Made by a program: the position numbers and the translations under genes
In this document: in pieces, positions 1-64,000 of the stretch
How positions within the stretch are numbered: position 1 is the first letter of the stretch
Layout of the letters: the number at the start of each line of letters is the position of its first letter
Source: Hymenobacter sp. YIM 151858-1
GTDB taxonomy: Bacteria > Bacteroidota > Bacteroidia > Cytophagales > Hymenobacteraceae
Direction of reading: 5' to 3'
Length of the DNA: 64,000 bases
NCBI RefSeq assembly: GCF_025979705.1
Contig: NZ_CP110136.1
Span: 4,154,001-4,218,000 of the forward strand
Notes under the pieces: generated by a model
The model's input: only the letters and a program-made list of their open reading frames with translations
Told to the model about the DNA's origin: nothing
The model's database searches: none

Positions 1-729
1 GCCGGGGCCGTAAATCGGGGCGGTGGTGGGCGGTGCCGAGCCGCCGTTGTCGGTACCCGAAATCCAGCTCTTGGGCTTCTGGTTGAGGTTGTTCAGGTCG
101 GGCATGGCGCCGGGGCCGCCGCGCCGGATGCTGCGGATGTGCGACGAGTGCCGCGCCTCCACCGAGTGAATGTTCAGGGCAGCTTCCAGCAAATCCTTGT
201 TGGGCATCAGCACGGGGGCGCCGCCTTTGTAGGCGCGCACGCCGGTATCCACGAAGCCCTGGGCCACCCCGAAGTACGTGGCCTGGTTGGTGAACACATC
301 CGGGAAACGGCCGCCGCCGGTGTAGTCGAAGGCGGTAACGGGCGGGTCGGTTTGGCTGAAGGCCTGCGAGCCCAGGGCGCCGCGCAGCACCTTGATGTGG
401 CCCGACTCGTCGTTGCGGATTTTCTCGATGCCGGGGCGCTCGGCGGCCGGAATCAGGTTGGCCGATTTCAGGCCCGTGTCATAGAAGTAGAACTCCAGGT
501 ACTCGAGCTGCAGGGCCAGGTTGAGCACGGCGGCAATTTCGGCGGGCAGGGTGCCGGTTTGGCCGTAGGCGCGCGTAAACAGGCCGCTGAACAGCGCCGG
601 CAGGGTAGCGGCCGTTACGGCTTTGCCCATGGTGCCGAAGTGCTTGAACACGCGCCGGCGCGAGTCGAACCGGTCGTACACTTCGGGGTCTACTTTCTCT
701 ATTTCGGTAATCAGTTTAAACAGATCCAT
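1..729 (-). CDS. Ferritin-like protein, Tat-exported, type A copy 1 (3' end beyond window)
   Basis: The protein resembles the Ferritin_2 group, which includes the plant desiccation-related protein PCC13-62. It starts at the ATG at 729 and runs off the left edge, so only the first 243 codons are seen. SRRRVF at residues 23-28, a hydrophobic stretch and AYGQ suggest a Tat signal with a long n-region. Probable di-iron ligands lie in LEYLEFYF, NDESGH and SVEARHSSH, a Glu/ExxH/Glu/ExxH pattern. It is the paralogue of the gene at 1849-2682 and lies 41 bp downstream of a type B partner, so the two are probably co-transcribed. Whether it binds iron or protects against drying is inference. Confidence 0.8.
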   Translation of the reverse strand, partial: MDLFKLITEIEKVDPEVYDRFDSRRRVFKHFGTMGKAVTAATLPALFSGLFTRAYGQTGTLPAEIAAVLNLALQLEYLEFYFYDTGLKSANLIPAAERPGIEKIRNDESGHIKVLRGALGSQAFSQTDPPVTAFDYTGGGRFPDVFTNQATYFGVAQGFVDTGVRAYKGGAPVLMPNKDLLEAALNIHSVEARHSSHIRSIRRGGPGAMPDLNNLNQKPKSWISGTDNGGSAPPTTAPIYGPG

Positions 730-770
730 GATCGGAAGAGGCTGAGGTTGATGAGGTGATTCGGCGGCGG

Positions 771-1535
771 TTAGCGCAGGCTGTTGGCGCTTACCTTCGA
801 GCCCGGCTTCAGAAACTGGTTGGCCGTGGTCAGTACTTCGGCCGGGCGCTTGGAGCGCTCCAGGCCGGTGCCGTTGCCTACGCCCGGGCCCGAGGTAGCC
901 GAAGTGGGCGAGAACAGATCCACCACATCGTTGTCGACAAACGAGTTGTACGCCAGCAGGTCGCGGATAAGCGCCGCGTGGCGTGCCTCTACCGATACAA
1001 TTTTGCCCGCCAGCACCAGGTAGGCCGGCGTTTGAATAAAGCGGCCGGCGCCGTTGTAGGCGGCCACCCCTAGGTCTTCGAACGCTTTGGCGGCGTTGAG
1101 CACGCTGCTGCGGTCGTTGAAATTAACGGACGAGAAATCGGGCTCCAGCTGCTTGATGGCGGCGCTGCCCAAGGCCGTTTTAAAGAAATCGGCGTGGGCT
1201 TTCTCATGAATGGCCAGGTCGTCGAGGATCATGCGCTCGGCGCTGCTCGCGGCCAGGCCTGTGTAGTAGGTGCCAGTTTTTATCTGGGCGTAGAACGCGG
1301 CCTCCAGCTGCTCCAGCGCGTAGGCGTAGTTCAGCACCCCGTTGTCGCCCGAGCCTACGTCGACGGCGTTTTGCACATCGTCGTCATCGTCGTCGCCGCA
1401 GCCGGCGAGCAGCAGGCCGGTGGCACAGGCCGAGAAACCAGCATAGCGCAAAAACGAGCGCCGCTGGATGGGTTGCAAGAGCGCTCCGCCCTGCGTTGCC
1501 TCCTCCTGCTCTGGAGAGTGTTTGGTCGTGGCCAT
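771..1535 (-). CDS. Ferritin-like Tat lipoprotein, type B copy 1
   Basis: A 254-residue ferritin-like protein. The N-terminus has a twin-arginine motif (RRSFLR, residues 25-30), a hydrophobic segment and the lipobox LLAGC with Cys46, so it should be a Tat-exported lipoprotein. Directly after the cysteine comes a run of six aspartates, resembling the acidic export signal that sends Bacteroidetes lipoproteins to the cell surface. Ligand-like motifs are LEQLEAAFY, HEKAH, AFEDLG and VEARHAAL. It is first in a two-gene unit with the type A gene at 1-729 and is a paralogue of 2715-3422. Family assignment is firm; the substrate and physiological role are not visible. Confidence 0.83.
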   Translation of the reverse strand: MATTKHSPEQEEATQGGALLQPIQRRSFLRYAGFSACATGLLLAGCGDDDDDDVQNAVDVGSGDNGVLNYAYALEQLEAAFYAQIKTGTYYTGLAASSAERMILDDLAIHEKAHADFFKTALGSAAIKQLEPDFSSVNFNDRSSVLNAAKAFEDLGVAAYNGAGRFIQTPAYLVLAGKIVSVEARHAALIRDLLAYNSFVDNDVVDLFSPTSATSGPGVGNGTGLERSKRPAEVLTTANQFLKPGSKVSANSLR

Positions 1536-1848
1536 AGAATGGATTTAGGGTTTGGTTGGTGAATGGCAAAAGCAATAGGCACCTGACCGGGGCCGTGGCA
1601 CGGCTCCGGAGAAGAGAACACCGAAATGAACAAGGGGGAGGAATTGCAACCCTTTACGCTTTCCCTGGCGCGCAGGGTTGTAGTCGAGCTTTGTTTTTTA
1701 TTATATAATATTGGATTAATATATTTATGGATGTGCTTGGCAACCGTCGTGCCAGCGTATTCGGGCTTGTTTTTACCCCCGTAAACGCACAAAGCCGACC
1801 TTCCGAAGAAGGCCGGCTTTGCGGCAAAAAAGAGCTTAACGCGTTGGC
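1536..1848. other. Intergenic region between the two ferritin-like pairs
   Basis: This 313-bp gap separates the two duplicated gene pairs. It holds a terminator-like hairpin next to the gene at 1849 and an AT-rich block at about 1695-1732, which stands out against the GC-rich surroundings and probably contains the promoter of the 771-1535 gene. No convincing reading frame was seen. Confidence 0.6.
1791..1820 (-). terminator. Hairpin downstream of the type A copy 2 gene
   Basis: AAAGCCGACCTTC pairs with GAAGGCCGGCTTT around a CGAA loop, one mismatch apart. It lies 28 bp past the stop of 1849-2682. The U-tract on the minus strand is weak. Confidence 0.6.
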
Positions 1849-2682
1849 TTAAGCGCGCACGTAGGGCGTAGCCAGCGTGGTTACGGTGCCGCGGTCGAGC
1901 GGCTCGTCGAAGGCTTCGCTTACTTCGGCAGCGGTGTAGCCGAGCGAGGTAAGGTTTACGCCGGCCTGCATCAGGTTGTCCTCGGCCGGGTGGTCGGCTA
2001 CGGGGTTGCCGCCACCGTAAATGGGCTCGGGCGCGCCGTTGGCTTCCTTGTTGGTAATCCAGCCGAACTGCTGAACACCGCCGCCCGCCGCGGCGCGGCG
2101 CATCATCCGGATGTGGGCCGCGTGGCGCGCCTCCACCGAGTGAATTTGCAGCGCCGTTTGCAGCACGTTGTTGGGGGCGCCCTTCAGGGCACCGGCCTGG
2201 CCTTTGTAAGCGCGCACGCCTAGGTCTTCGAAAGCCTGCGCAAACGTCAGGAACGAGTTGTAGGTGGCAAAGGCGTTGCCGAAATCGAAGCCGCGCGGAG
2301 CCGGAGCCGCGGCGCTGCCCAGGGCCGAGGCCAGCAGCTGCACGTGGGCGGTTTCGTTGTCTTTGATTTTCTGGATGGCGGCGCGCGCCGCGCTGCCCGA
2401 GCTCAGGTTTACGGCCAGCGTGGGGGCGGCCAGGGCCTGCACGTAAAACGCTTCTTCGAGGCGCTCCAGCAGCAGAGCGTAGTTCAGCACATCGGTTACG
2501 CTGCTGCCCGATTGGGCCAGGGCTTTGTTGAATACCGAGCCAATGGCGATGGGCGCCGAAGCCAAAGCAAACTTTTTGGCCATGTTGCCCAGCGACGCAA
2601 ATGCATCGCGACGGGAGTTCAGTCGGCCCATTACCTCCGGGTCAACTTGTTCCAGGTCGGAAAGAATCTTGAACAGGTTCAT
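1849..2682 (-). CDS. Ferritin-like protein, Tat-exported, type A copy 2
   Basis: A 277-residue ferritin-like protein, intact paralogue of the truncated gene at 1-729; both share the N-terminal pattern 'LFK...E.VDPEV'. NSRRDAF at residues 22-28, then a hydrophobic stretch to ALAQ, looks like a Tat signal. Metal-ligand-like motifs are LERLEEAFY, DNETAHVQL, AFEDLGVRAY and SVEARHAAH. The C-terminal 70 residues are an extension not seen in the type B proteins. It lies 32 bp downstream of the type B gene 2715-3422 and is probably in its operon. Folding as a periplasmic ferritin-like bundle is well supported; the function is not. Confidence 0.82.
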   Translation of the reverse strand: MNLFKILSDLEQVDPEVMGRLNSRRDAFASLGNMAKKFALASAPIAIGSVFNKALAQSGSSVTDVLNYALLLERLEEAFYVQALAAPTLAVNLSSGSAARAAIQKIKDNETAHVQLLASALGSAAAPAPRGFDFGNAFATYNSFLTFAQAFEDLGVRAYKGQAGALKGAPNNVLQTALQIHSVEARHAAHIRMMRRAAAGGGVQQFGWITNKEANGAPEPIYGGGNPVADHPAEDNLMQAGVNLTSLGYTAAEVSEAFDEPLDRGTVTTLATPYVRA

Positions 2683-2714
2683 TGCAAGAAAAACTAGCAG
2701 GGTTGAGGAATGGA

Positions 2715-3422
2715 CTAGCGGCCGACCTGGCTACCGTCGATTTTGTCTTTGATGAAGGGCTGCGCGGCCGTGAGCACATCGGCTACCGACAAAGCCTGGT
2801 CGAGGCCCTGGGCGTTTACCACGTCGTTGGCAAAGCTGCCGTTGCTGATCAGGTCGCGAATCATGGCCGCGTGGCGCGCTTCAACCGACACAATTTTGCC
2901 GGCCAGCGTCAGGAAAGCCGTGCTCTGAAGCAGCGGGCCGGCCCCGTTGTAGGCGGCCACCCCTAGGTCCTCAAACGTGCGGGCCGTGTTCAGCACGCTG
3001 GTGCGGTCGTTGAAGTTCACCTTCGAGAAATCGGGCGTGAGGCCTTTGATGGCGTTGTTGGCCAGCGCGGCTTTAAAGAAGTCGCGGTGCACGGCCTCGT
3101 GCTTGGCAATGCCTTGCATAATGGTGCGCTCCTCGGCCGTGATGCCGCTGTAAGGCGTAGCCACCACCTGGGCGTAGAACGCGGCCTCCAGCTGCTCCAG
3201 CGCGTAGGCGTAGTTCAGCACCCCGATGTCGCCCGAGCCGAGCTTTACGGCGTCGGTGGCCATGTTTTCGTCGTCGTCATCGTCGCAGCCGGCGAGCAGC
3301 AGGCCCGTAGCGCAGGCGGTAAGGCCGGTGTAGCGCAAAAACAAGCGCCGGTCGATGGGCTGAACCAGCCGGTTGCCCACGCTTGTCTCCTCGGGGCCGG
3401 TGTGGTGTTGTTGGGTGGCCAT
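2715..3422 (-). CDS. Ferritin-like Tat lipoprotein, type B copy 2
   Basis: A 235-residue ferritin-like Tat lipoprotein. The reading frame is open to 3587, but the ATG at 3422 is preferred because it places RRLFLR at residues 25-30 and the lipobox LLAGC with Cys46, exactly as in the paralogue at 771-1535. Five aspartates follow the cysteine. Ligand-like motifs are LEQLEAAFY, KHEAVHRDF, TFEDLG and VEARHAAM. It leads the second B-A pair. The repeated order B-A-B-A shows that the bicistronic unit was duplicated as a whole. Confidence 0.83.
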   Translation of the reverse strand: MATQQHHTGPEETSVGNRLVQPIDRRLFLRYTGLTACATGLLLAGCDDDDDENMATDAVKLGSGDIGVLNYAYALEQLEAAFYAQVVATPYSGITAEERTIMQGIAKHEAVHRDFFKAALANNAIKGLTPDFSKVNFNDRTSVLNTARTFEDLGVAAYNGAGPLLQSTAFLTLAGKIVSVEARHAAMIRDLISNGSFANDVVNAQGLDQALSVADVLTAAQPFIKDKIDGSQVGR

Positions 3423-3669
3423 GTGAAAGTGAAATGGTTGGTGAACGGATAAGTAAGCGCCACGCGCGCAGTGCCCGCCGGGCCGCTTTGCCCTAGGTGG
3501 CTGCGCCTGCCAGCAGCAGGTGGAGTTGCCGGGACCTACGCCGCTGCCCGCCCGGTCGGATTTAGCAGCCTTGTTATTTTTTTGCATTTCGGCCTAGGTA
3601 TCCTCACATCAGGCCCCAGCAGGCAGCCGGCAAAAGGTGCCCTGGTGCCCGCCCACCACGTTTTTTGCG

Positions 3670-3677
3670 TAGTTTTG
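3670..3677 (+). promoter_or_regulatory. Bacteroidetes -7 box before batD
   Basis: TAGTTTTG matches the TAnnTTTG element of the phylum's main promoters. It ends only 5 nt before the ATG at 3683, so the transcript would be leaderless or nearly so. No clear -33 TTTG was found. Confidence 0.4.
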
Positions 3678-3682
3678 ACTAC

Positions 3683-5260
3683 ATGCCTTGGCGACTGATT
3701 TTTTCTTTCTGGGGGTGGCTTTGGCTGATGGGCCTCGCCGCGCCGGCGGCATGGGCGCAGGCTCCGGCTCAGCCCCCGGCCGCTGCCAGCGCGCCGCCCA
3801 CGGGCCAGCAGGCGGCCCTGGAGCTGGGGCGCACTACGTTTCCCATCAACGAGTACTTCACCATTGCCATTCGGCTCAGCGGCGCCCCGCTCGAGAAGTA
3901 CTCCGCCTTTCCGGATATCGAAGGCTTCAAAAAGAGCGGCAAAACCTCTACCACCACCACGCGCACCACGCAAGGGCGCAGCACCGTGGAGCTGGTGCTC
4001 ACGCAGCGCTATGCCGCCTTTGTCGAGGGCGACTTCACGCTTAAACCTTTCAGCCTGAACGTAAACGGGCAGGTGCTGCGCTCGGCCGGGGCGGTATTGC
4101 ACGTGGTGCCGCAGCCCGCCGCTACACCGCCTGCGGCCGCTACCCCAGGCGCACAGGCACCTTCGGCAGGCGCTCCGCCCGCCGGCAAGCAGCCGCTGCA
4201 AGGCATTGGCTTGCTCGATCAGCTGCTGGGCAAGCCCAAGCCACAGGAGTACATCGAGCAGCCCGACCAAGCGTTTCTATCCGTCGAGCCCAACAAAAAC
4301 ACCGCGTGGGTGGGCGAGCCGGTGCACGTAGGCCTGTACCTGTACCTGGCGCCTACCGATCAGGGCCTGCTCGATTTTCACCGCTTTGCCGAGCAACTGC
4401 CCACCTTGCTGCGCCAGCTGCGCCAACCCGGCGCCTGGGAAGAAACCTTCGACGAAACCAACATCCGGCCCGATTCGGTGCGGGTGGGCGGTAAGCCGTT
4501 TTTGCGCTACCGGCTGCACGAAGCGGTGTATTACCCGCTAAGCACCCGGCCGCTCAGCTTTCCGGTGGTGGGGCTGCAAATGATAAAGTATCGGCTGGCC
4601 AAGCGCCCCTTGCCCGGCTCCGATAGCCGCGTAATCGGCTACAAAACGTACTACTCGCGGCCCCGCACGGTGCAGGTAAAAGCGTTGCCCGCGCCGCCTG
4701 CCGGCCTGGGTGCTGCGGCCGTAGGCCGATACACCCTGCGTGAAGGCATCGACCGGACCAGCTACCAAACCGGCCAAACCATAGGCTACACGCTGGTGGT
4801 GGAGGGCGAAGGCAACCTTACGGCCCTGACGCCGCCCGTGGCCCGCGCTCCGGTGGGCGTGGAGGTGTACGGCCCCGAAACCCGCCAGGAGGTAACCCGC
4901 GCCAACGGCCGCGTAACCGGGCGCAAAATCATGCGCTACCGCCTGGTACCCAGCCGGCCCGGCCTCCTGAACCTAGGCGACATACTGGCGGTACCCACCT
5001 TCGACTTCGCGACTGGCCGCTACCGCACCCTGCGCTCCGACCTTACGCTGCAGGTAAGCGGCCCGGCCGTAGCGCCCCCGCAGGAGGTAACTGCTTTCGT
5101 GCGCACCGATGCGTTTTATCAGCAGCAACTCGCCAAGGCCAGCAGTACCCTGCAAGACCTCGATACGCCCCGGCAGGTGCGTCGCTACGCCAACTTTGTG
5201 CTGGCGGTGTTGCTGACGGTTGCCGTGTTCGGCTGGTGGACGGCCCGCGACCGGCCCTAG
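3683..5260 (+). CDS. batD: BatD-family oxygen tolerance protein
   Basis: The 525-residue protein has a signal peptide (ending AAWAQ), an extracytoplasmic beta-rich body with repeats such as 'TIGYTLVVEGEGNLTAL', and one C-terminal membrane helix (YANFVLAVLLTVAVFGWW). This is the BatD layout; in Bacteroides the Bat proteins are linked to aerotolerance. A Pro/Ala-rich linker occupies roughly residues 145-175. A TTG at 3665 would add six residues, but the ATG at 3683 follows directly on a promoter box and is preferred. The usual batA/B/C/E neighbours are absent here, so this is a stand-alone copy. The stop codon lies inside a CCTAGG site. Confidence 0.85.
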   Translation: MPWRLIFSFWGWLWLMGLAAPAAWAQAPAQPPAAASAPPTGQQAALELGRTTFPINEYFTIAIRLSGAPLEKYSAFPDIEGFKKSGKTSTTTTRTTQGRSTVELVLTQRYAAFVEGDFTLKPFSLNVNGQVLRSAGAVLHVVPQPAATPPAAATPGAQAPSAGAPPAGKQPLQGIGLLDQLLGKPKPQEYIEQPDQAFLSVEPNKNTAWVGEPVHVGLYLYLAPTDQGLLDFHRFAEQLPTLLRQLRQPGAWEETFDETNIRPDSVRVGGKPFLRYRLHEAVYYPLSTRPLSFPVVGLQMIKYRLAKRPLPGSDSRVIGYKTYYSRPRTVQVKALPAPPAGLGAAAVGRYTLREGIDRTSYQTGQTIGYTLVVEGEGNLTALTPPVARAPVGVEVYGPETRQEVTRANGRVTGRKIMRYRLVPSRPGLLNLGDILAVPTFDFATGRYRTLRSDLTLQVSGPAVAPPQEVTAFVRTDAFYQQQLAKASSTLQDLDTPRQVRRYANFVLAVLLTVAVFGWWTARDRP

Positions 5261-5279
5261 GTAACAAGCCCGTTAAGTA

Positions 5280-5320
5280 ACAGCAAGGGCCGCCCGGTAG
5301 TACCGGGCGGCCCTTGCTGT
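5280..5320. terminator. Bidirectional hairpin between batD and udk
   Basis: Two 20-nt perfectly complementary arms (5280-5299 and 5301-5320) form a strong GC-rich hairpin between convergent genes. It can serve both strands, although T-tracts are short. Confidence 0.8.
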
Positions 5321-5340
5321 GTAATCGGCCAACGCCTGAC

Positions 5341-5973
5341 CTAGGACACCTGCGAGGCGTTTACCTTGGAGCGCAGGTAGGCCACCAGCACCTCCAGGCC
5401 GCGGTCGAAGTGGCGGTTGTTGGGGATGATGATGTCTGCGTCGTGCTTAAAGGGCTTGATGTACTTCTCGTACGTCGGCGCTACGTGGTGGGTGTAGCGG
5501 TACAGCACGTCCTCCAGGTCGTAGCCGCGCTCGTCACGGTCGCGCACAATGCGGCGCAGCACTTTCACGTGTTCCCGCGCATCGATGTATACCTTCAGAT
5601 CGAGCAGCTTGGCCACTTCCTCGAAGTAAAACACGAAGATGCCCTCCACCACCACAATGGGGGCAGGCTTAAACACCAACTCCGTGGCGGGGGCGTTGGG
5701 GTTGTTGAAGGTGTACTCCTTGCGGCGCACCTCCAGGCCCTGGCTGATGCGCAGCACGTCGGCCGCATACGCCGCCGAATCGATGGAAGAGGGGAGGTCG
5801 AAATTGGTAACCCCCTGCGAGTCGACTTGCTGTACCTCGCGGGGGTGGTAGTAGTTGTCCTGCGAAATCAGGCAGATTTCGTCGGCTGAAAACGAGGCGA
5901 GCAGGCGGCGCAGAAAGGTGGTTTTGCCGGAAGCGCTGCCGCCGGTGATACCAACGATGAAAGGTTGTTGCAT
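5341..5973 (-). CDS. udk: Uridine kinase
   Basis: Uridine/cytidine kinase (210 residues) phosphorylates uridine and cytidine to UMP and CMP in pyrimidine salvage. The P-loop GITGGSASGKTT lies at about residues 8-19. DNYYHPRE, the NFDLPSSID segment and YIDAREHVKVLRRIVRDRDERG are typical of the family. The ATG at 5973 fits the normal N-terminus (MQQPFIVGITGG); upstream codons in the open frame are not conserved-looking. It is followed 111 bp upstream by rdgB on the same strand, so a nucleotide-metabolism pair is likely. The stop codon lies within CCTAGG. Confidence 0.93.
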   Translation of the reverse strand: MQQPFIVGITGGSASGKTTFLRRLLASFSADEICLISQDNYYHPREVQQVDSQGVTNFDLPSSIDSAAYAADVLRISQGLEVRRKEYTFNNPNAPATELVFKPAPIVVVEGIFVFYFEEVAKLLDLKVYIDAREHVKVLRRIVRDRDERGYDLEDVLYRYTHHVAPTYEKYIKPFKHDADIIIPNNRHFDRGLEVLVAYLRSKVNASQVS

Positions 5974-6084
5974 GGGGTACTTACTGCGGCCCGACCAGCA
6001 GGGCCAACCTTGCAAAAATAGCGAGTTGCGGCCGTACGCGAAGCCAAAATGTTGGGGCCGGCCCGCAAAACCCGGCCCGGGCAC

Positions 6085-6675
6085 CTAGGCCGAGGGCGCC
6101 TGCTGATGCAGAAACCCGACTAGTTTGGCAACCGCACGGGCCCGGTGGCTGAGTTTATTTTTTTCGCTCAGGGGCATTTCGGCAAAGGTGTAGGCGTAAT
6201 CGGCGGGCTCAAACACGGGGTCGTAGCCGAAGCCGCCGGCGCCGCGCGGCACGGCCGTAATGCGGCCCTCCACGGTGCCCTCGAAGGTGTGCTGCGCGGC
6301 ATCGGACAGCACCAGGGCCACCACCGTCCGGAAACGGGCCGAGCGGTCGGGCTTGCCTTCGAGCTCGTGCAGCAGCTTGCGCACGTTGTCGGCGGCGGAG
6401 CGCTGCGGCCCCGCGTACCGGGCCGAGTACACGCCTGGCTCGCCACCTAGGGCCGCTACCTCCAGGCCGGTGTCGTCGGCAAAGCAGGGCACGCCGTAGT
6501 GCTCCCACACGTACTGTGCTTTTTGCAGGGCGTTGCCTTCGAGTGTGGCCTGGGTTTCGGGCAGCTCCTCCTGGCAACCGATGTCGGCGAGGCTGAGCAG
6601 CTCGATGTGGGCAGGTAGCAGCGGCCGTATCTCATCGAGCTTGTGGGCGTTGTTGGAGGCAAAGCAGAGGCGCAT
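6085..6675 (-). CDS. rdgB: XTP/dITP diphosphatase (RdgB/HAM1)
   Basis: The enzyme hydrolyses non-canonical purine nucleotides such as dITP and XTP, keeping them out of DNA. The 196-residue protein has the full HAM1 set: SNNAHKLDEI near the N-terminus, FADDTGLEVAAL, GVYSARYAG, GGFGYDPVF and SEKNKLSHRARA. The ATG at 6675 gives the usual start MRLCFASNN. It probably precedes udk in one transcript. Its stop codon is also inside a CCTAGG palindrome. Confidence 0.93.
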   Translation of the reverse strand: MRLCFASNNAHKLDEIRPLLPAHIELLSLADIGCQEELPETQATLEGNALQKAQYVWEHYGVPCFADDTGLEVAALGGEPGVYSARYAGPQRSAADNVRKLLHELEGKPDRSARFRTVVALVLSDAAQHTFEGTVEGRITAVPRGAGGFGYDPVFEPADYAYTFAEMPLSEKNKLSHRARAVAKLVGFLHQQAPSA

Positions 6676-6725
6676 GGGCAAGTGGGGTTGAGGTGCTGAC
6701 CGGCTGAAGGCCGGGCGGGTACAAA

Positions 6726-6748
6726 AAAACCGGAACAGGTCCGGTTTT
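6726..6748 (-). terminator. Rho-independent terminator after the 6774-7094 gene
   Basis: AAAACCGG and CCGGTTTT flank a 7-nt loop, with a run of seven T on the minus strand. It sits just past the small membrane-protein gene and before rdgB. Confidence 0.75.
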
Positions 6749-6773
6749 CGAAAGTTCAAGAGCCACAATCGGC

Positions 6774-7094
6774 CTACAAAAACATGCGCTTGATGCTGCC
6801 CCACGAGCGGCTGAGCATGCCGGGGCGGCTGTTTGGGGCCGAAACCCCGTCGTTGGCGCGCGCCGCCAGGCCGTAGGCGGCGTTGCGGCGGGTAGCGAAA
6901 GGCCGGGCCGAAAACTTGCCGCCGTAGGCAAGGGCCTTGCTGCCCGGCAACGACAGCAGGTTGCGCATCGGCGGAGCGGCTGCAAGCCGGGCCAGGTGCT
7001 GCGCGGCGCGGTAGCGTGCCACGATGGGCTGCAGCGCCGCGGCCGTAATCACCAACGCCAGCAACGACAGGCTAACAAGATATTTACGCGTCAT
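6774..7094 (-). CDS. Hypothetical small membrane-anchored protein
   Basis: A 106-residue protein of unknown function. It has one N-terminal hydrophobic segment (YLVSLSLLALVITAAAL), then an Arg/Ala-rich region with positive charge. The ATG at 7094 was chosen over an upstream TTG. A good terminator follows it and the gene lies alone between rdgB and rpmE2 (divergent). No family was recognised. The GC-rich codon choice is like its neighbours, which supports that it is translated. Confidence 0.5.
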   Translation of the reverse strand: MTRKYLVSLSLLALVITAAALQPIVARYRAAQHLARLAAAPPMRNLLSLPGSKALAYGGKFSARPFATRRNAAYGLAARANDGVSAPNSRPGMLSRSWGSIKRMFL

Positions 7095-7237
7095 AAATCG
7101 GCACAAAGGAAAGAAACGAACGGGGTGCTAACGAGGATAGGCTGGCCCAAAAGTAGGTAATACCGATATTTTAATCGGGTTATATTGCTGCGGCCCCCGA
7201 AAACCTTCTGGCTCTTTTCTTTTAAGTGTCAAGGTTG

Positions 7238-7245
7238 TACCTTTG
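7238..7245 (+). promoter_or_regulatory. Bacteroidetes -7 box before rpmE2
   Basis: TACCTTTG followed by C fits TAnnTTTG well. It lies 55 bp before the L31 start codon. A clear -33 TTTG was not found at the expected distance. Confidence 0.5.
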
Positions 7246-7299
7246 CCGTCCCTTCCGCAAAATCGGCAGGGCTACAAGGAAGTAACCGCATTAAGCGCC

Positions 7300-7545
7300 A
7301 TGAAAAAGGACATCCACCCCGAGTACCGCGAGGTTGTATTTCAGGACACCTCGAGCGACTTCAAATTCATCACCCGTTCGACGATGAACTCGAACGAGAC
7401 CATCACGATGGAGGACGGCAAAACTTACCCCGTCATCAAGGTGGAAGTTAGCAGCAAGTCGCACCCCTTCTACACGGGTAAGAACGTACTGCTCGACACC
7501 GCTGGCCGCGTAGAGAAGTTCCGCAACCGCTACCAGAAGAAATAG
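7300..7545 (+). CDS. rpmE2: 50S ribosomal protein L31, type B
   Basis: An 81-residue ribosomal protein with the typical L31 type B sequence: [28 protein letters not shown] and [11 protein letters not shown] at the C-terminus. It has no cysteines, so it is the zinc-independent form. The ATG at 7300 matches the family start; an in-frame codon 57 bp upstream is not needed. A strong terminator follows, so it is probably a single-gene transcript driven by the TACCTTTG promoter. Confidence 0.96.
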
Positions 7546-7591
7546 TAAGGCTGCGTGGTCTTGTGGCCACCATGCGCTAGCTTTTTGCTTG

Positions 7592-7626
7592 AAACTCCTT
7601 TCGGTTCGTCCGGAAGGAGTTTTTTG
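7592..7626 (+). terminator. Rho-independent terminator of rpmE2
   Basis: AAACTCCTT (7592-7600) pairs with AAGGAGTTT (7614-7622), followed by a T-run. Confidence 0.85.
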
Positions 7627-7704
7627 TTTGCCAACTTTGCAGCCACAACCTCCGCGCCCTTGGGCGCCGCCCACTTGCTACCCGCCGTTTCCGGCCTTCG
7701 CCAC

Positions 7705-8955
7705 ATGACTGTTCTGCTCTTCGACGACCCCGCCATCCGGCCTAACCTGCTGCCGTTTACCTTCACCCGCCCCGTGGCCGCTCTGCGCTGCGGCATCCTT
7801 ACCATTGCCGAGAAGTGGCAGCGCCGCCTGGGGCAGGAAACCGTAGGCTACCTCACCGAGGCCTACCTGCAAGCCAAGTACCCGGCCGGCGACACCGCGG
7901 GCCCGGCCCTGGTAATCAACGGCGCCGTGTGCCCCGATGCGCTGCTGGTGCAGCAAGTGCAGGCCCTGCAGCCCGGCGAGGCCCTTTACGACGACGAGCT
8001 GCTGGTAGCCGCGCACCTGGCCGAGGCCAGCCAAGTGGCCGAGCTCATTCAGGAAGGTTTTGGCAAAACGCACAACGTAGCCGAGCCCGTGGAGGTGATT
8101 AAGCACCCGTGGCACCTGTTTTTGCGCAACGGCGCCGAAATCCGGCAGGATTTTGCCCTGCTGACTGCCGGCCGACAGTCGCAGCCCGTGGGCGATGCGC
8201 ACACCATCGTGTACGCACCCGAAAACATCTTTATCGAGGAAGGCGTGAAGATCCGGGCCGCTATCCTCAACGCCGAAGACGGCCCCATCTACCTAGGGAA
8301 AAACGCGCAGGTGCACGAGGGCGCCATCATCAAGGGGCCGCTGGCCCTGGGCGAGGGCGCGCACATCAACGCCGGGGCCAAAATGCGCGGCGACAACACC
8401 GTGGGCCCGCACTGCAAGGTGGGCGGCGAGGTAGGCAACTCCATCTTCATGGGCTTCAGCAACAAAGGCCACGACGGCTACGTGGGCAACTCCGTAATCG
8501 GGGAGTGGTGCAACCTAGGGGCCGATACCAACACCTCGAACCTGAAGAACAACTACGCCCCGGTGAAAATCTGGAGCCACGCGGCCAACCGCTTCGTGAA
8601 CACGGGCCAGCAGTTTTGCGGGCTCATGATGGGCGACCACAGCAAGTGCGGCATCAACACCATGTTCAACACCGGCACGGTGGTGGGCGTGGCGGCCAAC
8701 ATCTTCGGGGCGGGTTTTCCGCGCACGTTCATTCCGTCGTTTAGCTGGGGCGGCGCTTCGGGCTTCGAAACTTTCCGCCTTAACAAGGTGGCCGAAGTGG
8801 CCGAGCGCGTAATGGCCCGCCGCAGCCTGCCCTACGACGAGGTAGAGCGCGGCATCATGACCAAAGTGTTCGAGCTGACGACCAAAGACCGCGTGTGGGA
8901 GCGCGCCACCAACCTGCCCACCGCCGACGACAACAACGCCACCATCGAGCTGTAA
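7705..8955 (+). CDS. GlmU-like bifunctional sugar nucleotidyltransferase/acetyltransferase (alternative bacterial type)
   Basis: The 416-residue protein matches the 'alternative' bacterial GlmU found in Bacteroidetes. That family is thought to make UDP-N-acetylglucosamine from glucosamine-1-phosphate for peptidoglycan and LPS. The N-terminal half (MTVLLFDDPAIRPNLLPFTFTRP) is the divergent uridylyltransferase-like domain. The C-terminal half is a left-handed beta-helix with hexapeptide repeats, for example GPLALGEGAHINAGAKM and VGGEVGNSIFMGFSNKGHDG. The ATG at 7705 gives the standard start. It is followed by a small membrane-protein gene and holB at short spacing. The enzymatic assignment rests on family knowledge. 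Confidence 0.85.
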   Translation: MTVLLFDDPAIRPNLLPFTFTRPVAALRCGILTIAEKWQRRLGQETVGYLTEAYLQAKYPAGDTAGPALVINGAVCPDALLVQQVQALQPGEALYDDELLVAAHLAEASQVAELIQEGFGKTHNVAEPVEVIKHPWHLFLRNGAEIRQDFALLTAGRQSQPVGDAHTIVYAPENIFIEEGVKIRAAILNAEDGPIYLGKNAQVHEGAIIKGPLALGEGAHINAGAKMRGDNTVGPHCKVGGEVGNSIFMGFSNKGHDGYVGNSVIGEWCNLGADTNTSNLKNNYAPVKIWSHAANRFVNTGQQFCGLMMGDHSKCGINTMFNTGTVVGVAANIFGAGFPRTFIPSFSWGGASGFETFRLNKVAEVAERVMARRSLPYDEVERGIMTKVFELTTKDRVWERATNLPTADDNNATIEL

Positions 8956-8985
8956 ACCACCTAGGGCCCATTAGCCGCTGACCAC

Positions 8986-9276
8986 GTGAAGCCGACCGAC
9001 GACGAAGAACCCGCCTCGGGCCTGCAGGGCGCCGATTTTGCGGTAGCCATGTTTGCCACCATGTTTATGGGCACCGGCGCCGTGCTCGATACCGTTACCT
9101 CGGTGCGGCTGGGCGCGGCCTCGCTGCTGGTTACCGGCGTGGGGCTTTGGCTGCTGTTTCGGTGGCTGCGCTCGGGGCGGCCGCAGGTGCAGCGCTTTGT
9201 GGGTGCGGTGGTCATCGTGGCGGTGGTGCTGGGGGTGCGCGTGCTGCTGAAACAGCTGCTGCTGACGGGCTTATAA
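8986..9276 (+). CDS. Hypothetical small membrane protein
   Basis: A 96-residue protein with an acidic N-terminus (MKPTDDEE) and three probable membrane helices: AVAMFATMFMGTGAVLD, AASLLVTGVGLWLLFRWL and FVGAVVIVAVVLGVRVLL. It starts at the GTG at 8986. It sits 30 bp after the GlmU-like gene and 8 bp before holB, so it is very probably translated as part of that operon. No family recognised. Confidence 0.65.
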   Translation: MKPTDDEEPASGLQGADFAVAMFATMFMGTGAVLDTVTSVRLGAASLLVTGVGLWLLFRWLRSGRPQVQRFVGAVVIVAVVLGVRVLLKQLLLTGL

Positions 9277-9284
9277 CTATTGCC

Positions 9285-10427
9285 ATGCGTTTTGCTGATA
9301 TACCCGGGCTGGAGGAGGTAAAGCAGGTGCTGCGCCAATCGGTGGAGCGCCAGCACGTGGCGCACGCGCAGCTGTTTCGCGGGGCCGAGGGCACCGGTGC
9401 GCTGGCGCTGGCCTTGGCCTACGCGGCGTTTCTGAACTGCGAAAACCGCCGTGCCGCCGACTCCTGCGGCGAGTGCCCGAGCTGCCGCAAGGTGGATAAG
9501 CTCGTGCACCCCGATCTGAACTTCATCCTGCCCGTTACCACCACCAAGGCCGTCAGCAAAGACGCGCTGAGCCACCGATTTGCGGCCGAGTGGCGGGCCT
9601 TCGTGCTGGCCGATGGCGGCGCCTACCTAGGGCTGAACGACTGGATGCAGCACATCGGGGCCGACAACAAGCAGGGCAGCATCAGCAAAGACGAAGCCGT
9701 GCAACTGCTCAAGCTCGTGTCGCTGAAGGCCTTTGAGGCGCAGTTTAAGGTGGTCGTCATCTGGCTGCCCGAACTGATGCACCCGGCCGCGGCCAACGCC
9801 GTGCTGAAGCTGCTGGAGGAGCCGCCGCCCGCCACGGTGTTTCTGCTCGTGAGCCAGCAGCCCGATAAGCTATTGCCCACCATCGTGAGCCGCGTGCAGG
9901 TGGTGCCGGTGCGCCGTTTTCAGGAGCCCGAAATTACCGGCTACCTGGTGCAGCAGTACCACCTGCCCGAGGTGAAAGCGCGCCAGCTGGCCCTGGTGAG
10001 CGAAGGCAACCTAGGCGCCGCCCTGGCCATGCGCGACTCGCCCGACAACGACCACTTCGCTACGTTTCAGAAGTGGATGCAGGCCTGCTTTAAAGCCAGC
10101 CAGGGCAAGCTCGAAGACATGGTAGCCGCCGCCGACGGCTTCCAGAAAATGGGCCGCGAAAACCAGAAAGAATTCCTGCAGTACGCCCTGGGGCTGGTGC
10201 GCAAAGTGCTGCTCTATGGCCTCGACCCCGCGCTGGTGCCGCACCTGCCGGCTTCGGAGCAAACGTTTATCGGCAAATTCAGCCCGTTTGTGCACCGCCG
10301 CAACGCCGAGGGCCTGGCCCAGGTACTCAACGACGCACATTTTCACGTAGAGCGGAACGCCCACCCGCGAATTGTGTTCGTGGATACGTCGCTGCAGGTG
10401 GCCGACTTGCTGCGCGTACCGGCGTAG
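9285..10427 (+). CDS. holB: DNA polymerase III delta' subunit
   Basis: A 380-residue clamp-loader subunit. It has the AAA+ fold entry MRFADIPGLEEVKQVL and a P-loop region RGAEGTGALALA in which the usual lysine is missing, normal for delta' subunits that do not hydrolyse ATP. The four-cysteine zinc module follows (NCENRRAADSCGECPSC). NAVLKLLEEPPPATVFLL and LLPTIVSRVQ are the sensor and arginine-finger regions (SRV in place of SRC). The ATG at 9285 was chosen because it begins exactly at the conserved domain. It belongs to the operon starting at 7705. Confidence 0.92.
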   Translation: MRFADIPGLEEVKQVLRQSVERQHVAHAQLFRGAEGTGALALALAYAAFLNCENRRAADSCGECPSCRKVDKLVHPDLNFILPVTTTKAVSKDALSHRFAAEWRAFVLADGGAYLGLNDWMQHIGADNKQGSISKDEAVQLLKLVSLKAFEAQFKVVVIWLPELMHPAAANAVLKLLEEPPPATVFLLVSQQPDKLLPTIVSRVQVVPVRRFQEPEITGYLVQQYHLPEVKARQLALVSEGNLGAALAMRDSPDNDHFATFQKWMQACFKASQGKLEDMVAAADGFQKMGRENQKEFLQYALGLVRKVLLYGLDPALVPHLPASEQTFIGKFSPFVHRRNAEGLAQVLNDAHFHVERNAHPRIVFVDTSLQVADLLRVPA

Positions 10428-10548
10428 GGGCGCGTCGCACGCGTCAGGCCGTCGTGGCCGCCCGGCAGGCCGTATACACTGCGCCGCCTGCCGCATTTCC
10501 TTATCGACAACCGCTAACCGACGGGCGCGGGCAACGCGCCATTACTTC

Positions 10549-11505
10549 ATGTCCCAACGTCCCATTCGCATTGGTACCCGCGGCAGCAAGCTTGCCCTGT
10601 GGCAGGCCAACCACGTGGCCGATACCCTGAATACCGCCGGCCTCGAAACCGAAATCGTCATCATCACGACCAAGGGCGACGTAGTGCTCGACCGCTCGCT
10701 CGATAAGATTGGCGCCAAAGGCGTGTTTACCGAAGAGCTGGAGGAAAGCCTGCGCACCGGCCACATTGATATTGCCGTGCACAGCGCCAAAGATGTGCAA
10801 AGCCACATTCCCGACGACTTGGAGCTGCTGGCTTTCATGACGCGTGAACGGGTAAACGACGTGGTGGTCAGCTTCGACCCGTCGTTTTCGCTCGACCGGC
10901 CCAACATCGTGCTCGGCACCAGCAGCACGCGGCGCCGCGCCCTGCTCAAGCGCCACTACCCCCACGCCATTACGGCCGAGGCCCGCGGCAACCTGCAAAC
11001 CCGCCTGCGCAAGCTCGAAGAAGGCCAGTACGATGCCTTGGTACTGGCCTTTGCCGGCGTGCACCGCATGCAGTACGACAACCTGATTGTGCAGGTACTG
11101 CCCGAAACGCAGTTTATCCCGGCTGCCGGCCAGGGCTCGGTAGCCATTGAGTGCGCCAAAAGCCTCGACGCCGACCGCAAAGCAACCCTGCGCCAGCTCC
11201 TCGACCACCCCGATACGCACACATGCCTCGCTGCCGAGCGCGCTTATCTGCGCACCATGGAAGGCGGCTGCAGCATTCCGTCGTTCGCGCTGGCCACCTT
11301 CACCGACGAAGGCACCCTGCAGCTGCACGGCGGCCTCATCAGCCTCGACGGCCAGCAGTACGTGGAGGAAATCCAAAGCACCACCGACCCCGACGCGGCC
11401 GCTGCCCTAGGTGTGGCCGTAGCCGAGAACGTGCTGGGCCGTGGCGGCAAAGCCATTCTGCACGACATCCGCCAGCACCGCGAGTCGGAGTCGACGACGT
11501 TTTAA
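10549..11505 (+). CDS. hemC: Porphobilinogen deaminase (hydroxymethylbilane synthase)
   Basis: HemC joins four porphobilinogen units into hydroxymethylbilane in haem synthesis. The 318-residue protein begins RIGTRGSKLALWQA, has HSAKDVQ with the catalytic aspartate, TSSTRRRALL in the substrate-binding arginine region, and GGCSIP with Cys241, which holds the dipyrromethane cofactor. The ATG at 10549 is the natural start; the longer open frame overlaps holB. It lies 121 bp after holB with no terminator seen between them. Confidence 0.95.
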   Translation: MSQRPIRIGTRGSKLALWQANHVADTLNTAGLETEIVIITTKGDVVLDRSLDKIGAKGVFTEELEESLRTGHIDIAVHSAKDVQSHIPDDLELLAFMTRERVNDVVVSFDPSFSLDRPNIVLGTSSTRRRALLKRHYPHAITAEARGNLQTRLRKLEEGQYDALVLAFAGVHRMQYDNLIVQVLPETQFIPAAGQGSVAIECAKSLDADRKATLRQLLDHPDTHTCLAAERAYLRTMEGGCSIPSFALATFTDEGTLQLHGGLISLDGQQYVEEIQSTTDPDAAAALGVAVAENVLGRGGKAILHDIRQHRESESTTF

Positions 11506-11519
11506 GTTCGTTTGGGACG

Positions 11520-12074
11520 ATGGATATGAGTGCAGAACTCGACAACGTTTCGCTATCCGGTGAAAGTATCCTGCTAGCGCCGGGACAGGTCTACTGGATC
11601 ATAGATGCGTTGTACTTAGCGGAAGCAGCAGAAGGAGGCGTAGAAGAACATTCGAATGAAGTAGCAATGCAGGTAAGGGACTTATTTCCCGATTGCTACG
11701 CTCCATTTGCCCGCATCACGGTTCCTGCAGGCTCCGAACCATACAAGTTCAGTTTAACGGATGTTGTGCACGGCGACGAGAAAGACGCTGCTTTTGAGAC
11801 GGAGGCAGAATCGTATTTTTCCACGGATTCGGCAGTTGTAGTAGTGCTTGCAGAAACGAACGTCCCGGCTCTAATCAGGCAACGCTTCTCGTACGATGAT
11901 TTGATTGAACCGCTTTCTGACGAAACAGATCAGGAATTTGGCCGGCGCTATTGGCAGCAGGTAATCAGCGACTTCGCTACTCATACTGCAGGTTTAATCT
12001 TCTCTCCGGGTATTGGCAGCGGCTTTGATTTTACGGGCAGCGGTATGTACCGGGTGCTGATACATAATAACTGA
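11520..12074 (+). CDS. Hypothetical protein of atypical base composition
   Basis: A 184-residue protein with no family I recognise. It is acidic, has no signal peptide or membrane helix, and looks like a soluble alpha/beta protein (WIIDALYLAE, DSAVVVVLAETNVPALI). It could start at 11520 (MDMSAEL) or at the second ATG, 11526. Codons are clearly less GC-rich than in flanking genes (many third-position A and T), and there is no CCTAGG inside. Both facts suggest recent acquisition. It is 14 bp after hemC and is closed by its own hairpin, so it may be read from the hemC promoter. Confidence 0.7.
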   Translation: MDMSAELDNVSLSGESILLAPGQVYWIIDALYLAEAAEGGVEEHSNEVAMQVRDLFPDCYAPFARITVPAGSEPYKFSLTDVVHGDEKDAAFETEAESYFSTDSAVVVVLAETNVPALIRQRFSYDDLIEPLSDETDQEFGRRYWQQVISDFATHTAGLIFSPGIGSGFDFTGSGMYRVLIHNN

Positions 12075-12088
12075 CCTAGGCCATTCAG

Positions 12089-12129
12089 GCGGCGGGGCGT
12101 TAGTACTTAATGTATTAGCGCCCCGCCGC
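12089..12129. terminator. GC-rich hairpin after the atypical gene
   Basis: GCGGCGGGGCG (12089-12099) and CGCCCCGCCGC (12119-12129) are perfect complements around a 19-nt AT-rich loop. It is followed by TGTTTT on the plus strand. Confidence 0.7.
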
Positions 12130-12197
12130 TGTTTTGACGAGCTGTTTGCCTTGCGAGGCCAACGTTACATTCGTGCTTGCCGTTATGCACGGTTGTT

Positions 12198-12815
12198 ATG
12201 CCCGCATCTGGCCCATACCCGCCCGCGCAGCTGCGCACCGCGCGCCTGGTGCTGCGCCCGTTTACCATTGCCGATGCCCCGGCTTTAGCCGAACTGATAG
12301 CCACCGAGCGCCCTAGGTTGCGGCGCAACTTTCCGCGCACGGCAGGCGCTATTCAGGACGAAGCCACGGCCGGCGTGTACATCACCCTGCGCGAAACCGA
12401 CTGGCACCTGCGCACGGCGTTCCAGTACGGCTTGTGGCTGCCGGGTGGCGCCGGGCGCAGCCCGCAATGCGTGGGCTACATTAGCCTGCGCGATATGCAC
12501 TGGACACCCTTTGACGTGCCGAAGGCCGAGCTAGGCTATTGGCTGGCCGCCACCCACGAAGGCCAGGGCCTGATGCGCGAAGCTTTGCCCGCGGTGCTGC
12601 AGGCGGTGTTCGGGGCAGTGGGGCTTGAAAAGCTATTCGCCCGCGTGCTGCCCGAAAACGTGCGCAGCAGCCAGTTGCTGCTGCACCTGGGGTTTCGGCA
12701 CAGCGGCGTGCTGCGGCGCGAGTTCCGCTGCGGCGACGACGGCACCCTGCACGACATCGACTACTACGACTTATTGCGCGCCGAGTGGCACGCCCGCTCG
12801 GCCGAAACCGCTTAG
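12198..12815 (+). CDS. GNAT-family N-acetyltransferase (RimJ-like)
   Basis: A 205-residue acetyltransferase of the RimJ/RimL type, which transfers acetyl groups to protein N-termini or small amines. RTARLVLRPFTIAD is the characteristic start. VGYISLRDMHW and AELGYWLAATHEGQGLMREAL carry the acetyl-CoA loop (Q/RxxGxG-like, HEGQGLM). ENVRSSQLLLHLGFRHSGVLRR is the conserved C-terminal helix-strand. The ATG at 12198 is preferred over a TTG at 12177. The substrate cannot be deduced. Confidence 0.85.
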   Translation: MPASGPYPPAQLRTARLVLRPFTIADAPALAELIATERPRLRRNFPRTAGAIQDEATAGVYITLRETDWHLRTAFQYGLWLPGGAGRSPQCVGYISLRDMHWTPFDVPKAELGYWLAATHEGQGLMREALPAVLQAVFGAVGLEKLFARVLPENVRSSQLLLHLGFRHSGVLRREFRCGDDGTLHDIDYYDLLRAEWHARSAETA

Positions 12816-12852
12816 CTTCGCCTTCTGATTTCCGTTGCCTCACCTCATTGCT

Positions 12853-13536
12853 ATGAAGAGCTTCCCCCGCTTAACCGTTGCTGTGGCCGCCTTGCTGTTT
12901 TTGGGTGCCGCCCCGGCTGCACACGCCCAAAAAACAGAAACCAAAACCAAGCAAAAAGCCGCCAAGCCCCGCAAAAAGGACGAGGTGGTAACGCTGCACG
13001 TAACCCAAAACGGCGCGGCCCTAGGTGATATCCGGCTGGTGTTGTTCGAGCAGACCCCGCTGCACAAAGCCAACTTCCTGAAGCGCGCCGAAGGCAAACT
13101 CTACGACGGCACCACGTTTCACCGCGTCATCCCCGGTTTCATGGTGCAGGGCGGCGACCCGAACTCCAAGGACAACGACCCCACCAACGACGGCATGGGC
13201 CAGCCCAACGACCCGCGCATTCCGGCCGAAATCCGGCCCGAGCTGCGCCACAAGCGCGGGGCCGTGGCCGCCGCCCGCGGCGGCGGGCCGGCCGGCACGC
13301 CCAGCAGCCACGCGCAGTTTTACATCGTGCAAAACCTCAACGGCACACCCCACCTCGACGGCGCCTATACCGTGTTCGGGCAGGTAATTCAGGGGCAGGA
13401 GGTAGTGGATAAAATTGCCCAGGTGCCCCGCAACGAAATAGACCGCCCCGACCAGGACGTGAAAATGACCGTGGAGGTGGACAAGCTCAAGAAGAAGAAG
13501 ATTACCGAGCTGTACGGCTACACCTACGGTAATTAA
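12853..13536 (+). CDS. Secreted cyclophilin-type peptidyl-prolyl isomerase
   Basis: The 227-residue protein has a Sec signal peptide (LTVAVAALLFLGAAPAAHAQ), a lysine-rich linker, and a cyclophilin domain. Conserved parts are KANFLKRAEGKLYDGTTFHRVIPGFMVQGGDP, the HAQFYIVQ region and YTVFGQVIQGQEVVDKI. It should catalyse proline cis-trans isomerisation in the periplasm and assist folding. A lysine run (KLKKKK) lies near the C-terminus. It starts 37 bp after the acetyltransferase, so the two may share a transcript. Confidence 0.92.
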   Translation: MKSFPRLTVAVAALLFLGAAPAAHAQKTETKTKQKAAKPRKKDEVVTLHVTQNGAALGDIRLVLFEQTPLHKANFLKRAEGKLYDGTTFHRVIPGFMVQGGDPNSKDNDPTNDGMGQPNDPRIPAEIRPELRHKRGAVAAARGGGPAGTPSSHAQFYIVQNLNGTPHLDGAYTVFGQVIQGQEVVDKIAQVPRNEIDRPDQDVKMTVEVDKLKKKKITELYGYTYGN

Positions 13537-13562
13537 TAATTCATAATTAGTAATTAATAATT
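13531..13562. repeat. AT-rich direct repeat between two genes
   Basis: AATTAATAATT occurs at 13531-13541 and again at 13552-13562, a sharp AT island in GC-rich DNA. It overlaps the end of the cyclophilin gene and precedes the start of the SDR gene. AT-rich islands of similar type lie at 43330-43430 and 25021-25125. Confidence 0.6.
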
Positions 13563-13569
13563 GAAGTCC

Positions 13570-14469
13570 ATGCGTCTTCTCATTACCGGAGCCAACGGCT
13601 TGTTGGGCCAGAAACTAATCGGCTTGCTGCACCAGGAGCCCGGCGTGGAGCTGATTGCCACCTCGCGCGGCTCGAACCGCTTGGGCGAGGTATTCCCCAA
13701 CGTGCCCTTTGCCGCCCTCGACGTAACCAATGCCGAGCAGGTAGCGCAGGTAATCGGCGAGCTGAAGCCCACGCACGTTATCCACACCGCCGCCATGACG
13801 AATGTGGACGAGTGCGAACTAAACCACGAAGCCTGCTGGCTGCAAAACGTAACGGCCACCGAAAACCTGGCCCGCACCTGCGCCGCGCTCGATGTGCACC
13901 TCACGCACCTGAGCACCGATTTTATCTTCGACGGCTCGCACGGCCCCCTGACGGAGGACGCTACGCCCAACCCCATCAGCTACTACGGCCAAAGCAAACT
14001 GGCTGCCGAGCAGGCCGTGCAAAACACGCCCAACCTGCGCTGGGCCATAGCCCGCACCGTGCTGGTGTACGGCGTGCTGCACGGCGGCGGCCGCACCAAC
14101 ATTGTGCTGTGGGTGCGCAACTCGCTGCGCGAAGGCAAGCAGATTAAGGTGGTAAACGACCAGTGGCGCACGCCCACGCTGGCCGAAGACCTGGCCCAGG
14201 GCTGCTGGCTGATTGCCAAGCAAAGTGCCCTAGGTATCTATAACATTTCGGGCCGCGAGCTGCTCACGCCCTACGACATTGCCCTGCGCGTAGCCGACCA
14301 CTTCAGCCTCGATAAGTCGCTTATCATCGAAGCCGACGGCAGCACCTTTACGCAGCCCGCCAAGCGCCCGCCGCGCACCGGCTTCATCATCGAGAAAGCC
14401 GAAAAGGAGCTAGGCTACCGCCCGCACTCGTTCACCGAAGGCATCGACATCGTAGCCGCCCAGGCCTAA
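13570..14469 (+). CDS. SDR-family dTDP-4-dehydrorhamnose reductase-like protein
   Basis: A 299-residue extended short-chain dehydrogenase of the RmlD type. The NAD(P)-binding motif is MRLLITGANGLLGQKL. The catalytic set is visible as HLSTDFIFDG (Ser/Thr) and ISYYGQSKLAAE (YxxxK). THVIHTAAMTNVDECE matches the RmlD substrate-binding region. In that family the enzyme reduces a 4-keto-sugar nucleotide. No other rhamnose genes lie nearby, so the true substrate may differ. The ATG at 13570 gives the normal N-terminus. Confidence 0.85.
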   Translation: MRLLITGANGLLGQKLIGLLHQEPGVELIATSRGSNRLGEVFPNVPFAALDVTNAEQVAQVIGELKPTHVIHTAAMTNVDECELNHEACWLQNVTATENLARTCAALDVHLTHLSTDFIFDGSHGPLTEDATPNPISYYGQSKLAAEQAVQNTPNLRWAIARTVLVYGVLHGGGRTNIVLWVRNSLREGKQIKVVNDQWRTPTLAEDLAQGCWLIAKQSALGIYNISGRELLTPYDIALRVADHFSLDKSLIIEADGSTFTQPAKRPPRTGFIIEKAEKELGYRPHSFTEGIDIVAAQA

Positions 14470-14860
14470 GTAGCGCCATCTAGCGCGCAGTTTGGCTAAG
14501 CCGACCTGTGGGTTGCAGTCCGCGTTTGCCAGCACGAAATCGTTGAGGCAAAACCGCGCAGCACCAGCCGTACACGCCAACGCGGGCTAAAGCCTGCGCT
14601 ACACCCAAACAGGCCCCAAGCCATACGCTTGGGGCCTGTTTGTATTTCAGCTTTTCGCGCTACCCAGCCCTTGCCACGCCCCCGCGGCCGCGGTATGGTC
14701 GGGCTGTTTGCTTATCTTTCAGATGGGCAGAGGTGCTGCCAGGTCTGCCGGGTATTGCCGCGGCTTGGCATCGGCCACTCGGGGCGCGGCTACGGCAAGC
14801 GACCCATGCGCCCCGGTCCCGCGTAGTGGGGTTGTATTTACTTGACGCTTGGTTTCTTTT
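14470..14860. other. Intergenic region before the S8 protease gene
   Basis: This 391-bp gap contains the terminator at 14607-14646 and a small imperfect palindrome, GCGGGCTAAAGCCTGCGC, just before it. The last 200 bp before the protease gene probably carry its promoter, but no clear TAnnTTTG box was found. No convincing small gene was seen. Confidence 0.5.
14607..14646 (+). terminator. Rho-independent terminator after the SDR gene
   Basis: AAACAGGCCCCAAGC (14607-14621) pairs perfectly with 14627-14641 around a 5-nt loop, then TGTATTT. Confidence 0.8.
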
Positions 14861-17533
14861 ATGAGGCAACAATACGGGCGAGGCGCTTGGAACAAGTGGC
14901 GGTTGTGGGGCAGTCTGGTGGCCGTAGCAACGGGTTTGCTGGGCCCCGAGGCAACGGCGCAACCTACGCGCGCGGCCGTGCAAAGCCGCTTAGCGCCCAC
15001 GCTGCAGGGCGAGCAAACCACGGCTGCTCGTAACAGCGCGTACCGCGTGCAAGTGCAGGATGCGGCGGCCTTTCGGGAGTGGGCCCAGAAACACCTGCGC
15101 GGTGCCCGGCTGCAGCCCTATCCGGCCGATGCGCGCGTGTTCACGGTGCATGCGCCAGGGCAACTCGCGAAGCTGGCCGCATGCCCGTGGGTAACGTTTG
15201 TGGACGTAGCCGACCGCCCGGTCACTCCCGAGAAAGAAATCGACGGAGTTGACCTAGGGGCCAACCGCATTTGGCCTGTGCACCAGCTCTACCCCAACCT
15301 CACGGGGCAGGGCCTCACGGTTTCGGTAAAAGAAGACGCCTTCGACCGCAACGACATCGACTTTAAGGGCCGCGTGGTCAGCAGCACCATGTTCGGCACC
15401 ACGGCTTCCGACCACGCCACGGTAATGGCCACGCTGATTGGCGGGGCCGGCAACTCGGCGCCTACCGGGCGCGGTGCGGCCTCGGGGGTGCAGCTGGCGG
15501 CCTCCAGCTACGCCCAGCTCATGCCCGACGATGCCGCTCAGCTTACGGCCAACCGCGTATCGGTGCAAAACCACTCGTATGGCGTAGCCACCATCGAAAA
15601 CTACTACGGCCTGGAGGCGCGGGCCTACGATCAGCAAACCCGCCAGCTGCCCGCGCTGCTGCACGTGTTTTCGTCGGGCAACGTGGGCAACCGCACGCCG
15701 GGCTCGGGCACGTACGCCACGCTGGCCGGCGTCGCCAACATCACCGGGCAGTTCAAAACCTCCAAAAACACGCTGTGCGTGGGCGCCACCGATGTGCTGG
15801 GCCGCGTGGCCGCGCTTAGCTCGCGCGGGCCCGCCCACGACGGCCGCCTGAAGCCCGAAATGGTGGCCTTGGGCGAAGGCGGCACCTCCGATGCCGCGGC
15901 CGTGGTATCGGGCATCAGCGCGTTGGTGCAGCAGGCCTACCGCGAGCAGCACAACGGCCAGCTGCCGCCAGCGGCCCTCAGCAAAGCCGTGCTGCTGAAT
16001 AGCGCCGACGACCTAGGGCGCCCCGGCCCCGATTTTGAGGCTGGTTTCGGCCAAGCCGATGCCCTGGGTGCCGTGCAAACGATGCTCGCCAAACGGTTTG
16101 TGCAGGGGCGCGTGGCGGCCGGCGCCACCAGCAAGTTTGCCATTACGGTGCCCGCCGGTGTGCATCAGCTGAAGCTTACCCTCGTGTGGGCCGACCCCGA
16201 GGCCGCCGCCAACGCCAGCAAAGCCCTCGTGAACGACCTCGACGTGGAGCTGGTAAGTGCCGGCGGTGCGCGGCTGCGCCCGTGGGTACTGAGCCCGTTT
16301 CCGCACCTCGACTCGCTGAAGCTACCGGCCCGTCGCGGGGTGGATCGGCTGAACAACGTGGAGCAGATAACGCTGGCCGCCCCAGCCGCCGGCACCTACG
16401 AGGTGCAGGTACACGGCACCGCGGTAACCGTAGGGCCCGAGCAGGAGTTTGCCGTAGCCTACGAGTTCGAAACCGCTGGCCTTACCTGGAGCAACCCCGT
16501 AGCGGGCACCGCCCTGCGTGCCGGGCAGCAGCAGCGCCTGCGCTGGCAATGGCAAGGGCCCGCTGCCACCGGCACGCTCAGCTACCGCGCTGCCGGCAGC
16601 ACTACCTGGACAACCATCGGCAACAACGTAAACCTAGGCGTGGGGCTGTACGCCTGGACGGCCCCCGCCGATGCCACCGTGGCCCAGGTGCGCCTGGAGG
16701 TAGGCAACGCCACGTACGCCTCGGCCAACTTTGCCGTGAGCCAGGCGCCGCTGGTGCAGGTAGGCTACGTGTGCGACAAAGAATCCTTGCTGACCTGGGA
16801 GCCCGTGCCCGGTGCCGGCAGCTACCAGGTGTTGCGGCTCGGGGCTACCACGCTCGAGCCCCTGGCCACCACCCCCGACACGGCCTTGCTGCTCAACGTG
16901 GGCGCCGAGTCGTCGGCAGTGCTGTACTACAGCGTAGTGCCCGTGTTGGCCGATGGCAGCCAGGGGGTGCGGGCCCGTAGCATCAACTTACTCGGCTCGA
17001 ACACCCGCTGCTACGTGCGCTCCTTCTTGCCCCGCCAGCTGGTTACCGATCAGGTGGCTTTCGATCTGGTGCTGGGCAGCACCTTCCGCCTGCGGGCCGT
17101 GCACCTGGAGCGCGAAACGCCCACGGGCTTCCAAACGGTGGAAACCCTGGCGCCGGGTACGCAACCAAGCCTGGTGCTGCGCGATCAGCTGCCCGAGCCC
17201 GGCCTGTACCGCTACCGCGCCCGCCTCGAAACCGTTGGCGGCCTTACCGTGTACTCGCAGGTAGAAAACATCTACTACGCCCGCTCCGGCGACGTGCTGC
17301 TGTTCCCCAACCCCGTGGTGGCTGGCAAAGCGGCTACGCTCATCGAAGCCAACGGCCTTGCCATGCGCTGGCAGCTGTTCGACCACCTAGGGCGCCTCGT
17401 GCGCGAGGGCGAAGCGCCCGAAGCTTCTGTGGGCCAGTTTGATACGAACAGCCTGCGGGCGGGTACCTACATTGTGCGCATTACGCCTACCGGCGGCGCT
17501 ACCATTGTGCGCCGCCTAGTGGTGGTGCGCTAG
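14861..17533 (+). CDS. Secreted S8 (subtilisin-like) serine protease with T9SS sorting domain
   Basis: The 890-residue protein has a signal peptide (GSLVAVATGLLGPEATAQ), an S8 peptidase domain at about residues 120-410, beta-sandwich regions, a fibronectin-like section, and a C-terminal T9SS type A domain (LLFPNPVVAGKAA to the end). Catalytic His is in SDHATVMATLIGG (His185), the oxyanion Asn in SSGNVG (Asn274) and the nucleophile in GGTSDAAAVVSG (Ser343). The catalytic Asp position, normally V-x-D, reads VSVKED (Glu158-Asp159), so the triad is unusual. It should be exported, moved across the outer membrane by T9SS and anchored or released. Its targets are unknown. Confidence 0.9.
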   Translation: MRQQYGRGAWNKWRLWGSLVAVATGLLGPEATAQPTRAAVQSRLAPTLQGEQTTAARNSAYRVQVQDAAAFREWAQKHLRGARLQPYPADARVFTVHAPGQLAKLAACPWVTFVDVADRPVTPEKEIDGVDLGANRIWPVHQLYPNLTGQGLTVSVKEDAFDRNDIDFKGRVVSSTMFGTTASDHATVMATLIGGAGNSAPTGRGAASGVQLAASSYAQLMPDDAAQLTANRVSVQNHSYGVATIENYYGLEARAYDQQTRQLPALLHVFSSGNVGNRTPGSGTYATLAGVANITGQFKTSKNTLCVGATDVLGRVAALSSRGPAHDGRLKPEMVALGEGGTSDAAAVVSGISALVQQAYREQHNGQLPPAALSKAVLLNSADDLGRPGPDFEAGFGQADALGAVQTMLAKRFVQGRVAAGATSKFAITVPAGVHQLKLTLVWADPEAAANASKALVNDLDVELVSAGGARLRPWVLSPFPHLDSLKLPARRGVDRLNNVEQITLAAPAAGTYEVQVHGTAVTVGPEQEFAVAYEFETAGLTWSNPVAGTALRAGQQQRLRWQWQGPAATGTLSYRAAGSTTWTTIGNNVNLGVGLYAWTAPADATVAQVRLEVGNATYASANFAVSQAPLVQVGYVCDKESLLTWEPVPGAGSYQVLRLGATTLEPLATTPDTALLLNVGAESSAVLYYSVVPVLADGSQGVRARSINLLGSNTRCYVRSFLPRQLVTDQVAFDLVLGSTFRLRAVHLERETPTGFQTVETLAPGTQPSLVLRDQLPEPGLYRYRARLETVGGLTVYSQVENIYYARSGDVLLFPNPVVAGKAATLIEANGLAMRWQLFDHLGRLVREGEAPEASVGQFDTNSLRAGTYIVRITPTGGATIVRRLVVVR

Positions 17534-17550
17534 CCCCGAGCAGCCGAAAC

Positions 17551-17590
17551 AAAAAGCCGCCCGGCCTGCATGCAGGCCGGGCGGCTTTTT
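17551..17590. terminator. Bidirectional terminator between convergent protease genes
   Basis: A 40-nt perfect palindrome (arms 17551-17570 and 17571-17590) begins with five A and ends with five T, so it can work on both strands. Confidence 0.88.
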
Positions 17591-17608
17591 GGCACCTAGG
17601 GCGCCAGT

Positions 17609-18406
17609 TTAGTACAGGTAGTTAAGGGCGGTTTTGTCGTTGTTGTTGAAGTTGCGGTTCTGGCCCGAGCCGATGCAGGCGAGCATGAACGAGCCGGGGT
17701 CGGCTGTGGTGGGCGTGCCCGGAATGTGGATAGCGCCCACGGTGCTGGCGCCTTCGTTAGCCGTGGAGCCGCCGCAGCTGTAGGAGCGGTCCATATAGTC
17801 GGTGTGGCGGAGACCGATGCAGTGGCCGATTTCGTGCGCCAGAATCGTGGCCAGGTACCCAACAGCCGGGTTGGTGCCAATGGCGCGCGAGTTCACCTTC
17901 ACCTGGTTGTGCGGGTCGCCGGCCGAGGTAGGGAAGCCCGCCGAGGCCAGGTACGAGCCCGTGCCACGCACAATGGCAATGTCGGCACCGCCCGATACGC
18001 GGGCGAAGGTTAGCTGCAGGTTTTCGGCGTTGTAGCGGCGAATGGCTTCGTCGAGGCCCGCTACGTACGTGCTGGGCAGCTGGCCCGAAATGCTCACCGT
18101 AATCGTGCGCGGCAGGCCTTTCACGAGGTTGGTGGTGCGGTACTGCTCGGCGTTGCCCACGCGCAGCAGCTGCGGCGCGGTGGGGTTCTGCAGGTCGGCG
18201 TCGGTCAGGAAAATGTCGCCCTCCACCAGGTAGCCGCCGTCTACTTTCTGGGCACCGGTAGCCGTGAGGCCCATGGCCCGAATCTGACCTAGGGTTTCTT
18301 CCGATACCTGGTCTTTCACCTTCACTTCGTCCTTCGAGCAGCCGGCCAACGTGCTTAGGGCTATGGCCGCTACGGCCACGGGGGTAAACCATTTCGTCAT
18401 TTTCAT
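17609..18406 (-). CDS. HEIGH-type zinc metalloprotease lipoprotein, copy 1
   Basis: A 265-residue protein of the 'dual-action HEIGH metallo-peptidase' (M57-like) family. The lipobox LAGC gives Cys23, followed by SKDEVKV, which fits the Bacteroidetes surface-export signal (Lys then two acidic residues). The zinc site is HEIGHCIGLRH, with DYMDRS following as the Met-turn-like region. The ATG at 18406 is preferred; the frame is open further upstream. It is one of three tandem paralogues (17.6-20.5 kb), each with its own terminator. It is predicted to be a surface-anchored protease; the substrate is unknown. Confidence 0.87.
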   Translation of the reverse strand: MKMTKWFTPVAVAAIALSTLAGCSKDEVKVKDQVSEETLGQIRAMGLTATGAQKVDGGYLVEGDIFLTDADLQNPTAPQLLRVGNAEQYRTTNLVKGLPRTITVSISGQLPSTYVAGLDEAIRRYNAENLQLTFARVSGGADIAIVRGTGSYLASAGFPTSAGDPHNQVKVNSRAIGTNPAVGYLATILAHEIGHCIGLRHTDYMDRSYSCGGSTANEGASTVGAIHIPGTPTTADPGSFMLACIGSGQNRNFNNNDKTALNYLY

Positions 18407-18566
18407 AGGGTTTTGGTTTGGTTGGTTAGGGTTTGAACATGCCGATAAGCTGAGCAGAAAGAACTTAATAATCAATAGATTCTATATGAAACCCGCGCCC
18501 CGCTGAGCGCGTATGAGCGCGGCCCGCAGCCCCGTTGCCCAACGGCTACCTGGCCACCTAGGCAAC

Positions 18567-18598
18567 AAAAAAGCCCGGCTCCAGAAGGAGCCGGGCTT
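18567..18598 (-). terminator. Rho-independent terminator of HEIGH copy 2
   Basis: AAGCCCGGCTCC and GGAGCCGGGCTT enclose an AGAA loop; six T follow on the minus strand. Confidence 0.88.
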
Positions 18599-18626
18599 GT
18601 GCACTAACTGTGTGCTGACTGTGCGC

Positions 18627-19421
18627 TTAGTACAGGTAGTTAAGCGCCGTGATGTCGTTGTTGTTGAAGTAACGATTCTGGCCCGAGCCGATGCAGGCGA
18701 GCATGAACGAGCCGGGGTCGGCCGTGGTGGGCGTGCCGGGGATAAGGATAGCGCCCACGGTGCTGGCGCCCTCGTTGGTGTACGAGCCACCGCAGCTGTA
18801 GGAGCGGTCCATGTAGTCGGTGTGGCGGAAACCAATGCAGTGGCCGATTTCGTGCGCCAGAATGGTAGCCAGGTAGTTGGTATTCGGCGTTTTGCCGATG
18901 GCCGTCGAGTTCACCTTCACCTGGTTGTGCGGGTCGCCGGCCGCGGTGGGGAAGCCCGCCGAGGCCAGGTACGAGCCGTTGCCGCGCACCAGAGCAATGT
19001 CAGCATTGGCCGATACGCGCTGGAACGAAATCAGCAGGTTTTGTGCGTTGTAGCGGGCAATGGCTTCGTCGAGGCCGGCCACGTACGAGGCGGGCAGCTG
19101 GCTCGAAATGCTTACCGTAATTACCCGGCCCGACCCAACGTTTACCAGGTTGGTGGTGCGGTACTGCTCGGCGTTGCCGGTGCGCAGCAACTGCGGGGTG
19201 CGCGGGTTTTGCAACTCAGCCTCGGTCAGCAAAATGTCGCCTTCCACCAAGTAACCACCTTCTACTTTCTGGGCGCCGGCGGCCGTAAAGCCCATGGCCT
19301 TAATCTGAGCCAGGGTTTCTTCCGATACCTGGTCTTTCACTTTTACGTCGTCCTTAGAGCAGCTCGAGAAAGAGGCAAGCGCAACAGCAGCTACTACGAG
19401 CGGGGTAAACAGCTTTTTCAT
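18627..19421 (-). CDS. HEIGH-type zinc metalloprotease lipoprotein, copy 2
   Basis: A 264-residue paralogue of the genes on either side. Lipobox FSSC is followed by SKDDVKV, an acidic surface-export signal. Zinc motif HEIGHCIGFRH is followed by TDYMDRSYSCGGSYTNEGAS. Two cysteines in the C-terminal part (SCGG and LACIGSG) are shared by all three copies and may form a disulphide. The C-terminal 80 residues are nearly identical among copies, while the middle section varies. It starts at the ATG at 19421, which fits the lipoprotein signal. Confidence 0.88.
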   Translation of the reverse strand: MKKLFTPLVVAAVALASFSSCSKDDVKVKDQVSEETLAQIKAMGFTAAGAQKVEGGYLVEGDILLTEAELQNPRTPQLLRTGNAEQYRTTNLVNVGSGRVITVSISSQLPASYVAGLDEAIARYNAQNLLISFQRVSANADIALVRGNGSYLASAGFPTAAGDPHNQVKVNSTAIGKTPNTNYLATILAHEIGHCIGFRHTDYMDRSYSCGGSYTNEGASTVGAILIPGTPTTADPGSFMLACIGSGQNRYFNNNDITALNYLY

Positions 19422-19615
19422 TTTAAAAAGGTTGGTTGGGTTAGGTGGAGGAAACTTGGGTTTACAATCTGAACAGAAAATAACGTATTAGCAAGCCAAA
19501 ATCGCAGAAACTTTTAAAAAATTCTCTCGTACGCGCCTGTTTTATGCCAGAAAGTAAAATATGTAATTTCTAATATTCTGGTTCGGCTTATTGCATTATC
19601 TAAAGCCCAAAAAAA

Positions 19616-19645
19616 CAAGCCCGGCTCCTTTCGGAACCGGGCTTG
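19616..19645 (-). terminator. Rho-independent terminator of HEIGH copy 3
   Basis: CAAGCCCGGCTCC and GGAACCGGGCTTG pair with one mismatch around TTTC. A run of A precedes it on the plus strand, giving T on the minus strand. Confidence 0.85.
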
Positions 19646-19675
19646 CAACCCGAAGGCTAAACGACTAGCCGACGA

Positions 19676-20482
19676 CTAGTACAGGTAGTTGAGGGCCGTG
19701 CGGTCGTAAGCGTCGAACGGACGGTTAACACCCGAGCCAACGCAAGCGAGCATCCACGAATTCGGCTCGGCCGTGGTGGGCGTGCCGGGGATGTGCACAG
19801 CGCCCACGGTGCTGGCGCCTTCGTTGGTGTAGGCACCGCCGCAGCTGTAGGAGCGGTCCATGTAGTCGGTGTGGCGGAAACCGATGCAGTGGCCGATTTC
19901 GTGCGCCAGAATGGTAGCCAGGTAGTTGGTACCGGGGTTAGAGCCCAGGTAAGCGGAGTTCACCTTGATGCTGTTGAAGGGGTTGCCACCCGAAGGGAAG
20001 CCGGCTGAAGCCAGGTAGCTCGAACCGCTCGGAGCCGGGGTTAGCAGGATGTTGTAGCTCGACGACACGCGACGGAAGCGGATCAGCAGGTTTTCGGCGT
20101 TGTAACGACGGATGGCCTCGTCGAGAGCGGTAACGTACGACGAAGGCAGCGAGCTGGAAATAGCCACGTTGATGGTACGGCCCGAGCCTACGCTCACCAG
20201 GTTGTTGGTGCGGTACTGCTCCACATCGGCCACACGCAGGATTTGGTGGTCGGGCGTGCTGTTCAGGTCAGCCTCGGTCAGCAAAATGTCGCCTTCAACC
20301 AAGTAGCCGCCGTCCACTTTCTGGGCACCGGTAGCCGTAAAGCCCAGGGCGCGGATTTGGCCCATGGCTTCTTCGGAAACCTTGTCCTTAACTTGAACAT
20401 TTTCCTCCTTGGAGCAGCTGGACAAGGCCAGGGCCGAGAAGGCGCATACGGCTACGGTCGAAAGTACTTTAGTAAACTTCAT
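19676..20482 (-). CDS. HEIGH-type zinc metalloprotease lipoprotein, copy 3
   Basis: A 268-residue third paralogue. Lipobox LSSC is followed by SKEENVQV, again fitting an acidic surface-export signal. Zinc motif HEIGHCIGFRH and DYMDRSYSCGG are conserved. The middle differs most from the other two (VSSSYNILLTPAPSGSS; LGSNPGTNY), and the C-terminal block reads CVGSGVNRPFDAYDRTALNYLY. The ATG at 20482 was preferred to an upstream start because it places the signal peptide correctly. A 481-bp divergent spacer separates it from the RicT-like gene. Confidence 0.88.
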   Translation of the reverse strand: MKFTKVLSTVAVCAFSALALSSCSKEENVQVKDKVSEEAMGQIRALGFTATGAQKVDGGYLVEGDILLTEADLNSTPDHQILRVADVEQYRTNNLVSVGSGRTINVAISSSLPSSYVTALDEAIRRYNAENLLIRFRRVSSSYNILLTPAPSGSSYLASAGFPSGGNPFNSIKVNSAYLGSNPGTNYLATILAHEIGHCIGFRHTDYMDRSYSCGGAYTNEGASTVGAVHIPGTPTTAEPNSWMLACVGSGVNRPFDAYDRTALNYLY

Positions 20483-20963
20483 AAGTGGTTTGGTTGGGTT
20501 TGGTTGAACGATGCTCAAAAGGTGAGGCTAATTTTTGACAAAATCAAAAAAATATTGCTGTAACTTTTTGTACATAGCAACAGTACGCGGGAGTGTGCAC
20601 ACGCTCGTTCCTTAATAATTACCCCATTTCGGAGGCAGAAAGTAAGTTTGGTTGCCGGTGTTAGTTGCGTGGTTTTTATAACGATACAAATATTTATTGA
20701 TGTAGATACATATAATGTCGGGCTTGTTAAACGCTTGCGTTATCCGGTAGTTGAGCCTTCGATGCTTACAATTTTTTGTTCCTTGCTGCCGGGCTTCCGG
20801 AGTGCGCGCGCAGCCAAGCAGTAGCGCGGGCGGAACGCAGCCTAGGCAGCCCTCGTTTGGGCTGCACCCGGAGGCACCCTCCGAAATCCTTATCTTTGTT
20901 TGAAACCCTCAATTTTTCTGCAGGCCCTATTGCTGGGTTCTGCTTGATCATAGATACTTCCCT
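20483..20963. other. Divergent intergenic region between HEIGH copy 3 and the RicT-like gene
   Basis: This 481-bp spacer is AT-rich from about 20500 to 20770 and GC-rich after that. It holds the promoter box TATCTTTG at 20891-20898 for the plus-strand gene, and presumably the promoter of the protease. No open frame with convincing codon use was seen. Confidence 0.5.
20891..20898 (+). promoter_or_regulatory. Bacteroidetes -7 box before the RicT-like gene
   Basis: TATCTTTG matches TAnnTTTG exactly and leaves a leader of roughly 60 nt to the GTG start at 20964. No TTTG at the ideal -33 distance. Confidence 0.5.
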
Positions 20964-22520
<1,557 letters not shown>

Positions 22521-22522
22521 CT

Positions 22523-23029
22523 ATGCGCTGCATGCTCCACCGCTCTCTGCTGCGTGTTGCCCTAGGTGCGTTGCTGTTGCCGGCACTGGCTGCCTGCGAC
22601 GGCAACCGCGTGTACGAAACCAACGTGGACCTGCCCGACTACGCGTGGTCGGTGCAGAATAAGCCCGCGTTTCAGTTCGATATTCAGGACACTACGCAGC
22701 GCTACAACGTGTACTTCAACATCCGCAACGCCTCCATGTACGGCTACTACAACCTGTACGTGAAGCACACGCTTACCGGGCCGGGGGGCCCGGTGGGCAA
22801 GCCGCTGTTGCACCAGATGATTTTGATGGACCCCAAAACCGGTGAGCCCCGTGGCAACGGCACCGGCGACATCTTCGACCACCAGTTTCTGGCCTTGCCC
22901 CAGCAGCGCTTTGCGCGCCCCGGCTCTTACCGGTTGGTGCTGGAGCAGTATATGCGGCAAGACGTGCTGCCGGGCATTATGGCCGTGGGCGTGCGCGTTG
23001 AAAAAGCTACCGCCAGCAGCCCCGATTAG
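22523..23029 (+). CDS. gldH: Gliding motility lipoprotein GldH
   Basis: A 168-residue lipoprotein needed for gliding in Flavobacterium johnsoniae. The lipobox LAAC (Cys28 from the ATG at 22523) is followed by DGNRVYETNVDLPDYAW, the typical GldH start of the mature protein. Conserved stretches are YNVYFNIRNASMYGYYNLYV, GDIFDHQF and PGSYRLVLEQYMRQDVLPGIMAVGVRVEK. A second ATG at 22532 is also possible. It is coupled to the RicT-like gene with 2 bp between stop and start. Its presence suggests a gliding or T9SS-linked envelope machine in this organism. Confidence 0.92.
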   Translation: MRCMLHRSLLRVALGALLLPALAACDGNRVYETNVDLPDYAWSVQNKPAFQFDIQDTTQRYNVYFNIRNASMYGYYNLYVKHTLTGPGGPVGKPLLHQMILMDPKTGEPRGNGTGDIFDHQFLALPQQRFARPGSYRLVLEQYMRQDVLPGIMAVGVRVEKATASSPD

Positions 23030-23054
23030 TAGCCCTAGGTGCCTGGTAATGAAC

Positions 23055-23087
23055 AAAAAAGCCGCCCCAAACCGGGGTGGCTTTTTT
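23055..23087 (+). terminator. Rho-independent terminator after gldH
   Basis: AAAAAAGCCGCCCC and GGGGTGGCTTTTTT enclose a short loop and end in six T. Confidence 0.87.
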
Positions 23088-23230
23088 AGTGCGCAACCGG
23101 CAGAAAGCGGTGCAAAGCCAGCCTGCGCCGCCCCCACAAAAGTGGGCGCTGGCACAACTACGCGCCAAAAGCGGGCGTATAGACTTACCACTTTGCTTAC
23201 CAGTTCTCACCCAACCAATTACACCGCATT

Positions 23231-24958
23231 ATGGCAGATAACACCAAAAACCAGAACGACGGCAAGAACCAGAATTCCGGCTCTTTGCAGGGTGCTCAGG
23301 GCAGCACTTCTGGCACCGGAACTACCGGCATGGGCTCCACCGCTTCGGGTGGCATGCAAGGCAGCACCGGCAACCAAATGGGTTCCTCCACTTCGGGCCT
23401 GACCAGCGGCAGCAACGACAACAGCGGCCGTTCGTCAGGCTCAACTACTTCCAGCCAGGATCTGGCCTCGGCCTCTACCAGCATGGGCCAGGGCGGCCTA
23501 GGTGGCAGCACCGGCGGCAGCAGCTCGGGCAAGTCGGGCGGCTCTTCGTCGGCGGGCAAATCGGGCAGCAAATCGGCTACTGGCGATGGCTCTTCATCTT
23601 CGGCATCGGCCAAAAAATCGGGCAGCACTACCAAGGCTTCTTCGAGCAAGGGCGGTTCGTCGTCGGGCAAAAGCAAAAACCAGGATCAGAACAACCAGTC
23701 GTCGGGCCAGCAGGGTAGCAACACCAGCATGGGCGGCAGCAACTACGGCGGCAACTTTGGCAACTCGATGGAGGGCAGCCACAACGACCGCGACCGAGAC
23801 GAGAACATGTACAGCGGAGCCAGCCGCGGCGAGTACGGCTCGCACGGCATGGGCAATACGCAAGGCGGCTACGGCAACCAAAACCGTGACTTTGACACCC
23901 GCTCGCGCGGTGGCGAATACGGCCAGGATGGCTACAACCGCGGCGGCCAGGGCAACTCGTACGGCCAGTACGGCGGCCGAGACGAGTTTCAGGGCGGCGG
24001 TGGTTATGGTGGTAGCAACTACGGCGGCCAGGGCGGCTACAGCGGCAACTACGGCCAGCAGAGCAACTACGGCGGTGGCATGAGCAACCGCGGCGGCTCG
24101 GGTATGCAGGGTGGCTACGGCCAACAAGGCGGCAGCAACTTTGGACAGCAGCGCTCCGGCCACATGGACAGCCAATATGGCCAGCGCGACTCGTACGGCT
24201 ACCAGGAGCGCGGCTACGGCCAGCAGGGCGGCAGCAACATGGGCGGCGGCATGCAGGGCAACTACGGCTCGCAGGGCGGCGACTACAGCGGCCGTAACTA
24301 CGGTGGCCAAGGAAGCTACGGCCAGCAGGATGATTACCGCAGCCCCAACGACAACGGCTCGCGCTACGGCCGTGGCCAGGGCTACAGCAACGACTACGGC
24401 CGCTCGTCGATGGGCGGCGGCTACGGCCAGCAAGGTGGCATGAGCGGCCGCGGCCAGGATGACTACGGCCAGTACGGCAGCCGCAACCAGCGCGAAGACC
24501 AGGACCGTCAGTCCTCGCGGGGCGGCTACGACAACCAGGGCTACGGTGGCGGTGGCTACGGCGGTGGCCAGGGCGACTACGGCCGCAGCAACATGGGCGG
24601 CGGCAGCATGGGCGCCGGCTACGGCGGCGGCTACAACGACGACCGTTACGGCTCGGGCCGCTCGGGCTCGTCGTACGGCTCGCGCAGCGGCTACAACGAA
24701 GGCCGTGGCGGTTACATGGGCAACTCGGGCCAGGGCTACGGCTCGCGCGGTGGCTCCTACAACGACCAGTACCCCTCGGGCAGCAGCTCGCAGATGGGCT
24801 CGTCGTCGCGCGGAGGCGGCGAGTATGACTCGAACGACCGTAACCGCAACTACGGCCAGCAAAACCGCGGCAACTTCCGCAACCAGGACAACGACGATTC
24901 GGATTACGGCTCGACGCCCGGTCGCAACCGCGGCCGCGACAACGACGACCGTTACTAA
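23231..24958 (+). CDS. Low-complexity Gly/Tyr/Gln/Asn/Arg-rich protein, predicted disordered
   Basis: A 575-residue protein with almost no residues other than G, S, Y, Q, N, D, R, T and M. The first 170 residues are Ser/Gly/Thr/Lys-rich (SSGKSGGSSSAGKSG). The rest is built from short units such as GGYGQQGG, SNYGG, RGG, YGSRSG and NDYGR. No signal peptide, membrane helix, zinc site or enzyme motif was found. The composition resembles the prion-like plus RGG segments of human FUS/TAF15 and of plant glycine-rich RNA-binding proteins, but there is no RNA-recognition motif. It is a single-gene unit with a strong terminator. Function unknown; RNA or nucleic-acid condensate, stress or desiccation roles are possible inference. 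Confidence 0.8.
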   Translation: MADNTKNQNDGKNQNSGSLQGAQGSTSGTGTTGMGSTASGGMQGSTGNQMGSSTSGLTSGSNDNSGRSSGSTTSSQDLASASTSMGQGGLGGSTGGSSSGKSGGSSSAGKSGSKSATGDGSSSSASAKKSGSTTKASSSKGGSSSGKSKNQDQNNQSSGQQGSNTSMGGSNYGGNFGNSMEGSHNDRDRDENMYSGASRGEYGSHGMGNTQGGYGNQNRDFDTRSRGGEYGQDGYNRGGQGNSYGQYGGRDEFQGGGGYGGSNYGGQGGYSGNYGQQSNYGGGMSNRGGSGMQGGYGQQGGSNFGQQRSGHMDSQYGQRDSYGYQERGYGQQGGSNMGGGMQGNYGSQGGDYSGRNYGGQGSYGQQDDYRSPNDNGSRYGRGQGYSNDYGRSSMGGGYGQQGGMSGRGQDDYGQYGSRNQREDQDRQSSRGGYDNQGYGGGGYGGGQGDYGRSNMGGGSMGAGYGGGYNDDRYGSGRSGSSYGSRSGYNEGRGGYMGNSGQGYGSRGGSYNDQYPSGSSSQMGSSSRGGGEYDSNDRNRNYGQQNRGNFRNQDNDDSDYGSTPGRNRGRDNDDRY

Positions 24959-24976
24959 CCCCAGCAACCGAACCAC

Positions 24977-25014
24977 AAAAAAAGACCTAGGGCCGTGGCC
25001 CTAGGTCTTTTTTT
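24977..25014 (+). terminator. Rho-independent terminator built from two CCTAGG copies
   Basis: Arms 24977-24994 and 24997-25014 are 18-nt perfect complements, begin with seven A and end with seven T. Each arm contains one CCTAGG palindrome. Confidence 0.9.
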
Positions 25015-25020
25015 GTGCTC

Positions 25021-25125
25021 AATGAACAATGAACAATGAACAATGAACAATGAACAATGAACAATGAACAATGAACAATGAACAATGAACAATGAACAAT
25101 GAACAATGAACAATGAACAATGAAC
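25021..25125. repeat. Tandem array of AATGAAC, 15 copies
   Basis: A perfect 7-bp tandem repeat with 15 uninterrupted units (105 bp). It starts 6 bp after the terminator hairpin and lies between two convergent genes, outside any coding sequence. No spacers exist, so it is not a CRISPR. Confidence 0.97.
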
Positions 25126-25179
25126 AGCTTACTGATTGTCGGCTCACTTCATCGTCCGTCCATCCTCATTGTTCCTTCT

Positions 25180-26061
25180 TCATTCAGCCACAAACGCGTG
25201 TCGGTGCTCCTGCGCAAACTCCTGAAAGGTGCGCGGCGGGCGACCCGTGAGCTGCTCCACGGCGGAGGTAGTGCCAGCCAGGTGGCCCGCCTTACCTAGG
25301 GCGTTCAGCTCCATCATGCTGTCAACCATCCATTGCGGGGCGCCTTGCATGGCTTGGCGGGCGGCGTGTTCGGGCACATCAACGTACTGCACCGGGCGGC
25401 CCGTGGCTTGCCCGATGATGCTCGCTATTTCGGCATGACCTAGGGCTTGGGGCCCGGTAAGGGTGTAGGCCTGGCCGTGGTGCCGGGCCACGTCGGGGTC
25501 GGTGAGGATGGTGGCAGCCACTTCGGCAATGTCGAAGGCATCGATGTAGCTCATGCGGCCCTCGCCCAAGGGCAGGTAGATGGCGCCTTGCTCCCGAATG
25601 CTCTGGCCCTGGTAGTTCACGAAGTTTTGCATGAAGCTGGTGGGCCGCAGCACCGTGTACGAAAGGCCGCTTTGCGCGAGGTACTGCTCCATCTGGCGGT
25701 GCCAGCGCCCCAGCTGAATGCCCGGTTCCGCGTCGGCCCCGGCGGCCGAGAGGCGCACCACCTGCTTCACGCCGGCGGCCTTGGCGGCCTCCACCAGCTG
25801 CTCGTTGATGGCCAGCTGATCATCGGAAAACGGCGTGAGCAGAAACACCCGGTCTACGCCGGTAAAGGCCACGGGCAGGGTAGCCGGCCGGTGGTAATCC
25901 ACCTCCACCAGTTGTATTTCGGGGTTGAAGTGGCGCAGCCGGTCGCCTTTGATGATGGAGTGCACCGCCGCCCGGGTATGGGCGCCGCGGGTGATCAGGG
26001 CCCGAACAAGCTCGGAGCCAACGGTGCCGGTGGCGCCCGTTACAAGAATGGTTTCAGCCAT
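25180..26061 (-). CDS. NmrA-like SDR-family NAD(P)-binding oxidoreductase
   Basis: A 293-residue atypical SDR. The dinucleotide motif is ILVTGATGTVGSELVRAL. FTGVDRVFLLTPF, GVKQVVRLSAAGAD and SYTVLRPTSFMQNF are typical of the NmrA/azoreductase-like group, which often binds NAD(P) and either senses redox state or reduces quinones. The usual YxxxK catalytic pair is not evident, in line with the group. It starts at the ATG at 26061. It faces the repeat array and the low-complexity gene convergently. The substrate is unknown. Confidence 0.85.
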   Translation of the reverse strand: MAETILVTGATGTVGSELVRALITRGAHTRAAVHSIIKGDRLRHFNPEIQLVEVDYHRPATLPVAFTGVDRVFLLTPFSDDQLAINEQLVEAAKAAGVKQVVRLSAAGADAEPGIQLGRWHRQMEQYLAQSGLSYTVLRPTSFMQNFVNYQGQSIREQGAIYLPLGEGRMSYIDAFDIAEVAATILTDPDVARHHGQAYTLTGPQALGHAEIASIIGQATGRPVQYVDVPEHAARQAMQGAPQWMVDSMMELNALGKAGHLAGTTSAVEQLTGRPPRTFQEFAQEHRHAFVAE

Positions 26062-26162
26062 AACAATTAGCGTGAGGAAGAGGAGCGAAGCAGGCCCGCT
26101 CCGCGGGAAACTACTGCCTGGGGTTGGGCTTTGTTTGGGCCAGGGCCAAGGGGCCGCGCCAC

Positions 26163-27032
26163 CTAGGGCCGCCGCGTTACCTTAAACAGCTTGCCCTTTT
26201 CGTTGCTGATGACGAAGTCGGTGTTGTTGATGAACGCCAGCGCCTCGGCCTGCCCGCTCGATGGCATCGGCAAACAGGTTTTTTCGCCGTCGAAGAGCTT
26301 GCCGCCGGGCTGCGTGTTAATCAGGTACACGTGGCCGTAGCCCAGCAGGGCCACCGTGCGGCCATCGGGGCTGATGTCGGCCGAGGTAATCCAGGTGTTT
26401 ACCTGAATGCTGTCGGCAAGGCGGGCCACATGGGTGCCCGGCTTGGCCGGCAGGTGGTACTCCTTCACCCAGTTGCCCTTGCCGCGGTTTTTGGTGAAGA
26501 GGTAGAGGCTGTCGTTGTGGTAAAAGAACGCCTCGCAATCGAAGTTGCGCAGGGGCTTTTTGGGCGGAAAGGCCCGCTGATCGGGGTAGCGGAACTGAAT
26601 GGTATCGAGCTGCGAAAATTGCGGCCCGCCAAGCTGGTAAATGCGCAAATCGCGGCGCTTGTTGGTGTTGTTGCCGAAGTCGCCGATGTAGAGCTGGCCG
26701 CGCTGGCGGTCCTGGGCCAGGTCCTCCCAGTCCACGTTGTAGGCGCCGCGCACGGGGTGGGTGCGGATCAGGTCGCCCTGCGGCGTTACGAGGTAGAGCC
26801 AGGTGGTATTGCCCCCGTCGCCGTGCGTCCACAGGTCGCCCTCGGGCGAGGCCACGGCCAGCCCCGAGCTTTCCACTACTTCGTCGGAGCGCAGCCGGCC
26901 CACCTGCTGCACGGTGTAGTCTTTTCTGATGCTGTCGAAGCCGCCGCGCGCATCCTGTTTGTTGCAGCCGCACAGCACCGAGTGAAAAAAGATCAGAAAA
27001 GGCACCAGCTTGTCGCGTAGTACAAAAAGCAT
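26163..27032 (-). CDS. Beta-propeller-like lipoprotein of unknown function
   Basis: A 289-residue protein starting at the ATG at 27032, which gives a short signal (VPFLIFFHSVLCGC) with a lipobox-like LCGC. The mature part has repeated strands of the kind seen in six-bladed propellers: GDLWTHGDGGNTTWLYLV, QLYIGDFGNNTNKRRDLRIY, DSLYLFTKNRGKGNWVKEY, AEALAFINNTDFVISNEKG. The phrases are typical of Bacteroidetes T9SS-era envelope proteins and of SdiA-like or esterase-like propellers, but no catalytic residues stand out. The stop codon is inside CCTAGG. Confidence 0.65.
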   Translation of the reverse strand: MLFVLRDKLVPFLIFFHSVLCGCNKQDARGGFDSIRKDYTVQQVGRLRSDEVVESSGLAVASPEGDLWTHGDGGNTTWLYLVTPQGDLIRTHPVRGAYNVDWEDLAQDRQRGQLYIGDFGNNTNKRRDLRIYQLGGPQFSQLDTIQFRYPDQRAFPPKKPLRNFDCEAFFYHNDSLYLFTKNRGKGNWVKEYHLPAKPGTHVARLADSIQVNTWITSADISPDGRTVALLGYGHVYLINTQPGGKLFDGEKTCLPMPSSGQAEALAFINNTDFVISNEKGKLFKVTRRP

Positions 27033-27190
27033 AATGGGGTTGTAAGAAGCGAGGATCAACGGCCGGCCTCTACGGGCCGCCTTCCGCAGCCTTACGAAAA
27101 GCACCCGCAAAGGATCATTTTCTGGCGGCGCTTCATGCATTGTTCAGCTGAGAGTAAGTAGCTTACGAGAATAACTTCAACCCGTCTTGC

Positions 27191-27967
27191 GTGCTTCTGC
27201 TCTCGTTTGCCCTGCTTGTGGCCACCCCCGATAGTGCCCGCCTGCCCGATTCTGCCCACGTAAGGCCCGCCGAAACGGTTATGGCACCTGCGGCTGCTGC
27301 ACCCGCGCGTTCTAGGTTTATTTCAAAACTGGTTGTGCCGGCCGCTCTGCTGGGCTACGGGGCCCTTACCGTAAACAAGCACGCCAACGCCAGCGCCCCG
27401 AACTACCACCTGCGCGACGAGCTTAACGAGCAGTTTCCGCGCTTTCGCACCCGCCTCGATGATTACTCGCGCCATGCGCCGCTGGTGGCAGCCTATGCGC
27501 TGCCGCTGGCAGGCCTGAAAGGCCGTTACAACGCCGTCGATTTTACCCTGCTGTACGCCGGAGCCTATTTGCTTAACACCACGCTCACCAGCCAAGCCAA
27601 GCGCCTGGTAGGCGAATGCCGCCCCGGCAATGCTGCCGACCACAGCTCTTTCCCGTCGGCGCACACCAGCCAGGCTTTCCTGACGGCTACGCTGCTGCAC
27701 GAGCAATACCGCGGCCAAAGCCCCTGGATCGGCATCGGCGGCTATGCCGTAGCTACGGCCACCGGGGCCATGCGCATGCTCAACGACAAGCACTGGCTCT
27801 CGGATGTAGCGGCCGGTGCGGGGCTGGGGGTGCTGTCGGCGGAGGTGGCGTGGCGCGTGTACCCGTGGCTGCGGCAGCGCATTTCGGCCCCGTTTGCCCG
27901 CAGGCTCATGCTGATGCCCGTGGCCGGACCGCGCATGGGCGGCGTGGCCATTGCGCTGCGCCCCTAG
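27191..27967 (+). CDS. PAP2-family phosphatase
   Basis: A 258-residue membrane phosphatase of the PAP2 superfamily, which removes phosphate from lipids such as phosphatidic acid or undecaprenyl pyrophosphate. All three signature motifs are present: KRLVGECRP (Lys137, Arg144-Pro145), PSAH (155-158) and RMLNDKHWLSD (Arg195, His201, Asp205). Several hydrophobic helices are seen. It starts at the GTG at 27191, since no ATG fits. Divergent from the propeller lipoprotein and convergent with the HHH gene, it is probably transcribed alone. Confidence 0.88.
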   Translation: MLLLSFALLVATPDSARLPDSAHVRPAETVMAPAAAAPARSRFISKLVVPAALLGYGALTVNKHANASAPNYHLRDELNEQFPRFRTRLDDYSRHAPLVAAYALPLAGLKGRYNAVDFTLLYAGAYLLNTTLTSQAKRLVGECRPGNAADHSSFPSAHTSQAFLTATLLHEQYRGQSPWIGIGGYAVATATGAMRMLNDKHWLSDVAAGAGLGVLSAEVAWRVYPWLRQRISAPFARRLMLMPVAGPRMGGVAIALRP

Positions 27968-27975
27968 GTGCCGGG

Positions 27976-28950
27976 CTACAGGCGCACGTAGGGCAGCAGC
28001 TTTTGGTAGGTGGCCTCGTCGAGGATGCGGATTTTGCGCAGGTCGTCGGGCGAGCGGAAGGGGCCGTGCTGGTTGCGGTAGGCCACAATTATGCGAGCCA
28101 GCCGCTTGCCCAGATACGGGTGCTGGCTGATTTCCTCGAACGAGCCGTTGTTGATGTCGATGGGTGCGGGCTGGTAGCTGGGCGCCACGTAAGTGTATTT
28201 GCGCAGGCTGTCGACCAAATCGGGCGCATCGCGCAGGCTGTAGATTTCGGCTGCTTGCCCAGGGCTGATGAAGCCACCCAGCCGCTCACGGTATTCCACC
28301 ACACGCGCCGAAAGCTTGCGCCCGATGCCCCGGATTTGCATCAGCTGCGTGGTATCGGCCGTGTTCAGGTCGAAGGGCTGCAGGTTGCGCGGCTTGCGCG
28401 GAAACCCAGCGACTTTGGGGTCGGTAAACGGGCGCTCGGGGTAGCGGCTGGCAAAAGCCCGCTGCTCGCGGGGCGGCAGTTGCTCGGGCAGCAGCAGGTA
28501 GGGCGCCAGGCGTTGGTAGGTGCTGTCGTGCAGGCCGTAGGCGCGGCGAAGTTGCTCCTTGGCCTTGAAGCCGCCAATGGCGTTGCGGTACTTCACCAGG
28601 CGTTCGGCCAAAAAGCGCGGCAGCCCGCGGGCCTGCCAGCCGGTTTCGTCGATGGTGTTGGGGTCGAAGGGCGCCAGCGCAATGCGGGGCACGCGGGCGT
28701 AGCCGGGCCGCGCGGGGTAGCGGCGCCTAGGTGCATTGGCCGGCCGGGCGGCGGCCAGCTCCGCGGCTAGTTGGTCGAGCTGCCGGCGGTCGGCGGCGGG
28801 GTTGTAGCGGGGGAGGGCCGGCCGGAGTAGCGCCGGGGCGGCCAGCAAGGCGAGCATCAGCAGGAGCAGCAGCGCAAAACCGTTGGTTTCGGCCCGCGAA
28901 AACCCAAAATGGCGGCGCACAAAGCGGCGGAGCGAATGGAGCACGGGCAT
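27976..28950 (-). CDS. Helix-hairpin-helix (ComEA-like) membrane-anchored protein
   Basis: A 324-residue protein with one N-terminal membrane helix (NGFALLLLLMLALLAAPALL) and at least three helix-hairpin-helix segments: PFDPNTIDETGWQARGLPRFLAERLVKYR, FDLNTADTTQLMQIRGIGRKLSARVVEYRERLGGF and IDINNGSFEEISQHPYLGKRLARIIVAYRNQHGPF. The last two match ComEA-type DNA-binding units. It may bind DNA at the outer face of the cell membrane, perhaps in uptake. The ATG at 28950 is preferred to a TTG at 28953. Nothing else for competence lies nearby. Confidence 0.85.
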   Translation of the reverse strand: MPVLHSLRRFVRRHFGFSRAETNGFALLLLLMLALLAAPALLRPALPRYNPAADRRQLDQLAAELAAARPANAPRRRYPARPGYARVPRIALAPFDPNTIDETGWQARGLPRFLAERLVKYRNAIGGFKAKEQLRRAYGLHDSTYQRLAPYLLLPEQLPPREQRAFASRYPERPFTDPKVAGFPRKPRNLQPFDLNTADTTQLMQIRGIGRKLSARVVEYRERLGGFISPGQAAEIYSLRDAPDLVDSLRKYTYVAPSYQPAPIDINNGSFEEISQHPYLGKRLARIIVAYRNQHGPFRSPDDLRKIRILDEATYQKLLPYVRL

Positions 28951-29031
28951 CAACAGCTAACTCAAACACTAACTCAACGGCCATACGCAGAACCGCCGAG
29001 CAAGTGTTGGCTGCAGAAGCAAAAAAGCGTG

Positions 29032-29952
29032 CTACAAGCGGTACACGCCCACGCCGGCGGGCGAGAGCGTGTAGAGAAATTGCTCCCCCACGAGCACCTG
29101 CGTGGCCTCGGGTACGGGCAGGGGCAGCAGGCGTTCTTTGGCGGTATACAAATCCACGAAATGCACCTGGCCGCCTTGCACGTAGTACAGCTCGTTGCCG
29201 CGGAAGCCCACCCAGCTCAGGCCGGGGTAGGGCAGGCGCTTGCGGTAGTTCCCTAGGTTGTCGAACACCCAAATGCCGGAGGTGCCATCGACGAGGTAGA
29301 GGTTGTTCTGGTACTCGCGCAGAAAGCGGAAATCGGGCTTGGTGCGGCCCAGCAACAAATCGAGCGGCGTGCTGATGGTGAAGCGCTGCTGTTGCCCGCG
29401 GCCGAGCTGGTTAAGCGTGAGGTTGCTCTCGTTCAGTAGCCAAATGTTGTCGTCGGGCGCCAGGGTTACGGCGCGCACCATGCCGTTGTCGGTCAGCTCG
29501 CTGAGGCGGGCGGTGGCAATGGGCGCCATAAACCGATCGAGCAGCTGCAGCTCCTGCCGGTCGTCGTAGAAAACGAGGATTTTGGTGGTGTTCCAGGCCT
29601 CAACCGACGCCGTGTGGCCGGGCAGCGGCGGCGAATACACGGCCAGCGGCTGGCCATCGGGCGCAAACTGGCGCAGGTTGTTTTGCGCGTCGGCTACGTA
29701 CAGGTTGCCTTTGCGGTCGAGCGAGGCCGGGCCGGGCTTGGGCAGCGCAATGGTGCGCACCAGCGCCAGGCCCGCTGCGGGAGCGGTGGGCAGTTTGGCG
29801 GCGGGCTGCGCGGGTGGGCGCACGGCCGCCGGCGCCGAGGGCGGCGTGGTGGCCGTTTGGGCCTGGCTGCCGTAGCCCAGCAGCAGCAGCGCACCCAGGG
29901 CCCAGCGGCGGGCATCAGCCTTTAAAATGCTCAAGCGAAAGGTTGTGGCCAT
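29032..29952 (-). CDS. Secreted beta-propeller protein of unknown function
   Basis: A 306-residue protein with a signal peptide (ALGALLLLGYGSQAQ) and an Ala/Pro-rich linker (to about residue 60). After it come propeller-type strand repeats: GNLYVADAQNNLRQF, VEAWNTTKILVFYDD, DDNIWLLNESNLTLNQL, NNLYLVDGTSGIWVFDNLGNYRKR. No enzyme motif was recognised. Its start overlaps the end of lpxH by 38 bp, indicating translational coupling in the LUD-lpxH-propeller operon. Confidence 0.75.
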   Translation of the reverse strand: MATTFRLSILKADARRWALGALLLLGYGSQAQTATTPPSAPAAVRPPAQPAAKLPTAPAAGLALVRTIALPKPGPASLDRKGNLYVADAQNNLRQFAPDGQPLAVYSPPLPGHTASVEAWNTTKILVFYDDRQELQLLDRFMAPIATARLSELTDNGMVRAVTLAPDDNIWLLNESNLTLNQLGRGQQQRFTISTPLDLLLGRTKPDFRFLREYQNNLYLVDGTSGIWVFDNLGNYRKRLPYPGLSWVGFRGNELYYVQGGQVHFVDLYTAKERLLPLPVPEATQVLVGEQFLYTLSPAGVGVYRL

Positions 29953-30700
29953 CGTAAACGCCGTAGGTGCAATAATTGACCCATTCGCCTAGGTTCACGT
30001 AGCGGCTGTGGGGCCCAACGGCTACATCGAGCGGCAGGTGGCGGTGCCCGAACACGTAGTAGTCGTGGTGGAATTGCTTTTCCAGCTCGCGGCAGTACAC
30101 CAGCAGCCACTCGTCGTCGCCGAGGTACACGTCGTCTTTGGCCGAGTTGCTGATGCGGCTGCGCTGGCTCCAGGCGTTGGCAATGCCGATGCCTACGTTC
30201 GGGTGAATGCGGGCAAACAGCCACTGCGCCACCGGCGAGGCGAAAATGCGCTTCAGCACCTTGTAGGTGTAGTCTTTCGGCCCGAGCCCGTCGCCGTGGC
30301 CCATGTGAAAGCGGTGCTGCCCGATGGTGAGGCTAACGGGGTGGCGCAGCACCGGAATGCCCAGCTCCTGCGTGAAGTAGCCGAACATCCACATATCGTG
30401 GTTGCCGGTGAAGAAGGTAACCGGAATGCCCCCATCAACCAGCTCGGCGAGCTTGCCCTGCAACCGGATAAAGCCGCGCGGAATGGCGTGGCGGTACTCA
30501 AACCAGAAATCGAAAATGTCGCCGACGAGGTAAATGGCGGCGGCATCCTGCGCGGCGCAATCAAGCCAGCGCACAATGCGCCGCTCCCGCTCCTGCGAGC
30601 TTTCGCGGCTGGGGGCCCCTAGGTGAAAATCGGAAGCGAAGTATACCCGGCGGCCGGGCTCCAACAGCACGGGGGCCAGCTCAGGCAGAGGCGAGGTCAT
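29915..30700 (-). CDS. lpxH: UDP-2,3-diacylglucosamine diphosphatase
   Basis: A 261-residue calcineurin-like phosphoesterase of the LpxH type, which cleaves UDP-2,3-diacylglucosamine to lipid X in lipid A synthesis. Metal-binding motifs are all there: SDFHLG, VGDIFDFW, TGNHDMW, HMGHGDG and FGHRHLP. The ATG at 30700 is preferred because it starts just before the domain and overlaps the stop of the LUD gene by 20 bp. It is the central gene of a three-gene overlapping unit. Confidence 0.88.
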   Translation of the reverse strand: MTSPLPELAPVLLEPGRRVYFASDFHLGAPSRESSQERERRIVRWLDCAAQDAAAIYLVGDIFDFWFEYRHAIPRGFIRLQGKLAELVDGGIPVTFFTGNHDMWMFGYFTQELGIPVLRHPVSLTIGQHRFHMGHGDGLGPKDYTYKVLKRIFASPVAQWLFARIHPNVGIGIANAWSQRSRISNSAKDDVYLGDDEWLLVYCRELEKQFHHDYYVFGHRHLPLDVAVGPHSRYVNLGEWVNYCTYGVYDGHNLSLEHFKG

Positions 30701-31334
30701 CCAGCAAAAACAAGGTAATGCTGCGCGGGCCGTGCGCACCCAGCACCAACGTCTTCTCGATGTCGGCGGTGCGGCTCGGGCCCGTAGCGAGCGAAATCAT
30801 GGAAGGCAGCTTATCGGCGCCGTATTTGGTTTGCAGCAGCTGCAGGGCATCGCCGATATCGGCCACTACCTGCGAGGCGCGGGCAAACACCAGCTGCTGA
30901 TCGGGGTAAATGCTCAGGCGCCGGCCGCTAGCCGTGGCGGCGCCCAGCACCACCGAGCCGGTGCGGGCCACCAGGGCCTCGCACGAAGTCAGGCCCGCGT
31001 CGGCGTGGGCCAGAAACTCCGTTTCGTCGGCGGTGTGCACAATGCCGGCCGTGTGCAGCAGCTTTTTCAGCTCGGGCTCCCACACAAACAGGTGCTCAAT
31101 GTTGCGCTCCTTTTTGTGGGTGTACAGCAAATCGAAGAAATGGTCTTCGGTGGCGCAGTAGTAAAACGTGCCGCCTACGCGCACAAAGCTTTCGGCAAAG
31201 GCCACCACCAGATCATCGGGCGCGGCGGCAAACAGCCGGGCCGAGAAGTCGGGCGCGGCGGGCTGGTGCGGGCTGGGCTGCTGCAAGGCTTCGCGCACCC
31301 GCCGCAAAATGATGTCGCGGGAGGATTCGGGCAT
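30681..31334 (-). CDS. LUD-domain (LutC/YkgG-like) protein
   Basis: A 217-residue LUD-domain protein. In the family, LutC is a subunit of the LutABC lactate-utilising iron-sulphur complex. Visible features include SSRDIILRRVREALQ, the TSCEALVARTGSVVLG segment and LPSMISLATGPSRTADIEKTLVLGAHGPRS, which closes LUD domains. LutA and LutB are not in the window, so here it may act alone. The stop overlaps the lpxH start. Confidence 0.85.
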   Translation of the reverse strand: MPESSRDIILRRVREALQQPSPHQPAAPDFSARLFAAAPDDLVVAFAESFVRVGGTFYYCATEDHFFDLLYTHKKERNIEHLFVWEPELKKLLHTAGIVHTADETEFLAHADAGLTSCEALVARTGSVVLGAATASGRRLSIYPDQQLVFARASQVVADIGDALQLLQTKYGADKLPSMISLATGPSRTADIEKTLVLGAHGPRSITLFLLDDLASA

Positions 31335-31338
31335 ACCA

Positions 31339-31346
31339 CAAAGCTA
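31339..31346 (-). promoter_or_regulatory. Bacteroidetes -7 box before the LUD gene
   Basis: On the minus strand the sequence reads TAGCTTTG, an exact TAnnTTTG. It ends only 4 nt before the ATG, so the transcript would be leaderless or almost so. Confidence 0.4.
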
Positions 31347-31613
31347 AGGATTAGCTTCTGCGAATCACTGACAAGGGCCAAGACGCCGGTTGCGCGGGCA
31401 AGGCACAGCGGCTCATCGATGGCATGCAACGGGCTGGTTGGAAACGGGTAGGGGCACCGGAGCAGCAACCCATCGGGCGCAACACCAAGGGCTGGCTTGG
31501 CAGAATCCTGCTATGCCGGAAATATTAAAAATATGCTTGGCAAATGTTTGAAGCGGCTGGGCCGCGCAGCATATTTATCGTCCGCATTTTCTTTTTCTCT
31601 CAACACTTACTGC

Positions 31614-34091
31614 ATGCACATTTTTACTCGTTTCTCTTTCCGGTTTAGCCAGCTGCTACGCTTTGGCGCGCTTGCGTTGCTGATGGTGGTAAGTGCCAAC
31701 GCACACGCCGGTGGCGTACCCGATGCTCAGGCAACGGGCAACGCCGCAACTTCGCTGGGGCACGCGCTTAACCCCGATGGCTCGCTGCGCGCGGGCGCAT
31801 CGGGCGCCTTTAACCCGGCTGGCTACGGCTTGCAGCTTGCTGCTGACGGCCGGCCTGTATTCAAACTGCTGGACGTAACCGGCACCGGCGACGAGCGTTG
31901 GGCCGATGGTTTCGGGCGCGCCAATGCCAGTGGTTTCATTCACGCGGTGGCCGTAAGCGGCACCGATGTGTACGTGGGTGGCCAGTTCGGCAACATTGGC
32001 GGTGTCGATGCCAACAACTTGGCCCGCTGGGACGGCAAAACCTGGAACCCGGTAGGGCAGGGCCTGAATGGCGCCGTGAACGCGCTGGCCCTGAGCGGCA
32101 CTACCCTGTACGTAGGCGGCGCCTTTACGCAGGCCGGCAGCACGCCCGCCAACCGCATTGCCCGCTGGAATGGCACCGCCTGGGCCGCCCTGGGTGCCGG
32201 GATGAATAACCCGGTAAATGCCCTCGTGGTGAGTGGTTCGGATGTGTACGCGGGCGGGCAGTTCAGCGAAGCCGGCGGCAACCCGGCCAGCTACGTAGCC
32301 CGCTGGAACGGCTCGGCCTGGAGCAGCCTGGGTACCGGCCTCAACGCCGATGTGAACGCGCTGGCCATCAGTGGCTCCGACGTGTACGTGGCCGGCCGCT
32401 TTACTCAGGCCGGCGGATCGGCTGCCAATTACGTGGCCCGCTGGAATGGCACCTTATGGAGCAGTTTGGGCAGCGGCCTGAACAACACCGCCTATGCCCT
32501 AGGTGTGTCGGGCTCCGAGGTGTACGTGGCAGGTGCATTTACGCAGGCCGGAGGCAGCGCCGCCAACCGCGTAGCCAAGTGGGATGGCGCCGCCTGGAAC
32601 GCCCTAGGTGCCGGCCTCAACCAAAACGCCTATGCCCTGGTGGTGAGCGGCACCGAGGTATACGTAGCCGGTATGTTTACGCAAGCCGGTGGCGCTGCTG
32701 CGCCTGGCCTCGCTAAATGGAGCAACAACGCCTGGAGCACCGTAGGCACCGGCCTCGAGCCCGGGGAGTTGCGCGCGTTGGCACTGGTAGGCACTGAGGT
32801 GTATGCTGCCGGGCAATTCCCGATGGCCAACAGCGTAGCCAAGTACAGCGGCGGCAAGTGGGGCCGCCTCGGCTCAGGGCTGAATGGCAGTATCAATGCC
32901 GTGGTGGTAAGTGGTACCGATGTATACGTAGGCGGCACCTTCAACGCGGCCGGGGGCGTAGCTGCCAACCGCATTGCCCGCTGGAACGGCACGGGCTGGA
33001 GCGCCCTGGGCACTGGCCTAAACGGCGATGTGCAAGCCATTGCGGTTATCGGTACTGATGTGTACGTAGCTGGTAGCTTCACGCAAGCAGGCTCTGTGCC
33101 AGCAGAAAACATAGCCCGCTGGGACGGTACCACTTGGAGCGCATTAGGCAGCGGAGTTGGTGGTACCGTAAACGCGTTGCTCGCCAGCGGCTCCGATTTG
33201 TACGTGGGCGGCAGCTTTGCGCAAGCGGGTGGTGTTGCCGCACCCAACCTCGCCAAGTGGAACGGCAGCGCTTGGAGCAGCGTGGTCGGTGGTCTGAACA
33301 ACACCGTGCGGGCCCTCGCGCTAAACCGCGGCGAGGTGTACGCGGTAGGCTCCTTTACCCAAGCCGGTACTACGCCCGCCAACCGCATAGCCAAGTGGAA
33401 CGGCACTGCTTGGAGCGCCCTAGGTGCCGGCCTCGACGGCAACGTAAATGCTTTGGCTTTTGTCGGCAACACGCTCTACGCGGGCGGCTTCTTCAATACG
33501 GCAGGTTCGGTGGCGGCCAGCAACATTGCCCGTTGGGATGGCAACACGTGGAGTGCCCTCGGCAGCGGCGTGAACGGCACGGTAACTACCATTGCAACCA
33601 ACGGTGCCGATGTGTACGCAGGCGGCATTTTTTCGCAAGCGGGTGGCGCCGCAGCCTCGCGCATTGCCCGCTGGAACGGCACTGCCTGGAGCAACCTGGG
33701 CACTGGCCTCAACGGCATTGTGCGTGCTCTGGCTATGCGCCCCGCCAACCAGCTGGTAGCTGGCGGCGACTTCACCGAACTCGGCGACGGCAGCAAGCTA
33801 TCGGCATACATGGCTGTGTACGCTGCCGATGCTGCGGTTATCACCGGCACTCGTAAAGTGGCCGCCAACCTAGGGTTGTACCCCAACCCAGCAAAAACTG
33901 CTGCTACGCTATCGGTAGCGCCGGCCGCTGTCAGCCGCCAAGTGCTGCTAACCGATGCCCTAGGTCGGGAAGTGCGGCGGTTTGCGCTGCCACCCCGCGC
34001 CTCCGAGCTACCGCTTAATCTACACGGACTACCTGCTGGCCTCTACCAAGTGCGCTGCGGCGACGCTGCCGGCCAGTTGCTGGTTGAGTAA
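31614..34091 (+). CDS. Secreted repeat protein (13-14 propeller-like repeats) with T9SS sorting domain
   Basis: An 825-residue protein. It starts with a signal peptide (LLRFGALALLMVVSANAHA), then from about residue 114 come 13 full and one degraded repeat of about 46 residues. The repeat pattern is 'SGTDVYVGG-F-QAGG--ANRIARWNGTAWSALG-GLN--V-AL', close to bacterial Kelch-like or delta-60-like propeller blades. One repeat (blade 7) is short. The last 80 residues form a T9SS type A sorting domain (LGLYPNPAKTAATLSV to LYQVRCGDAAGQLLVE). The ATG at 31614 is preferred over upstream codons. It is predicted to be an outer-surface or released protein; partner or ligand unknown. Confidence 0.86.
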   Translation: MHIFTRFSFRFSQLLRFGALALLMVVSANAHAGGVPDAQATGNAATSLGHALNPDGSLRAGASGAFNPAGYGLQLAADGRPVFKLLDVTGTGDERWADGFGRANASGFIHAVAVSGTDVYVGGQFGNIGGVDANNLARWDGKTWNPVGQGLNGAVNALALSGTTLYVGGAFTQAGSTPANRIARWNGTAWAALGAGMNNPVNALVVSGSDVYAGGQFSEAGGNPASYVARWNGSAWSSLGTGLNADVNALAISGSDVYVAGRFTQAGGSAANYVARWNGTLWSSLGSGLNNTAYALGVSGSEVYVAGAFTQAGGSAANRVAKWDGAAWNALGAGLNQNAYALVVSGTEVYVAGMFTQAGGAAAPGLAKWSNNAWSTVGTGLEPGELRALALVGTEVYAAGQFPMANSVAKYSGGKWGRLGSGLNGSINAVVVSGTDVYVGGTFNAAGGVAANRIARWNGTGWSALGTGLNGDVQAIAVIGTDVYVAGSFTQAGSVPAENIARWDGTTWSALGSGVGGTVNALLASGSDLYVGGSFAQAGGVAAPNLAKWNGSAWSSVVGGLNNTVRALALNRGEVYAVGSFTQAGTTPANRIAKWNGTAWSALGAGLDGNVNALAFVGNTLYAGGFFNTAGSVAASNIARWDGNTWSALGSGVNGTVTTIATNGADVYAGGIFSQAGGAAASRIARWNGTAWSNLGTGLNGIVRALAMRPANQLVAGGDFTELGDGSKLSAYMAVYAADAAVITGTRKVAANLGLYPNPAKTAATLSVAPAAVSRQVLLTDALGREVRRFALPPRASELPLNLHGLPAGLYQVRCGDAAGQLLVE

Positions 34092-34107
34092 CAAGAGGTG
34101 ATTCAAG

Positions 34108-34141
34108 CAAAAAGCCCCGCCATTGCTGGCGGGGCTTTTTG
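34108..34141. terminator. Bidirectional terminator between propeller cargo and OmpA gene
   Basis: Arms 34108-34122 and 34127-34141 are perfect complements around TTGC, with A and T runs on the outside, so both convergent genes can end here. Confidence 0.88.
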
Positions 34142-34160
34142 CTTGTCCTTGATGCGAGGC

Positions 34161-36224
34161 TTACTTACCCAACACTTTAAACTCGGTGCGGCGGTTGAGC
34201 GCTTGGCCTTGCTTGGTGGTATTCGGCGCCACGGGCTGCGTATCGCCGTAGCCGGCCGAGGTGAGGCGCGAAGCCGGCACGCCTTTGCTGGTGAGGTAAT
34301 CAACCACGGCTTTGGCGCGGCGCTGCGACAAATCCTGGTTGTAAACCGCCTTGCCCACGTTGTCGGTGTGGCCCGAAATTTCGATGCGCAACGAGGGGTA
34401 TTCCGTGGTCATCAGCTGCACGATGCGTTCCAGCTCGGCAGTGCTTTCCTTGCGCAGGGTGGCTTTGTCAAAGTCGAAGAAGATGTTGTTGAGCACCACC
34501 TTGGCGCCCACATCCAGCTTCTTCAGCGGAATGTCTTTCACTACCTCCGAGAAAGCCGCGCCCGCGGGCAAGTCGAAGTTTTCGGAGTGGAACAGGTAGC
34601 CTTCCTTCCGCACCACAATGCCGTAGTTCACGCCCGAAGGCAGCGACACCAGGTAGCGGCCCGTGCTGGCATTCGAGCCAAAAGTGGCAATGTTCTGGTT
34701 CAGCGTGTTGTCGACCAGCTCGATGGTGGCATCGATGGGCTTCTTCGTGTCGGCGTCCGTCACGGTGCCCTTCAGAATGGTTACCTGGGCCGTAGCAATG
34801 GGCACGGCCGGGGCCAGCAGCGTTTGGCGTACCGGGGCCGCGCGCGAGGCCAGCAGCGGTTCTTCGGCCGATAGCACCGGAGGCTTTTCGGGGCCCAGGA
34901 AGGTAATCATGTAGATGTCGCGCGAGCCCTGCGAGTCGTCGCGCGAGGAGGCGTAGTAGCCGTGGCGGCCCGAGGCCGACAACACGAAGAACACGTCGTC
35001 GTCGGGGGTGTTGATGGGCCAGCCCAGGTTCTCGGGCTTGCTCCACTGCCCGTTTTGCCATACCGACTTAAAAATGTCGAAGCCGCCCATGGAGTTGTGG
35101 CCCTGCGACGAGAAGTAAATCGTTTTGCCGTCGGGGTGCACAAAAATGCCGTCCTCGTCGTAGGGCGTGTTGATAACCGACCCTAGGTTCTCGGCCTTGC
35201 CTTTGCCCTCAATGTCGATGCGCCAGATGTCGTGGCCGCCGCGGTTGCCCTCGCCACCGCCGTTGCTCACGAAGTACAGCATGCGGCCGTTGGGTGCGTA
35301 CGCGGCCGACGGCTCGTGCGACTGGCCGCCATTCACGCGCCGACCTAGGGTTTGCGGCTTGCGCCAGGTAGTGCCCTGCAGCTCGGCTTGGTGAATATCA
35401 CCGCCGCTGTCCTCTACATAAGTAATCAGGCGCTGGCCGTCGGGCGCCAGGGCCACCACGGCATCGTGCCCTTTGGTATTCACGGTTTCGCCTAGGTTGC
35501 GGGCGGGCTGCCACTTGCCATCGGCGCCTTTCACCGATTGCCAAATATCCTCGAAATAGCCGCCCGAATCGGGGTCTTTTTCGTCGCCCACGCCGCCTTC
35601 GCGCCGCGAGGTAAACAGCAGCACCGATTCGTCGGCCGTGATTACCGGGCCGTAATCGGCAAACGGCGAGTTAACGGCATCTCCAACGTTATCGATAAAG
35701 GCGCGGGTGGCATTTTTCTGCAGCATCAAGCCCGATTCGCATTCCCGAATCTTCTTCTGGATGTCGTTCTGCAGGGCCGTGCTGTTTTTGGTGCCGGCGG
35801 CGGGCATAGCAGCCTTGTATTCGGCAATGGCTTCCTGCCAACGGGCATTCAGATGCAGGCCGCGGCCAATCATGTACCGAATCCGGGCATCAACCACCGC
35901 GTCGAGCTTGTAGGCTTTCTGCAGGTAGGGCAGCGCTTTCGATTTGTACGGCGAGTTGAGGTAGCAGTGCCCGATCTTGAAGTTGAGCAGCGCGTTGTTG
36001 GGGTTGAGCTCCTGCGCCGCCAGGTAATGGGGCAAGGCCTGCTCGAAGCGCGGCGGATCCGACTGGTACCACTCGTCGCCTTGCTTCAGTGCTTTCAGCG
36101 CAGTTTTCAGGCCGTCTTTGTTGTCCGAAAACTGATCCTTGGTAAACTCTACGCTTTGTGCCGATGCCGAAAACGCCAGCATCAGGCCGGCCGCCAGGCC
36201 GAGGGTATAACGAAGCTTATGCAT
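34161..36224 (-). CDS. OmpA-family outer-membrane protein, TPR-PD40-CRD-OmpA (PorE-like)
   Basis: A 687-residue protein with signal peptide (LAAGLMLAFSASAQ), TPR region (about 30-170), WD40-like PD40 propeller (about 190-460; SNGGGEGNRGGHDIWRID, DGKTIYFSSQG), a carboxypeptidase-regulatory-like beta-sandwich (about 485-565) and a C-terminal OmpA domain that binds peptidoglycan (FFDFDKATLRKESTAEL, ISGHTDNVGKAVYNQDLSQRRA). This domain order is that of PorE, a T9SS component in Porphyromonas, but it has no lipobox cysteine. Several Bacteroidetes paralogues share the layout, so a direct T9SS role is only a guess. It is 24 bp downstream of the TPR gene in an operon. Confidence 0.87.
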   Translation of the reverse strand: MHKLRYTLGLAAGLMLAFSASAQSVEFTKDQFSDNKDGLKTALKALKQGDEWYQSDPPRFEQALPHYLAAQELNPNNALLNFKIGHCYLNSPYKSKALPYLQKAYKLDAVVDARIRYMIGRGLHLNARWQEAIAEYKAAMPAAGTKNSTALQNDIQKKIRECESGLMLQKNATRAFIDNVGDAVNSPFADYGPVITADESVLLFTSRREGGVGDEKDPDSGGYFEDIWQSVKGADGKWQPARNLGETVNTKGHDAVVALAPDGQRLITYVEDSGGDIHQAELQGTTWRKPQTLGRRVNGGQSHEPSAAYAPNGRMLYFVSNGGGEGNRGGHDIWRIDIEGKGKAENLGSVINTPYDEDGIFVHPDGKTIYFSSQGHNSMGGFDIFKSVWQNGQWSKPENLGWPINTPDDDVFFVLSASGRHGYYASSRDDSQGSRDIYMITFLGPEKPPVLSAEEPLLASRAAPVRQTLLAPAVPIATAQVTILKGTVTDADTKKPIDATIELVDNTLNQNIATFGSNASTGRYLVSLPSGVNYGIVVRKEGYLFHSENFDLPAGAAFSEVVKDIPLKKLDVGAKVVLNNIFFDFDKATLRKESTAELERIVQLMTTEYPSLRIEISGHTDNVGKAVYNQDLSQRRAKAVVDYLTSKGVPASRLTSAGYGDTQPVAPNTTKQGQALNRRTEFKVLGK

Positions 36225-36248
36225 TGCTAGGTAGGGTAGAGGGCGTCG

Positions 36249-37304
36249 TTATTCGCAGCCCGAGGCAGCGGCGTAGCTGGTTCCGGATTCAAGGCCGAGT
36301 TCGGCGGCGCGGCGCCAATCCTGGCAGGCGCCGCCGGCGTCGCGCAGCATTTCGCGCGCGTGGCCGCGGTTCAGGTAGGCCTCGGCGTACTGCGGGTTAA
36401 TCTTCAGGGCTGCCGAAGCATCGTCGGCGGCAGCTTTGTAATTCTCCTGCTTCAGGTAAGCAGCCGCGCGGTTGTTTAGTGCCAGAGCGTAATCGGGCTT
36501 CAGCTTAAGGGCCTGCGAGAGGTCCTCGATGGCGCCTTTGTAGTCCTTGGCCTCATAGCGGGCGGTGCCACGGCCCAGGTAGCCCACGGGGTCGTCGGAG
36601 CGCCGGCGCAGGTAATCGTTGTAGTCGGCCAGGGCGCCTTGCAAATCCTTGTTGCGGCGCTTGGCGGCGGCGCGGTTTAGCAGGGCCACGTGCAAATCGG
36701 GGTTGTGGCGCAGGGCTTCGGTGTAGTCGCTGATGGCCGCAGCCATGTTGCCCAACTGGCGCTGGGTGCTGGCGCGGTCGTGCCAGGCGTAGGCATACTT
36801 CGGGTCGACTTTGGTGGCCTGCGTAAAGTCACCTAGGGCGGCCTGATAGTCGCCTTTCTCGAAGCGCAAGGCGCCGCGGTCGTACCAGGCTACGGCGTAA
36901 TCGGGCTTCAACTCGGTTACTTTGCCGTAGTCCTTTTCGGCCTCGGCGGCCTGGCCCTGAGCCTGCTCGGCCTGGGCGCGGCCGTACCACGCCGTAAAGC
37001 TGCTGGGGTCGAGGCGGATGGCTTCGTTGTAGTCCTGCACGGCCGGGGCGTATTGCTTCAGCTCGTAGCGGGTGGCGGCGCGGTTGTAGTACGCCGGCGC
37101 GAAATCCTTCTTCACCGACAGGGCCTTGTCGAAGTCCTGCAGAGCGGCCTGGTAGCTCTTGTTATTGAATTTCGCGACGCCACTATTGTAATATTTCTCG
37201 GCGAGCTGAGCGGGCGGTAACGTGGAGGCCCGTACGGTATCGGTTTGAGCTTGGGCTGTAAACCCAGCGGCAAGCCCTCCAATTAAGAATAAAAATTGTT
37301 TCAT
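36249..37304 (-). CDS. Secreted tetratricopeptide-repeat protein
   Basis: A 351-residue TPR protein with a signal peptide (LFLIGGLAAGFTAQAQ) and about eight TPR units covering nearly the whole mature part, for example KYYNSGVAKFNNKSYQAALQDFDKAL and AYYNRAATRYELKQYAPAVQDYNEAI. Its last residues are Cys-containing (AASGCE). Extracytoplasmic TPR proteins often hold envelope complexes together. It is the first gene of the operon with the OmpA-family protein, so a joint role in the envelope is plausible. Confidence 0.85.
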   Translation of the reverse strand: MKQFLFLIGGLAAGFTAQAQTDTVRASTLPPAQLAEKYYNSGVAKFNNKSYQAALQDFDKALSVKKDFAPAYYNRAATRYELKQYAPAVQDYNEAIRLDPSSFTAWYGRAQAEQAQGQAAEAEKDYGKVTELKPDYAVAWYDRGALRFEKGDYQAALGDFTQATKVDPKYAYAWHDRASTQRQLGNMAAAISDYTEALRHNPDLHVALLNRAAAKRRNKDLQGALADYNDYLRRRSDDPVGYLGRGTARYEAKDYKGAIEDLSQALKLKPDYALALNNRAAAYLKQENYKAAADDASAALKINPQYAEAYLNRGHAREMLRDAGGACQDWRRAAELGLESGTSYAAASGCE

Positions 37305-37720
37305 CGGCGAGTAAGCTCCTTGGTGAATGGGCTAGGGCTCGTCGAAAGTTATTGCATTTTCCCGTAGCAGCCGCAGAATCAGGCCATTTCTTTGCCCGGG
37401 GCCGCCTGCGCCAGGGCTTGCCATTCTTCGGCTTCGTCGCGTTGGGCAATGCCGTGGGCGCCGTTCCGGTAGCCCTTGTGTTTCTGCTGCAAAGCCCGCA
37501 GCATAGTGGGGCAACGGGTGGCTGCGCGGCACCTAGGGGCCTTCAAACTCCTGCATAGCGATGGGCTAAGAACACCGAGTTAACAGCTCGTGAAAACTTC
37601 TGGGTAGGCAGCAGTGGTTATACACGCGGCCGTGCCAGCTGCAGTTTGCGTAATTTTGCGCGGTGCAGCGGCTAAGTTGCCGGCGCATATCCTTTTCGTA
37701 CCCCCAAGCCCTTGTCAACC
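37305..37720. other. Divergent intergenic region between TPR gene and bacilliredoxin gene
   Basis: This 416-bp spacer carries promoters for both directions; the TAATTTTG box at 37651-37658 serves the plus strand. A 41-codon minus-strand frame (37379-37504, ATG to TGA, sequence beginning MLRALQQKHKGY) has GC-rich codon use and might be a small gene, but there is nothing to confirm it. Otherwise nothing was seen. Confidence 0.45.
37651..37658 (+). promoter_or_regulatory. Bacteroidetes -7 box before the bacilliredoxin gene
   Basis: TAATTTTG followed by C is an exact TAnnTTTG. It lies 62 bp before the ATG at 37721. The -33 TTTG is not clear. Confidence 0.5.
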
Positions 37721-38143
37721 ATGGCAATGTACCCCGAATACATGGTTGCTCCCATTCGCCAAGACCTCGTAGAGGCTGGCTTTGAGCAACTCATGACGCC
37801 CGAAGAAGTAGACTCCGCCCTCAGCACCCAAACCGGCACCGTACTGGTAGCCGTGAACTCGGTGTGCGGTTGCGCCGCGGCCAAAGCTCGCCCGGCTCTC
37901 AAAATGGCGCTTTCGAGCTCCGACAAAAAGCCCGCGAAGCTGGTAACGGTATTCGCCGGCATGGAAACCGAAGCCGTAGCCAAAGTGCGCGAGCACATGC
38001 TGCCGTACCCGCCCAGCAGCCCCAGCATTGCCCTGTTCAAAGACGGCGAGCTGGTGCACATGATCGAGCGCTACCACATCGAGGGCAACGACCTGATGCG
38101 CATTGTGGATAACCTTCAGGGCGCTTTCGCCGAATACTGCTAA
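37721..38143 (+). CDS. BrxA/BrxB-family bacilliredoxin
   Basis: A 140-residue thioredoxin-like protein of the YphP/YqiW (DUF1094) family. The CGC active site is in VNSVCGCAAAKARPAL, unlike the CxxC of thioredoxin. Further family features are EYMVAPIRQDLVEAGFEQL and YPPSSPSIALFKDGELVHMIERYHIEG. Bacilliredoxins remove bacillithiol from oxidised proteins, so the organism probably makes bacillithiol. The ATG at 37721 is preferred to a TTG at 37712. It ends in a strong terminator and is likely a single-gene unit. Confidence 0.92.
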   Translation: MAMYPEYMVAPIRQDLVEAGFEQLMTPEEVDSALSTQTGTVLVAVNSVCGCAAAKARPALKMALSSSDKKPAKLVTVFAGMETEAVAKVREHMLPYPPSSPSIALFKDGELVHMIERYHIEGNDLMRIVDNLQGAFAEYC

Positions 38144-38166
38144 CAAGTAAAAGTTTTCATGCATCA

Positions 38167-38200
38167 AAAAAGCCCCGCGGCACCTGCCGCGGGGCTTTTT
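38167..38200. terminator. Bidirectional terminator between bacilliredoxin and DHFR-like genes
   Basis: Sixteen-nucleotide arms with AAAAAGCCCCGCGG on the left and its complement on the right, ending in five T; faces two convergent genes. Confidence 0.88.
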
Positions 38201-38202
38201 GC

Positions 38203-38742
38203 TTACCCAGGGGCCTGCGCCTGCAAGCGGTAGTCCAGCATCAGCACGCCGTTGTCGTAGCGCGTTACGTTCTCCAGCAACAGGGTTTGCGGCGGTGGCT
38301 GATGCAATAACTTGACGCCTTTACCTAGGAAAACCGGAATCACAGCCAGCAGCAGGCGGTCGATCAGCCCGGCGGCATTAAAAGAGTCGATGAGCGCGCC
38401 GCCGCCTACCAGCCACGTGCGGCCTTCGTTGGGTAATTGCTGCGCCAGCTGCGACACCGAATCGGGCCAGAGCCAGATGCGCGGGTCGGCGGAGGTAGGC
38501 AGCGTGCGTTTGGTGCACACGTACGTATCGAGGTTTTGGTAGGGCCACTCGGGTAGGTTGAAGCCCAGCACCTGCTCGTAGGTGCGCGAGCCCATCACCA
38601 CCGCCTTCAGCGACTTCACAAACTCGGCGTAGCCGTAATCCTGCCCGGCCTGTTCGTAGGGCTTCAGGAAATCCACGCTGCCGTCTTCGGCGGCGATGTA
38701 GCCGTCGAGGCTGGCGGCGATGTACAGTACAACTTCAGGCAT
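38203..38742 (-). CDS. Dihydrofolate reductase-like / RibD C-terminal domain protein
   Basis: A 179-residue protein of the RibD-C family, which has the DHFR fold. PEVVLYIAASLDGYIAAEDGSVDFL, VVMGSRTYEQVLGF and RTWLVGGGALIDSFNAAGLIDRLLLAVIPVFLGKGVKL are characteristic. These small stand-alone proteins are annotated as dihydrofolate reductase family, but the true substrate is usually unknown. The ATG at 38742 is preferred; the longer frame adds four residues. Stands alone between two hairpins. Confidence 0.87.
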   Translation of the reverse strand: MPEVVLYIAASLDGYIAAEDGSVDFLKPYEQAGQDYGYAEFVKSLKAVVMGSRTYEQVLGFNLPEWPYQNLDTYVCTKRTLPTSADPRIWLWPDSVSQLAQQLPNEGRTWLVGGGALIDSFNAAGLIDRLLLAVIPVFLGKGVKLLHQPPPQTLLLENVTRYDNGVLMLDYRLQAQAPG

Positions 38743-38777
38743 AGCTGAAGATAGCAACTACGCCCTAGGTGGAAAAG

Positions 38778-38813
38778 CACGAACGCCCACAGCCGGAGCT
38801 GCGGGCGTTCGTG
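38778..38813 (-). terminator. Hairpin downstream of recQ
   Basis: CACGAACGCCC and GGGCGTTCGTG form the stem 39 bp after the recQ stop. The minus-strand T-tract (CTTTTCC) is moderate. Confidence 0.65.
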
Positions 38814-38851
38814 TTCAAATCAGCCGAGTAGCCTAAACGAGAAAGGAGCGT

Positions 38852-41083
38852 TTAGTTGGCCACTTCGCTCAGGAACTTGATGCGCATCAGGCGCAGGTCC
38901 TCCTCGGTGTAATCGTCGGTGCCGAGCTCCTTCAGGGCCACCGCAATGTTGTCGGTGGTGGCGCTCATAAAGTAGTCGTAAATCTCGTCCTGGCGGTCCT
39001 GGTCGAGCACCGAGTCGATGTAGTAGTTCAGGTTGAGCTTGGTGCCCGAGTAGCAGATGTGCTCAATCTCCTCCATCAGCTCGCGCATGTCGATGCCCTT
39101 GGCGGAAGCAATTTCCTCCAGGTCCATCTTCTTATCGATCTGCTGAATGATGTAGATCTTGATTTTCGACTTGTTAACGGCCGATTTCACTACCACGTCG
39201 GCAGCCGTTACAATGTCGTTTTCCTCTACGTACTTCTTGATCAGCTCCAGGAACGGGGCGCCAAACTTCTGCGCTTTGCCCTGGCCCACGCCCGACACGT
39301 GCGCCAAATCTTCCATCTTCACCGGGAAGGTGGTAGCCATTTCCTTCAGCGAAGGGTCCTGGAACAGCACGTAGGGCGGCAGACCTTTTTGGGCAGCCAG
39401 CTTCTTGCGCAGGGCCTTCAGCATGTCGAACAGCGCGGCGTCGTGGCCGGCCGATTGCTGCACCTCTTCCTTCTGCTCTTCCTGCTGTACTTCTTTCTCG
39501 TAGTCGTGGTCCTTCGAGAACTTGATGGAGTACGGCTCCAGCAAAAAAGCCTCGCCTTTCTCGGCCATTTTCACCACGCCAAAGTTCTCGATGTCCTTTT
39601 CCAGGAAGCTGGCAATCATGCACTGCCGGATAACCGAGTGCCAGAAGGGCATGTCGTGCTCGGCGCCTTTGCCGTACACGGGCAGGCGGTCGTGGCCGTA
39701 GCTTTCCACGTGCGGGTTCTTCAGGCCCGTGAGCACCGTAGTCAGGTGTTCGATCCCAAACCGCTCCTCGGTTTGCTGCACGGCCTGCAGCGCCAGCTTC
39801 ACAAATTCTTTAGCTTCAAACTTCTCGCGGGGGTGCTTGCAGTTGTCGCAGAAGCCGCAATCCTTTTCGTACACCTCGCCGAAGTAGTGCAGCAGCTGCT
39901 TGCGGCGGCATACGGCCGAATCGGCGTAGTTGGCCATTTCCTGCAGCAGCAGCTTGCTGTTGTCGCGCTCGGTTACGGGCTTGTCCTTGTTGAATTTCTC
40001 CAGCTTCACGATGTCGTCGTAGCTGTAGAACATCAGGCAGTGGCCGTCGAGCCCGTCGCGGCCGGCGCGGCCGGTTTCCTGGTAGTAGCCCTCGATGCTC
40101 TTCGGCGTGTCGTAGTGAATCACGAAACGCACATCGGGCTTGTCGATGCCCATGCCAAAGGCGATGGTAGCCACAATCACGTCGCACTCCTCGTTCAGGA
40201 ACGCATCCTGGTTGTGCATGCGGGTTTGCGGGTCGAGGCCGGCGTGGTAGGGCAGGGCGCGCACGTCGTTTACGCGCAGCAGCTCGGCAATTTCCTCCAC
40301 CTTTTTGCGGCTCAGGCAGTACACAATGCCGGCCTGGCCCTTCATGCCCTTCACAAACTGAATCAGCGCCTTTTTGGTCTGGTGCTTGGGGCGTACCTCG
40401 TAGTACAGGTTGGTGCGGTTGAACGACGACTTAAACACCGAAGCGTCGTCCATCTGCAGGTTCTTCTGGATATCGAGCTGCACTTTGGGCGTGGCCGTTG
40501 CCGTAAGGGCGATAATCGGCACGTTCATGCCAATGTTATCGATGATGCCCCGGATGCGGCGGTACTCCGGCCGGAAATCGTGGCCCCACTCCGAAATGCA
40601 GTGTGCCTCGTCGATGGCCACAAACGAGATGGTGGCCTTCTGGAGGAAATCGAGCGTTTCGTCCTTGGTTAGCGACTCAGGCGCCACGTACAGCAGCTTC
40701 ACGTCGCCGTTAATCACGTCGCGCTTTACTTTGTTGGCCTCGGTTTTGGTGAGCGTCGAGTTCATCACCTGCGCATTCACCCCGAAAGCGTTGAGCTGAT
40801 CGACCTGGTTTTTCATCAGGGCGATAAGCGGCGAAATCACGATGGCCGTGCCCGGCAGCACCAGCGCCGGCAGTTGGTAGCACAGCGACTTACCCGCCCC
40901 CGTGGGCATAATCACGAAGGTGTTGTGGCCTTCGATGACGTTTTGGATGATGGCTTCCTGCGTACCTCGGAACTGACCGTAGCCAAAAACTTCCTTTAAC
41001 TTGGCCTTCAAATCAGCCCCTAGGGGTTTGGCAGCCTTTTTAACGGGAGCCGTAAGTTCTGCTGTGTTTGCTGCTTCTGACAT
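38852..41083 (-). CDS. recQ: ATP-dependent DNA helicase RecQ
   Basis: A 743-residue 3'-5' helicase for recombination and fork repair. Walker A PTGAGKS is at residues 60-66 and the DEAH box at 158-161 ([15 protein letters not shown]). [17 protein letters not shown] and [17 protein letters not shown] mark the second RecA domain, and [10 protein letters not shown] motif VI. A zinc module is [24 protein letters not shown]. The HRDC domain ([22 protein letters not shown]) follows, then a C-terminal HTH_40-like extension. The ATG at 41083 is the start. Divergent from kdsD with an 89-bp spacer. Confidence 0.96.
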
Positions 41084-41172
41084 CGTTCTTCCTCGCTGAG
41101 CAAAGGGGTAAACCGGGCGAAAACTACGTTCGGGCTTTACTGCTCAATCTAGACAAATTTAGATTGAAACCG

Positions 41173-42144
41173 TTGACTGACGTCAATACCATAGGAAAAA
41201 ATGTGCTTCTGCAAGAAGCAGAGGCCATTCGGGGTGTAGCCGAGGCTATTAGCCAAACCGGAGATTTCCAAGAATGTGTTGCTAGTATTCTCGGTATCAA
41301 AGGCCGGGTTGTGGTTACCGGCATTGGCAAAAGCGCCCACATTGCCGGCAAGATGGTAGCCACGCTCAACTCCACCGGCACGCCTGCCTTGTTCATGCAC
41401 GCCGCCGATGCCATCCACGGCGACCTGGGCATGATTCAGGCCGGCGACTTCGTCATCTGCATCAGCAAATCGGGCGATACGCCCGAGATAAAAGTGCTGG
41501 TGCCGCTGCTGCGCCGCAAGCAGGTGCCCATGGCCGCCCTGGTGAGCAACCGCGACTCGTACCTGGCCAAGCAGGCCGATTTCATCTTGCACGCCCCGGT
41601 TGAGCGCGAGGCCTGCCCCCACAACCTGGCGCCTACTACCAGCACCACCGCCGCCCTGGCCCTGGGCGATGCGCTGGCCGTGGCGCTGCTGGAGGCCCGC
41701 GGGTTTACCTCGCGCGATTTTGCCCACCTGCATCCTGGCGGCACCCTAGGTAAAAAACTGTACCTGAAGGTGGGCGACGTAAGCCGCCAGAACCAGGCGC
41801 CGCAGGTATTCGATAACGCCGGCCTGCGCGAAATAATTCTGGAGATTTCGGGCAAACGTTTGGGCGCAACGGCCGTACTAGACGCCGCCGGCTCCTTGCA
41901 AGGCATCATCACCGATGGCGACCTGCGCCGCATGCTTACCAACTTCGAGCCCGAGCGCCTAGGTGAGGTGCAGGCCCGCGCCATCATGACCCCCAACCCT
42001 GTAACCATCGATATCGAGGAGTTTGCTGCCGAGGCCCTGGCCCGCATGCAAGCCCGCAACATTACCCAACTGGTCGTTACCGAAGCGGGGCAGTTCCAGG
42101 GGTTCATTCACCTGCACGATTTGCTGCGCGAAGGGCTGGTATAG
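41173..42144 (+). CDS. kdsD: Arabinose-5-phosphate isomerase (KdsD/KpsF)
   Basis: The enzyme converts ribulose-5-phosphate to arabinose-5-phosphate for Kdo and LPS. The protein has an N-terminal SIS domain (RVVVTGIGKSAHIAGKMVATLNSTGTPALFMHAADAIHGDLG; CISKSGDTPEIKVLVP) and two CBS domains (about 200-323; AIMTPNPVTIDIEEFAAEALARM). The frame is open from 41068 but has no in-frame ATG before the domain; the TTG at 41173 (MTDVNTIGKNVLLQEAEAI) gives the expected length of 323, so the start is uncertain. Next to a mannose-1-phosphate guanylyltransferase gene, which fits a sugar-nucleotide context. Confidence 0.88.
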   Translation: MTDVNTIGKNVLLQEAEAIRGVAEAISQTGDFQECVASILGIKGRVVVTGIGKSAHIAGKMVATLNSTGTPALFMHAADAIHGDLGMIQAGDFVICISKSGDTPEIKVLVPLLRRKQVPMAALVSNRDSYLAKQADFILHAPVEREACPHNLAPTTSTTAALALGDALAVALLEARGFTSRDFAHLHPGGTLGKKLYLKVGDVSRQNQAPQVFDNAGLREIILEISGKRLGATAVLDAAGSLQGIITDGDLRRMLTNFEPERLGEVQARAIMTPNPVTIDIEEFAAEALARMQARNITQLVVTEAGQFQGFIHLHDLLREGLV

Positions 42145-42235
42145 CCCGGGTGTTCTTCGGCTGAAGAAAAATCGGATATTAGGCGCCTAGGTGCCGCTCG
42201 GTTTTTCTTCTTTCTCTCCACAACCAAACCGCACA

Positions 42236-43330
42236 ATGGCTTCTCCCGGTGCTCCTTATTTGGTGGTTATGGCCGGCGGCATTGGCAGCCGTTTCTGGCC
42301 ATTCAGCCGTACTCACCATCCCAAGCAATTCCACGATGTACTCGGCGTCGGTAAATCGATGCTGCGCATTACGGTTGATCGGTTTCAGGGCATTTGCCCG
42401 CCCGAAAACGTGTACGTGGTTACCAACCGCGACTACGTAGACCTGGTGCAGCAGCACCTGCCCGAAATTGCGCCCGACCAGATTCTGGCCGAGCCCATTG
42501 GCCGCAATACTGCCCCTTGCATTGCCTACGCCAGCTACCGCATTGCCCAGCGCGACCCGCAGGGCGTGATAGTGGTAACGCCCGCCGACCACGCCGTGCT
42601 GAAGGAAGACGAGTTTCAGGGGGTAATCCGGACCGCAATTGATGCCGCCCGCACGCAGGATGTGCTGATTACCCTAGGGATTCAGCCCTCGCGCCCCGAC
42701 ACGGGCTACGGGTACATTCAGTTCCACGACGACGAGGCGCAGCAGCTGGGTGGCGGCCTGAAGAAGGTGAAAACCTTTACCGAGAAGCCCAACTCCGAGT
42801 TGGCCCGCATGTTTGTGGAAAGCGGTGATTTTCTGTGGAATTCGGGCCTGTTCATTTGGCGGGCCGATTCCATACTCCGGGCCTTCCACCACTACCTCTC
42901 CGACATTGCCGAGGTGTTCGACGAGGGCCGCATGCTCCTGGGTACCCCGGCCGAACGGGGCTTTATCCAGCAAGCCTACTCGCGCTGCCGCAACATCAGC
43001 ATCGATTACGGGGTGATGGAAAAGGCCGACAATGTGTATGTGCTGCCCGCCGATTTTGGCTGGAGCGACCTAGGCACCTGGGATTCGCTGCACCGTATGG
43101 GCCACCACGATGCCGATGGCAACGTGGTCGACGGCGACGCCCTGCTGTACGACACGCGCGAATGCGTAATCAAAACACCTTCCGAGCGCTTGGTCGTAGT
43201 GCAAGGCCTAGAGGGCTACATCGTGGCCGAGTACGACAACGTGCTGCTCATTTGCAAACGTACCGAGGAGCAACGCGTGAAGGACTTTGTGGCCGACGTA
43301 AAGAGCAAGAAAGGACAAGGGTATAATTGA
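42236..43330 (+). CDS. Mannose-1-phosphate guanylyltransferase
   Basis: A 364-residue nucleotidyltransferase that makes GDP-mannose from mannose-1-phosphate and GTP, used for glycans and surface sugars. The signature is AGGIGSRFWPFSRTHHPKQF near the N-terminus. Other conserved parts are EPIGRNTAPCIAYA, VTPADHAVL, KVKTFTEKPN, WNSGLFIWRADSIL and DYGVMEKADNVYVLPADFGWSDLGTWDSL. The family length is normal and no isomerase domain is fused. The ATG at 42236 was preferred. Shortly after kdsD, with a long inverted repeat after its stop. Confidence 0.92.
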   Translation: MASPGAPYLVVMAGGIGSRFWPFSRTHHPKQFHDVLGVGKSMLRITVDRFQGICPPENVYVVTNRDYVDLVQQHLPEIAPDQILAEPIGRNTAPCIAYASYRIAQRDPQGVIVVTPADHAVLKEDEFQGVIRTAIDAARTQDVLITLGIQPSRPDTGYGYIQFHDDEAQQLGGGLKKVKTFTEKPNSELARMFVESGDFLWNSGLFIWRADSILRAFHHYLSDIAEVFDEGRMLLGTPAERGFIQQAYSRCRNISIDYGVMEKADNVYVLPADFGWSDLGTWDSLHRMGHHDADGNVVDGDALLYDTRECVIKTPSERLVVVQGLEGYIVAEYDNVLLICKRTEEQRVKDFVADVKSKKGQGYN

Positions 43331-43430
43331 ATTAAAAATGAAGAATTGAGAATTAAAAAATTGGCCGTTCAATGATTCCTAATGGGACTTTGAACGGCCA
43401 GTTTTAATTCTCAATTCTTCATTTTTAATT
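43330..43430. repeat. Long AT-rich inverted repeat, bidirectional terminator
   Basis: Arms 43330-43372 and 43390-43430 form a roughly 41-bp stem, near-perfect, around a 17-nt loop. It contains AATTAAAAATGAAGAATTG on the left and GGCCGTTCAA near the loop. It overlaps the ends of both convergent genes and probably stops both. It is far more AT-rich than the surrounding DNA. Confidence 0.9.
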
Positions 43431-44225
43431 GATCAGCCGCTGGCGCAGTACTTCGTAGAGCAAAATGCCGCTGGCTACCGACACATTCAGCGAGCCAATC
43501 TGGCCGATCATCGGGATGCGCAGGCGGGCGTCGGCCAGCTCGAGCAGGTCGGGGCTGATGCCGTCTTCCTCGCTGCCCATCACTACCAGCAGCGGGCCGG
43601 TCATGTCGATGGTGGCTTTTTCGAGGGTTTCGTTGCCTTTTTCGGTACAGGCCACTACTTGCAGGCCCGAGTCTTTGAGGCGGCGGATGGTGGAGTGCAG
43701 GTTGGGCTCGCGGCATACCGGCACGCGCGTAAGGGCACCGGCCGAGGTCTTGAGCGCGTCGCCGTTGAGCTGGGCGGCACCACGGCTAGGTACCACAATG
43801 GCATCTACGCCCAGGCACTCGGCCGAGCGGGCAATGGCGCCAAAGTTGCGCACATCGGTAATGCGGTCGAGCACGAGCACCAGCGGGTTCTTGCCCTGTT
43901 CATACAAGCCGGCCAGCAGGTTGTCGAGCGGAGCGTAGTCGATGGGCGACAAAAAGGCCACCGCGCCCTGGTGGTTTTTGCGGGTAAGGGCGTTGAGCTT
44001 CTCGATGGGCACCAGCGAAACCGGCGTATCGGCGGCGCGGGCCAACTCGCTGATTTCGGCCACCAGGCTGTGCTTCTGGCCCTTCAGCAGGAAAACCTTC
44101 TCGAAGGTTTTGCCCGCATGCAACGCTTCCAGGATGGGGCGCAGGCCGAAAATCATATCGGCCGAGCGCTCGGCCGACTGCTGGCGGGGCGGATATTTTT
44201 TAAAGGAGGGGCGGCCTTCGTTCAT
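43425..44225 (-). CDS. rlmB: 23S rRNA (guanosine-2'-O)-methyltransferase RlmB-like (SpoU family)
   Basis: A 266-residue SpoU-type methyltransferase, probably RlmB, which methylates G2251 in 23S rRNA. It has the N-terminal substrate-binding domain (MIFGLRPILEALHAGK, KNHQGAVAFLSPIDY) and the SPOUT knot: LDRITDVRNFGAIARSAECLGVDAIVVPSRGAAQL, VMGSEEDGISPDLLELAD and IPMIGQIGSLNVSVASGILLYEVLRQRL. The ATG at 44225 overlaps the TGA of the upstream GWxTD gene as ATGA, which decides the start and shows coupling. Confidence 0.92.
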   Translation of the reverse strand: MNEGRPSFKKYPPRQQSAERSADMIFGLRPILEALHAGKTFEKVFLLKGQKHSLVAEISELARAADTPVSLVPIEKLNALTRKNHQGAVAFLSPIDYAPLDNLLAGLYEQGKNPLVLVLDRITDVRNFGAIARSAECLGVDAIVVPSRGAAQLNGDALKTSAGALTRVPVCREPNLHSTIRRLKDSGLQVVACTEKGNETLEKATIDMTGPLLVVMGSEEDGISPDLLELADARLRIPMIGQIGSLNVSVASGILLYEVLRQRLIN

Positions 44226-45445
44226 CGGGCGGCCCCCTGCGGGACGGTCAAACCTTTTCTCCATTGCTCCACGGCACGAAACCAGAGCCATTCGTGCTCG
44301 GGCCGGCGCACCAATTCGTAGTATTCAGCTGCAAAGGTACTGGGTTTGGGGCGGAACACGTAAGGGCCGCCCTGCACGGGGTCGTTGTACTCCCAGCGTT
44401 CTTCGGTGCTGGTGCGCAGTACGCGTTCGGGCGGGCCAAGTACCACGTACAGCAGGCCCCGATCGGTCATCCAACCGGGCTTGTGGGCCGAAAACAGGCG
44501 GTTGGCATCTTCGACCCGCCCGTAAAATGTGCGAATTAGCTGCCGCGCTATGGGTTGCTGATCGGCGGCCGCGCGCAGCCAAAACTGATCGACGGCGCGC
44601 TTCGGCGACTCGGCCCGCAATAGCCGTTCGCGTTCGGCCGAGGTACTGAGGTAGCGCAGCGGCTCTATCAGCTCCGGGGCTGTTCGTACCAGCGGGTACC
44701 CAGGCGGCTGCGCCAGCAAACCCAGGGGCGTAGCATCGGCTACTTGCAGCGTGTAAAGCCCCGGTTCGGTAATGCGTAGCCACTGGCCGGGGCGCAATTT
44801 GGTTACGGCTTGCGCCGTGAGGGTACGGCTGCTGGCCCCCTGAATGGCGGGGTTGGTGTGGGGCGGCAGGGCAGGGGCGAAGTCGGCGGGGTAGCGGCGC
44901 AGCGTGGCAGGTCGGTCGGGACCGTAGCAATCAATCTGCACCACTTCATTGGCCAGCAGGTAGCGGCGCAGCAGCGGCTGGTTGCTGGAGTCGGTAAGCA
45001 CAAATGGCCGGCTCAGTACCTCGGGCGTAAGCGCCAGCCACGCCGCGGTACCGGGGTGGTCGGGCATGGCGTTGCCGGGCCACACCGCCAGCATTTTGGC
45101 CGATTGCAGCGCCGCCACCGGTACGCAGAAGTCAAGCACAGGAGGCTGTTCCGCATCGGCGGCAACAAAGGAACGCAGCCGCACGGTGTCCTGCCACAGG
45201 GGCTGCCGGGCATCGTAGCCGGCCCAGGCCACTACCCGCAAGCCCTGCCTGGGTTGCAGCACCCCGCCCGACCTAGGAAACCGCACATACAGGCGCAAAC
45301 TGTCGCCCTCGCGCCGGGCCTCGGCTACGGCGTGTTGCTGCGTTTGGTAAAGGCCGGCCAGGTTCAGGCGAGCAGGCGCAGGCAAGCGTTGCCCGTTTGC
45401 GGCGGCGCCCCCAAACAGCAAAAGCAAAACGAGTAGCACACGCAT
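44222..45445 (-). CDS. GWxTD-domain protein
   Basis: A 407-residue secreted protein with a signal peptide (LLVLLLLFGGAAANGQ) and a C-terminal GWxTD domain, seen as KPGWMTDRGLLYVVLGPPERV (about residues 330-350), followed by STEERWEYNDPVQGG. The GWxTD domain is common in Bacteroidetes and Acidobacteria and has no proven function; it is often seen in extracytoplasmic proteins. Its TGA overlaps the rlmB start codon by 4 bp. Confidence 0.87.
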   Translation of the reverse strand: MRVLLVLLLLFGGAAANGQRLPAPARLNLAGLYQTQQHAVAEARREGDSLRLYVRFPRSGGVLQPRQGLRVVAWAGYDARQPLWQDTVRLRSFVAADAEQPPVLDFCVPVAALQSAKMLAVWPGNAMPDHPGTAAWLALTPEVLSRPFVLTDSSNQPLLRRYLLANEVVQIDCYGPDRPATLRRYPADFAPALPPHTNPAIQGASSRTLTAQAVTKLRPGQWLRITEPGLYTLQVADATPLGLLAQPPGYPLVRTAPELIEPLRYLSTSAERERLLRAESPKRAVDQFWLRAAADQQPIARQLIRTFYGRVEDANRLFSAHKPGWMTDRGLLYVVLGPPERVLRTSTEERWEYNDPVQGGPYVFRPKPSTFAAEYYELVRRPEHEWLWFRAVEQWRKGLTVPQGAAR

Positions 45446-45513
45446 GGTTTGGTAAGTAACACAAACCGGCTGAAAAGCTGCAAGTGGCCTCCCCCGTTAT
45501 CTACCCAAAAGCA

Positions 45514-45543
45514 ACGCGGCCCCGCCGGGGGGCGGGGCCGCGT
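45514..45543 (-). terminator. Hairpin downstream of the DUF2723 gene
   Basis: ACGCGGCCCCGCC and its 13-nt complement enclose GGGG. A T-tract is missing, so it may be a weak terminator. Confidence 0.6.
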
Positions 45544-45566
45544 GGTACCTAGGGCCGAGGTGGAAA

Positions 45567-48560
45567 CTAGCCCTGCGGGTAGTACTGCTGCAGCAGCTGC
45601 AGGGCGCGGGTGGCGCGCGTACGGTCGCCGATTTGCTCGGCGGCGCGGTACACGCTCTGCAGCGTGAGCAGGCTCAGCTGCATTTCCATGTCGAACAGGC
45701 CCGCTTCGGGTGAGGCGCTGTAATAGGCCAGGCTCTGCTGGGCGCGGCTCGTCATGGTGTCCATGATTTCGTTGGCCTTCTGCGTTTCGCCTACTTTCAC
45801 CAGCGGCACCACAAACTGCGGCACGTAGTAGTCGTACGGAATGCTCTTGTCGGGCATCACCTTGAAGCAGTAGTCCATTACCTCCTTGGCTTTGGGCAGG
45901 TTGCCGGCATCCACGTAGCTCTGCGCCAGGCGGTAGAACTTGTCGCGGTAGTTGGCCGGGAAGCGCAGGTTGTTTTCGTCGTAGAAGATGTCGGCGCGGT
46001 CGAGGTTGCGGTAGGCAAAGCGCTTCATCAGGATGTCGTACATCTGATCATTCACCACGTAGCCTTCGTTGAGGCCGCGCGGATCGTAGTTGGGGTCCTT
46101 CAGCGGCAACACGCGGTAGGCCAGGCCCTCGAGTTGGAAGTACGGCTGCAGGCTCATAAAGTCCTGCGAGTTCACGGTAGAGGAGAAGTAGATCGGGCGC
46201 TGCCAGTTGTTGGTGGCCAGCATGTCCAGAATCACCAGGTTTTTCTTCTCGATGGCCCCGCGGCCCATGTCCCACTCCATGCGCGACACCAATTGGCCGC
46301 GGCGCTCGGCCGGGATAATGCCCAGCTTTTCAACGGCCGTGGTATCGATGGGCAGGTAAAACTTGCGCGTGGGGAACGAGAGCAACGGACGGCCGCTTTG
46401 GGTTTGCACCTGCAGCAGCGGCGAGTTCTGCTTCACGAGCTGCAGAAACTCGCTGAGGTTTACCGAGGCCACCGAGGGGTTCTCCACAAACGGCAGGTAG
46501 TCGTTGGTGCCCTGGCGGTAGGTGGCGTTTTCCATCGAGATGGGCAGTGGCTGCGACTTGTAGCTGCGGCGCTTCATCTGATCGATGTACCAGTCGGTGT
46601 TCAGGTAGCTGAGCACGGCCACGCGCACGTCGGTGCGCACGCCTTCCACCTCCTGCGCGTACCACAGCGGGAAGGTGTCGTTGTCGCCGTTGGTGAACAG
46701 GATGGCGTTGGGCTGCAGCGAGTTCAGCAGGTTTTTGGCCGAATCAACGGAGTTGTAGCGGTCGGAGCGGTCGTGGTCGTCCCAACCCTGGGCCGCCATT
46801 ACCACGGGCGCCAGCAGACCTAGGGCTACGGCCGCGCCGCCGCGCAGGCTATCGGCTTTCAGTACGGCCCTCAGCAAGTCGGCAAGGCCGAGCACGCCCA
46901 GGCCAATCCAGATGGCAAAGGCGTAGGTGGCACCCGTAAAGGTGTAGTCACGCTCGCGCGGCTCGATGGGCGGCTGGTTGAGGTACACCACAATGGCCAG
47001 GCCCGTGAACAGGAACAGCAGACCCACCACGAGGGCGTTGCGGCCGTCGCGGCGCACGTGGAAGATCAGGCCCAGTACGCCCAGCAGGAGCGGAATAGCA
47101 AAGAAGTTGTTGCGGGCTTTGCTGTCGGCAATGCGTTCGGGCAAGCCGCTTTTGCCGGCCTCGGTGGGCCACATCACGCCGGCTTGCTGCACGTCGGAGT
47201 CGCGGCCCACGAAGTTCCACAGGAAGTAGCGCCAGTACATGTGGCCCATCTGGTAGCGGAACAGAAAGCCTAGGTTCTGGCCCATGGTGGGCTTGCTGTC
47301 GGGCTGAATATCAACCCACTTCTGGTACTGCTGAATGTGGCCGGGGTCGGGCGAGTACAGGCGCGGCAGCAGCATCTTGTCGGCGTCGTCGTAGATGGTT
47401 TCCAGGCGGTGCTCGGCTACCACGTACTTATCGCCTTGCCGCACGTAGCGCGGCGCGCCCTCTTTCTGGTCGATGGGCTGGGCGTTGAACTGCGGGCCGT
47501 AGAGCAGGGGCCGGTCGCCGTACTGCTCGCGCTTCAGGTAGCTCACAAACGAAAGCACGTCGTTGGGCGTGTTCTCGTTGATGGTGGGCAGGAACGACGA
47601 GCGAATCGGGATGATCAGGTACGAGGTGTAGCCGATCAGGATAAACACCAGGCTGAGCAGGGCCGTGTTCAGCAGGCGGTTGCCGCTCCGGAACGAGTAG
47701 CGGAAGCCAAACCACAGCAGCCCGACGAACAGAATGAGGAAGAAGATGACGCCCGAGTTGAAGGGCAGGCCGATGGAGTTGACGAAGAACACCTCGATGC
47801 TGCCCGCAATGGAAGGCAGGCCGGGGATGATGCCCACCAGAATCAGCCCCACGATAATGCTGCTGATAACCAGGGTAATCAGGCCGCCCACCCAGGTAGG
47901 CTGGGCCGTACGGCGGAAGTAGTAAATCAGACCCAAGGCCGGAATGGCCAGCAGGTTGAGCAAGTGCACGCCAATGCTGAGGCCCATTGCGTAGGCTATC
48001 AGAATCAGCCACTTATCGGAGTCAGCTTCGTCGGCGCGGTTTTCCCACTTCAGCATCAGCCACACCACCACCGCCGTGCACAACGACGACATGGCGTACA
48101 CCTCGGCCTCCACGGCGTTGAACCAGAACGAATCGGAAAAGGTGAGGGCCAGGGCACCTACTATGCCGCTGCCCAAAATGAGCAGGGTTTGGCCTTTTGT
48201 CGGCTCCAGGGTGCGGTCGTCGTGCATGCCGGGGCGGTGCATCACCAGCTTTTTGGCCAGCATGGTAATGCTCCAGAACAGGAACAGCACCGTGAACGAC
48301 GAGCTAAGCGCCGACAACGCATTGACCAGCACGGCCACCTTGGTTACGTCGCCGAACGACAGGAGCGAGAACAGGCGCCCCAGGAGCAGGAAGGTAGGCG
48401 CCCCGGGCGGGTGCGGCACCAACAGCTTGTAGGAGCAGGCAATAAACTCGCCGCAGTCCCAGAAACTAGCTGTGGGCTCGAGCGTGAGCAGATAGGTAAC
48501 GGTGGCAATGGCAAAAACCAGCCAGCCCACCAGGTTATTCAAACGCGAGTAACGCTGCAT
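45567..48560 (-). CDS. DUF2723 multi-spanning membrane protein (glycosyltransferase-like)
   Basis: A 997-residue DUF2723 protein. The N-terminal 500 or so residues carry ten or more membrane helices, starting with LVGWLVFAIATVTYLLTLEPTASFWDCGEFIACSYKL. DUF2723 resembles the protein O-mannosyltransferase fold (GT-C), where an Asp in the first loop is catalytic; WDCGEF is the conserved signature. The C-terminal half is soluble with TPR-like helices. In Bacteroidetes it may attach sugars to envelope proteins; this is inference. The ATG at 48560 is preferred to an upstream start. Confidence 0.9.
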   Translation of the reverse strand: MQRYSRLNNLVGWLVFAIATVTYLLTLEPTASFWDCGEFIACSYKLLVPHPPGAPTFLLLGRLFSLLSFGDVTKVAVLVNALSALSSSFTVLFLFWSITMLAKKLVMHRPGMHDDRTLEPTKGQTLLILGSGIVGALALTFSDSFWFNAVEAEVYAMSSLCTAVVVWLMLKWENRADEADSDKWLILIAYAMGLSIGVHLLNLLAIPALGLIYYFRRTAQPTWVGGLITLVISSIIVGLILVGIIPGLPSIAGSIEVFFVNSIGLPFNSGVIFFLILFVGLLWFGFRYSFRSGNRLLNTALLSLVFILIGYTSYLIIPIRSSFLPTINENTPNDVLSFVSYLKREQYGDRPLLYGPQFNAQPIDQKEGAPRYVRQGDKYVVAEHRLETIYDDADKMLLPRLYSPDPGHIQQYQKWVDIQPDSKPTMGQNLGFLFRYQMGHMYWRYFLWNFVGRDSDVQQAGVMWPTEAGKSGLPERIADSKARNNFFAIPLLLGVLGLIFHVRRDGRNALVVGLLFLFTGLAIVVYLNQPPIEPRERDYTFTGATYAFAIWIGLGVLGLADLLRAVLKADSLRGGAAVALGLLAPVVMAAQGWDDHDRSDRYNSVDSAKNLLNSLQPNAILFTNGDNDTFPLWYAQEVEGVRTDVRVAVLSYLNTDWYIDQMKRRSYKSQPLPISMENATYRQGTNDYLPFVENPSVASVNLSEFLQLVKQNSPLLQVQTQSGRPLLSFPTRKFYLPIDTTAVEKLGIIPAERRGQLVSRMEWDMGRGAIEKKNLVILDMLATNNWQRPIYFSSTVNSQDFMSLQPYFQLEGLAYRVLPLKDPNYDPRGLNEGYVVNDQMYDILMKRFAYRNLDRADIFYDENNLRFPANYRDKFYRLAQSYVDAGNLPKAKEVMDYCFKVMPDKSIPYDYYVPQFVVPLVKVGETQKANEIMDTMTSRAQQSLAYYSASPEAGLFDMEMQLSLLTLQSVYRAAEQIGDRTRATRALQLLQQYYPQG

Positions 48561-48705
48561 AAAGGGTTGTTCAGGAAGGTCAAAAGTAGGGATAAAAGCG
48601 GCACGTGCCCAGGCGCCCTCGCTCAGCAGCACCTAGGCACAAAGAAAGCCGCCGCTCTCTGGTTAAGAACGGCGGCCCTAAACGGAGCTTGTGTTGGGCA
48701 AGCGG

Positions 48706-49095
48706 TTAATTCTGCAGCGTCAGGCGCTTGGTAGCTACTACTTGCTCATCCATCAGCAGCGAGCAGAAATAAATGCCGCCCGGCAAAGCCGATAAATCGA
48801 TGAGTTGGCCCTGCACGGCGGTTTCGGAGCGCAGCTGCACCGAGCGCACCTCGCGGCCGATAATGTTGCTGATGCGCAGGCGGTAAGCTTTGCCCGGCTT
48901 GGTTTCGGTGAAGGCCACGGTGGCCTGGCCGCCGCGCACGGGGTTGGGGTACACCGTCAGCGGGGCGTTTACGGTTACGCCTTCGGGTGGGCCTTGCGCC
49001 TTGCCGCGGGCACCTAGGCGCAGGTGCATGGCCGTGGCGGCCAACTGCGTCAGCAGCAACGCGGTGAATACCAGGATGTATGTAAAAATTTTCAT
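48706..49095 (-). CDS. Small T9SS-domain protein (signal peptide plus sorting domain only)
   Basis: A 129-residue protein with an N-terminal signal (IFTYILVFTALLLTQLAATAM), a short spacer and a T9SS type A C-terminal domain (PLTVYPNPVRGGQATVAFTET to VVATKRLTLQN). There is no separate cargo domain, so the sorting domain makes up nearly the whole mature protein. It is either a minimal secreted peptide or a remnant of a larger gene. Codon use is normal. Confidence 0.87.
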   Translation of the reverse strand: MKIFTYILVFTALLLTQLAATAMHLRLGARGKAQGPPEGVTVNAPLTVYPNPVRGGQATVAFTETKPGKAYRLRISNIIGREVRSVQLRSETAVQGQLIDLSALPGGIYFCSLLMDEQVVATKRLTLQN

Positions 49096-49265
49096 TGAGG
49101 TAGCGAAAAACGGGTTGCTGTCAGGCGTGGCAGTGCGTTGAAATATAGACGGTTAGTGGCCCTGCAAGGTTGCTCAGCTCAACCGCGCTATTTCACTATG
49201 GCAAGCTCCGTGCCGCGAAAATTTGGCCTGGGTGCGCTGCTTTCTTTTCAGACAAGCCAGCCGGC

Positions 49266-50054
49266 CTAAAGTTTAAGCGAGTTGGGCAGCACATGCTTTA
49301 TTTCCTGCAGGCCGAAATGCCGCGTTTGCCCGGTGCTCAGCTCCAGTACCAGCTGGCCGGCCTCATCAACGTCGGTTACGCGGCCCTGCACCAGTTGGCC
49401 CGCTACCTCGAACGGGTACCAGTCGCCGTCGTGGCGGTAAAGTGCGCCTAGGTAGTCGGCGCGCAAGGTTTGGTAGTGGCCGGCGCGCAGCTGCAGGTAG
49501 CGCCGCTCCAGGTGCTCGAGCAGCCGCGTAGCCAACGGACCTAGGGCATAGGCGCGGCCCGTGAGCAGGCCGAGCGAAGTGGCCGTGGGCACGCCGAAGC
49601 CGGTCTGGTTAATGTTCAATCCGATTCCGACTATACTAAATTGAATTTGTGCGCCGCTAAGTGTGTTCTCGATCAGGATGCCGCCCAACTTCTGATCCTG
49701 GTAAAACAAATCGTTGGGCCATTTCAACCGCAGGGCAGGGTCGGGGCCGAGCAGGCCGGCGGCCCAATCGTGCACACCTAAGGCCACGGCAAGGTTTAGC
49801 TGAAACTGCGCCGCTGCCGGCAGAAACGCCGGGCGCCACACCACCGAAAGCGTCAGGTTTTCGCCCGGGGCGGCTTCCCACTGGTTGCCGCGCTGGCCGC
49901 GGCCGGCCGTTTGGCTGTCGGTTATGACGGTGCAGCCCTCGGTGGCGCGGTTTTGGCCTAGCAACTCGCGTGCTTCGGTGTTTGTGGAGCCGCATTCGGG
50001 CAACCATATTACCTGTTGGCCCGTGAACAGGGTTTGAGGGCTGATTTGCTCCAC
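49266..50054 (-). CDS. birA: Biotin-[acetyl-CoA-carboxylase] ligase (class I, no HTH)
   Basis: A 262-residue biotin protein ligase. ECGSTNTEARELL, TAGRGQRGNQWEAAPGENLTLS (biotinyl-AMP loop) and LKWPNDLFYQDQKLGGILIEN are its signatures. It lacks the N-terminal DNA-binding domain of E. coli BirA, so it only biotinylates. No in-frame ATG lies between the rsfS promoter and the domain; the GTG at 50054 (MEQISPQ) is the most likely start, and the TTG at 50081 is an alternative. Divergent from rsfS. Confidence 0.88.
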   Translation of the reverse strand: MEQISPQTLFTGQQVIWLPECGSTNTEARELLGQNRATEGCTVITDSQTAGRGQRGNQWEAAPGENLTLSVVWRPAFLPAAAQFQLNLAVALGVHDWAAGLLGPDPALRLKWPNDLFYQDQKLGGILIENTLSGAQIQFSIVGIGLNINQTGFGVPTATSLGLLTGRAYALGPLATRLLEHLERRYLQLRAGHYQTLRADYLGALYRHDGDWYPFEVAGQLVQGRVTDVDEAGQLVLELSTGQTRHFGLQEIKHVLPNSLKL

Positions 50055-50072
50055 CTGATTTTTCCTACTTTG
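50045..50072 (+). promoter_or_regulatory. Promoter of rsfS
   Basis: TTTG (50045-50048), 17 bp and TACTTTG (50066-50072) resemble the Bacteroidetes -33/-7 pair. The start would be about 50079, leaving a leader of some 18 nt to the ATG at 50097. Confidence 0.5.
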
Positions 50073-50096
50073 TGTTGACAAACCTACTTCTCTCAC

Positions 50097-50483
50097 ATGA
50101 AAATTACCCCGGTTCGGCAGGATTCGGACAACTTGGCAGACACCATCGTACGCGGTATGCAGGACAAAAAGGCGTCCGACATCGTGGTGCTCAATCTTAA
50201 AAATCTCAAAAACGCTGTTGCCGATTACTTCGTCATCTGCTCGGCCACTTCCGATACCCAGCTCGACGCCATTGCCCGCTCGGTGGAAGAAGAAGTAGAG
50301 AAAACCACCGGCCAAAACCCGTGGCAGAGCGAAGGCCGCCAGAACCGCGAGTGGGTGCTGCTCGATTACGTGGACGTGGTAGTGCACGTGTTCCTGCGCG
50401 ACCGTCGCTCGTTCTACGCGCTCGAGGAGCTTTGGGGCGATGCCGAAATTTCCTACATCGAGGAAGAAACCGCGGTTAAGTAA
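50097..50483 (+). CDS. rsfS: Ribosomal silencing factor RsfS
   Basis: A 128-residue protein that binds L14 of the large ribosomal subunit and blocks subunit joining under low nutrients. The family pattern is clear: LADTIVRGMQDKKASDIVVLNLKNL, NAVADYFVICSATSDTQLDAIA and GRQNREWVLLDYVDVVVHVFLRDRRSFYALEELWGDA. It starts at the ATG at 50097 after a good promoter, and ftsH follows after 176 bp. Confidence 0.95.
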   Translation: MKITPVRQDSDNLADTIVRGMQDKKASDIVVLNLKNLKNAVADYFVICSATSDTQLDAIARSVEEEVEKTTGQNPWQSEGRQNREWVLLDYVDVVVHVFLRDRRSFYALEELWGDAEISYIEEETAVK

Positions 50484-50501
50484 GCAGCTTCGCGCAGCCC
50501 T

Positions 50502-50539
50502 ACCGGTTTTTTGTTGCCCCTAGGTAAAGTAAAACCGGT
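50502..50539 (+). promoter_or_regulatory. Inverted repeat in the rsfS-ftsH spacer
   Basis: ACCGGTTTT (50502-50510) and AAAACCGGT (50531-50539) are complementary. A 20-nt loop includes CCTAGG. It may attenuate or end the rsfS transcript. Confidence 0.4.
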
Positions 50540-50659
50540 GGTGCCGCGTCTGCCCTGCCAACACCTGCTGCCCCGTACATACCGCAGCAGGCCCGAACAA
50601 ACCGCTGGCGCGGGGTGTTCTCCTTACTGTGCTTCTTTTGTTGAAGACTCTTCTTATAC

Positions 50660-52783
50660 ATGCCAGATAACACCCCTTCTCCGAAAAAGAAAAAGCCCAT
50701 GCTGCCTACGCCCGGTGCCCCGCGCCCCGGTGTGCAGCTGTGGGTGCTGCTCGGGCTGACGGTGCTCGTGTTCGGGTTTTACTACCTGAGCAAGGGCAGC
50801 TCGGCCATCGAGATTAAGCAGCAAGAGTTCGAGCAGATGCTGCAGGCCGGCGACGTACGCGACGTAACCCTCGTGAACGACCGCTTGGTGGAGGTGACGC
50901 TGAAGCGCGAAGCCCTGCAGAATGCCAAATACAACCAAAAACTGCGTACCCGCGGCCCGCTCGTATCGGACCAGGGGCCGCACTACAACTTCCGCGTAAT
51001 CGACGGAAAGACCTTTAAGGAAGACTACGACAAGCTGCAGGCCACCATCCCGGCCGAGCAGCGCGTGGGCCTGGGGGTTGATACCCGCACCGGCTTCGGT
51101 GAGATATTCACCAACTGGGCTTTCTTTATTATCCTATTGGTGGGCTTCTGGTTCCTGATGCGCCGCATGAGCGGTGCTGCCGGGCCCGGTGGCCAGATCT
51201 TCAGCATCGGCAAATCGCGCGCGGCCCTGTTCGAGGGTGGCGACAAGGTGAAAATCACCTTTAAAGACGTGGCCGGCCTGGAGGAAGCCAAAGAGGAAGT
51301 GCAGGAAATCGTGGAGTTCCTGAAGAACCCGTCGAAGTTCACCGTATTGGGTGGCAAAATCCCGAAAGGCGCTTTGCTGGTAGGCCCTCCCGGCACGGGC
51401 AAAACCCTGCTGGCCAAAGCCGTAGCCGGCGAGGCCGATGTGCCGTTCTTCTCGCTGTCGGGTTCCGACTTTGTGGAGATGTTCGTAGGCGTAGGTGCGG
51501 CCCGCGTGCGCGACTTGTTTAAGCAAGCCAAAGCCAAGGCGCCCTGCATCATCTTCATCGACGAAATTGACGCCATTGGCCGCAGCCGCTCGCGCGGCAA
51601 CGTGCCCGGCGGCAACGACGAACGCGAGAACACGCTGAACTCGCTGCTGGTAGAAATGGACGGCTTCGGCACCGATTCGGGGGTTATCATCCTGGCGGCT
51701 ACCAACCGCCCCGATACCCTCGACTCCGCGTTGCTGCGCCCCGGCCGTTTCGACCGCCAGATTTCGGTGGACAAGCCCGACATCATTGGCCGTACCCAGA
51801 TTTTCGGGGTGCACCTGAAGCCACTGGCTTTGTCGCCCGACGTAGACGCCAAAAAGCTGGCTGCCCAGACGCCCGGTTTTGCCGGCGCCGAAATTGCCAA
51901 CGTCTGCAACGAAGCCGCCCTTATTGCCGCCCGCCGCGACAAGAAGATGGTGACGATGCAGGACTTCCAGGATGCTATCGACCGCGTGATTGGTGGCCTC
52001 GAGAAGAAGAACAAGCTTATCTCGCCCGAGGAGAAGAAGATTGTGGCTTACCACGAAGCCGGCCACGCTATTGCGGGCTGGTTCCTGGAGCACGCCGATC
52101 CGTTGGTGAAGGTGAGCATTGTGCCGCGCGGTGTAGCCGCCCTAGGTTACGCGCAGTACCTGCCCAAGGAGCAGTTCCTGTACAACACCGAGCAGCTCAC
52201 CGACGAGATGTGCATGGCCCTAGGTGGTCGTGCCGCCGAGGAGCTGGTGTTCGGCAAGATTTCGACCGGTGCCTTGTCCGATCTGGAGCGCATCACCAAG
52301 ATGGCCTACAGCATCGTCACGATGTACGGCATGAACCCCAAGCTGGGCAACATCTCCTTCTACGACTCGAAGGGCTCGGGCGAGTACGGCTTCACCAAGC
52401 CTTATTCAGAAGCCACGGCCCAGATGATCGACGAAGAAGTGCGAAAGATCATCGAGGATGCTTACAACCGCACGAAGGACTTGCTCACCTTCCGTCGGCA
52501 GGAGCTGGAGATAGTTGCCCGCGAACTGCTCGAAAAGGAAATCCTGCTGCAGGACGACCTGGAGCGCCTCGTAGGCAAGCGCCCGTTTGATGCGCAAACC
52601 ACCTACCAGGCCCATACCGCCGGCACCGACCGCTCCGAAACCCTGAGCGAGCGTAAGCAGGAGCACCCGTTGCCCCTGAGCAACGACTTGCCCGAGCTAA
52701 ACCTGCCCGGCCACAGCAACGGCTCGTCCGATGGCCAATCGACCACGGAGCCTACGGTACCCACCGGCAGTACTGTTGCCTAG
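50660..52783 (+). CDS. ftsH: ATP-dependent zinc metalloprotease FtsH
   Basis: A 707-residue membrane protease that degrades misfolded membrane proteins and short-lived regulators. It has two membrane helices (about 26-43 and 151-167), an AAA+ domain with Walker A GPPGTGKT (242-249), Walker [12 protein letters not shown] and the SRH region [20 protein letters not shown]. The zinc site HEAGH lies at 465-469. The C-terminal 60 residues are low-complexity and not conserved. The ATG at 50660 gives [12 protein letters not shown]. Its stop codon is in a CCTAGG and a strong terminator follows. Confidence 0.97.
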
Positions 52784-52816
52784 GTGTAAGGCCCGGTTAG
52801 TAAGGCTGTTAGCAAT

Positions 52817-52859
52817 AAAAAAAGGAGCCGTTGCCCGTCTGGCAGCGGCTCCTTTTTTT
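52817..52859 (+). terminator. Rho-independent terminator of ftsH
   Basis: AAAGGAGCCGTTGCC and its near complement form the stem; a run of T follows. Confidence 0.88.
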
Positions 52860-52882
52860 CGGTTGTCTCTTCACTTTAAAGA

Positions 52883-52913
52883 AAAAAACCGCAGCCAAGG
52901 GCCGCGGTTTTTT
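52883..52913 (+). terminator. Second hairpin after ftsH
   Basis: AAAAAACCGC (52883-52892) pairs with GCGGTTTTTT (52904-52913). Probably a back-up terminator. Confidence 0.65.
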
Positions 52914-53173
52914 CAACACACCTATTGCAACAACCTATACAGAAGGACAGCCACTAAGTGGTTAATCCTCCGGAGTATGGTATCTGAGCTGGCACCGCGT
53001 TGCAAATCAGCGCCGAGCTTTTATATTGATGTTCGTCCGGCGGCTCCGGATCTTACTTTTTCTGGTTGCTGACGGCCGCCTGATAGGCGCCGTCGGTATT
53101 CGAATGGCTAGCTGAACCGTTGGTAGCGGGGTTTCGGCTGCCTTTCTGATACAATGTTAGGGCAAGCCAGGGG

Positions 53174-53206
53174 TTAAGTAAAGGAAGAAAACGCCTTCTG
53201 TGTGAC
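53174..53206. repeat. Repeated motif, copy 1 (near the ftsH-permease spacer)
   Basis: Plus-strand reading: TTAAGTAAAGGAAGAAAACG...TGTGAC. Three further copies sit at 57448-57481, 57565-57590 and 57648-57679. On the minus strand TTTAC (53182-53178) is exactly 18 bp from TAACATTG, just as at copy 2. Confidence 0.6.
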
Positions 53207-53329
53207 AAGGATTACTTGGTGCTTATTGTGCTCAATCCGAAGACGGGAAGGCCCGCGGAGCGGTGTTTAGGCCGGATTTAGAGCCACTTCGGCCTGCAAG
53301 AGTGCATGGTTTGGCCAATCGAAACGCGT

Positions 53330-53363
53330 AAAAAAGGGCCTGTCTGTGACAAAACAGGCCCTA
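53330..53363 (-). terminator. Terminator of the importer operon
   Basis: AGGGCCTGT (53335-53343) and ACAGGCCCT (53354-53362) form the stem, overlapping the stop codon of the last permease. Five or six T follow on the minus strand. Confidence 0.85.
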
Positions 53364-54344
53364 AAATTTTCGGCTTTTTTGCGCCGAATCGCGCATTTGC
53401 GGCCCTGCTAGCAGCACATGCAGCGCCATAACGGTGGCTGCCAGCGGCAGAGCGGCACCCGCAACCAGCCACCAGGCGGCCGGTTCGAGGCGGGCTGTTG
53501 CTAGGGTGCGGCCCCAATCGGAGCGGTCGGGCGGCAAGCCTACCCCCAGAAAGGCCAGCGTGGTTTGCAAGGCAATGCACGTGGCGAGGTTGAGCGGCAA
53601 AGCAGCCCGCAGGGTGCCCCAGGCGTTGGGTAGTACGTGGCGCAACAGTACCCGGCTTGCCGGAAACCCGGCTGCATAGGCCGCCTCGATGTAGCCCTGG
53701 TGCTTTAGCTGAACAACTTGGGTGCGAACCAGGCGGGCGGTGGCAGTCCAGCACGTAAGCGTTAGCAACCCGATTAGCCAGGGCGTAGACGGGGTATGCA
53801 CGGCCGCGAGCAGCAACACCAGCAGCAAACGCGGCAACGAGCCTAAAAACGTAGTGCTCAGCTGCACCAACTGATCGACGGGCAGGCCTGTGGTGCGCTG
53901 GGGCAGAAAGCTGGCCGCTGTGGCGACCAGCGCCGCGCCGGCTACCCACCAAGGCAACTGGCTGGCCGGCATCAGCAGGGCCACCAACAACCCTGCCCCC
54001 AAAGCACCTAGGGCAAGCCTAGGTACCCGAATGCCGGCGTTGCCCCAGGAGCCCGCAGCGGCGCCCAGCAGAATGCCCAGCAGCGACGTCAGAACCGCTG
54101 CGGGCAAGCTCAGGGTCAGTAACGAATGGGTGCCGGCCACGACATCCGTAAGCACGTCGCGGCCGAATGGGTCGGTGCCAAGCCAGTGCTGCGCCGATGG
54201 GGGCAGGTTTATTTGCAGCACATCCACCGGTACAATCAGCCACCGCTCGGGCCAGCACACGGTAAGCCCCGCGGCCACGCCTAGCATCAGCAGCCACGAC
54301 CCGGCCAGCCAGCGCCCCGCCCGAATTACCGATATCCTGCGCAT
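53361..54344 (-). CDS. Opp/Dpp-type ABC transporter permease (DppC/OppC-like)
   Basis: A 327-residue permease of the peptide/nickel uptake type. The N-terminal HWLGTDPFGRDVLTDVVAGTHSLLTLSL is the DppC/OppC signature, and LKHQGYIEAAYAAGFPASRVLLRHVLPNAW is the EAA loop that meets the ATPase. About six membrane helices. Its ATG shares one base with the TGA of the DppB-like gene (TGATG overlap), so it is coupled. The stop is part of the terminator hairpin. No ATPase gene lies in this operon or elsewhere in the window. Confidence 0.86.
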   Translation of the reverse strand: MRRISVIRAGRWLAGSWLLMLGVAAGLTVCWPERWLIVPVDVLQINLPPSAQHWLGTDPFGRDVLTDVVAGTHSLLTLSLPAAVLTSLLGILLGAAAGSWGNAGIRVPRLALGALGAGLLVALLMPASQLPWWVAGAALVATAASFLPQRTTGLPVDQLVQLSTTFLGSLPRLLLVLLLAAVHTPSTPWLIGLLTLTCWTATARLVRTQVVQLKHQGYIEAAYAAGFPASRVLLRHVLPNAWGTLRAALPLNLATCIALQTTLAFLGVGLPPDRSDWGRTLATARLEPAAWWLVAGAALPLAATVMALHVLLAGPQMRDSAQKSRKF

Positions 54345-55366
54345 CAGCTGGTACGGGTGCGAGGGTCAAGAAGCATCTGCATGGCATCGGCCAGTACCCA
54401 GGCCATCACGCGCGCCGCCGCTACCAGCAGCACACCGCCGATGAGCACGGGCAAATCGCGACTGGCGGCGGCCTCAGCCAACAGGCGGCCCATACCGGGC
54501 AAGGCAAATACCAGCTCTATCACTACCGCGCCGGCTACTACTTCGGGCAGCAACTCGGTAACCCGGCTCACGAACACCGGCAAAGCATTGGGCAACACAT
54601 GGCGCCACCACACCCGCGCCACCGGCGTGCCTTTGGCCAAGGCCGTGGTTACGTACGGCTGCTGGCATTGCTGGCGCAAGGCGGCCGCAGTTGGTAAAAA
54701 AACAGCCGGAAAGCCCGCCAGTACCAAGCTAAGCATGGGTAGCGCCAAGTGGTAGGCCCGATCGAGTACAAAACTGCCCAGCAACGGCTCGGCGCCGGAC
54801 TCTAGGCCATACGAAGGAAAAAGCGGCCAAAAATCGGGGCTGGCCAGCAATACTAGCAGCAGCAGCGCTACCACGAACAACGGCAGGCTATCGAATAGGT
54901 AAGCCACCGGCACCAGCAAGCGGTGCATGGGTGCCCGGCGCGCTGCGGCCACCGCAGCACCTAGGGCCAACAGCGCCGTGAGCAGCAGCGCGGTGCCCGT
55001 AAGCGGGAGCGTAACGGCCAACGCCGCACCCAGGTGTTCTTCTACCGCGGTACCATCGCGGTAGGAGGTGCCTAGGTGCCCACGGCTCAGGTGCCCGAGC
55101 CAGGTGTGATATTGGTTGTGCCCGCCATGCCAGCGCCAGGGCAGCAGGCTGCAATAAAAAAGCGGCTGCTGCAGGCCCAGGCGCTGGCGGTATTGCTGCT
55201 CCGTGGCTGCGCGTGTGGCCGCGCTGGCCGTGGGGGCAAGCTGCTCGGCCACAAACAGCTGCGGCGAGTTGGCCGCTACCGCGCGGCTCAGCAAAAATAC
55301 CACCGAGGCCACCAGCCACGCCGTGCCCAGGGCCATGCCAATGCGCTTTGCCAGCAGTTTGGCCAT
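54344..55366 (-). CDS. Opp/Dpp-type ABC transporter permease (DppB/OppB-like)
   Basis: A 340-residue permease. It starts MAKLLAKRIGMALGTAWLVASVVFLLSR and carries HLSRGHLGTSYRDGTAVEEHLGAALAVTLPLTGTALLLT as in DppB. The EAA loop is seen as QPYVTTALAKGTPVARVWWRHVLPNALPVFVSRV. It overlaps the next permease gene by one base and follows the binding-protein gene after 6 bp. Together with the binding protein it should bring in short peptides or similar ligands, with an ATPase supplied from elsewhere. Confidence 0.86.
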   Translation of the reverse strand: MAKLLAKRIGMALGTAWLVASVVFLLSRAVAANSPQLFVAEQLAPTASAATRAATEQQYRQRLGLQQPLFYCSLLPWRWHGGHNQYHTWLGHLSRGHLGTSYRDGTAVEEHLGAALAVTLPLTGTALLLTALLALGAAVAAARRAPMHRLLVPVAYLFDSLPLFVVALLLLVLLASPDFWPLFPSYGLESGAEPLLGSFVLDRAYHLALPMLSLVLAGFPAVFLPTAAALRQQCQQPYVTTALAKGTPVARVWWRHVLPNALPVFVSRVTELLPEVVAGAVVIELVFALPGMGRLLAEAAASRDLPVLIGGVLLVAAARVMAWVLADAMQMLLDPRTRTS

Positions 55367-55372
55367 GCTTAC

Positions 55373-57118
55373 CTAGGGGCGGCTGCCGGGGGTAAGGGTA
55401 AAAGCCGGCAAGTCGTAGCCGGGCTCCAGGCCGCTGGGGCGCACGTTGCCGAAGCGCCGGGCCACAGCCAGCCGGTTGGGCTCGAAAAACAACGGCACCA
55501 TGGGCATTTGCTGGTACAGCACCGTTTGCAGCTTGTGCAGCAGCTGCACTTTCCGGGCCGAGTCTTCGGTGTTCACGATGCCATCGAGCAGGCGGTCGGA
55601 GGCGGCGTTGCCGAAGCGCGTGCGGTTTACCCCGCCTTCGCCAATGCTGCCCGTGTGCAGCAACGGGCGCAAGTCGTACGAAAACGGGTTGCCGTACAAG
55701 GTGCGCAGGCACAAATCAAAGTTGCCTTCGCGGCGCAGCGCCGAAAGCTGCCCGGCTTCGGTGGGGTGCAGGCTGATGGGCAGGCCAATCTGGCGGGCTG
55801 CCTGCTGCAGCAGCAAGCCAATGGTTTCGTAGGTACGGTCGCCGGCGGCGTAAAACAAGCGCGGCGCCAGCGCCTGCGCGTTGTTGCCGGCGCGCCGCCA
55901 GCCGTTGCTGCCACGTTGCCAACCCGCTTGCTGCAACAAGGCCACCGCCTGCTGCGGCGAGTAAGGCCGCAGCGGAAGGCTGTCGTGGTACACCCACTGC
56001 TCGCGTGGGCTGATCAGGCTGGTGCTGCGCTGGCCCAGCCCGAACTGCGTGGCCTGCATCAGGCGCTGCGCATCAACCAGCAGGGCCAGGGCCTGGCGCG
56101 TACGCGATTCGCTTAAGCTGGGCTGTTGGGTGTTGATTTCCATAACCACCACCCGGTAAGAGGCTGGCGAGTACAGCTGAAATCCTGCCGAGTCGGTTTT
56201 GCGCAGCTGCTCAAAGTCGGGGCCCGGCATGTTCGGGTACACATCCAGCTCGCCGCGGCGCATGGCCAGCAGGGCGGTAGCGGCGTTGGGCACCACATGA
56301 AACTCGAGGCGGCGCGGATTGGCCACCAGCGGCGAGGCTGCGTTTTTAAGGGCATCGCCCCACCACTTGCTTTTGCGCTCCAACACTACGCGCTGGCCGG
56401 CTTGCCAGCTCACCAGCTGGTAGGCACCGCTGCCGCGCACCACGCGCGGGTCGCGCCACTGCTCGCCCCGCCCGAATCGCTGCTGAAACGCTTGCACCGC
56501 CGCTACTTGGTTCAGGGTCGAGTCGCCGCTGAGCAGCCGGCGCACGGGCAGCGCCCGCAGCAGGGAGTCGGGGTCGAGCAAATACTCGGGCAACACCGGA
56601 AAGTCGCCGCTGGTGGTGCGGTATTCGGGCGCGTAGCCGCGGCACACCAGCGTAAAGCGGCGCGGGTTCTGGGCGTCGAGCTGCACATCCTGCACAAAGC
56701 CGAGCGTGTTGCGCAGGCTTTCGTTGGGCAAGCCCGGGCAGGCAATAACCTTCAGGCTAAACACCACATCCGAAGCCAACACTGGGCGGCCGTTGTCCCA
56801 GGTGGCTTCGGGGTGTAGTTGGTAGCTGATGTAGGTCAGGGAGTCGGTACGCCGAACGGACGGCATATCGGTGGCCAGCCAAGGCACAAACCGGCGCTTG
56901 GCGCCATCCACCGTCAACAAGCTTTGGTAAAGCAGGTTGTTGAGCTGAATGGCATAGGCATTGGGCAGGGTTACCGGGTTCAGCGACTCAGGGTCGCGGG
57001 GCCAGCATACCCGTACCGCCGTGGGTACAGCGGCTTGCTTGGAGGGCGACGAGGAACAAGCGCAGCAAACGCAAAGGCTGAGGGCAACAAGCAGCCTAGG
57101 TAGTGAGATTTGTAACAT
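55373..57118 (-). CDS. Opp/Dpp-type substrate-binding lipoprotein (SBP_bac_5)
   Basis: A 581-residue lipoprotein of the family-5 peptide-binding proteins. The lipobox-like CCAC follows a short signal (LLVALSLCVCCAC). Typical features are PESLNPVTLPNAYAIQLNNLLYQSLLTVD, ATWDNGRPVLASDVVFSLKVI and GSGAYQLVSWQAGQRVVLERKSKWWGDAL. RFTLVCRGYAPEYRT is somewhat divergent. The ATG at 57118 gives the signal peptide. It is 65 bp downstream of the small 67-codon gene on the same strand, so both probably share a transcript. The ligand is unknown. Confidence 0.86.
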   Translation of the reverse strand: MLQISLPRLLVALSLCVCCACSSSPSKQAAVPTAVRVCWPRDPESLNPVTLPNAYAIQLNNLLYQSLLTVDGAKRRFVPWLATDMPSVRRTDSLTYISYQLHPEATWDNGRPVLASDVVFSLKVIACPGLPNESLRNTLGFVQDVQLDAQNPRRFTLVCRGYAPEYRTTSGDFPVLPEYLLDPDSLLRALPVRRLLSGDSTLNQVAAVQAFQQRFGRGEQWRDPRVVRGSGAYQLVSWQAGQRVVLERKSKWWGDALKNAASPLVANPRRLEFHVVPNAATALLAMRRGELDVYPNMPGPDFEQLRKTDSAGFQLYSPASYRVVVMEINTQQPSLSESRTRQALALLVDAQRLMQATQFGLGQRSTSLISPREQWVYHDSLPLRPYSPQQAVALLQQAGWQRGSNGWRRAGNNAQALAPRLFYAAGDRTYETIGLLLQQAARQIGLPISLHPTEAGQLSALRREGNFDLCLRTLYGNPFSYDLRPLLHTGSIGEGGVNRTRFGNAASDRLLDGIVNTEDSARKVQLLHKLQTVLYQQMPMVPLFFEPNRLAVARRFGNVRPSGLEPGYDLPAFTLTPGSRP

Positions 57119-57183
57119 GAACCTGGCGCGTCCGGGGTGGTAGGACCGGCCCAAGTTACCGAATGCCGCGCTGAAGAAGCCAA

Positions 57184-57387
57184 TTAGTGCGTTTCGCCCC
57201 AGCCGTTGCCACCAATGTTGGGGGTGTTGGTGGGCGGGGGCGGCGGGGTGGTAGTAGTGCCAGAAGTTTGTGCCGCCTGAGATTGGGCCGCACCGGTGGC
57301 GCTATTCGTAGTAGCGCTTTGAGTAGTGGTACCAGCACCCAGCAAGGTGCTTAGCTTCAGTAAAGCGATGAGTAGCAGCTCCAACAT
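57184..57387 (-). CDS. Small pre-peptide-like protein (hypothetical), first gene of importer operon
   Basis: A 67-residue protein. Its N-terminus is a hydrophobic helix (MLELLLIALLKLSTLLGAG), followed by a Thr/Ser/Ala/Gln stretch, a proline run and the C-terminus NIGGNGWGETH. That layout (export signal, low-complexity spacer, short distinctive tail) is like a pro-peptide from which a C-terminal signal peptide is cut. Codon use resembles neighbouring genes. A promoter box TATGTTTG lies 40 bp upstream with a motif copy 18 bp beyond it. The protein matches no known family. Its role as a signalling peptide is hypothetical. Confidence 0.6.
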   Translation of the reverse strand: MLELLLIALLKLSTLLGAGTTTQSATTNSATGAAQSQAAQTSGTTTTPPPPPTNTPNIGGNGWGETH

Positions 57388-57426
57388 TGTGGTGAGATTT
57401 GGGGTGGACTAGAACCTAGAACACAA

Positions 57427-57434
57427 CAAACATA
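57427..57434 (-). promoter_or_regulatory. Promoter box of the small gene/importer operon
   Basis: On the minus strand TATGTTTG is an exact TAnnTTTG. The sequence TTTAC of motif copy 2 lies 18 bp upstream. The leader to the ATG at 57387 would be around 33 nt. Confidence 0.55.
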
Positions 57435-57447
57435 CCAGCAAGGCCGG

Positions 57448-57481
57448 CCTAAGTAAAGGAAGAAACCCATGTGTATGTGAC
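57448..57481. repeat. Repeated motif, copy 2
   Basis: Plus-strand reading: CCTAAGTAAAGGAAGAAA...TGTGAC; the best match to copy 1. It lies directly upstream of the small gene's promoter box. Confidence 0.65.
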
Positions 57482-57564
57482 TGGATATAAGAAAGGTAAA
57501 TTGTAAAATTAGCTAGCCGAGCACGTTGTAAAATCCTGTTTGATTCAATAGTGCAGACCTCATA

Positions 57565-57590
57565 CCTGAAAAATAGGAGGCATTTGTGAC
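57565..57590. repeat. Repeated motif, copy 4 (degenerate)
   Basis: CCTGAAAAATAGGAGG...TGTGAC, shorter and less similar than the others. Considered tentative. Confidence 0.4.
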
Positions 57591-57647
57591 ATAGTGCTGC
57601 CCAAAATTCTCATCTTGCACAATACAAAAGTGAGGTGGTTGCCCCGT

Positions 57648-57679
57648 CCTAAAAAGGAAGAAAGTGCGTTGTCTGTGAC
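57648..57679. repeat. Repeated motif, copy 3
   Basis: CCTAAAAAGGAAGAAAG...TGTGAC, in the same orientation as copies 1 and 2, about 65 bp before the start of the 507-residue protein gene. Confidence 0.6.
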
Positions 57680-57743
57680 GCGGGACATATTGCGCCCAAC
57701 GACCGCCGAAGTTGGCTGACGCGCGTTATTCGAAGGATTTCCG

Positions 57744-59267
57744 ATGCACGAGCTGATAAATTTGGCCAAGATTGTGACAAACCGGCGGCTGCCTACGCTG
57801 CCGTTGGTTGACTTTGCCGATAGCTACAATTCGAAATCGAGAGAAGAGCAGTTGCTGGAGTTGCTGGTATCGGGCGAGAGCCTTACCAACATGCAGGTAG
57901 CCAAGCGCATTTACAACAGCAGCTCCGCCAGCAGCCAGGCGGCGCTGCGCAAGCTCAAGCAGCGCCTGCAGGAGAAACTGCTCAACCACTTGTTCTTTCT
58001 GGATCATACCGATCCGCGGCACCCGGCGTTTCGCCGGTACGAGCAACAGTGCCTCGACTTGCTGTACCAGGCAACCATGCTGTGGCGCGAAAGCGAGCGG
58101 GTGTTGCTGCCGCAGGTGCTGCGCAAGGTGGTGCGCCTGGCGGCCAGCGGCGAGTTTACGCAGCAGGAAATCAGCGCCTGGGAAATGCTGCGCACGCTGT
58201 ATGCCGAGTCGAACGACTACACCCAATACCAGCACAGCGTAAAGCAGCTCGCCACCCTCTACGAAACCCTGAGCGTGGAGCGCGAAGCCCAACGGCTCAA
58301 CTGGGATGCCAAAATGAAATTGGTGCGCTCGGTATCGGCCCGGCGCCGGCTGCTGCAGGAGCTGCCCGACATCATCGGCAAGCTGGAGCGCATGTACCAG
58401 CAGGTGCCCACTTACAACGTGTACGACCCGCTGCTGAAAATGCGCCTGATGCAGCAGGAGCTGAGCGGCAACTTCGAGGAGATAATCAGCATCACCACGG
58501 CTGCCGAACAGCTGTTTGCCGAGGGCAAGCTGAACCCCAAGCGTTTCGATAGCCGCTTTACCAAGTTTTACAGCATGTACGCGCACTTACGGGCGCGGCG
58601 CATCACGGAGGGGCTGGCGCTGGCCGAGGGCTACCTGGAGGCTTTTCACCGCTCCAACAACAACTGGTTTGCTTTTCTGGAGCTGTATTACCTGCTGGCC
58701 ATGCACGACGGCGACTACGTGCGGGCCGGCGAGCTGCTCCGCCGCATGCAGCAAAACCCCTTTATGACGAAAATACCGCTGCCGGCGCAGCAGCGGTGGG
58801 AGCTGATGCAGGCCTACTTGTTTTTTGTGCGCCCCGAGGAAGCCCGCCTGCGCCCCCTGCACTTTGCGCAGCTGGTGCAGCGCATCCCCGACCACAGCCG
58901 CGACAAGCAGGGCTACAACGTGGCCATTCTGATACTGCAGTTTTTGCACTACCTGCGCGAGGGCAACCAGGAGGCCCTGCTGGCCCGCCTCGAAAGCCTG
59001 CGCAAATACGAAAAAGCGCACCTGCGCGAAGCTACCACGCTCCGGAGCCGGCTGATGTTCCGGTTGCTGCAGCTCACGGTTAAAGAAAACTTCGACCCCG
59101 AAGCCAGCGAGAAAAAAGGCCAGGCGCTGCTGACGCGTTTGCGCGAGACGCCGCCGCCCGGCGAGGCATTTGCCGAAATCGAGATTATACCCTACGAAAA
59201 CCTGTGGGCGCAAACCCTGGGTTTGCTCCGCGAGCTGCACGCGCAGCAGGAAAAGCTGAACACCTAG
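57744..59267 (+). CDS. 507-residue helical-repeat (TPR-like) protein with HTH-like N-terminus; candidate regulator
   Basis: No known family was recognised. Residues about 30-75 (LLELLVSGESLTNMQVAKRI, then NSSSASSQAALRKLKQRL) look like a helix-turn-helix. The rest is almost all helix with TPR-like pairs (LELYYLLAMHDGDYVRAGEL, LILQFLHYLREGNQEALLARL). No signal peptide or membrane segment, so it should be cytoplasmic. Length and layout (HTH plus TPR-like) parallel RRNPP receptors. The ATG at 57744 starts it. It is divergent from the small gene and importer operon. Its TAG stop lies in a CCTAGG shared with the stop of the convergent gene. A regulatory role is inference. Confidence 0.72.
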   Translation: MHELINLAKIVTNRRLPTLPLVDFADSYNSKSREEQLLELLVSGESLTNMQVAKRIYNSSSASSQAALRKLKQRLQEKLLNHLFFLDHTDPRHPAFRRYEQQCLDLLYQATMLWRESERVLLPQVLRKVVRLAASGEFTQQEISAWEMLRTLYAESNDYTQYQHSVKQLATLYETLSVEREAQRLNWDAKMKLVRSVSARRRLLQELPDIIGKLERMYQQVPTYNVYDPLLKMRLMQQELSGNFEEIISITTAAEQLFAEGKLNPKRFDSRFTKFYSMYAHLRARRITEGLALAEGYLEAFHRSNNNWFAFLELYYLLAMHDGDYVRAGELLRRMQQNPFMTKIPLPAQQRWELMQAYLFFVRPEEARLRPLHFAQLVQRIPDHSRDKQGYNVAILILQFLHYLREGNQEALLARLESLRKYEKAHLREATTLRSRLMFRLLQLTVKENFDPEASEKKGQALLTRLRETPPPGEAFAEIEIIPYENLWAQTLGLLRELHAQQEKLNT

Positions 59268-59632
59268 GGCCGCTGGGCCGCCACGGCCTGGGCGGGCACG
59301 GCGGCCGCGTTGGCCACCAATTGCTCGTAGCGCTGAAGCTGAGCAGGCGTCAGAACGGTTTTCAGCTGCGCGTGGTAGTCGTCGGCCACGGCTTGCAGCT
59401 TGGTTTTGCGCACGTCCTGGTCGCCGGCGTACATGCGCTCCACTTCCTGCTCTTGCTGCAGGCGCTGGTAAGTAAGGCTTTTAACTTTCAGAATACGGGC
59501 GTCGTCGAGGCCCAGCTGCGGCGTGAGGGCGCGGGTGGCTTCGGCGGCTTTTTGGCTGAGCGTACCGCCGCCCTGGGCAAATGCACCCGTGAAGCAGCAG
59601 GCAAGAACAGCGGTTACGAATAGCTTTTTCAT
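59264..59632 (-). CDS. Secreted LTxxQ-motif (Spy/CpxP-like) protein
   Basis: A 122-residue protein with a signal peptide (LFVTAVLACCFTGAFAQ) and a helical mature part. The sequence LTPAQLQRYEQLV matches the LTxxQ pattern of Spy/CpxP periplasmic chaperones, and LQQEQEVERMY fits the long helix. The match is weak, so Spy-like activity is a guess. Its stop overlaps the stop of the convergent gene by 4 bp. Confidence 0.65.
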   Translation of the reverse strand: MKKLFVTAVLACCFTGAFAQGGGTLSQKAAEATRALTPQLGLDDARILKVKSLTYQRLQQEQEVERMYAGDQDVRKTKLQAVADDYHAQLKTVLTPAQLQRYEQLVANAAAVPAQAVAAQRP

Positions 59633-60001
59633 GGCGGTGTGTTGGTATTAAGAGTATATTCGATAGGATTTACGTAGCAAATAAAGCGAATATTCTATAT
59701 TAATCTGAACAATCGCGGTAATTATTTGCACAATATTCCTGTTTTTGGCTTTCCGCTGAGCTCAGCAGTACCAGCAACAGCGCGGCGGCAGCCTTATGCC
59801 GCCGCCCCCTGAAGTGCCTGAGCTCTTTCGGTTTGCCTGCCCAACGCCACCTAGGCGGCTTTGGTATAACGGGCCTGCCATAGCAGGTGCGGGTTTGCAG
59901 CAAGTGGTTGGCAAAGCCAGGCGGCTGCTGTACCTTGCCGCGGTTGCACGCGCCCGCCCCGTTTTCCCTTCTCCCAGACACGTACCTGCTCACTTAAGCC
60001 G
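59633..60001. other. Divergent intergenic region before the DinB-like gene
   Basis: The 369-bp spacer has an AT-rich left part (59640-59740), likely with the promoter of the LTxxQ gene, and a GC-rich right part with TACCTTGC at about 59931-59938, a poor -7-like box for the DinB-like gene. Nothing else was seen. Confidence 0.45.
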
Positions 60002-60580
60002 ATGCCTGCCTCCGCCGCCCTACGTACCGACGCTTTCCTCGATCAGATGACCCGTGCCGTGGAAGAAGCGCGTACCACCGCGCAGGAGCGGTTTCGGCCC
60101 CTCAACGAAGACCAGCTGAACCGCCGGCCTTCGCCCAGCAAGTGGAGCGTGGGCCAGTGCCTCGAGCACCTCAACATTATCGGCGGGTTGTACTTGCCCG
60201 TGATGAGCCAGCGCGTGCGCAAGGCCCAGGAGCGGGGTACCCGCCCGGCCGAGTACGTGAAAAACGGCTTTATCGGGCGGCGCCTGACCGAAGCCATGCT
60301 GACGCCGGCCCGCGAAAAACCGATGAAAGCGCCGCAGCAGTTTGCCCCCAGCGGCTCGCGCCTGCCGCGCACGGTGGTGGAGGTGTTCATCCGCCAGCTC
60401 GACGAGCTGCTGAACGTGCTGCACCTGGCCCGCGAGGTAAACGCCAACGCCGTGCGCATCCCCAACGCGCTCATTCCGCTGGTGCGCCTGCGCCTCACCG
60501 ATCAGTTCGCTTTCCTCATTGCCCACTTGCAGCGCCACGTAGCCCAGGCCGAGCGCGTGCTCGACTCGCAGCCGCGCTAG
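60002..60580 (+). CDS. DinB-like metal-binding protein
   Basis: A 192-residue protein of the DinB/YfiT superfamily, a four-helix bundle with a three-His metal site. WSVGQCLEHLNIIGG and FLIAHLQRHVAQAERVL carry candidate histidines, and the third is likely in the middle. Family members include bacillithiol transferases (BstA) and damage-inducible proteins, which is of interest given the bacilliredoxin gene in the same window. A link is not shown. It starts at the ATG at 60002. Confidence 0.8.
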   Translation: MPASAALRTDAFLDQMTRAVEEARTTAQERFRPLNEDQLNRRPSPSKWSVGQCLEHLNIIGGLYLPVMSQRVRKAQERGTRPAEYVKNGFIGRRLTEAMLTPAREKPMKAPQQFAPSGSRLPRTVVEVFIRQLDELLNVLHLAREVNANAVRIPNALIPLVRLRLTDQFAFLIAHLQRHVAQAERVLDSQPR

Positions 60581-60609
60581 CTGCCGCGGCCCCCGCGGCC
60601 GCCAGCCAC

Positions 60610-61413
60610 CTAGGGCTGCCGTGCCTGACTGGCAGCGCTGTATAAATAGGCTACCGTAAGCTGCACGCTGCTCAGGTAATACTGGTGGCGGCGGTACCGC
60701 TCGAGGTGCGCCGGCAGCAATTGCGAAAACACCGGCGCCACGCCCAGCTGCCCCAGCACGCGGCCGCGCCGGTAGCCCACGCCCGCCTCAGCCCCTAGGT
60801 AGAGCGGGCGGATATCGGCGCTGCGCCTGCGGCCGAAGTTAAAGCCGTAGCCGCCGCCCGAGCTGCCCAGGTAGCCGTACGTGAGAGCCTCGACGCCACG
60901 GTAGCGCTGCGTGCCCGCCAGCGGGCCGCTGGCGTAGTGGCGTTCTTCGTCGTAACGATTGTGGGCCGAGGTGCCCACGCCCGCCAAGCCACCGGCGTAG
61001 AGGTGCCAGCCGGCAGGGGCCCGCTTGCCCAGCACCAGCACCACCCGCGCCGCAGCTTGCAGGTAGCTCAGGCTGACGCGGCCTTGCTCGCGGATGAAGA
61101 CCTCGTCGCGGGTGCCGGCGTACAACAGTTGCTCGCTGCGGTACTGATAGCCTTTGTTGATATTGCCCAGGCTGGCTTGCGCGCTCCACCGGTGCGCGAG
61201 TTGCCGTTCGGCCAGCAGCCCCAGCTGCCAGCCCAGCAGCGGCGAGGTGTCCTCGTCTTTTTCGCCCGCTACGCGCACCTGCGAGAGCACCGGCCCGGCC
61301 TGCAGCCCCCAGCGCATTTGGGCGGCGCTGGCGTGGGCCAGCAGCAGGCCGCAGCCCGCGGCAGCCAGCCGCAACCAGCTGCTTGGTTGATAGTTAATCG
61401 TACAAACAGGCAT
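60610..61413 (-). CDS. Outer-membrane beta-barrel protein (PorT-like)
   Basis: A 267-residue protein with a signal peptide (WLRLAAAGCGLLLAHASAAQ) and amphipathic strands: MRWGLQAGPVLSQVRV, SYLQAAARVVLVLGK, GWHLYAGGLAGVGTS, PLYLGAEAGVGYRRGRVLGQLGVAP and YYLSSVQLTVAYLYS. This is the pattern of Bacteroidetes 'outer membrane beta-barrel' proteins near PorT. The exact role is unknown. The stop codon is inside CCTAGG. Confidence 0.72.
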   Translation of the reverse strand: MPVCTINYQPSSWLRLAAAGCGLLLAHASAAQMRWGLQAGPVLSQVRVAGEKDEDTSPLLGWQLGLLAERQLAHRWSAQASLGNINKGYQYRSEQLLYAGTRDEVFIREQGRVSLSYLQAAARVVLVLGKRAPAGWHLYAGGLAGVGTSAHNRYDEERHYASGPLAGTQRYRGVEALTYGYLGSSGGGYGFNFGRRRSADIRPLYLGAEAGVGYRRGRVLGQLGVAPVFSQLLPAHLERYRRHQYYLSSVQLTVAYLYSAASQARQP

Positions 61414-61550
61414 AGCACTTCGGGATAATTGGTAGGGAATGCAGCCAAGGTACGCGGGCCCGGCGCAAAATATTGCTACTTCGGATGTGGAATCGGGGCC
61501 GAAGCCGCATCCAGTTGGCAGAAGCTCCCACCGCTTACCGTGCTTTGCCC

Positions 61551-64000
61551 ATGCGTTTCTTCCTGCTGATTCTGGCCGCCTGGCTGTTGCTGATGGTTGT
61601 TCCCTCCAATGCCTCGGCCCCGCCGGCGGGCGGGCCCTACGCCGCGCACTGGAAAAAAATCGACGTGCTGCTGCAGAAAGACCAAACCGAAGCCGCCCAA
61701 AAGCTGGTGCTCGGCATCTACGAAAAAGCCCGCGCCGCCCGCCACACCGCCGATTACGTGCGCGCCCTGGTGTACCGCCTGCACCTGCTGCGGCAGCGCG
61801 AAGAAGACGCCGACGCCCAAAGCATTCGGCTGCTCGAAGCCGACCTGGGCACGGCCGCGTTTCCGGCCCGGCCCATCGTGCACAGCCTGCTGGCCGAGCA
61901 GTACCACCAGTACCTGCGCCAAAACCGCTACCGCCTCTACGAGCGCACCCAGCTGGCCGCCGCCGACTCCCTGGGTGCCGCCGACCTCGCCACCTGGGAT
62001 GCCGCCCGCCTGGCCGCGCAAGTGGTGCGCCACTACCGTGCTTCCGCCGAAACCGAGGCCGCCCGCCTTCAGCAAACCACCCTGCGCGACCTAGGCCCGC
62101 TGGCCACGCCCGCCGATGCCCCGGGCCAGCAGCTGCGCCCCACGCTCTACGACTTGCTGGCCCACCGCGCCATCGAGGCCCTCCGCGACGACGAGCTGTA
62201 CCTCACCCGGCCCGCCGAGCAGTTTCGCTTTACCGATGCTCGCCTGCTGGCCCCGGCCGAGGCGTTTGCCCAGCTGCCCCTAGGTGCCCCGGCCGCCGAC
62301 TCGCTCAATGGGCCCCTGCACGCCCTGCGCCTGTGGCAACAGCTCACGGCTTTTCGGCTGCGCGATGCCCAAAACCCGGCTGCCCTGGCCGATGCGGAGC
62401 GCCTACGCCTGGCCTTCGTGCATGAGAAAGCCGCCTTCGCCAACAAAACCGCGGCCTACACCGCCGCCCTGCGCCGCGCCCAGCATCGCTACGATGCCTT
62501 GCCCGCCTGGGCCGATTTTCAGGCCGAGCTTGCGGAACAGGCCCAGCGCCAAAAGCGCCTCCCCGAAGCCCTGGAGCTGGCGCGGGCGGCCGTGCGGCGC
62601 TACCCCAAATCGGTAGGTGCGGCGCGGGCCCAGGGCATCATCAACGAGCTGGAGCGGCCCGAGCTGCAGGTACGTACCGCCGAGGTAGCGCTGCCCAACC
62701 AGGCCATGCTGCTGAGCGTGCGCTACCGCAACCTGCGGCAGGTGTACGGCTTTGCCTGGAAGCTGCCCGCCGCGGCCCTGCTGCGCGAGCAGCTGGGCCA
62801 GCGCGATGCCGAAATTCCGAAAGCCTACGCCAGGCGCCTGGGAGCCAAGCCCGCCGCCACCTGGACGATGGCCCTGCCCGGCCCCGCCGATTACCGCGCG
62901 CACCGCGCCGAGGTAGCCGGGCCAAAACTACCGGCCGGGCACTACCTGGTGTTGTTGAGCACCGCCAACGAACGGCCTGCCCAGGAGCGCGAAAACGTAG
63001 CCACCGCCTATGCGTTCGTGTCGGTAAGTGAGCTGGGCGAAGTGCACCGCGCTGCCCCCGCCAGCGGCACCGACCTCTGGACGCTCGACCGCCGCACCGG
63101 CCAGCCGCTGGCGGGTGTGGGCGTGCAGCTGTGGTACCAGGAGTATACCAACGGCAAAGAGCGGCACCGCGCCGGCCCCGTGCTGCAAAGCAGCGCCGAG
63201 GGCTTTTTGAACGTGCCGCCCGACAACGAACGCCGTGCTTATCAGCAAGCCCTGCTGCTGCGCCGCGGTGCCGACTCGCTGGTGGTGCAAACCAACCTAG
63301 GCAACAACCGCGCCTTCCCCAACCGCAACCCCGCCCAGGAGCAGCGCCCGCAGGCGTTCCTTTACACCGACCGCGCCATTTACCGCCCCGGCCAAACGCT
63401 TTACTTCAAAGGCATCGTAGCCCAAAAACAAAACGGCCGCAGCCAGGTGCTGCAAAACACCCAAGTGCAAGTGCGCCTGCTCGATGTGAACGGCCAGCCG
63501 GTGCAGGAGTTCAGCTTTACCACCTCCGACTACGGCAGCTTTCACGGCTCCGCGGTGCTGCCCACCGGCTTGCTCAACGGGCAAATGCAGCTGCAGGTAC
63601 GTAGCAAATTCTTCAGCGAAGCGCAGGACCTAGGGCAGGCGTTTATTTCGGTGGAGGATTACAAGCGCCCCACGTTCTTCGTCGCGCTCGATCCGGTAAA
63701 AGGCACGCCCAAGCTCGGCGATACGCTCTCGGTGCGGGGCACGGCCACAGCCTACGCCGGCCCGGCCGTGGATGGCGCCACGGTGCAATACCGCGTGGTA
63801 CGCCGTACGGTGTGGCCCATGTTTGCGTGGGCTGAGCTGGATTTCGGCTTTGGCGGTCCGGGCATCGAGCGCCCATACTTCCCGAACCGCGGAGGCGAGC
63901 AGCAAATTGCCACAGGTACCGTCACCACCGATGCGCAGGGCCGCTTCCGGGTAAGCTTCACGGCTACCCCGCCCGACGATGCCGCCAACGACGACACGCC
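61551..64000 (+). CDS. Alpha-2-macroglobulin family protein (cut by right edge)
   Basis: The first 816 codons are seen. After a signal peptide (FFLLILAAWLLLMVVPSNASA) there is an all-helical N-terminal region of about 350 residues and then macroglobulin domains. TDRAIYRPGQTLYFKGIVAQ (near residue 610) is the classic MG2 motif, and DYKRPTFFVALDPVKGTPKLGD marks the next domain. Bacterial alpha-2-macroglobulins trap proteases in the periplasm. The thioester region would be beyond the window, so its presence is unknown. The ATG at 61551 is the likely start. Confidence 0.88.
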   Translation, partial: MRFFLLILAAWLLLMVVPSNASAPPAGGPYAAHWKKIDVLLQKDQTEAAQKLVLGIYEKARAARHTADYVRALVYRLHLLRQREEDADAQSIRLLEADLGTAAFPARPIVHSLLAEQYHQYLRQNRYRLYERTQLAAADSLGAADLATWDAARLAAQVVRHYRASAETEAARLQQTTLRDLGPLATPADAPGQQLRPTLYDLLAHRAIEALRDDELYLTRPAEQFRFTDARLLAPAEAFAQLPLGAPAADSLNGPLHALRLWQQLTAFRLRDAQNPAALADAERLRLAFVHEKAAFANKTAAYTAALRRAQHRYDALPAWADFQAELAEQAQRQKRLPEALELARAAVRRYPKSVGAARAQGIINELERPELQVRTAEVALPNQAMLLSVRYRNLRQVYGFAWKLPAAALLREQLGQRDAEIPKAYARRLGAKPAATWTMALPGPADYRAHRAEVAGPKLPAGHYLVLLSTANERPAQERENVATAYAFVSVSELGEVHRAAPASGTDLWTLDRRTGQPLAGVGVQLWYQEYTNGKERHRAGPVLQSSAEGFLNVPPDNERRAYQQALLLRRGADSLVVQTNLGNNRAFPNRNPAQEQRPQAFLYTDRAIYRPGQTLYFKGIVAQKQNGRSQVLQNTQVQVRLLDVNGQPVQEFSFTTSDYGSFHGSAVLPTGLLNGQMQLQVRSKFFSEAQDLGQAFISVEDYKRPTFFVALDPVKGTPKLGDTLSVRGTATAYAGPAVDGATVQYRVVRRTVWPMFAWAELDFGFGGPGIERPYFPNRGGEQQIATGTVTTDAQGRFRVSFTATPPDDAANDDT

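Follow-up and report, generated by a model that had tools for sequence, protein, structure and literature searches.

A conserved locus in Hymenobacteraceae with features of an autoregulated peptide-signalling circuit and a predicted RNA output

Results

In the window (the whole 64,000-nucleotide stretch of Hymenobacter sp. YIM 151858-1 DNA that was analysed) a 67-codon gene on the reverse strand (57184-57387) encodes a putative pro-peptide with a hydrophobic leader (MLELLLIALLKLSTLL), a low-complexity spacer and the C-terminal unit GGNGWGETH. This unit is the predicted mature-peptide region (57187-57213, reverse strand) and corresponds to the constrained unit in relatives with tandem copies. 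The gene is followed on the same strand, after a gap of 65 bp, by a family-5 solute-binding lipoprotein of the Opp/Dpp/Nik type (55373-57118), then after 6 bp by Opp/Dpp-type permease A (54344-55366) and, with a one-base overlap, by permease B (53361-54344). An intrinsic terminator read directly from the sequence (GGGCCTGT...ACAGGCCC and a T run; 53330-53363, reverse strand) closes the operon, and a 507-codon gene lies divergent to it on the forward strand (57744-59267). This layout had been given in a preliminary description of the DNA, and its positions and spacings were borne out when the frames were checked, with the lipoprotein starting at ATG 57118; the mechanically called lipoprotein frame begins further upstream, at a TTG. 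The importer assignments were likewise confirmed by Pfam (SBP_bac_5, 2.4e-53, for the lipoprotein; BPD_transp_1, 2.5e-25 and 1.9e-15, for permeases A and B, both also assigned by synteny). Absent from that description were an operator/promoter element, which has a third copy at 53175-53206, and the predicted RNA gene at that site.

The order of 507-aa protein, divergent small gene, family-5 binding lipoprotein and two permeases is found Hymenobacteraceae-wide. Since most of 40 relative loci show this order and orientation, at least 36 of them having the binding protein, the module arrangement is, judged by synteny, far beyond chance. The small gene is kept beside homologues of the 507-aa protein in 46 loci, and the pro-peptide is present in the majority of 80 Hymenobacter/Adhaeribacter/Solirubrum loci that make up a named set. 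In other families of the order (for example at L106, L109, L112 and L122) the receptor is accompanied by a divergently oriented small gene whose product starts with hydrophobic residues and ends in a W/D/G tail, and there the importer does not adjoin. There is no dedicated exporter or protease gene within the module. The binding protein has NikA as its nearest neighbor among solved structures, followed by peptide binders. Genome-wide there are two SBP_5 genes in all, and both OppD/F-tail (oligo_HPY) matches found sit in one fused 691-codon frame, an orphan fused OppDF-type ATPase gene located away from the module.

The 67-aa protein matched no Pfam family. Its frame is nevertheless conserved in relatives, where the leader is kept, the spacer varies and constraint falls on the final ~8-10 residues. 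Many species carry the C-terminal unit in tandem, with up to ~18 copies and variable linkers, and within-gene repeat units display 884 synonymous versus 64 nonsynonymous codon-pair differences. In the named set (43 genes with repeats) the corresponding counts are 1746 and 100; nonsynonymous differences between units are zero in 40/43 genes, and all 100 fall in the remaining three. Because units of the same gene differ almost only synonymously, selection, as read from these codon comparisons, is acting on the peptide itself. Relative to the Trp, the constraint spans offsets -5 to about +3 and drops sharply outside this region. Gly and Trp are the invariant residues; D, E or H occurs in many tails, and many units are free of His and Cys (e.g. 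GGSGGWGGD). K and R are absent from the first 18 leader residues in 42/46 genes, and since a normal Sec signal would have basic residues there, export of the pro-peptide is something we can only infer. Among 71 genomes we found 50 different core peptides; another clade has, for example, GGTGWGEGQ. In distance-matrix comparisons core-peptide divergence follows that of the receptor more closely than that of the importer: the partial Mantel coefficient is 0.33 (p 0.001) when the binding protein is controlled for, and -0.02 the other way round.

The 507-aa protein, a putative intracellular peptide receptor/regulator, is single copy in the genome and has a homologue in all family genomes searched. 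Its AlphaFold2 model (pLDDT 89, pTM 0.84) predicts a TPR-like superhelix and no enzyme, in agreement with the helical-repeat protein proposed earlier. Best structural matches of the model were peptide-bound Rap (Z 17.5), NprR (15.8) and AimR (15.0), with RRNPP-type receptors among the best matches spanning Z 14-17.5. However, the fold class alone proves no RRNPP kinship, because unrelated TPR/PCI proteins reach scores near that of Rap (Rpn6, Z 16.1; LGN, 14.9). No family for the protein was found in Pfam and NCBIfam. A PDB sequence search with a 42-sequence profile retrieved no RRNPP chain at E<=1, RRNPPA members themselves being very divergent, and Foldseek against PDB and viral models returned only generic TPR proteins, MalT domain III included and none at E<=0.001. 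Covariation between peptide and receptor, measured as column-level mutual information, was uninformative and indicated no groove. As to the HTH-like segment of the preliminary description, a tri-helical N-terminal domain (about residues 33-85; pLDDT 72.6) does resemble OmpR-type domains (Z 4-6), with several response-regulator DNA-binding domains at Z 4.2-5.8, but the support is weak to moderate. Part of this region is missing in two Adhaeribacter receptors while GTAAC-type sites are still there, and direct DNA binding by the receptor is therefore uncertain.

Three promoters at the locus are marked by a locus-specific operator, GTCACA-N13-CTTCCTTT, situated 29-30 bp from a -7 box; all features of this element given here are on the reverse strand. 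P1 lies upstream of the pro-peptide gene (operator 57450-57481; -7 box TATGTTTG, 57427-57434, at 29 bp as in relatives), P2 adjoins the receptor gene (operator 57648-57679; -7 box CACTTTTG, 57625-57632), and P3 is located beyond the permease terminator (operator 53175-53206; -7 box TAACATTG, 53152-53159). A middle GTCACA half-site (57585-57590) is also conserved; its distance in relatives is 109-111 or 119-122 bp to the half-site of P1 and 89-92 bp to that of P2. Across eight genus genomes 17/18 exact operator matches fall at this locus. Of 134 operator sites, 133 are at the three promoter positions, all of these with the CAA of a -7 box at 29-30 bp, versus a 9% background, and none is on the opposite strand. 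The genome of the window holds a fourth exact match at C1:2824792, and an off-locus match occurs in G001 contig 21; both are probably due to chance. The operator looks like an activator site, because it is placed just upstream of the -7 box, at the position expected for a -33 element.

From the conserved promoter and terminator we predict that P3 yields an RNA of ~265 nt (52880-53145, reverse strand). Near its conserved 3' end lies a single-stranded element, GGTTGTTGCAATAGGTGTGT (52916-52935, reverse strand), a seed candidate with a core (~16 nt, just before the terminator) that is invariant in 36 distinct sequences. The stem of the intrinsic terminator below it (52882-52913, reverse strand) covaries, with compensatory changes. 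In 7/8 genus genomes this element occurs a single time, at this locus, and in some species the P3 transcript also holds a small ORF. Rfam gave nothing above the gathering score within 52700-58000, near-complements of the seed in eight genomes pointed to no conserved gene start, and duplexes formed with leaders from the locus itself did not outperform shuffles.

Discussion

Taken together, the sequence comparisons and the structural model make it probable that the locus is an autoregulated peptide-signalling circuit, with an RRNPP-like mode of working and an agr/RNAIII-like RNA output. The preliminary description had suggested a peptide-signalling module and named three observations that would speak against it. 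We looked at each and found a predicted helical-repeat protein, a small gene conserved beside its homologues and a constrained tail, all of which support that reading. According to our hypothesis the small gene encodes a pro-peptide whose leader would direct it to the inner membrane or beyond; a free 8-10-residue peptide of the Gly/Trp/Asp type, here GGNGWGETH, would be released by proteolysis. The peptide would build up outside the cell, be bound by the family-5 lipoprotein and be re-imported via the two permeases, with the orphan ATPase as the probable energy source. In the cytoplasm it would bind the groove of the TPR receptor, an interaction to which the parallel divergence of peptide and receptor lends indirect support. 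The receptor would then alter occupancy of the operator, whether by activation or repression. Control of P1 would provide feedback on the pro-peptide/importer operon; P2, a second leftward promoter, would also be under receptor control; and control of P3 would set production of the RNA, whose conserved seed may carry the signal to targets. Passage of a ~900-Da peptide through the outer membrane counts against this circuit, as do the NikA-nearest binding protein, the leader without basic residues and the absence of a dedicated exporter or protease gene from the module.

The proposed circuit shares with the RRNPPA systems of Bacillota and phages (Rap/Phr, NprR/NprX, PlcR/PapR, AimR/AimP) an adjacent pro-peptide gene, a TPR-type cytoplasmic receptor with a predicted superhelical groove, for which Rap, NprR and AimR are the closest folds, and genes for an Opp-type importer. 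In RRNPPA systems export proceeds via Sec (or PptAB-like) and is followed by extracellular proteolysis. The present locus differs in its Cytophagales (Bacteroidota) host, in showing no sequence match to RRNPP structures, in its leader, in carrying the importer in the pro-peptide operon, and in its numerous units, Gly/Trp/Asp peptide and linked RNA output. Tandemly duplicated pheromone pro-peptides are themselves known in RRNPPA systems (PMC11343458). The predicted combination of an autoregulated peptide operon and a regulatory RNA, with a small ORF in the transcript of some species, follows the circuit logic of staphylococcal agr (AgrBDCA plus RNAIII). However, the peptide units here are linear and without homology to agr, and neither AgrB, AgrD nor the AgrC/AgrA two-component pair (membrane histidine kinase and response regulator) appears among the module's ORFs and Pfam matches. 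HTH-TPR regulators (MalT, SARP types) likewise join a DNA-binding-like domain to TPR-like repeats, but the 507-aa protein matches no family and has a peptide-like partner gene linked to it.

Other readings of the same genes should be weighed. The operator might be read by another DNA-binding protein or an alternative sigma factor through which the 507-aa protein acts in a Rap-like manner; the weakly supported HTH-like domain, partly missing in Adhaeribacter, would fit, as would the lack of a DNA-binding domain in Rap proteins, the best structural matches. We regard this as unlikely, given that the operator is confined to a locus whose own candidate regulator is the 507-aa protein. It is quite improbable that the small protein remains in the inner membrane and acts as a membrane/transport-status sensor, its tail, on one side, being sensed directly and no diffusible peptide being released. 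The tail could then be a cytoplasmic anti-regulator or be sensed by the periplasmic lipoprotein, and both the strong conservation of a leader without basic residues and the lack of a protease or exporter in the module agree with such a role, but a tandem array of up to ~18 units joined by variable linkers is better suited to cleavage into free peptides than to a single tethered tail.

Tandem identical units and fast divergence between species would also be expected of an antagonistic peptide, that is, a bacteriocin-like or other exported effector with the module serving production, uptake and immunity and the TPR protein an ordinary regulator that binds no peptide. Yet the module has no modification or dedicated export gene, the most widely kept partner is the receptor and not the importer, peptide divergence tracks the receptor, and the locus is, unlike bacteriocins, a near-universal single core locus in one family; we hold this explanation to be very unlikely. 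There is hardly any likelihood that the peptide is a metallophore-like chelator, its metal complex being taken up by the importer and the metal or complex sensed by the regulator. The resemblance of the binding protein to NikA and the D, E or H of many tails are set against units without His or Cys, the invariance of Gly and Trp, and a module lacking an outer-membrane receptor or biosynthetic gene. A methanobactin-like metallophore was rejected for want of biosynthetic genes, and a toxin-antitoxin pair was also considered and rejected.

Quorum sensing, as reviewed, is known chiefly from Pseudomonadota, Actinomycetota and Bacillota (PMC10075063). In searches of an open-access full-text library we found no description of a peptide-pheromone system in Bacteroidota. 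We lean slightly toward the view that the locus represents a Bacteroidota form of peptide quorum sensing independent of RRNPPA, with tandem species-specific Gly/Trp peptides, an undescribed HTH-TPR receptor family and a locus-specific small-RNA executor. If true, an entire family of environmental bacteria would possess a peptide code of its own (71 genomes with 50 different core peptides) whose receptor, importer, operator and RNA output can be identified. Such a code would be a candidate orthogonal signalling set, and cell-cell communication in Bacteroidota would become directly testable with a nine-residue synthetic peptide.

Results

Re-reading of the window sequence confirmed all coordinates claimed in the preliminary description. 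The pro-peptide-like gene of 67 codons lies at 57184-57387 on the minus strand, and the divergent 507-codon gene of the putative receptor at 57744-59267 on the plus strand. The small gene is followed by the lipoprotein gene (ATG at 57118) after a gap of 65 bp, and then by the two permease genes with a gap of 6 bp and an overlap of one base. Pfam assigned the lipoprotein to the family-5 solute-binding proteins and both permeases to BPD_transp_1, and gave no significant match for the 67- and 507-residue proteins. The receptor is single-copy within the window genome, occurs in every same-family genome searched, and is likewise present in further families of the order. Species genomes were scanned and gave 472 receptor-encoding stretches, of which 80 were retained (Hymenobacter, Adhaeribacter and Solirubrum); the receptor of Solirubrum puertoriconensis is 93% identical to that of the window, which makes the window organism a relative within the Hymenobacteraceae. 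In nearly all of 40 relative loci with long flanks the binding protein and both permeases keep their order and orientation, the deviating loci (L042, L065, L072, L074) being second copies or from other families. FtsH and RsfS border the module in the window genus. A secreted protein of 122 residues without family (59264-59632, minus strand), convergent with the receptor at its 3' side and kept in part of the genus as well as in some Hymenobacter, is probably a mere neighbour.

The small gene was recovered from 46 loci, and from most named loci; several seeming absences were paralogues, contig ends or non-ATG starts. Its product has a leader of the pattern M-[LFIV]-E-L-[LI]-x-x-A-L-[LF]-Q-[LFIV], then a low-complexity, unconserved spacer and a tail of the GGxGWGxx- or GGTGxWDxxN-like type; 42 of the 46 pro-peptides contain no Lys/Arg within residues 1-18. 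Three species of the window clade share the tail GGNGWGETH and differ there by synonymous codon changes only. Many Hymenobacter pro-peptides carry tandem copies of the unit, from 2 to about 18. When the copies in a gene were compared with one another across an eight-codon stretch around the Trp, codon-pair differences numbered 884 synonymous versus 64 nonsynonymous in a first set, and 1746 versus 100 in the named set, which shares species with the first; 40 of the 43 multi-unit genes in the named set had zero nonsynonymous differences. This excess shows that the unit is translated and that selection acts on the peptide, and the abrupt rise of nonsynonymous differences beyond offsets -5 to about +3 from the Trp delimits a peptide of 8-10 residues. 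Judged by these comparisons, the small gene behaves like a pro-peptide gene. Its core peptides are the same within a genome and differ between species (50 distinct cores in 71 genomes).

Two pro-peptide genes adjoin each other in Adhaeribacter soli (L055, at -376 and -636 from the receptor start), and their near-same leaders and shared tail GGTGSWDDNN indicate whole-gene duplication rather than tandem units. Among the 17 units in the 249-residue pro-peptide of Hymenobacter sp. H14-R3 (L057/L234), a single degenerate one (ANGNSWGN) accounts for the nonsynonymous differences of that gene.

A 32-bp repeat occurs three times: before the pro-peptide gene (P1), near the receptor gene (P2) and past the permease terminator (P3). 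On the minus strand this operator reads GTCACA-N13-CTTCCTTT, and a -7 box of the Bacteroidetes type (consensus TAnnTTTG) comes after it at constant spacing. Over all loci, 133 of 134 sites fall at P1, P2 or P3 and none on the opposite strand; the CAA of the -7 box lies 29 or 30 bp from all 133, against a background of 9%. Exact matches in eight genus genomes were at the module locus in 17 of 18 cases. A half-site between P1 and P2 is 89-92 bp from the nearer of its neighbours; its distance to the other is 109-111 bp at some loci and 119-122 bp at the rest, classes that differ by steps of one helical turn. The operator's position immediately before the -7 box, at the spot expected for a -33 element, suggests an activator site.

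P3 is predicted to transcribe the minus-strand stretch 53145-52880. The transcript of many relatives contains an ORF of 59-73 codons (TxDGxLV...ALRxGxAxLIGGLLVG) whose product matched no known family; it is absent in the window, its two nearest relatives and two others inspected, and the calls in the 49-locus survey, being regex-based, are a lower bound. Where the ORF is absent the RNA 3' end is kept, with an unpaired TGTTGCAATAGGTGTGT element and then a terminator that has compensatory changes in its stem (36 distinct sequences of element plus terminator). The element is found at 39 of the 49 loci having P3, and its 16-mer occurs exactly once, at the module locus, in seven of eight genus genomes. 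In another Hymenobacter clade (L051-L054, L057, L058) the transcript ends with a conserved element of another sequence, TTTTAGAAGCGGAAGGCTTATAGC, and then a terminator. The simplest reading is that P3 yields a candidate trans-acting RNA; a near-complement search for the element in eight genomes found no targets.

The window genome encodes two family-5 binding proteins and one diverged paralogue of permease A (31%). Both its oligo_HPY matches fall in one frame, a fused OppDF-type ATPase-like gene (L153, 6308-8134; about 3422807-3424633 on the genome's contig C1) that is flanked by an lspA-like and an RNase R-like gene and adjoins no permease gene. This ATPase probably powers the importer of the module.

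Discussion

The AlphaFold2 model of the receptor (42-sequence alignment) is all-helical and of high confidence, with pLDDT 89 and pTM 0.84. Its top structural-aligner matches are peptide-bound Rap proteins (Z 17.5-16.8 over 273-305 residues), and NprR (15.8) and AimR (15.0) also score high. Unrelated TPR/PCI proteins come close (Rpn6 16.1, LGN 14.9), and the predicted structure is consequently evidence for a superhelix with a groove, not for shared ancestry. The N-terminal 85 or so residues bear a weak likeness to OmpR-type DNA-binding domains, and part of this region is missing in two Adhaeribacter receptors. Within the signalling reading, we are less confident that the receptor itself binds DNA than that it senses the peptide.

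Peptide and receptor appear to form a pair. With permease or binding-protein distance controlled, distances between core peptides still correlate with those between receptors (partial Mantel 0.33-0.44, p 0.001). Binding-protein distance has no effect beyond that of the receptor (-0.015, p 0.63). The test is weak against phylogeny, and the correlation supports the pairing rather than proves it. Independent support comes from other families of the order, where a small gene encoding a hydrophobic N-terminus lies divergently to that of the receptor (L065, L105, L106, L109, L112, L119, L122), mostly with a W/D/G-rich end. Importer genes are absent beside the receptor at these loci, save L119, which has a permease pair downstream of the receptor and no binding protein; L113 has both binding protein and permease. 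A more distant receptor subfamily from other families of the order (L104, L108, L115, L116) is without the small gene, so that receptor-type proteins extend beyond the signalling module; at three of these loci a conserved 145-residue protein takes its place.

One genus of the family (L070, L071, L073) has two receptor paralogues in tandem, about 35% and 30% identical to the window receptor, next to a single small gene and a single importer. A second receptor copy at L042 (G004 contig 8; 58% identity), adjoined by a binding protein alone and without pro-peptide or operator, is possibly an eavesdropping or decaying copy.

Tandem duplication of pheromones is also described for phage Phr pro-peptides (PMC11343458). 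Units repeated throughout a family, in as many as about 18 copies, are to our knowledge without precedent. We found no description of such a system in Bacteroidota in the open-access literature; a survey of RRNPP systems covered complete Firmicutes genomes only (PMC10075063). The module is not fileable as an RRNPPA member, since the searches detected no kinship in sequence and its export, import and binding steps are putative. It would work like RRNPP systems, with an RNA output logic resembling agr. As a whole, we consider it fairly probable that the module is a peptide-signalling circuit, a reading that we favor because it would account at once for the pro-peptide, the importer, the receptor, the feedback operator and the RNA output.
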